A stretch of 21,201 nt of DNA. Origin: a virus. Below the pieces are notes generated by a model. That model was not told the DNA's origin. It worked only from the letters and a program-made list of their open reading frames with translations, and searched no databases. The DNA is taken from positions 1-21,201 of IMG/VR virus record IMGVR_UViG_3300012920_000343; one strand, written 5' to 3'. Positions within the stretch are counted from its first letter, which is position 1; each line of letters begins with the position of its first letter. The position numbers and the translations under genes were made by a program. Below are positions 1 to 21,201 of this stretch, one piece after another.

Positions 1-12
1 AAGGAGACTAAA

Positions 13-1392
13 ATGTATCAATCTGATGAACTTCAAAAGAAGTGGCAGCCAGTTCTTGAGCATACCGACCTTGAGCCTATCAAGGACGCACACAAGAGAG
101 CCGTTACTGCAACACTTCTAGAAAACCAAGAAAAGTCTGCCCGTGAGCAGGCTCAGGGTTCTGGTGGTTATCAATCTCCTTCACTTCTCGGAGAAGCCGC
201 TCCTGCTAACGCAATGGGCGCATCTTCATCTGTAGCAAGTGCAGGTAATGTTGATATTTACGATCCCGTTCTTATCTCACTCGTTCGCCGTTCAATGCCG
301 AACCTAATTGCTTATGATATTGCTGGCGTCCAGCCGATGACTGGCCCGACTGGTCTTATCTTTGCAATGCGTTCACGCTTTACTTCACAGACCGGCACTG
401 AGGCACTCTTCAACGAAGCAAATACCTCATTCTCTGCTTCTGCCGCTGGTAACACGGCTTCAATCCAAGCTGCTAACGCTTCTGCTGGTACTGGTCACAC
501 TGGTACAGACCCGAACGATCGTGCTTCTGGTTCTGGCTACACAGTTGAAACTGGTATGACAACAGCGCATGCTGAAGCACTTGGCGATGCCACAACTAAC
601 GCATTCAACGAGATGGCTTTCTCAGTCGAGAAGGTTGCCGTGACTGCTGTTAGCCGTGCGCTAAAAGCTGAGTACACCATGGAACTTGCTCAAGACCTTA
701 AGGCTATCCACGGTCTTGACGCTGAGACAGAACTTTCGAACATTCTTTCGGCTGAGATCCTTGCTGAAATCAACCGTGAAGTTGTTCGTACAATCAACTA
801 CTCCGCTGTTGCAGGTGCTACTAAGAACACCACAACTTCAGGTACTTTCGACCTAGATACCGACTCAAACGGTCGTTGGTCAGTTGAGAAGTTCAAGGGT
901 CTTATGTTCCAAATCGAGCGTGACGCCAACGAACTTGCTAAGGCTACTCGCCGCGGTAAGGGTAACGTCATGATCTGTTCGTCTGACGTAGCTTCGGCTC
1001 TTCAGATGGCTGGTGTTCTTGACTACGCTCCGGCTCTTAACAACAACCTACAAGTTGACGACACAGGTAACACCTTTGCTGGTGTCCTTAACGGTCGTAT
1101 CCGTGTCTACATCGACCCGTACTTTGCAGACGCAACAAACAACTACTACACAATCGGCTACAAAGGCTCGTCTGCCTTTGACGCAGGTCTCTTCTACTGC
1201 CCATACGTACCGCTTCAGATGGTTCGTGCAGTTGGTGAGAACACCTTCCAGCCGAAGATTGGCTTCAAGACCCGCTACGGCATCGTTGCTAACCCGTTCG
1301 CTACTAACGACGGTAACGGCATCGCAGCCCGCCTCGGTTCTGGTGACGGTAACATCTACTACCGTCTCGCTAAGGTCGCCAACCTTATGTAA
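13..1392 (+). CDS. 23: Major capsid protein, T4 gp23 family
   Basis: This gene encodes the protein that forms the hexamers of the T4-type head. The 459-aa product is shorter than T4 gp23 (about 520 aa) and matches the size usual in cyanophage-type relatives. A strong Shine-Dalgarno sequence (AAGGAG at 1-6) sits six bases before the ATG. The Lys/Glu/Gln-rich N-terminus is followed by LLGE at residues 58-61, which fits the (L/I)xE cleavage rule of the T4 prohead protease gp21. Maturation would therefore remove about 61 residues and leave roughly 398. The Ala/Thr/Ser/Gly-rich stretch around residues 110-200 and the C-terminal motif ending in YRLAKVANLM are typical of the family. Codons ending in C or T (AAC, GGT, CGT, CTT) dominate, as expected for a very highly expressed gene. 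A terminator follows at once. The cleavage site is inferred from the motif. Confidence 0.97.
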   Translation: MYQSDELQKKWQPVLEHTDLEPIKDAHKRAVTATLLENQEKSAREQAQGSGGYQSPSLLGEAAPANAMGASSSVASAGNVDIYDPVLISLVRRSMPNLIAYDIAGVQPMTGPTGLIFAMRSRFTSQTGTEALFNEANTSFSASAAGNTASIQAANASAGTGHTGTDPNDRASGSGYTVETGMTTAHAEALGDATTNAFNEMAFSVEKVAVTAVSRALKAEYTMELAQDLKAIHGLDAETELSNILSAEILAEINREVVRTINYSAVAGATKNTTTSGTFDLDTDSNGRWSVEKFKGLMFQIERDANELAKATRRGKGNVMICSSDVASALQMAGVLDYAPALNNNLQVDDTGNTFAGVLNGRIRVYIDPYFADATNNYYTIGYKGSSAFDAGLFYCPYVPLQMVRAVGENTFQPKIGFKTRYGIVANPFATNDGNGIAARLGSGDGNIYYRLAKVANLM

Positions 1393-1420
1393 AAGAAGTT
1401 GGGTCAACCAACCAAAAACT

Positions 1421-1447
1421 AGAGGGGCTTCGGCCCCTCTTTTTTTG
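1421..1447 (+). terminator. Rho-independent terminator after gp23
   Basis: A perfect 8-bp stem (AGAGGGGC / GCCCCTCT) closes on a stable UUCG tetraloop and runs into seven consecutive T residues. It lies 28 bases after the gp23 stop and just upstream of the next late promoter, so it separates capsid transcripts from the tail-tube gene. Confidence 0.95.
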
Positions 1448-1451
1448 TGCG

Positions 1452-1459
1452 TATAAATA
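1452..1459 (+). promoter_or_regulatory. T4-type late promoter (TATAAATA)
   Basis: This is an exact match to the T4 late -10 element read by polymerase carrying gp55. It lies 18 bases before the start codon of the gp19-like gene and 7 bases upstream of its AAGGAG ribosome site, and there is no -35 box. The window itself encodes the gp55 and gp45 needed to use it. Confidence 0.9.
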
Positions 1460-1477
1460 GGTGATAAGGAGATAATC

Positions 1478-2011
1478 ATGGCGCTACAAGGCACACAACC
1501 AGATAACATGAGTTTTCTTTCACCGACTGGATTTAGATTTCAGATTCAGAAGATGCCTCATGTAAACTATTTCTGCACTTCAGCTAACATACCAGACATT
1601 GGCATAGGTCAGCTTGAAACAGACAATACGTTTATTCGTCTGCCGATTCCTGGCGACAAACTGACATTTGGTCAGTTACAACTACAGTTTAATGTCGATG
1701 AAGACTTGAAAAACTTCAGAGAGATTTACGACTGGCTGACCGCATTAGGTTATCCAGATAACTTTGAGCAAAGACAAGGTATAGCTAGAACACTTCAGGC
1801 AAACCAAACTGGTACAAACAGAGAGTACTCTGATGCATCTTTGATCATCACTACAGCACAGTACAAGCCGAATATCGAAGTGAAGTTTATCGATGCATAT
1901 CCAATCACTCTTGGCGCACTAGAGTTTAGTGCTTTAACATCTGATGTTGACTATCTACAGGGCCAAGTAACTTTCGCTTACAGAAAATATGAATTGACAA
2001 CAATAGCATAA
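1478..2011 (+). CDS. 19: Tail-tube-fold protein, T4 gp19 family
   Basis: The 177-aa product belongs to the gp19-like tube-forming family (T4 gp19 is 163 aa). Recognisable blocks are the N-terminal GFRFQIQKMP strand, SANIPDIGIG at about residues 36-45, PGDKLTFGQLQLQF at about 58-71, and DEDLKNFREIYDWLTALGYP at about 75-94. That last block is the hallmark of the phage subgroup. Its own late promoter and a strong ribosome site (AAGGAG, six-base spacing) support virion-level expression. Placement directly after gp23 is unusual, since T4 has gp24 there and places gp19 with the sheath gene. This copy could be the main tube subunit or a specialised paralogue such as a tube initiator or terminator (gp54/gp3-like), and the window cannot decide between them. 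The tube fold is well supported; the exact role is less certain. Confidence 0.8.
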   Translation: MALQGTQPDNMSFLSPTGFRFQIQKMPHVNYFCTSANIPDIGIGQLETDNTFIRLPIPGDKLTFGQLQLQFNVDEDLKNFREIYDWLTALGYPDNFEQRQGIARTLQANQTGTNREYSDASLIITTAQYKPNIEVKFIDAYPITLGALEFSALTSDVDYLQGQVTFAYRKYELTTIA

Positions 2012-2022
2012 TTTGATACAAT
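1994..2022 (+). promoter_or_regulatory. Sigma70-type promoter for uvsY-uvsW
   Basis: TTGACA (1994-1999) and TACAAT (2017-2022) are separated by exactly 17 bases. The -35 box lies inside the last codons of the gp19-like gene and initiation is expected near 2029, giving a leader of about 90 bases before uvsY. It would uncouple the recombination genes from the late tail-tube transcript. Confidence 0.65.
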
Positions 2023-2120
2023 GGACAGACGTTATATATTAGAACAATTGAGCAAGCATAGGAACTATCCAAAATACTGTGACTATCTTGTAAAACTATA
2101 TCAATGGAGAATGAAGCGAA

Positions 2121-2552
2121 ATGAAAGCAGAAGATATTCAAGCCGAATGGGATAAAGACTGCAAGCTTGATGAGACAGAACTTGGTGCTGAGTCTGCAAA
2201 GATACCTTCACTACACAATAAATATCTAAAGATATTCATGGCAGAAAGACTGCGACTTATTCAGATGAAAGGTAGTTTGAAGAAGACACGCAGAACTTTG
2301 TTTGAGTACTATCTGGGAGAACTAGATAGAGAAGAACTTGCAGAACTTGGTAGAGAACAGTTTTACAAAAAGCTTTTGAAGAACGAAGTTGACTTGTACA
2401 TTGACAGTGATGATGCTTTGACTGAAATCAGTCTGAAGGTGGCACTACAACAAGAAAAAGTTGACTATCTAGAATCAATACTCAAAAGTATCAACAACAG
2501 AGGGTTTCAGATCAAAAATGCAATTGAATGGAACAGGTTTATCGCTGGATGA
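2121..2552 (+). CDS. uvsY: Recombination mediator UvsY
   Basis: The 143-aa product matches T4 UvsY (137 aa) in length, charge pattern and position beside uvsW. UvsY loads the UvsX recombinase onto gp32-covered single-stranded DNA in T4 recombination-dependent replication. The N-terminus (MKAEDIQAEWDKDCKLDETELG) is the typical opening. It is followed by the basic, helical KYLKIFMAERLRLIQMKG segment and a C-terminal heptad-like region (about residues 95-140) that in T4 carries hexamerisation. TGGAGA at 2105-2110 provides a ribosome site 10 bases before the ATG. The promoter at 1994-2022 precedes it and uvsW follows within 60 bases. No catalytic residues are expected. UvsX and gp32 are not in this window. 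Confidence 0.9.
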   Translation: MKAEDIQAEWDKDCKLDETELGAESAKIPSLHNKYLKIFMAERLRLIQMKGSLKKTRRTLFEYYLGELDREELAELGREQFYKKLLKNEVDLYIDSDDALTEISLKVALQQEKVDYLESILKSINNRGFQIKNAIEWNRFIAG

Positions 2553-2703
2553 TAGGGTTGACCTTCTCAAATATCGAATTGAAAAATTTAAAGTGGATTA
2601 TGCATATTTATGGCCAGAGACTACGAAGAAACCATCACAGTCACAAGAGTCAACGAAGTCTATATCAAAGTGGGATCAGATACAGGCACTGCACAGGAAA
2701 TAA
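2518..2703 (+). CDS. Doubtful small overlapping reading frame between uvsY and uvsW
   Basis: A 61-codon frame starts inside the end of uvsY and runs 94 bases into uvsW in another frame. Only its first half (about residues 8-33, LDDRVDLLKYRIEKFKVDYAYLWPE) looks like a real amphipathic helix. The second half is low-complexity Ser/Lys/Gln, as expected of an out-of-frame reading of uvsW. The ribosome site (AGAGGG) is about 14 bases away and weak. It could be a genuine small gene, or a remnant whose translation feeds ribosomes to uvsW, which itself has no clear Shine-Dalgarno sequence. I lean against a functional protein. Confidence 0.2.
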   Translation: MQLNGTGLSLDDRVDLLKYRIEKFKVDYAYLWPETTKKPSQSQESTKSISKWDQIQALHRK

Positions 2704-4133
2704 GTGACTATTTTACATTTGAGGTGCCTGGCGCAAAGTTTATGCCAGCGTATCGCAATAAGTACTGGGATGGAAAGATTCGTCTTTTCAATGTGAACAC
2801 TCGTCAAATCTACTCAGGTCTCTACAAACATCTGGAGCAATTCTGCGATGAAAGAAACTACAAACTGGTTGATGCTGATGATATTACTGCTACTAATGAT
2901 ATTAGCCTACCAGAACTGGAGACATGCTTCAGAGGTGAGAAATTTAACCCAAGAGATTATCAGCTTAGAGCAATCGCTCACGCTCTTAGAAATAATCGGG
3001 CAATGGTGCTTTCGCCCACAGCATCAGGAAAGTCCTACATAATTTACTGCATTCTAAAGTACCTGCTACGTTTTCAATGCAAAAAGGCCCTCGTCATTGT
3101 ACCCACTACATCATTAGTGTATCAGATGAATGGTGATTTCGAAGATTATTCTGAGAATCAACATAGTTATTCTACACATCTCATCATGGCAGGTCAAGAC
3201 AAAAACTCCGATGCCGACATTTTTATTTCGACTTGGCAGTCTATCTACAAGATGCCAAAGAAGTGGTTCTCACAGTTTGACGTAGTGATTGGTGACGAAG
3301 CACACCTATTCAAAGCCCAGTCTCTTACTAGCATTCTTACAAAGATGGAGCAATGTAAGTATCGCTTTGGCTTCACAGGCACACTTGATGGTACACAGAC
3401 ACATAGACTTGTTCTTGAAGGTCTGTTTGGACCAGTTATGAAGGTTATCACTACTAAAGAACTAATGGATTCTGATACTGTAGCCAATCTGAAGATCAAG
3501 GGTCTAGTTCTGAAGTACCCAGATCAAACTCGCAAAGCAATGGCAAAAGCCGACTATCGTGCAGAGATTGACTTCTTGATATCAAACGAAGCTCGAAATA
3601 ATTTTATAAAAAACTTGACATTGAGCCGAAAAGGTAATACACTGGTACTTTATCAGATGGTGGAGAAACATGGACAGGTTCTTTACGATCTCATAAATAG
3701 TACTGTAACTGATAGAAAAGTTTTCTTTGTCCATGGAAAGGTGAGTGCAGATGAAAGAGAAAGTGTACGGGAAATTACTGAGAGAGAGTCGAATGCGATT
3801 ATTGTCGCTTCTTACGGAACTTTCTCTACGGGCATCAATATTAGGAACTTGCACAATATTATTTTTGCTTCTCCTTCTAAATCTCGCATCAGGAACCTAC
3901 AATCCATCGGTAGGGGATTAAGAAAAGGCGACAACAAATCAAACGCCACACTGTATGATATAGCAGACGATCTTTCATATAAATCTTGGAATAATTACAC
4001 ACTCAAACATTTCGCAATTCGTGTAAAGATGTATAATGAAGAAGAGTTTGAATACAAGATTTACAACATAAGGATAAATGATGCATCTGATAAAGCTGGT
4101 GAACGGAGAGACACTAATCTGTTCAATCGTTAA
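2610..4133 (+). CDS. uvsW: Superfamily 2 DNA/RNA helicase UvsW
   Basis: UvsW remodels branched DNA, reverses stalled forks and, in T4, removes R-loops to shut off origin-dependent replication late in infection. The 507-aa product matches T4 UvsW (503 aa). The N-terminal substrate-binding region contains YRNKYWDGKIRLF (about residues 48-60), which is diagnostic of UvsW. Helicase motifs follow in order: SPTASGKS (Walker A, residues 135-142), IVPTTSL (163-169), GDEAH (motif II, 228-232), GFTGTLD (motif III region, 254-260) and QSIGRGLRKG (motif VI, 431-440). An in-frame stop at 2589-2591 fixes the start at or after 2610. The ribosome site is poor (AGTGGA about 13 bases upstream), so coupling to uvsY translation is likely. 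The 3' end overlaps the Sm-like gene by about 50 bases. Confidence 0.95.
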   Translation: MARDYEETITVTRVNEVYIKVGSDTGTAQEISDYFTFEVPGAKFMPAYRNKYWDGKIRLFNVNTRQIYSGLYKHLEQFCDERNYKLVDADDITATNDISLPELETCFRGEKFNPRDYQLRAIAHALRNNRAMVLSPTASGKSYIIYCILKYLLRFQCKKALVIVPTTSLVYQMNGDFEDYSENQHSYSTHLIMAGQDKNSDADIFISTWQSIYKMPKKWFSQFDVVIGDEAHLFKAQSLTSILTKMEQCKYRFGFTGTLDGTQTHRLVLEGLFGPVMKVITTKELMDSDTVANLKIKGLVLKYPDQTRKAMAKADYRAEIDFLISNEARNNFIKNLTLSRKGNTLVLYQMVEKHGQVLYDLINSTVTDRKVFFVHGKVSADERESVREITERESNAIIVASYGTFSTGINIRNLHNIIFASPSKSRIRNLQSIGRGLRKGDNKSNATLYDIADDLSYKSWNNYTLKHFAIRVKMYNEEEFEYKIYNIRINDASDKAGERRDTNLFNR

Positions 4134-4443
4134 GCAAGATAAAAATTATGTGACGATATCTGACCCTTTGAAGTTAGAGATCGTGAATAATGCTGGGCTA
4201 CCGGCAATGATGACAACTTACTGGATTCCTTTGCCTGACGAAGAATTAGTGGTTGACATTAAGCAGGAACATGTTATACTTACAAGTTCTATGACTACAG
4301 AGATGAAAGTATTTTACACCAAGGCAATTGTGAATGCTCGTGGTGACTCTACAGAAGAAGAGCAAGAAAGACAGAAGACTTTAGCAAAAAGAATTAAATC
4401 AAGACACTATGCACTTGAATCGAGTAATACAGTATATCATTAA
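4081..4443 (+). CDS. Small Sm-like (LSm-type) protein of unknown role
   Basis: This is a 120-aa conserved-looking protein between uvsW and gp55. Residues 1-32 (MHLIKLVNGETLICSIVKQDKNYVTISDP and onward) resemble an Sm1 strand pattern: a hydrophobic strand, NGE turn, second strand, then a third strand ending in a basic/hydrophobic LKLEIV. Such folds in Hfq and LSm proteins bind RNA as rings. The C-terminus (about residues 90-120) is charged and probably helical (TEEEQERQKTLAKRIKSR). Two adjacent ATGs are possible, at 4078 and 4081. The second gives a normal six-base spacing from AAGGA (4070-4074), so it is preferred. The gene begins inside the end of uvsW, and a sigma70-like promoter for gp55 lies inside it. 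The fold is a judgement from pattern only; RNA binding is inference. Confidence 0.75.
   Translation: MHLIKLVNGETLICSIVKQDKNYVTISDPLKLEIVNNAGLPAMMTTYWIPLPDEELVVDIKQEHVILTSSMTTEMKVFYTKAIVNARGDSTEEEQERQKTLAKRIKSRHYALESSNTVYH
4253..4280 (+). promoter_or_regulatory. Intragenic sigma70-type promoter upstream of gp55
   Basis: TTGACA (4253-4258), a 16-base spacer and TATACT (4275-4280) lie inside the Sm-like gene, about 170 bases before gp55. It could drive gp55-gp47. The boxes are strong, but they fall within coding sequence, so chance remains possible. Confidence 0.45.
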
Positions 4444-4452
4444 GGATTTATT

Positions 4453-5016
4453 ATGGCAAAAAGACAAAAACACAACTATGTCGATAATAAGAAGTTTCTA
4501 GCAGAAATGATTAAGTTTCGACAGTCTGTGATTGATGCTGAGGCAGAGGGCAAGCCTAGACCGATCGTACCATATTACATCGGTGACTGCATCATGAAGA
4601 TTGCGACACACCTTTCATATAAACCAAACTTTGTAAACTACACATTCAGAGAAGAAATGATTTCTGATGGTATTGAGAATTGTCTACAATACATTGACAA
4701 CTTCAATCCAGAGAAATCAAAAAACCCCTTTGCATATTTTACACAGATCATCTACTACGCATTTCTAAGACGTATTCAAAAAGAAAAAAGATATCTCTAC
4801 ACGAAGTACAAAGCAACTGAGAATGCAAACATTTTTGGTGAGACTTCTGATGTACAAGAGCAAGATATTATGAGCCACTATGAAGACAGCATAAAGAATA
4901 GTGAGTGGTCAAAAGAATACATGAGTGACTTTATCGAAAACTTTGAAGAGACAAAGCGCCGCAAGCGCAAAGCAAAGCGGGCTACACTTGATCAGTTTAT
5001 TGAGGATACACAATGA
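4453..5016 (+). CDS. 55: Late-transcription sigma factor gp55
   Basis: gp55 is the highly diverged sigma-family protein that directs host RNA polymerase to TATAAATA late promoters. The 187-aa length matches T4 gp55 (185 aa). The central region (about residues 60-120: EEMISDGIENCLQYIDNFNPEK, then NPFAYFTQIIYYAFLRRIQKEKR) is the conserved sigma region-2 core with its aromatic/basic -10-recognition helix. The C-terminus is a basic stretch (KRRKRKAKRA) ending in LDQFIEDTQ. The LDQFIE part fits the hydrophobic/acidic tail by which T4 gp55 grips the gp45 sliding clamp for activated late transcription. AAGGA at 4442-4446 gives a six-base ribosome spacing. It overlaps gp47 by ATGA. Partners gp45, gp44 and gp62 are encoded later in the window; gp33 is not seen. 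Confidence 0.95.
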   Translation: MAKRQKHNYVDNKKFLAEMIKFRQSVIDAEAEGKPRPIVPYYIGDCIMKIATHLSYKPNFVNYTFREEMISDGIENCLQYIDNFNPEKSKNPFAYFTQIIYYAFLRRIQKEKRYLYTKYKATENANIFGETSDVQEQDIMSHYEDSIKNSEWSKEYMSDFIENFEETKRRKRKAKRATLDQFIEDTQ

Positions 5017-6083
5017 AAGTAGCACTAGTTACTGACACACATTGGGGTGTCAGGAATGATGCTCACAATATGCTTGACTACTTTGGCAAGTTTATGCGAG
5101 ATGAGTTCTTTCCATATCTTGAAGAGAACAATATTGACACAGTGATTCATCTAGGTGATCTAGTTGACAGACGCAAGTACATCAACTTTGTCACACTACG
5201 ACATCTCAAAGACAACTTCATGGATGAGTTGGCTAGACGCAATATTACTATGCATGTCATTGCTGGTAATCATGATGTTCCGTACAAAAACTCAAACGAG
5301 ATCAATGCAATGAGTGAACTGTTTGACAAGTATGAGAATCTTCATATCTACTGGCAGCCAAAAACTATTCAAGTTGATGGCACTGATATCTGTCTTATGC
5401 CTTGGATCAACAATGCTAACTATGCTGATGCAATCTCACATATGAAAGATACACCAGCGCAAGTTCTGATGGGCCACTTAGAGATTGCTGGCTGTCTGAT
5501 GATGCGTGGTATGACAAATGAACATGGCATGGACATTGACTCTTTCGATAAGTTCGACATGGTAATGTCTGGTCACTTTCACACAAAGTCTACCTCTAAG
5601 AACGTACACTATCTTGGCACACCATATCAGATTACATGGAGTGATTACAAAGAAGACAAAGGCTTTCATATCTTTGATACAGATACAAGAGAGTTGACAT
5701 TCGTCCGTAATCCTCATCAAAACTTTCACAAAGTCTACTATGACGATGCCACTCAAGATGACATGACATTCATCAAAGACAGTGATGAGTATGACTATCT
5801 CAAGGGTGGTTATGTCAAAGTGATTGTTCAGACTAAAGAGAATCCATACTGGTTTGATATCTTCATGGAGAAGATTACAAACAACAGTCCTGCGGCTGTA
5901 CAGGTAGTTGATGATCACCTCAATTTAAATCTTGAAGACGATGATGATATCATCAATCAAGCAGAAGATACCGTCACGATTTTGTCTAAGTACATTGATG
6001 GTATGTCTACAGAAGTTCCAAAGAAAAAACTTGACAGCCTGATGCGAGCCTTATATAATGAGGCATTACATATGGAAGTTTAG
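5013..6083 (+). CDS. 47: Recombination nuclease subunit gp47 (Mre11/SbcD family)
   Basis: This is the metallophosphoesterase nuclease of the gp46-gp47 complex, which resects double-strand ends and supports host DNA degradation and recombination. The 356-aa product is close to T4 gp47 (339 aa). All phosphodiesterase motifs are present: DTHWG (D8, H10), GDLVDRR (D49), GNHDVP (N86, H87, D88), MGHLEI (H155) and SGHFHTKS (H188, H190). The C-terminal third (about residues 250-356) is the capping and gp46-binding region, rich in acidic residues near 310-316. It begins in the ATGA overlap with gp55, indicating translational coupling. A perfect-consensus promoter for the downstream genes lies inside its last codons. 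Confidence 0.96.
   Translation: MKVALVTDTHWGVRNDAHNMLDYFGKFMRDEFFPYLEENNIDTVIHLGDLVDRRKYINFVTLRHLKDNFMDELARRNITMHVIAGNHDVPYKNSNEINAMSELFDKYENLHIYWQPKTIQVDGTDICLMPWINNANYADAISHMKDTPAQVLMGHLEIAGCLMMRGMTNEHGMDIDSFDKFDMVMSGHFHTKSTSKNVHYLGTPYQITWSDYKEDKGFHIFDTDTRELTFVRNPHQNFHKVYYDDATQDDMTFIKDSDEYDYLKGGYVKVIVQTKENPYWFDIFMEKITNNSPAAVQVVDDHLNLNLEDDDDIINQAEDTVTILSKYIDGMSTEVPKKKLDSLMRALYNEALHMEV
6031..6059 (+). promoter_or_regulatory. Perfect-consensus sigma70 promoter inside the 3' end of gp47
   Basis: TTGACA (6031-6036), exactly 17 bases, then TATAAT (6054-6059): both boxes match the consensus at every position. Initiation near 6066 would give a 20-base leader before the zinc-ribbon gene and then gp46. 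It lies inside gp47 codons encoding LDSLMRALYN. Confidence 0.75.
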
Positions 6084-6085
6084 AT

Positions 6086-6253
6086 ATGATTCAAGCCAGC
6101 ACTGAGGTCTTGCATCATTTTACTTGTAGCTTTTGTATGCGCTGGTGGAGTATCGCAAGCGACAAAAATTATAAGCCTGAGAGACTTGTCTGTCCTCATT
6201 GTGGTACAGACGATGAAGTAGAGTATATAGAGGTACCAGAGACAAAAATATGA
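6086..6253 (+). CDS. 55-aa zinc-ribbon protein between gp47 and gp46
   Basis: This short gene sits exactly between the two nuclease subunits: it starts two bases after the gp47 stop and ends in an ATGA overlap with gp46. The product has two CxxC pairs (C14-x2-C17 and C36-x2-C39 in CPHCG) separated by 18 residues, which is the layout of a treble-clef or rubredoxin-like zinc ribbon. An acidic tail follows (TDDEVEYIEVPETKI). Tight packing, intact cysteines and the strong promoter just upstream all argue that it is real. It may be an accessory subunit or DNA-contact factor for the gp46/47 complex, but that is inference from position. Cyanophage-type relatives often carry small genes here. Confidence 0.8.
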   Translation: MIQASTEVLHHFTCSFCMRWWSIASDKNYKPERLVCPHCGTDDEVEYIEVPETKI

Positions 6254-7974
6254 TTCACTTTGAAAAGATTCGTTGGAAGAATTTTCTTTCAACAGGCAAT
6301 CAGTGGACAGATATTCAGCTAGATCGATCACCGAACACTATCATTGTTGGTGACAATGGCGCAGGTAAGTCAACCATTCTTGATGCGTTGACTTTTGTTC
6401 TGTTCAACAAACCATTTCGTAAAATCTCAAAGCCTCAACTACTGAACACTATCAATGAACGTGATCTACGAGTTGAGATTGACTTTCGTATCGGCAAACA
6501 GAAGTATAAGGTTGTCAGAGGCATCAAACCTGCTGTCTTTGAAATCTACAACAATGATGTACTACTGAATCAGCCCGGCTCTTCTAGAGATTATCAGAAG
6601 CAACTAGAAGAGACTATTCTAAAACTCAACTACAAATCTTTCACACAGATTGTCGTGCTAGGTGCGTCTACATTCGTGCCGTTTATGCAACTTACCGCAG
6701 CCAATAGAAGAGAAGTGATTGAAGATTTGCTCGACATCAGGATCTTCTCTTCTATGGGCAAATTGCTGAAAGATAGAATTGCTGAGAACAAAGAAGATAT
6801 TCGTGAAACTGAATATCAGATGGAGATAATCCAGACAAAAATTGACGCACAGAAAGCGTACATCAGTAAACTGAAACAACAGAGTGACGATACAATCGCC
6901 ACGTTTCAGAGTATGATTGATGAGTCTAACAGAGAGATTGGTGTTCTCACTTCAAATAACGAAGTGATGATTGAACAGACAAGCAAACTTATGGACGAGA
7001 TTGCCGATCACGATTCTGTAACCTCAAAGAGTACTAAAGCATTTGAACTGATCAATAAGCTGAATGAAAAGCATGACAAAGCACACAAGAGAGTTTCGTT
7101 CTTTACAGACCATAATGAGTGCCCTACCTGTTCACAGGAGATCGAAGATTCAATCAAAAGCCAAAAGATTGACGAGACTAATAGTATTATCAAGAAGGTC
7201 TCAAAGGGAATTAAGGATCTCGAAAATGAGTATCAATCACTACAATCCAGGCTTGCTGACATATCTGATAAGCAACTACAGATCACAAACTTTCAAAAGA
7301 ACGTATCTACTAACCAGACAACCATCAAAAGTCTTGAAAAATCTATAGAGAAAAACAGCAAAGAAATTTCAAAGATCAAAGGCGCATCTGATGATGACAC
7401 TACAGCAAAAGATGAACTTGTAGCACTTCAAGGCAATCGAAAGACTTTTGATACAAGAAAAGAAGAACTAGTTCACGACAGAGAACTTTATGATGTAGCA
7501 TCTGACATGCTGAAAGATGGTGGTATCAAAACTCGTATCATCAAGCAATATGTGCCAGTGATGAACAAACTCATCAACAAGTACCTGTCTGCACTAGATT
7601 TCTTTGTCGCTTTCGAACTTGACGAAGAGTTCAACGAAGTGATCAAGAGTAGGCATCGTGATGAGTTTTCATATGCATCATTCTCTGAGGGCGAAAAGAT
7701 GCGTATCGACTTAGCACTACTCTTTACATGGCGAGCCGTAGCTAAGATGAAAAACTCTGCAAACACAAATCTACTGATTCTTGATGAAGTGTTTGATGCG
7801 TCTCTTGATGTTGCTGGTTGTGATGAGTTCTTGAAACTGATCCATCAACTTGGTCAAGGCACGAATGTTTTTGTTATCTCACACAAGGGCGATATTCTGT
7901 CAGAGAAGTTTCGTAGTCAGATCAGGTTTGAGAAGTATCAAAACTTTAGTAGAATTGCGGAGGCAGAAGTATGA
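6250..7974 (+). CDS. 46: Recombination ATPase subunit gp46 (Rad50/SbcC family)
   Basis: This is the ABC-type SMC-like ATPase that pairs with gp47. The 574-aa product is close to T4 gp46 (560 aa). Walker A is GDNGAGKST at residues 34-42. The coiled-coil arms (about 170-290 and 300-430) flank a zinc hook, CPTC, at residues 291-294, which joins two molecules. The ABC signature FSEGEKMR is at 478-485 and Walker B LLILDEVFD at 508-516, followed by a D-loop (ASLD) and a switch histidine in ISHKGD. The start is fixed by the ATGA overlap with the zinc-ribbon gene. The 3' end overlaps the next small gene by four bases. All catalytic elements are intact. Confidence 0.96.
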   Translation: MIHFEKIRWKNFLSTGNQWTDIQLDRSPNTIIVGDNGAGKSTILDALTFVLFNKPFRKISKPQLLNTINERDLRVEIDFRIGKQKYKVVRGIKPAVFEIYNNDVLLNQPGSSRDYQKQLEETILKLNYKSFTQIVVLGASTFVPFMQLTAANRREVIEDLLDIRIFSSMGKLLKDRIAENKEDIRETEYQMEIIQTKIDAQKAYISKLKQQSDDTIATFQSMIDESNREIGVLTSNNEVMIEQTSKLMDEIADHDSVTSKSTKAFELINKLNEKHDKAHKRVSFFTDHNECPTCSQEIEDSIKSQKIDETNSIIKKVSKGIKDLENEYQSLQSRLADISDKQLQITNFQKNVSTNQTTIKSLEKSIEKNSKEISKIKGASDDDTTAKDELVALQGNRKTFDTRKEELVHDRELYDVASDMLKDGGIKTRIIKQYVPVMNKLINKYLSALDFFVAFELDEEFNEVIKSRHRDEFSYASFSEGEKMRIDLALLFTWRAVAKMKNSANTNLLILDEVFDASLDVAGCDEFLKLIHQLGQGTNVFVISHKGDILSEKFRSQIRFEKYQNFSRIAEAEV

Positions 7975-8183
7975 AATGGTATCTAGTCAAAGTAATTATG
8001 GGCCAAGAAGCAGAGCAACTTTCATTTGATTTTATGAGAATTAGACACAATCATACGATTCACTATAGAGGTGAAAGTCCAGAAGATGTGATTGAAAGGC
8101 TTAGGGCTACAATCGGCAGAGAAGAAGATATAAGATTTGAAGTTATAGGAGAATCTAACTTTGGGAAAAAGAAGCGACTTTGA
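7971..8183 (+). CDS. 70-aa protein of unknown function
   Basis: This small gene is linked to gp46 by an ATGA overlap, with GGAGG shortly before the start. The product reads as an alternating strand (MKWYLVKVIMG), a helix with the motif SPEDVIERLRATIG at about residues 35-48, and a further strand (IRFEVIGESNF), ending in a basic KKKRL tail. This looks like a compact alpha/beta domain, but I do not recognise the family. Its last 23 bases overlap the start of the methyltransferase gene and contain that gene's ribosome site. Confidence 0.7.
   Translation: MKWYLVKVIMGQEAEQLSFDFMRIRHNHTIHYRGESPEDVIERLRATIGREEDIRFEVIGESNFGKKKRL
8147..8163 (+). promoter_or_regulatory. Ribosome site that selects a TTG start codon
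   Basis: AGGAG (8147-8151) is nine bases before TTG (8161-8163). No in-frame ATG occurs before the conserved FYPTPE segment, so TTG is the best start for the methyltransferase. The site lies inside the preceding gene. Confidence 0.65.
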
Positions 8184-8694
8184 CAGAGTAGAACGAGACT
8201 TCTATCCTACACCAGAAGCCGCTGTTCTACCTTTGTTACCATTTTTGCCAGCTAACTGTCCGTTTGTAGAGCCTTGTGCTGGTGATGGACAACTGGTAGA
8301 TATTTTAGAAAAGCATGGTCATGAATGTACATGGGCAAGTGATATTGAACCTCAAAGAGAAGATATCAAAAAACTTGACTTCAATGATCTAGATGAAACT
8401 TCATATAAACGATCACACAAGATCATAACAAATCCGCCGTGGAACAGAAAACTACTTCACCCTATGATTGAGAAGTTTAGGGAATCTGGCAAGGGCGCAT
8501 GGTTATTGTTTGATGCTGATTGGATGCACACGAAGCAATCAGCCCCCTATATACCATATGTGTCAAAAGTTGTAAGCATTGGTAGAGTGAAGTGGATACC
8601 AGACAGTAAAACAGTAGGTAAAGATAACTGTTGTTGGTATTATTTTTCACCACTGAAAGCTTATAGCACAGTATTTTTTGGGAGAACAGAATGA
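8161..8694 (+). CDS. Small N6-adenine-type SAM-dependent methyltransferase
   Basis: The 177-aa product has a class I methyltransferase core. FYPTPE (residues 14-19) precedes motif I, FVEPCAGDGQL (35-45), which binds S-adenosylmethionine. ASDIEP (59-64) is the acidic residue at the end of strand 2, and NPPW (91-94) is catalytic motif IV as found in adenine or glutamine amino-methyltransferases. The WLLFDADW stretch near 113-120 follows as strand 5. It is too short to hold a separate target-recognition domain, so it resembles phage stand-alone enzymes of loose specificity. The target could be DNA, RNA or protein. It begins at TTG with a good ribosome site and overlaps the next gene by ATGA. Its place beside glycosyltransferase and oxygenase genes suggests nucleic-acid modification; that is inference. 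Confidence 0.75.
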   Translation: MGKRSDFDRVERDFYPTPEAAVLPLLPFLPANCPFVEPCAGDGQLVDILEKHGHECTWASDIEPQREDIKKLDFNDLDETSYKRSHKIITNPPWNRKLLHPMIEKFRESGKGAWLLFDADWMHTKQSAPYIPYVSKVVSIGRVKWIPDSKTVGKDNCCWYYFSPLKAYSTVFFGRTE

Positions 8695-9203
8695 TTTTAG
8701 AATTGCTTGATAGTACAGACAATAGACTAATTACAAAAAGCACACCATTTGAAGGTGATGATAGAACAGAACTTTTTGAAAATTTGAAAGAGACTATGAT
8801 TCATCACAAGGGTTATATTCTCACTGCTATTCAGACTGGTTCTCCTGTTCGTGCTTTTGCGTTTGGAAATCCTGACGATCCAGATAATATTGTAGGGTGT
8901 TTCAATCCTCGTATCGTAGATAAATCTGATGAAATCTCATTAGAAGAAGAAAATAGCTTGACATCTCCTGGTCTTTTTGTTAAAGTGAAAAGGCACGATT
9001 GGGTTAGGGTTCGTTATACCACGCATGAGGGCGTAACTGACACTATCAAAGTCGGCGGTCTTACAGCTAGATTATTTCAACAGGCTGTAGACCACTTGGA
9101 TGGAATCCTATATACACATAGAGCAAATAGATATCATCTTGAGCAAGCTAGAAAAAACAAAGTGAAACTCGACAAACTCAGAAAAAAGAGGCAAGCGGCA
9201 TGA
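8691..9203 (+). CDS. Peptide deformylase homologue lacking catalytic residues
   Basis: The 170-aa product follows the peptide deformylase plan from end to end. It has an N-terminal ILELLDSTDNRLITKSTPF (like the usual 'I..PD.RLR..A.PV'), motif 1 as GYILTAIQ (residues 41-48, normally GxGLAAxQ, with the oxyanion Gln48 kept), motif 2 as ENSLTSPGL (87-95, normally EGCLSxPG) and motif 3 as QAVDHLDG (131-138, normally HExDHLxG). The metal-binding cysteine is therefore Ser89, the first histidine is Gln131 and the catalytic glutamate is Ala132; only His135 remains. True deformylases bind Fe/Zn through Cys and both His and need the Glu, so this protein is probably not a deformylase. It may be a pseudoenzyme that binds ribosomes or nascent chains. 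Start and stop both lie in ATGA overlaps. The homology is an eye judgement. Confidence 0.7.
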   Translation: MILELLDSTDNRLITKSTPFEGDDRTELFENLKETMIHHKGYILTAIQTGSPVRAFAFGNPDDPDNIVGCFNPRIVDKSDEISLEEENSLTSPGLFVKVKRHDWVRVRYTTHEGVTDTIKVGGLTARLFQQAVDHLDGILYTHRANRYHLEQARKNKVKLDKLRKKRQAA

Positions 9204-9358
9204 GTTATAAAGAGGATGTAGTAGCAATTCTGAAAGAAGAAATCAGAGTAGCAGAAAGTAAATTACAACCACACGATACAGGTCATATTCATACAGCAAT
9301 CAATTATATGAAGTATCGTATTGAAGAACTTGAGAAGGAAATGAATACCGATGGCTAA
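9200..9358 (+). CDS. 52-aa helical protein of unknown function
   Basis: This small gene is packed between the deformylase-like gene (ATGA overlap at 9200-9203) and the kinase fusion (its stop lies inside the next start region). The product is mostly helix: KEDVVAILKEEIRVAESKLQ, then a turn with HDTGHIHTAINYM, then YRIEELEKEMN, which suggests a two-helix hairpin or short coiled coil. There is no catalytic motif and no membrane segment. Exact fit to both neighbours supports translation. Confidence 0.65.
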   Translation: MSYKEDVVAILKEEIRVAESKLQPHDTGHIHTAINYMKYRIEELEKEMNTDG

Positions 9359-10139
9359 AACAATTCTTGTGATGGGTCTACCAGGTTCTGGTAAGACTAC
9401 ATTCGCAAACAAACTCCGACAAAAACTTGGAGATGCAGACCACTTCAATGCAGACGAAGTACGCAAGCGTTTCGATGACTGGGACTTTAGTGAAGAAGGT
9501 CGTCTACGTCAAGCAGAGCGTATGCGAGTTCTTGGTGCTGAATCAGAGAAGCAGTGGGCAATCTTGGACTTTGTTTGTCCCAAAGTAGAGTATCGTCATA
9601 TCGTTGCCGCTGATATTATTGTATGGATGGACACAATCGGTGACAGCCGCTATGAAGATACAAATGCTATGTTCGAAGAGCCTATCAATGATGGCGGTAT
9701 TGTATCTGTTGATTACCACTTTACTGAACTAGACTCTGACGCACAATCAGATGAAGTTGTAAAAAGTTTACAATCGTTTGACTGGCGTAAAGAGACTGTA
9801 CAAATGCTTGGTCGTTGGCAGCCGTGGCATCCTGGACACTTTGAACTGTTCAAGCGTTGTTATGAAAAGACAGGCCAAGTCTGTATTCAAGTCAGAGATG
9901 TACAAGGTTGGGATGATAGCAACCCATTTGACTTTGAACAGGTCAGACGAAATATTATCAAAGGTTTGTCAGAAGAGGGCTTTACACACGGCAAAGAGTA
10001 TGTTATTATGCTTGTACCTAATATTACTAACATTACATATGGTAGAAAAGTTGGCTACAAGATTGAGCAAGAACATTTTGATGAGAAAGTTGAAAACATT
10101 TCTGCCACAGCCATTCGAAAGGAAATGGGTCTGAAATGA
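9351..10139 (+). CDS. P-loop kinase fused to an NMN-adenylyltransferase-like domain
   Basis: This is a two-domain 262-aa protein. Residues 1-125 are a P-loop kinase: GLPGSGKTT (9-17), then FNADEVRKRF (32-41) and LRQAERMRVLGAE in the style of adenylylsulfate kinases or zeta/PNK-type kinases, with LDFVCP at Walker B. Residues about 150-262 are a HxGH-family nucleotidyltransferase: GRWQPWHPGH (154-163) and ISATAIRKE (250-258). These two motifs resemble archaeal NadM and the adenylyltransferase half of NadR most closely. NadR has the reverse order (transferase, then ribosylnicotinamide kinase), so a role in NAD salvage is possible. An alternative is making an activated sugar or nucleotide for the glycosyltransferase next door, to which it is ATGA-coupled. 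The substrate is not visible from sequence. Confidence 0.85.
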   Translation: MAKTILVMGLPGSGKTTFANKLRQKLGDADHFNADEVRKRFDDWDFSEEGRLRQAERMRVLGAESEKQWAILDFVCPKVEYRHIVAADIIVWMDTIGDSRYEDTNAMFEEPINDGGIVSVDYHFTELDSDAQSDEVVKSLQSFDWRKETVQMLGRWQPWHPGHFELFKRCYEKTGQVCIQVRDVQGWDDSNPFDFEQVRRNIIKGLSEEGFTHGKEYVIMLVPNITNITYGRKVGYKIEQEHFDEKVENISATAIRKEMGLK

Positions 10140-11674
10140 CGAATACACCAGCGCCAGTTGTAGAAGAAAGTGCTTCATACGATAATTTCTTAGATAAGCA
10201 ACAGCGTATCAAAGATGAGTATAAAGTGACACTTGAAGAGTTTGTCGGTGAAGAGATCGAACAGGCTCTGCATGATAGAACAAAGGCGTCTGTCAGTGAG
10301 AAGTATAAAGACATTCACAAAGTTGTATATGTACACTTTCGTAATGTCGATGATATGGCAGACTTCTGTTCTAAGATTGGCCAAGTGATTGATTACAAGA
10401 CGAAAGATGCATTCTTTCCTCTTGCTGATCCTGCGACTTCTCTGTTCAAAGAAGAACAGCTCACGAACATCAATATTGAAAAATCTCTATTGATGCCTCG
10501 CAAGAAGTCAAAGTCTACAACTGCGCTGGATGTTGAAGTTGAAGAATCAGTAGTAGATGTGAACGCTAAGTGGCGTGAGCATTGGGTTGGTATGCCCGAG
10601 TATACACAAGAAGAGAATCCGCCGTTTCGAACTGTTCATATGAAGTTTCGTAATGAGGATGATTATCAAGAGTTTGCAAAGCGTATCGATCAACAACTTA
10701 CTGATTCTTCAAAGGCTATCTGGCATCCGAAGCTAGAGATTACTGCAAATCGTCTACTACGATGGGTACAAGACGATAAGCATACTTTACCAAAGTATCC
10801 AATGTACATCGTATCTAAGGGGCGACACGAATCCATGCACACCTCTCGCTCTCTCTCAAGGATGTGTATTCCCCATTATATCGTAATCGAACCTCAAGAT
10901 TATGATAACTACGATAGTGCATTGGATAACTTTGGTATTCGTGATTATGTGACACTGCTAGTAGCACCATTCTCTAATCACGGTGATGGTCCAGGTCGTG
11001 CAAGAAACTGGGCTTGGGATCACAGCATCAGTATCGGTGCTACAAGTCACTGGGTACTAGATGACAATATCAGCGACTTCTATCGCCTACATGAGAACAT
11101 GCGTATTCGCTTTGAATCTGGCGTGGGCTTTCGTGTGATGGAAGATTTTGTTGACAGATATGATAATGTCTATATCTCTGGTCCTCAGTATCGTTTCTTT
11201 ATCGCACCTGATCAGAAGTATCCACCATTTGTTGCTAACACTCGTATCTATTCGACACTACTGATTCGTAATGATTGTAAGCATCGCTGGCGTGGTCGAT
11301 ACAACGAAGATACAGATATCTGTTTGAGAGTTCTCAAAGATGGTGATGTTTGTGTCCAGTTCAATGCGTTCATGCAAGGCAAAGCGGCTACTCAAACTGT
11401 CAAGGGTGGCAATACTTCTGAGTTCTATCACGCAGAACACTCTGAGAAGATCAACAAAGAAGGCTACAATACAGATGGTACAATCAATAAGTCACAGATG
11501 CTTGCTGATATGCATCCAGACGTAGCCCGTGTCGTCTGGCGTTATGGTAGATGGCATCACTATGTTGACTATGGACCGTTCAAGAAGAACAAACTACGCT
11601 ACAAAGATGGTGTAGAAATCTCTGAAGGCGTAAATAATTACGGTATGAGACTCGAAACTAATTTTAGTGGTTGA
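10136..11674 (+). CDS. TET-associated-type glycosyltransferase with duplicated N-terminal module
   Basis: The 512-aa product ends in a GT-A-like domain (about residues 222-460) with the features I associate with the phage TAGT family. These are YIVSKGR (224-230), SLSRMCIPHYIVIEPQDY (239-256), GPGRARNWAWDHS and the metal/sugar-binding WVLDDNI (306-312), then RYNEDTDICLRVL. Established work on TAGT proteins places them with TET/JBP oxygenases, where they are predicted to glycosylate hydroxymethylated pyrimidines in DNA. The N-terminal part holds two copies of a 35-residue module: VYVHFRNVDDMADFCSKIGQ (64-83) and VHMKFRNEDDYQEFAKRIDQ (167-186), each followed by a Lys/Ser-rich turn and FFP or WHP. 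The gene is ATGA-coupled to the kinase fusion. Family assignment is by eye; the substrate is inferred. Confidence 0.8.
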   Translation: MTNTPAPVVEESASYDNFLDKQQRIKDEYKVTLEEFVGEEIEQALHDRTKASVSEKYKDIHKVVYVHFRNVDDMADFCSKIGQVIDYKTKDAFFPLADPATSLFKEEQLTNINIEKSLLMPRKKSKSTTALDVEVEESVVDVNAKWREHWVGMPEYTQEENPPFRTVHMKFRNEDDYQEFAKRIDQQLTDSSKAIWHPKLEITANRLLRWVQDDKHTLPKYPMYIVSKGRHESMHTSRSLSRMCIPHYIVIEPQDYDNYDSALDNFGIRDYVTLLVAPFSNHGDGPGRARNWAWDHSISIGATSHWVLDDNISDFYRLHENMRIRFESGVGFRVMEDFVDRYDNVYISGPQYRFFIAPDQKYPPFVANTRIYSTLLIRNDCKHRWRGRYNEDTDICLRVLKDGDVCVQFNAFMQGKAATQTVKGGNTSEFYHAEHSEKINKEGYNTDGTINKSQMLADMHPDVARVVWRYGRWHHYVDYGPFKKNKLRYKDGVEISEGVNNYGMRLETNFSG

Positions 11675-11699
11675 CAATATCTTCTCTTTTTGCTATAAG
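11671..11699 (+). promoter_or_regulatory. Sigma70-type promoter of the HNH gene
   Basis: TTGACA (11671-11676), a 17-base spacer, then TATAAG (11694-11699). The -35 box contains the TGA stop of the preceding glycosyltransferase gene. It belongs to a set of three with the promoters at 12155 and 14474. Confidence 0.8.
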
Positions 11700-11701
11700 G
11701 T

Positions 11702-11727
11702 AAGTATAGTGATTCGCAGAGAGAGGA
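11702..11727 (+). repeat. Shared leader element, copy 1 (shortened)
   Basis: AAGTA (11702-11706) is followed by GTGATTCGCA (11709-11718) and the ribosome site GAGAGAGGA (11719-11727), which lies six bases before the ATG at 11734. The 10-base GTGATTCGCA is identical in the leaders at 12202 and 14521. This copy lacks the intervening TAATGAGAGA block. Confidence 0.7.
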
Positions 11728-11733
11728 TGACTT

Positions 11734-12147
11734 ATGAAACAAAGACCTAAATGTTGTGTACCCGGTTGTGGTCGAGATGCCCAATTAGTTACAAGTCTTG
11801 CAAAATTCAAGTTTCGTAAATCGACATGGGCTGCCGAAGAGTTTGGTATTCCTAGTGCCGAAGCCTTTGTATGTACTAAACATCATTCGATCAACTATGG
11901 TTTGGGTGGTTGGCATTACAAAATCTTTCGTAAAGAATATTGCGAGAATGTCGATGGTCGCTTAGGTTTTCGGTGTACAACTACAATTGTTGATCCTGAG
12001 TGGCAATTAGATGCTGATCACATTGATGGTAATCCTTCAAACAACACCGCTGAAAACATTCAGACACTATGTAAGTGCTGTCATGCTATCAAGACTCGTG
12101 ATGAAAAAGATTACATGACTGCTGGCAGAAAAACTCTTGGTTGCTAA
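11734..12147 (+). CDS. HNH endonuclease
   Basis: The 137-aa product has an N-terminal zinc-binding cluster (C7, C8, C12, later C47 and H50) and a C-terminal HNH nuclease core. The core reads DADHIDGNPSNNTAENIQTLCKCCHAIKT, residues 93-121, with His96 as general base, Asn104, His117 as metal ligand, and extra cysteines at 113, 115 and 116. This is the layout of free-standing phage HNH proteins, which either act as homing nucleases or cut host or competitor DNA. No DNA-binding repeat of the NUMOD kind is seen. It has its own promoter and a leader sharing GTGATTCGCA with the next two genes, so it is either part of that regulon or moved in with a copy of its control region. Confidence 0.85.
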   Translation: MKQRPKCCVPGCGRDAQLVTSLAKFKFRKSTWAAEEFGIPSAEAFVCTKHHSINYGLGGWHYKIFRKEYCENVDGRLGFRCTTTIVDPEWQLDADHIDGNPSNNTAENIQTLCKCCHAIKTRDEKDYMTAGRKTLGC

Positions 12148-12154
12148 TTATGGG

Positions 12155-12183
12155 TTGACAACATCCGTCATTCCTGATAGAAT
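12155..12183 (+). promoter_or_regulatory. Sigma70-type promoter of the zincin-VWA gene
   Basis: TTGACA (12155-12160), a 17-base spacer, then TAGAAT (12178-12183). The spacer ends in TTCCTG, which resembles the ATCCTG at the same place in the promoter at 14474. Confidence 0.8.
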
Positions 12184-12185
12184 CA

Positions 12186-12212
12186 AAAAGTAATGAGAGA
12201 GGTGATTCGCAA
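12186..12212 (+). repeat. Shared leader element, copy 2
   Basis: These 27 bases match 14505-14531 at 26 positions (12201 G versus 14520 A) and sit at the same distance from the -10 box. The element contains AAGTAATGAGAGA and GTGATTCGCA. GAGAGAGG in it can serve as ribosome site about 10 bases before the ATG at 12213. Confidence 0.8.
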
Positions 12213-14468
12213 ATGGTAAATATCCAGTCTAAAGAAGTTCTCGCCCGTCTGTTGGCTCAAGAGAACTTGACAGTAGTTCACCAGAATGTTCAGACCGCAT
12301 CGTTCAATCTGAAAGACCGTGTTCTGACACTGCCCATGTGGAATGACATGGAGAACTACACATATGATCACCTTGTCGGTCATGAAGTTGCTCATGCTCT
12401 CTATACGCCTGAAGAGAAGTGGCTCGAGGCTGTAAAGTCTGAGGGCGATGGCTTTCATGGCTTTCTTAATGTTGTAGAAGATGCTCGGATCGAAAAACTG
12501 ATCCAGCGTCGTTACCCTGGTCTCCGTAAACAGTTTATCAAGTCGTACAAGAAGCTTCTTGCTGATGGCTTCTTTGGAAAAAGCGAAGATGAGATAAATA
12601 GTTTCAAGCTGATCGACCGTTTGAATGTCTACTTCAAGTGTGGTCTCACCACTGGTGTGCAGTTTGACAAAGATGAGAAAGCTTGGATCAAAGAGATCGA
12701 AGACGCCGAGACTTTCGAAGAAGTTCTTGATATCGCCAAGCGGTTGTTCGGTAAAGCAATCGAAGAACACAACGAAGAGCAAGAAGCCATGGCTAAAGCT
12801 ATGGATGAGATGCTTGTCGAAGAGGGCGAAGATGAACTGGACGGCGAATACGGAGACGGAGATTTTCAAGAGTTCGAAACTGACTTTGAGGCAGAAGATG
12901 GCTTTGAAGCATCGGGTGGAGACGAAGAAGCAGATTCGAAAGAAGATGATCATTCGCAAGTAGAAAACTCGGATGCCGCTGGTGACGAAGCCAGCGACGA
13001 GGTAGACCCATCTCAGAGCAAAAAATTCGGCCACGAGGGTGGCGAAGGTGGCCCAGAATCTGTCACCGAAAAGGCTCTTTCTGAAAATATTGCAAAAGAG
13101 TTTGGTGGCGATCCTAACGTCAAGTTTCGTAACCTTCATCTCAATCTTACACCCAAGATTACTCTTGATCGTGTTGTCGGTCACAAAGAAATTCTTTCGT
13201 GCTTTGAAGGCAATCAAGTTGCCCTAGAAGCTGGTGAACATTACATGAAACAGTTCATGGTCAACAACAAGAAGACCATCAACTATCTTGTAAAAGAATT
13301 TGAGATGAAGAAGAAAGCCGCAGAATACAAGCGGGCTTCTGTCTCAAAGACTGGTGTGATCGATACTCTCAAAATGAACAACTACATGTTCCAAGATGAC
13401 ATTTTCAAAAAGATGACAGTCATCCCTGAGGGCAAGAACCACGGTCTGCAAATGTTCATTGACTGGTCTGGTTCGATGTCCGACCAACTGCATCACACTG
13501 TCGATCAGTTGATCAACCTGGTTATGTTCTGTAAGCAAGTAAACATTCCTTTCGAGGTTTACGCCTTTACTGATCGGTGGGATGTCAGTAGTGTTCGCAA
13601 CCTAGAATTCCAAGAACAGAAAGTTTTCTCTAAGCACGAACTGGCTTATCAACCAGACTTCCGTCTTATGGAACTGTTCACCAACAAAATGTCTCGCTCA
13701 GACTTCACCATGATGACCAAAGCTATCATGGCTGTGGCTAATTACTGGCAGACTCGCTGGGCGTCCCATCGCCCTGGTTGGTCTGGCCCAAGCTACTACA
13801 GCATCCCGAATGAGATGTGGCTTGGTGGTACTCCTCTTGATGAGTCGATTGTAGCCTCGATGGTCATGCATGACATTTTCAAGAAGAAGAACCGTCTCGA
13901 CATTGTAAACATGGTGTTTCTGACTGATGGTTCTAGTAACATAATCAGGTACCTCGATGAATCAGATTGGAAGGCTGATCAGACTGTCGCTGTTCCTCTC
14001 AAGATTTCAAGGTATTTCACCAACAAGAAAAACTACACTGAGTCAATCATCTATGTCAATGACCCGATGACCAAGAAGCGGTATCGTGTTCAGCCTGGTG
14101 AAGAGCCGACCAATCTTCTCCTGAAGATGTTGCGTGATCACACCCAGGCAAATCTGATCGGCTTTCATATTCTGCCAGCCCGCAAGCCTCAAGCCCTTGC
14201 TGAGTTGCCAGTTGCATACACCGAATACCAGTTGAAAGACAAGCTTTGGGATGAGTTGAGGTCAGACAAGTTCTGTGTCATTCCTGAAACTGGTTATGAT
14301 CTCCACTTTGGTCTTCTCGGTGGCAAACATCTGGCTACCTCGAATGGTGCTATTGAAGTTGAAGAGGGTGTATCGAAGACGAAGCTTCGGACTGCCTTCA
14401 AGAAAGCCAACTCTAGTCGTAAGACTAGTCGGGTGATGCTTTCAAAATTCATCGACATGGTCGCATAA
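12213..14468 (+). CDS. Zincin-like metallopeptidase / VWA-domain protein (CobT-like)
   Basis: This is a 751-aa multidomain protein. Near the N-terminus, GHEVAHALYT (56-65) carries the zinc motif HEVAH (57-61). NVVEDARIE (86-94) follows about 27 residues later and supplies the third glutamate, the gluzincin arrangement. Residues about 200-275 form an extremely acidic linker. The C-terminal half has a von Willebrand A domain: MIDAS motif FIDWSGSMSD with D417-x-S419-x-S421, then FTD and FLTDGSSNI as later MIDAS or strand elements. CobT, NorD and ViaA combine a VWA domain with a long acidic region and work with a MoxR-family AAA+ ATPase, exactly what the next gene encodes. The fused peptidase motif is not part of classical CobT. 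It has its own promoter and shares its leader with the AAA+ gene. Codons are GC-richer at third positions than in most neighbours. Confidence 0.85.
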   Translation: MVNIQSKEVLARLLAQENLTVVHQNVQTASFNLKDRVLTLPMWNDMENYTYDHLVGHEVAHALYTPEEKWLEAVKSEGDGFHGFLNVVEDARIEKLIQRRYPGLRKQFIKSYKKLLADGFFGKSEDEINSFKLIDRLNVYFKCGLTTGVQFDKDEKAWIKEIEDAETFEEVLDIAKRLFGKAIEEHNEEQEAMAKAMDEMLVEEGEDELDGEYGDGDFQEFETDFEAEDGFEASGGDEEADSKEDDHSQVENSDAAGDEASDEVDPSQSKKFGHEGGEGGPESVTEKALSENIAKEFGGDPNVKFRNLHLNLTPKITLDRVVGHKEILSCFEGNQVALEAGEHYMKQFMVNNKKTINYLVKEFEMKKKAAEYKRASVSKTGVIDTLKMNNYMFQDDIFKKMTVIPEGKNHGLQMFIDWSGSMSDQLHHTVDQLINLVMFCKQVNIPFEVYAFTDRWDVSSVRNLEFQEQKVFSKHELAYQPDFRLMELFTNKMSRSDFTMMTKAIMAVANYWQTRWASHRPGWSGPSYYSIPNEMWLGGTPLDESIVASMVMHDIFKKKNRLDIVNMVFLTDGSSNIIRYLDESDWKADQTVAVPLKISRYFTNKKNYTESIIYVNDPMTKKRYRVQPGEEPTNLLLKMLRDHTQANLIGFHILPARKPQALAELPVAYTEYQLKDKLWDELRSDKFCVIPETGYDLHFGLLGGKHLATSNGAIEVEEGVSKTKLRTAFKKANSSRKTSRVMLSKFIDMVA

Positions 14469-14473
14469 AGTAC

Positions 14474-14502
14474 TTGACAAATACCATGCATCCTGCTAGG
14501 AT
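14474..14502 (+). promoter_or_regulatory. Sigma70-type promoter of the AAA+ gene
   Basis: TTGACA (14474-14479), a 17-base spacer ending in ATCCTGC, then TAGGAT (14497-14502). It starts five bases after the VWA gene stop. Confidence 0.75.
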
Positions 14503-14504
14503 GT

Positions 14505-14531
14505 AAAAGTAATGAGAGAAGTGATTCGCAA
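14505..14531 (+). repeat. Shared leader element, copy 3
   Basis: This is the partner of 12186-12212, with a single difference in 27 bases. Here a second copy of the ribosome-site string, GAGAGAGG (14533-14540), follows, as in the HNH leader. Confidence 0.8.
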
Positions 14532-14545
14532 TGAGAGAGGTTGAT

Positions 14546-15694
14546 ATGCGAAAGTTGAACAAGAACCAAAAAGCCTTTGTTGAGGCAGCATCAAAAGAAT
14601 ATGGTGCCACTTTGACACGGGCTCAAGCCCTTGAGATTTCCAAAGCGAACGGTATGAAGCGTCCGATTTGGCTCCTCAATGATGCTCAGTATCGTGTTGG
14701 CCGTGGTGTTTACCAACTGCCAGGTGTAGCAAAAAATGCTCCGACTACTGAACCTGAGGCTCAAGCGGCTCTGATTCCAAACACTCTGGTGACAAACATG
14801 AATGTCGAGACTGAGTCGTTCACGGAGAATCTTGTCCCAGAGCAAGATCCACTTTTTGTCCCGTTTGGTAACTTCACCAAGATCAAGAAGATTATCAAGT
14901 CCAAGATGTTCTACCCTGTCTATGTTACTGGTCTGTCTGGTAACGGTAAGACATTCGGTATTGAGCAAGCTTGTGCCCAGACCAATCGTGAAGTGATCCG
15001 TATCAACTTCACAGTTGAGACTGATGAAGATGATCTCATTGGTGGTTTTCGTCTGGTCAATGGAGAAACAAAGTTCTTCAAAGGCCCTATCATTAAAGCC
15101 ATGGAGCGTGGCGCCGTTGCGCTGTTGGACGAACTTGACCTTGCAAACCCCGCAAAGGTTATGTGTCTCCAGTCCATCCTCGAAGGCAAAGGCTACTTCA
15201 TCAAGAAGACTGGTGAGTATGTCAAGCCTGCCCCTGGCTTTACCGTGATCGCTACAGCGAACACTAAAGGTAAAGGCTCTGACGATGGTCGCTTCATTGG
15301 CACCAATGTCATGAATGAAGCCTTCCTTGAGAGGTTCCCGATCACGGTTGAACAAGAGTACCCGCCAGTAGCGGTCGAGAAAAAGATGCTCGGTCTTGTC
15401 TTTGATGACCTCGGTATCGATGTCATGGACAACTTTGAAGAACTGCTGGTTGATTGGGCTGATATCATCCGTAAGACCTACTATGATGGTGGTGTTGATG
15501 AGATCATTTCGACACGGCGTCTGGTTCACATTGCCAAAGCCTACTCTATCTTTGGTGATCGTATGACTGCCATTGAGATGTGTATCAATCGGTTCGATGA
15601 AGATACCAAGCAGTCGTTCCGTGACCTCTACACTAAAGTGGATGTCGATGCTGAGATTGCAAAGGATGAAGCCGAAGAAAACGTGCCATTCTAA
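14546..15694 (+). CDS. cobS: MoxR/CobS-type AAA+ ATPase
   Basis: This gene encodes a 382-aa AAA+ ATPase. Counted from 14546, Walker A is GLSGNGKTF (129-137), Walker B LLDELD (193-198), sensor 1 ATAN (236-239) and the arginine-finger region FLERFP (260-265). DEDDLIGGF before Walker B is characteristic of the MoxR/CobS clade. The first 70 residues (with RPIWLLND and YRVGRGVYQLP) look like a small winged-helix-type domain. Cyanophage relatives are commonly annotated cobS, but no cobalamin genes are nearby. The VWA partner just upstream suggests a chaperone-like remodelling machine instead. Two starts are possible: 14531, directly after the leader repeat, and 14546, five bases after GAGAGAGG. The second aligns with the HNH gene leader and is preferred; the first adds five residues. 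Confidence 0.9.
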   Translation: MRKLNKNQKAFVEAASKEYGATLTRAQALEISKANGMKRPIWLLNDAQYRVGRGVYQLPGVAKNAPTTEPEAQAALIPNTLVTNMNVETESFTENLVPEQDPLFVPFGNFTKIKKIIKSKMFYPVYVTGLSGNGKTFGIEQACAQTNREVIRINFTVETDEDDLIGGFRLVNGETKFFKGPIIKAMERGAVALLDELDLANPAKVMCLQSILEGKGYFIKKTGEYVKPAPGFTVIATANTKGKGSDDGRFIGTNVMNEAFLERFPITVEQEYPPVAVEKKMLGLVFDDLGIDVMDNFEELLVDWADIIRKTYYDGGVDEIISTRRLVHIAKAYSIFGDRMTAIEMCINRFDEDTKQSFRDLYTKVDVDAEIAKDEAEENVPF

Positions 15695-15698
15695 GACA

Positions 15699-15706
15699 CA
15701 TAAATA
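15699..15706 (+). promoter_or_regulatory. Probable late promoter (CATAAATA)
   Basis: This differs by one base from the late consensus TATAAATA and lies just after the AAA+ gene stop, 54 bases before the next start. It would make the 15761 gene a late gene. Confidence 0.5.
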
Positions 15707-15714
15707 ATACTGAT

Positions 15715-15742
15715 TGAGAAAGGGCAGCACAGTCCTTTCTCA
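15715..15742 (+). terminator. Inverted repeat, possible terminator or leader hairpin
   Basis: A perfect 9-bp stem (TGAGAAAGG / CCTTTCTCA) encloses a 10-base loop. The following CTTTATTAT is T-rich but not a clean T-run, so it could end the AAA+ transcript or act as a structured leader of the 15761 gene, whose late-type promoter lies just upstream. Confidence 0.5.
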
Positions 15743-15760
15743 CTTTATTATGGGGCTACA

Positions 15761-16483
15761 ATGAGAATATTCACTTCACATAAATTTTATGCTGACTGTT
15801 CTGACAAATGGTTAGCTAAGGATATTCCAGACTGGTACAAAAACAAAAAACTAGAAGATTACAAACAATATCCTAGTCAACCATCAGTAAAATTTTGTCC
15901 AAGTTTTGTAGAAATTTTCAAAAATTCTCTAGTCTTAAAATCTCCAGCAGACATGGAGTTTGTATACAATACCGAAAATGGTATGTTAGATTGGAGATGC
16001 GTTGACGGTGCTTCTGGATTTATACAAGGCGCTGATCATGATTTCACTCAAATCAATAACGATTACCTTGAGAGATATGTAAGCTTTAAACTGCATTTGG
16101 ATATGTTAGTCATATCTGATAAAATCGAAACGGTGTTGTTTCTGCCGCCAGAGTATCATCCTCAGACAGAAGAAGTTTCTATAATTTCTCCTATGATAGG
16201 AGCATTAGAAACTATTCCAAATATTGGAGTATCTGGTCTTTGCAATTTCAAATTAGACAGAAAGCTACTAGAAAAGACTCCCTATATTTTTGTTCCGAAA
16301 GGGACTCCTCTTGCATACTACTATTTTCCAAATGGTGCACCCAAAGAAGTTGAGTATGTGCCTCGTCATGAGTACGATGCTATGATGTGGGTCTATACAG
16401 AATATAGGGGCGAATATTTTAGAAAGTTGAATCAAGCGAAAAAAGATCAAAGCGCCTGTCCTTTTCATGAAAAAAATTCTTGA
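15761..16483 (+). CDS. Phage protein of unknown function (240 aa)
   Basis: I recall similar hypothetical proteins in T4-like phages but know no function. The N-terminal third has IPDWYKNKK, then KFCPSFVEIFKNSLVLKSPADMEF (about residues 44-67), a Cys-Pro-centred block that looks conserved. The middle holds strands and LPPEYHPQ, and the C-terminus has PYIFVPKGTPLAYYYFP. The protein ends in a basic, Lys/Gln-rich tail with CPFHEK. No signal peptide or membrane helix is seen. Base composition is clearly more AT-rich than the AAA+ and VWA genes before it, resembling the two oxygenase genes further on. A late-type promoter and hairpin precede it. It could be a late structural or morphogenetic protein; that is inference from the promoter only. 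Confidence 0.75.
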   Translation: MRIFTSHKFYADCSDKWLAKDIPDWYKNKKLEDYKQYPSQPSVKFCPSFVEIFKNSLVLKSPADMEFVYNTENGMLDWRCVDGASGFIQGADHDFTQINNDYLERYVSFKLHLDMLVISDKIETVLFLPPEYHPQTEEVSIISPMIGALETIPNIGVSGLCNFKLDRKLLEKTPYIFVPKGTPLAYYYFPNGAPKEVEYVPRHEYDAMMWVYTEYRGEYFRKLNQAKKDQSACPFHEKNS

Positions 16484-16509
16484 CAAACAGTGTATTACTA
16501 CTATATAAT
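16480..16509 (+). promoter_or_regulatory. Strong sigma70 promoter of the glycosyltransferase-gp45 operon
   Basis: TTGACA (16480-16485), an 18-base spacer and TATAAT (16504-16509), both perfect. The TGA stop of the preceding gene lies inside the -35 box. A clean ribosome site AGGAG (16530-16534) follows, six bases before the ATG at 16541. Confidence 0.85.
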
Positions 16510-16540
16510 CTACACAATGTTTTTATTATAGGAGCCGTGA

Positions 16541-17404
16541 ATGGAAATTCAAATCCAAATGTCCGATCTACAAAAGAAAAAGATTTTTGTAGCGACACCT
16601 ATGTATGGCGGTAATTGCCATGGCATGTACACAAAGTCTACTGCCGATCTGGCTAAACTTGGCCAAGCATATGAGATGGACATCAAAATGTTCTATCTCT
16701 TCAATGAATCCCTAATCACCCGAGCAAGAAATTATTGTGTTGATGAGTTTATGCGTAGTGACTATACACACCTGATGTTCATTGACTCTGATATTGGCTT
16801 TGATCCGAATGATGTTCTGACACTTGCGGCTCTGTCTGATCATGAAGAACCAGACGATGAAAAGCGTATGGATATTCTTTGTGGTCCATATCCCAAAAAG
16901 ACTATCGCATGGGAGAAGATTAAGCGGGCTGTAGACAAAGGCTTTGCTGATGAGAATCCTGCCAATCTAGATAGATTCGTTGGTGACTATGTGTTCAACC
17001 CAGATACTGATACTGGTCAGGTCCGCCTCGATGAGCCTGTTCCCGTTCTTGAAGGTGGCACAGGCTTCATGATGATTACTAAGAATGCCTTCAAGAAGTT
17101 CGATGAAGCGTATCCTGACTATTCGTATCTGCCTGATCATGTGCGTACAAAGCACTTTGATGGTAGCCGTGAGATCATGATGTACTTCCAGGCTCTGATC
17201 GATCCTGAGTCAAAGCGTTATCTGTCAGAAGACTACATGTTCTGTCAGTGGATGCGTAAGATTGGTGTGAAGACTTATATGTGTCCTTGGATGAAACTTC
17301 TTCATACTGGTTCATATACTTTTGGCGGTAGCCTGACAGACCTTGCTCAACTTGGTGCTGTAGCGACCGCTGATCCTGATCAAATTAAGATGATGAAAAA
17401 ATGA
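16541..17404 (+). CDS. GT-A family glycosyltransferase
   Basis: The 287-aa product opens with KIFVATPMYGGNC (residues 14-26), the nucleotide-sugar strand of the GT-A fold. SLITRARNYCVDEFM and HLMFIDSDIGF (77-87) follow, the latter holding the DxD-type metal motif DSD. GGTGFMMI (about 175) and EDYMFCQWMRKIGVKTYM (about 232-249) match the acceptor and catalytic-base region of this phage glycosyltransferase group. The target is unknown: phage DNA, virion protein or host surface glycan are all possible. It is the first gene of a unit started by the perfect promoter at 16480, and is ATGA-coupled to the DUF3310 gene. It is not closely similar to the glycosyltransferase at 10136. Confidence 0.85.
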   Translation: MEIQIQMSDLQKKKIFVATPMYGGNCHGMYTKSTADLAKLGQAYEMDIKMFYLFNESLITRARNYCVDEFMRSDYTHLMFIDSDIGFDPNDVLTLAALSDHEEPDDEKRMDILCGPYPKKTIAWEKIKRAVDKGFADENPANLDRFVGDYVFNPDTDTGQVRLDEPVPVLEGGTGFMMITKNAFKKFDEAYPDYSYLPDHVRTKHFDGSREIMMYFQALIDPESKRYLSEDYMFCQWMRKIGVKTYMCPWMKLLHTGSYTFGGSLTDLAQLGAVATADPDQIKMMKK

Positions 17405-17694
17405 GTAAGTTCAAGTTTGACGAAGACAAAATTCTGAAAGAAGTTTATGACTATGTAGCGGCCACTTATGATGGCCACTACTCTTTCAACAAGTTTCAGT
17501 CCACAGAGTTTATCATTGACAGTGGACATGGCGAAGGTTTCTGTATGGGTAATATCATCAAGTATTGCCAACGATACGGAAAGAAAGAAGGCAAGAATCG
17601 AAAAGACTTGCTAAAAGTCGTTCACTATGCTATTATGGCACTTTATATTGATTCACTTGAAAACAATGAGGTATTAGATGATGAGAATCAGTGA
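17401..17694 (+). CDS. DUF3310-type protein
   Basis: The 97-aa product contains the DUF3310 signature found in many phages: GHGEGFCMGNIIKYCQRYGKK (about residues 43-63), then RKDLLKVVHYAIMALYIDS (68-86). Members are sometimes named nucleotide-kinase-like, but no P-loop or catalytic set is present, and their biochemical role is not established to my knowledge. It joins the glycosyltransferase by ATGA and overlaps the start of gp45 by 14 bases, so it is translated with the replisome genes. Confidence 0.8.
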   Translation: MSKFKFDEDKILKEVYDYVAATYDGHYSFNKFQSTEFIIDSGHGEGFCMGNIIKYCQRYGKKEGKNRKDLLKVVHYAIMALYIDSLENNEVLDDENQ

Positions 17695-18352
17695 TGAAAC
17701 TATGGACGTGTTGAAGAACTTTTCAACTATCAACCCGTCACTTGCTTTTAAAGCGGGTAACACTATTCGCACTGTGAGTGAGCAAAAGAACATTCTTGCA
17801 CAGGCAGTAGTAGAGGATACTTTTCCAGTAGACTTTGCTATCTATGAACTGAACCAGTTCTTGGGTCTTGCGAGTCTGTTCGATGACGCAGACTTTCACT
17901 TCGGCGAAATGGATGTGACTATTCGTGATGAGAATAACTCTTCTCGCTCTCGCTATACTTATACCGATCCTTCTATGGTAACATCACCGCCAGAGAAGAA
18001 TATCGATCTTACTGATCCTGAGATTCAGTTTAACATGACCGCTGATGATTTGAAATCTGTTGTATCAGCCGCAAATCAACTTGGTCTTCCAGAGGTTGTT
18101 GTGCGTGGTGGTGCTACGGGTATCTTTTTAGTCGCTACTGATACTAAGAACCCTACTTCAAACGAGTATGAGAGGCATGTTGCTGCCAGTAATGGTGCTA
18201 TCTTCAATATGGTATTCAAGACTGAGAATTTGAAATTTATTCCTGGCGACTACTTTGTAAATATCTCAAAAGCTGGTATCGCACACTTCAAGAAAGTAAA
18301 TGGCTACATCGACTATTGGATTGCAACGGAAGCAAATTCGGAGTATGATTAA
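17681..18352 (+). CDS. 45: DNA polymerase sliding clamp gp45
   Basis: gp45 forms the trimeric ring that gives the phage polymerase its processivity and, in T4, also activates gp55-dependent late transcription. The 223-aa product matches T4 gp45 (228 aa). The N-terminus MRISDETMDVLKNFSTIN lines up directly with T4 MKLSKDTTALLKNFATIN. Other family blocks are DFAIYELNQFLGLASLF (about 51-67), AADDLKSVVSAANQLGLP-like helices around 125-142, and the C-terminal YIDYWIATEANSEYD. Two ATGs stand side by side (17678 and 17681); the T4 alignment and the TGAGG site favour 17681. The clamp is encoded separately from its loader by an oxygenase gene, unlike T4, where 45, 44 and 62 are contiguous. Confidence 0.95.
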   Translation: MRISDETMDVLKNFSTINPSLAFKAGNTIRTVSEQKNILAQAVVEDTFPVDFAIYELNQFLGLASLFDDADFHFGEMDVTIRDENNSSRSRYTYTDPSMVTSPPEKNIDLTDPEIQFNMTADDLKSVVSAANQLGLPEVVVRGGATGIFLVATDTKNPTSNEYERHVAASNGAIFNMVFKTENLKFIPGDYFVNISKAGIAHFKKVNGYIDYWIATEANSEYD

Positions 18353-19080
18353 TGTCCAATCAAGAAAACTTTGGAGGATTTATCGGTTCATCTGGTTCAA
18401 GGTTTGATATCGTAGAAGGGAATGCCGTTGAGATTCCCTTCTTTGTCAAAAGGGCAGAAAGACACAAAGATATCAAAAAGCACCTGATGGAGAATATCTA
18501 TCCAGAGTATGAAAAGGCAGAATCAAATAACAGTCATGAATTTGCTAACGCATACAGTGATTTTTTTGATGGTGCAACCAAAACTGATCAGTCTCTTTTC
18601 ACTGAATTTTACAAAAATGATATCAATGACTTATTGACTTATTTGGGATTTTTCCGTGATGGTAAAACCTGGAATGTTTTCTCCCAATTTTGGTATAACA
18701 TCACAAAAGAAGGAGGATATCAAGAAGCACACTGCCATATGGGCGGCCCCATTCCTGTACAATTCAGTGGTGTACATTATGTTGAATTTGATAGTAATGA
18801 ACATGAAACACTAAAATTCATACATCCAATGGAAAAGTCTATGAGAAGTGTGATCCCTAGTGTTGATCGATCAGTTGTGCCAGATTATTTCTTACAATCA
18901 ACTAGAATGCCAAATCTAGAAGAGGGTGACGTGATTTTCTTTCCTAGCTGGCTTACACATGTAGTTACGAAACAACAATCTAAGAAACCTAGAATCACTG
19001 TAGCGATAAATGTAACTGTAACTGATGATTTAACATTAGAATTATTTGGTCCGCACTTGACAACCAAGACAAACTCGTAG
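18352..19080 (+). CDS. 2OG-Fe(II) oxygenase (first copy)
   Basis: The 242-aa product has the double-stranded beta-helix plan of phage 2-oxoglutarate/Fe(II) oxygenases. WYNITKEGGYQEAHCHMGG (114-132) supplies H127 and/or H129 as first iron ligands, FSGVHYVEFD (138-147) follows, and GDVIFFPSWLTHVV (192-205) gives the distal His203. RITVAIN (214-220) provides the arginine expected to bind 2-oxoglutarate. The layout resembles the TIGR02466-like putative oxygenases. Substrates of these phage enzymes are mostly unknown. It overlaps gp45 by one base (TAATG), and a promoter for gp44 lies inside its end. Its composition is AT-richer than gp45 and gp44, which suggests later insertion. A shorter relative is at 20058. 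Confidence 0.8.
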   Translation: MSNQENFGGFIGSSGSRFDIVEGNAVEIPFFVKRAERHKDIKKHLMENIYPEYEKAESNNSHEFANAYSDFFDGATKTDQSLFTEFYKNDINDLLTYLGFFRDGKTWNVFSQFWYNITKEGGYQEAHCHMGGPIPVQFSGVHYVEFDSNEHETLKFIHPMEKSMRSVIPSVDRSVVPDYFLQSTRMPNLEEGDVIFFPSWLTHVVTKQQSKKPRITVAINVTVTDDLTLELFGPHLTTKTNS

Positions 19081-19086
19081 TATACT
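19057..19086 (+). promoter_or_regulatory. Sigma70-type promoter of gp44
   Basis: TTGACA (19057-19062), an 18-base spacer, then TATACT (19081-19086). The -35 box is within the last codons of the oxygenase gene. This would keep clamp-loader expression independent of the inserted gene. Confidence 0.75.
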
Positions 19087-19119
19087 CATTGAGTAAGCTA
19101 ACTTATATTATGGTGAATT

Positions 19120-20061
19120 ATGCGTGATGATTTTTTATGGGTAGAGAAGTATCGACCAAAGATGGTCAAAGATACAATTCTGCCGCCTAGTCTGAAAGAA
19201 ACATTTCAGACTTTTGTGAACAACAAGAACATTCCCAATCTTCTTCTAACTGGCACTGCTGGTGTTGGCAAGACTAGTATCGCCAGGGCTATGTTAGAAG
19301 AGGTAGACTGTGACTATATCGTCATCAACGGCTCTGATGAAGGTCGTTCTATCGATGTACTGAGAAACGAACTACGAAACTTTGCATCGTCTGTATCACT
19401 TGCTGGTGGTAGAAAGTATGTCATCCTGGATGAGGCTGACTATTTGAACCCTAACACTGTACAGCCCGCACTACGAAACTTCATGGAAGAGTACAGTCAT
19501 AACTGTGGCTTCATCATGACTTGCAACTTTGTCAACAAAATCATTCAGCCTCTACACAGCCGTTGTTCTGTTGTAGAGTTTAAGATTGGTAATGCAGACA
19601 AGCCACAGATGGCAAAGGAATTCTTTGATAGAGTCCAGAAGATTCTACTCTTAGAGAAAGTTGAGTATGAGCCAAAAGTAGTTGCTGAGATTATCAAGAA
19701 ATACTTCCCAGACAACAGACGAGTACTCAATGAACTTCAAAGATACTCTGCTACTGGCAAGATCGATAGTGGCATTCTAGCTAACTTCTCTGATTCAAAT
19801 CTCAAGACTCTTATCGATGCTGTAAAGAACAAAGAGTTTAGTGCTGTTCGTAAATGGGTAGCACAGAATGCAGACGGTGACACTACACCACTCTTTCGTG
19901 CGCTATATGATAGTATGAGTGAGCATGTTGCTCCTGCAAGCATTCCTCAAGTCGTTGTAACACTTGCTGACTATCAATACAAGTCTGCATTTGTTGCTGA
20001 TCAAGAGATCAACTTCATGGCTCTTCTTACTGAACTGATGGTAGAGGTTGAGTGGAAATGA
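19120..20061 (+). CDS. 44: Clamp-loader ATPase subunit gp44
   Basis: gp44 is the AAA+ subunit that, as a tetramer with one gp62, opens gp45 and loads it at primer-template junctions. The 313-aa length matches T4 gp44 (319 aa). WVEKYRPK (7-14) is the standard clamp-loader opening. Walker A is GTAGVGKTS (45-53), Walker B ILDEADYL (102-109), sensor 1 TCN (134-136), and the SRC motif (147-149) donates the arginine finger. The C-terminal collar domain (about 230-313) is helical. The gene has its own promoter and ends in an ATGA overlap with the second oxygenase gene. Confidence 0.96.
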   Translation: MRDDFLWVEKYRPKMVKDTILPPSLKETFQTFVNNKNIPNLLLTGTAGVGKTSIARAMLEEVDCDYIVINGSDEGRSIDVLRNELRNFASSVSLAGGRKYVILDEADYLNPNTVQPALRNFMEEYSHNCGFIMTCNFVNKIIQPLHSRCSVVEFKIGNADKPQMAKEFFDRVQKILLLEKVEYEPKVVAEIIKKYFPDNRRVLNELQRYSATGKIDSGILANFSDSNLKTLIDAVKNKEFSAVRKWVAQNADGDTTPLFRALYDSMSEHVAPASIPQVVVTLADYQYKSAFVADQEINFMALLTELMVEVEWK

Positions 20062-20645
20062 ATGAAGATATAATTTCTCAGGTCTTTTCGTGGGGCCCTC
20101 CTCTATTGAAATTTGAGTTATCTGAAGATGAACTAAATTCTGTTATACAGACATCTGAAAAAGCAAATGCTGACTATTCACATAACTTAGCAGGACAAGT
20201 AAATCAACAACTCACATTCTCTAGAGGAGATGCTGAACAGATTTATGTTCATGTTAAAAAATATTTCGATGCCTTTACTAACTATTGTTTTGGTGAAGAA
20301 AGAGAACTAAATCTATTTGATATGTGGATTAATCACATGAAAGATGGTGATTATAATCCTTTACATATTCATGGTGGACATATTTCATTTGTACTATACA
20401 CTTATGTATCAGATGAATTGAAAATAGAAAGTAGTGACGAAGGAAGAAGTCGCCCAGGTGATATCAGTTTTGTGTATGGTCAACCATTAGGTGATACACC
20501 TATTCCGCCAATTACAATGCATGATGTTAGTCCGAATGCAGGAGAACTTTTCATTTTTCCCACTTATCTAAATCATATGGTATATCCTTTTAGATCAAAA
20601 GGATTTCATAGATCATCAATATCAGGAAACTTTGTATATGAGTAA
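20058..20645 (+). CDS. 2OG-Fe(II) oxygenase-like protein (second copy)
   Basis: The 195-aa product shares its core with the 18352 gene. MWINHMKDGDYNPLHIHGGHISF (89-111) contains the HxH pair H103/H105, GELFIFPTYLNHMVYPF (162-178) gives the distal His173, and FHRSSISGNF (183-192) holds Arg185 for 2-oxoglutarate. It is shorter at the N-terminus and has a distinct insertion with PIPPITMHDV (148-157). A GTG six bases upstream (20052) is an alternative start, but ATG 20058 in the ATGA overlap with gp44 is the usual arrangement here. The gene is strikingly AT-rich between two core genes. It lies between the two clamp-loader subunits, splitting a pair that is contiguous in T4. Substrate unknown. Confidence 0.75.
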   Translation: MNEDIISQVFSWGPPLLKFELSEDELNSVIQTSEKANADYSHNLAGQVNQQLTFSRGDAEQIYVHVKKYFDAFTNYCFGEERELNLFDMWINHMKDGDYNPLHIHGGHISFVLYTYVSDELKIESSDEGRSRPGDISFVYGQPLGDTPIPPITMHDVSPNAGELFIFPTYLNHMVYPFRSKGFHRSSISGNFVYE

Positions 20646-21036
20646 TCCGTTTGATTATGTGAATGCTATCAATACCAGTAAGAAGAATCTTATGCGAGAC
20701 ACAGAGAATGATGCTCTCGCTGAGAAGGGCTATAATTCTTTCATGACGAACAAAGCCTTGTCTTATCATCAAGACACTATTGGATATGCAAACGAAATGA
20801 ACTTGAGGCATCAAGCCGACAAATTGTTTCAGTTTGAATATTTACTAAATAGTGTCAGACCCAAGAAACGATTTGCTAAATGGGTGAAAAAAGATAATGA
20901 CCAGGACTTGTCCGTTGTGAAAGAATATTATGGTTACAACGACACAAAAGCATTCGAAGCATTATCCGTTCTTTCATCCGAGCAAATAACAACAATAAAA
21001 ACAAGGCTCGAAAAGGGTGGAAGGAATGACCATTGA
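20638..21036 (+). CDS. 62: Clamp-loader small subunit gp62
   Basis: gp62 is the non-ATPase subunit of the gp44/62 loader. The 132-aa product is shorter than T4 gp62 (187 aa), as I expect in cyanophage-type relatives. Typical blocks are NPFDYVNAI (3-11), YNSFMTNKALSYHQDTIGYANEMN (about 32-55) and RPKKRFAKWVK (about 74-84); the FMTNKALS and KRFAKWVK blocks are the conserved signature. The ATG at 20638 overlaps the stop of the oxygenase gene; a TTG at 20632 is an alternative that would add two residues. The 3' end overlaps regA. Position after gp44 and before regA is the same as in T4 apart from the inserted oxygenase. Confidence 0.9.
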   Translation: MSNPFDYVNAINTSKKNLMRDTENDALAEKGYNSFMTNKALSYHQDTIGYANEMNLRHQADKLFQFEYLLNSVRPKKRFAKWVKKDNDQDLSVVKEYYGYNDTKAFEALSVLSSEQITTIKTRLEKGGRNDH

Positions 21037-21201
21037 CATTAGCAATCTCGTAGAGGTGACATTAAAAGCGGATGATGATTTTCTAAAAATCAGAGAAACG
21101 CTGACCCGTATTGGTGTCGCATCTCGCAAAGACAAAACAATCTATCAATCATGTCATATTCTGCACAAGCAAGGCAGATACTATATTGTACACTTCAAAG
21201 A
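21026..21201 (+). CDS. regA: Translational repressor RegA (5' part, cut by window end)
   Basis: Fifty-eight codons are visible and the frame is open at the window edge. The sequence lines up closely with T4 RegA: DDDFLKIRETLTRIGVASRK and then YQSCHILHKQGRYYIVHFK, against the T4 blocks DFLKVKETLTRMGIA and YQSCHILQKKGLYYIVHFKE. RegA binds the start regions of early phage mRNAs and blocks their translation; in T4 the targets include gp44, gp45 and its own message. The start overlaps the end of gp62, with GGGTGGAAGGA just upstream as ribosome site. Confidence 0.95.
   Translation, partial: MTIDISNLVEVTLKADDDFLKIRETLTRIGVASRKDKTIYQSCHILHKQGRYYIVHFK

Follow-up and report, generated by a model that had tools for sequence, protein, structure and literature searches.

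A phage zincin-VWA protein and its CobS-like AAA+ ATPase partner as a candidate remodelling and protease pair

The locus and its two genes

The window, that is the whole 21,201-nucleotide stretch of viral DNA analysed here, carries a gene for a zincin-VWA protein followed by one for a CobS/MoxR-type AAA+ ATPase (Table 1). The sequence-only reading had described HEVAH and NVVED motifs, a very acidic linker and a VWA domain with a MIDAS site in the first product, and all of these are found in the 751-residue frame, with the MIDAS string DWSGS at residues 417-421 and pLDDT below 50 at residues 207-277 of the linker in the predicted model. The whole of the PHROG_459 profile aligns with this protein (E 3.5e-189, profile 1-736 of 736), and identity to known phage proteins is about 30-37%. 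Pfam returned one chance-level match to the zincin-VWA protein, under the cut-off, and a PDB sequence search gave no credible match.

The second gene was correctly placed in the MoxR/CobS clade: its product exceeds the curated Pfam cut-offs for AAA_5 (69.9 bits, cut-off 22) and CbbQ_C (23.6 bits, cut-off 20.6) and has intact Walker A and B motifs. It matches PHROG_249 at E 2.5e-121 (profile 59-368 of 380) and known phage proteins at roughly 50-67% identity across the aligned part. Residues G139, K140, D200, E201, N244, R268, R329 and R330 are invariant in four diverse members, and we take these, from general knowledge of AAA+ proteins, to serve as Walker A/B, sensor and arginine-finger residues. 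Of the two possible starts, 14546 is probably the correct one rather than 14531, since the relative L249 lacks an ATG where the earlier start would lie, and GAGAGAGG provides a ribosome site for 14546.

Table 1 Features of the zincin-VWA and ATPase locus, in window coordinates
Feature	Position	Strand	Detail or basis
Sigma-70-like promoter TTGACA-17-TAGAAT, TG ahead of second hexamer	12155..12183	+	
Leader element GTGATTCGCAA	12202..12212	+	overlaps ribosome site AGGTGA
zincin-VWA protein gene	12213..14468	+	751 aa; PHROG_459 'peptidase', CobT-like
Predicted N-terminal zincin domain, aa 1-203	12213..12821	+	AF2 mean pLDDT 92.4 (aa 1-205)
HEVAH 57-61, presumed zinc-binding/catalytic motif (H57, E58, H61)	12381..12395	+	sequence
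NVVED 86-90 (N86; E89 presumed third zinc ligand; D90)	12468..12482	+	sequence
Acidic, predicted disordered linker, aa about 205-280	12825..13052	+	sequence; AF2 pLDDT
VWA domain, aa 405-751; MIDAS D417-x-S-x-S, T540, D572	13425..14465	+	
Sigma-70-like promoter TTGACA-17-TAGGAT	14474..14502	+	
Leader element GTGATTCGCAA, second copy	14521..14531	+	
CobS/MoxR-type AAA+ ATPase gene, PHROG_249	14546..15694 (or 14531..15694)	+	382 aa, or 387 aa
Walker A GLSGNGKT	14930..14953	+	translation
Walker B LLDELD	15122..15139	+	translation
Intrinsic-terminator-like hairpin, 3' of the pair	15715..15742	+	

The near-identical promoters and leaders reported earlier are real. A 58-nt repeat, comprising TTGACA-17-TAGAAT/TAGGAT and a leader, lies upstream of both genes with 79% identity, 26 of the 27 bases of the leader core are alike, and the window holds no further copy (0 in 100 shuffles). 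The leader also occurs outside the pair. An exact 25-mer of it found no match in viral contigs, but the shorter GTGATTCGCAA is present after the promoter-like sites of numerous other genes on related contigs, and we therefore regard it as generic. This makes the matching leaders a weak argument for coordinated expression.

The peptidase site, predicted folds and known relatives

Residues H57, E58, H61, N86, E89, D90, R92 and E94 are invariant in 83/83 relatives; the constancy of HExxH, E89 and D90 indicates that the two motifs did not arise by chance, and the four proposed site residues (H57, E58, H61, E89) do not vary freely. The counts come from sets selected through CobS or the VWA domain alone, because the conserved stretches behind the first collection scan themselves included HE. 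Full-length partner proteins located via CobS keep HExxH in 49/49 cases, and a second, distant family keeps it in 28/28 cluster representatives. Phages nickie and BUCTxx99 have lost HExxH, which implies that cleavage is dispensable in some lineages. The MIDAS residues D417, S419, S421, T540 and D572 are invariant in 84 sequences.

A fold search with the whole protein was swamped by VWA domains, and the N-terminal domain was therefore folded and searched separately. The leading structural matches of its AF2 model are zinc metallopeptidases or zincin-fold proteins, at modest scores (Z below 8): ZMPSTE24 (Z 7.1), ArdC (6.5), BlaR1 (6.4) and abylysin (6.2), the best match having an rmsd of 4.0 over 133 residues. 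Together, the conserved HExxH, the downstream glutamate and the modelled fold predict a gluzincin-type zincin metallopeptidase. The VWA model is closest to the MDN1 MIDAS domain (Z 15.6, rmsd 3.4, 223 residues) and the NorD VWA domain (Z 14.6), both of which partner MoxR-like AAA+ proteins.

The pair is an already known kind of system, PHROG_459 with PHROG_249. It was published in 2021 both as 'cobST', with cobT considered 'mistakenly annotated as a peptidase' (PMC8651126), and in jumbo phages as MoxR with a metallopeptidase-vWA protein (PMC7824862); PHROG labels the two families 'peptidase' and 'porphyrin biosynthesis'. The families, gene order and neighbours of the window pair are all those of the T4-like cyanophage 'cobST' (PMC8651126, PMC3037559), although our analysis does not support the cobalamin function published for it. 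The jumbo-phage pair (ASV44728.2/ASV44729.1), by its published description, resembles the present one in its MoxR AAA+, VWA and N-terminal metallopeptidase parts; a virion role was proposed for it (PMC7824862), whereas the context here points to replication.

Cellular systems offer more distant likenesses. NorQ-NorD, Midasin (MDN1/Rea1) and RavA-ViaA combine, as the window pair does, a MoxR-type AAA+ with a MIDAS VWA domain, and to our knowledge no intact zincin domain has been described in these partners. CobS-CobT (PDB 9uka) belongs to the same AAA+ clade, and CobT also has an N-terminal domain, an acidic linker and a VWA domain. Canonical CobT has HExxH in its N-terminal region in 0/25 sequences, with DxxAL at that place. 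Profile comparison links the window family to an SSU5-like family (probability 98, E 3.9e-12 and 2.2e-14) and the latter to CobT (probability 94, E 1.8e-8). Direct comparison of the window family with CobT is weak (probability 27) or gives no match, and for this reason we suggest homology only through the bridge. At the level of sequence profiles, canonical CobT would thus have the same domain, minus its HExxH motif, which it seems to have lost. CobT 9uka was not among the fold matches, possibly because it is not in that structure library. A cellular family, DUF2201 (PF13203 plus VWA), joins an HExxH domain and a VWA domain in one protein like the window protein, but has WNxAxD after HExxH where the latter has NxxED; it was rejected as parent family, with no Pfam match at E up to 1 and a profile probability of 11. 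The earlier view that a built-in peptidase motif lies outside the classical pairs thus holds in so far as canonical CobT has none, and needs amending in that CobT may share the domain and DUF2201 joins both parts.

The cobalamin question

Viral CobST has been proposed to form a complete cobaltochelatase with host CobN and to raise cobalamin output (PMC8651126). The ATPase is CobS-like (TIGR01650 79.4 bits; PDB CobS E 3.5e-22), distant family members exceed the CobT_C cut-off, and CobN is present in a Prochlorococcus genome and in the S. elongatus control. Against this, the scores fall far below the equivalog cut-offs, with 79.4 against 558.55 bits for CobS and, for the zincin-VWA protein, 11.9 against 759.05 bits for CobT (TIGR01651). 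No CobN was found in the window, in keeping with the earlier remark that cobalamin genes are absent nearby, nor in ten complete phage genomes carrying the pair.

Host range argues in the same direction. The pair, in a related form, was found in 219 of 5,426 E. coli genomes, exclusively on plasmids (phage-plasmids), and this species is without CobN (the control genome gave no match). It also occurs in ICP2, a phage of V. cholerae, and we know of no de novo corrin synthesis in that host. Among 143 CobT-positive Pseudomonadota, 43 gave no CobN match. A survey of CobN in Bacteroidota was set aside, as it returned many sub-cut-off matches that may be other chelatases. The presence of the pair in E. 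coli and of CobT in the 43 genomes implies that the general role is not in cobalamin synthesis. The ribonucleotide reductase encoded by nrdA and nrdB is B12-independent. That the cyanophage studied in PMC5082946 expresses these very genes also counts against the chelatase explanation, which overall we judge improbable.

Genomic context and a proposed machine

The CobS-like ATPase and zincin-VWA genes are linked in unrelated phages, and the partner is present at 70/70 CobS-anchored loci with enough upstream sequence. The regular pairing anticipated by the sequence-only reading is thus borne out, and cobS-like genes do not occur mostly without a VWA partner. ATPase matches in Staphylococcus Team1 and Mycobacterium Baudelaire were dropped from consideration, as the adjacent ORFs read had neither HExxH nor MIDAS.

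The order gp46 - zincin-VWA - cobS - gp45 - gp44 recurs, and in T4-like phages the pair adjoins the sliding-clamp and clamp-loader genes. In SSU5-like phages it adjoins the DNA polymerase III alpha gene, with DnaE coming after it in 28/28 cluster representatives. It lies beside primase, helicase and polymerase genes in ICP2 and beside a primase/helicase gene in DLP_6; in CRP-810 no polymerase was found inside the stretch read. Neighbouring genes are a weak guide to a client, and gene order may have been inherited once per phage group.

This context bears on two further explanations. A machine that assembles virions and trims structural proteins, as proposed for jumbo phages, has a precedent in the MoxR-vWA system cited for tail assembly of Acidianus two-tailed virus (PMC7824862), and a zincin could process virion proteins. 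Both window genes nevertheless have sigma-70-type promoter-like sites, and neighbours in several lineages are replication rather than structural genes. The late-type sequence ATAAATA, whose total count is not above chance, occurs shortly upstream of the ORF at 1478 and downstream of the pair but before neither of its genes. We consider virion assembly unlikely. Action on a host protein, for example in shutdown or redirection of a host factor or in counter-defence, would suit the early-type promoter-like sites and the retention of the pair in phages and hosts that differ greatly. Given how deeply the pair is conserved and how constant its position within the replication module is, a client that is phage-encoded or widely conserved fits better than a variable host defence. 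PADLOC, a library that covers defence and not counter-defence, gave no match. We consider a host target unlikely as well.

We propose instead that the pair is a remodelling machine of the MoxR AAA+ type that carries its own metallopeptidase and has a replication-tied, generally non-cobalamin role, a proposal whose chances we put at about even. The CobS-like ATPase would assemble as a ring on which the VWA domain docks, presenting a client protein through the MIDAS metal. ATP hydrolysis would pull or remodel the client, and the tethered zincin would cut it, or merely hold it in the few lineages without HExxH. The client would most likely be an early-infection protein tied to DNA replication, given what the pair adjoins: clamp and clamp-loader genes in the T4-like group, the DNA polymerase III alpha gene in the SSU5-like one. 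Cellular CobS-CobT seems to be related to the phage pair and to have lost the peptidase site. A wider and rather doubtful extension is that an AAA+-driven metalloprotease acting on the replication apparatus early in infection is common to phages of many hosts, that CobS-CobT is its descendant or sister with the peptidase inactivated, and that CobT in genomes without CobN has a role other than in B12.

Studies of marine viromes commonly treat phage cobS as an auxiliary metabolic gene for vitamin B12. Should the pair instead be a machine for remodelling or proteolysis, many ecological inferences on viral B12 metabolism would rest on a wrong label. With a related pair on E. coli phage-plasmids, and no CobN in that species, the question is directly testable in a laboratory strain. 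The link from zincin to CobT, if true, would also suggest where a classical enzyme subunit acquired its N-terminal domain.

Source phage and organisation of the gene pair

The 21,201-base IMG/VR fragment comes from a T4-like phage, with a major capsid protein nearest to those of Pelagibacter phage Mosig (67% identity) and Stenotrophomonas phage DLP_6 (66%). Both ORFs described in the sequence-only reading are real, and the ATPase matches AAA_5 and CbbQ_C, both above cut-off. The start of the ATPase is likelier to be 14546 than 14531, since the related locus L249 has no ATG at the place of 14531 and its start aligns with 14546. Further upstream, the glucosyltransferase match may point to modified DNA.

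Features of the zincin-VWA/ATPase region (window coordinates)
Feature	Position	Length	Match or remark
Glucosyltransferase-like ORF	10136-11674		Phage beta-glucosyl-HMC-alpha-glucosyltransferase, PHROG_842, E 2e-44
HNH endonuclease-like ORF	11734-12147		PHROG matches; immediately 5' of pair
Leader element GTGATTCGCAA	12202-12212 and 14521-14531		
Zincin-VWA ORF	12213-14468	751 aa	PHROG_459 'peptidase', E 3.5e-189, entire profile
ATPase ORF	14531-15694	387 aa	PHROG_249 'porphyrin biosynthesis', E 2.5e-121
Terminator-like hairpin	15715-15742		3' of pair

A 58-nt repeat (79% identical) lies 5' of each gene and was absent from 100 shuffled-sequence trials. It contains TTGACA-17-TAGAAT or TAGGAT and a leader with 26 of 27 core bases alike. 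The matching leaders had been taken to imply coordinated expression; the match itself holds, but a regulon of two genes looks unlikely. GTGATTCGCAA is found 3' of promoter-like sites of many other genes in related contigs, sometimes two to three per contig, and thus looks like a general early-promoter leader. In the related phage contigs (loci L199-L317) it sits close behind sigma-70-like sites.

Conservation and predicted fold of the zincin-VWA protein

One alignment-based scan of viral contigs gave 80 relatives (best segments 32-48% identical), and a second, with the window protein as query, added one partial locus. Adding the window protein and two proteins of phages made a set of 84 sequences, 83 of which span the motif region. 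H57, E58 and H61, with N86, E89, D90, R92 and E94, are invariant in all 83, so that the peptidase motif does not vary freely among these homologues. The first scan used a pattern containing HE, and the motif was therefore recounted at loci picked by the ATPase alone. HExxH occurs in 49/49 full-length partners and in one truncated partner; 20 others are cut at the N-terminus. The proposed linkage is likewise upheld: a partner is present at all 70 ATPase-picked loci with enough upstream room, and none is visible at ten with less than 1.4 kb upstream. As the HExxH glutamate is fixed like the presumed metal ligands, conservation would speak for a catalytic role of the metal site rather than one in structure alone.

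AlphaFold2 models agree with the motif assignment, predicting an N-terminal zincin fold and a MIDAS-type VWA domain. The full protein has a mean pLDDT of 77.7, with a low-confidence acidic linker; the best matches of its VWA part are the MDN1 MIDAS, with Z 15.6 over 223 residues, and the VWA domain of NorD, with Z 14.6. The N-terminal 205 residues folded alone reach pLDDT 92.4. Their first matches, at modest scores, are all zinc metallopeptidases or related zincin-fold proteins: ZMPSTE24 (Z 7.1), then ArdC, BlaR1, abylysin, jannalysin, IrrE and selecase.

Relation to CobT and the cobalamin question

A second, more remote family, that of SSU5-type phage-plasmids and relatives, was chosen by VWA domain only and clustered at 70% identity; HExxH is present in 28/28 representatives. 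Phages nickie and BUCTxx99 (loci L008 2358-4442; L173 3980-5965) have lost HExxH, keep the N-terminal domain and apparently encode inactive versions.

The window and SSU5-like families share this domain by profile comparison (probability 98; E 3.9e-12, 2.2e-14), with HExxH aligned. The SSU5-like family in turn has a match (probability 94, E 1.8e-8) to the N-termini of 27 canonical CobT proteins, and Pfam CobT (PF06213) matches nickie above cut-off (27.3 versus 26.1 bits). Direct comparison of the window family with CobT gave no confident match, so that this putative link is bridged through the SSU5-like family. HExxH was not found in the N-terminal region of 25 canonical CobT proteins, which carry DxxAL at the aligned place and keep the subsequent VEQAR helix. 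Given this replacement and the profile link, canonical CobT looks like a degenerate zincin. DUF2201, compared with the same profiles, gave probabilities of at most 11. Cyanobacterial DUF2201 proteins (loci L421-L426) combine an HExxH and a VWA domain in one protein. The phage domain arrangement thus has a counterpart in cells, without a clear profile link between the two.

The pair is not a cobalamin system in general. The window proteins fall far below the CobS and CobT equivalog cut-offs, and CobN was not found in ten complete phage genomes carrying the pair. Among 5,426 complete E. coli genomes, 219 carry the pair, always on plasmids, and CobN was not found in an E. coli control genome. A cobalamin role could still apply in cyanobacterial hosts alone, because a Prochlorococcus genome has CobN. 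CobT is above cut-off in 143 of 397 Pseudomonadota genomes (control, Caulobacter vibrioides), 43 of them without a CobN match at 1e-10. CobST may therefore have a role beyond cobalamin synthesis; absent sequence in incomplete genomes may account for some of the 43.

Genomic neighbourhood and published roles

The published 'cobST' reading (PMC8651126), which ties the pair to cobalamin production and regards the peptidase label of cobT as a mis-annotation, conflicts with that of a jumbo-phage MoxR and metallopeptidase-vWA pair, for which virion assembly was proposed (PMC7824862). The present evidence supports the peptidase domain of the latter. The T4-like order gp46 - zincin-VWA - cobS - gp45 - gp44 recurs. 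In the SSU5-like group DnaE follows 1.5-4.3 kb on in 28/28 cluster representatives, and the pair adjoins primase, helicase and polymerase in ICP2 and primase/helicase in DLP_6; CRP-810 is an exception. The order within each group may have been inherited once, and the neighbourhoods therefore amount to few independent observations. The pair's mechanism and client are inferred; judged by its neighbours, the pair more likely acts close to replication than in either of the published roles.
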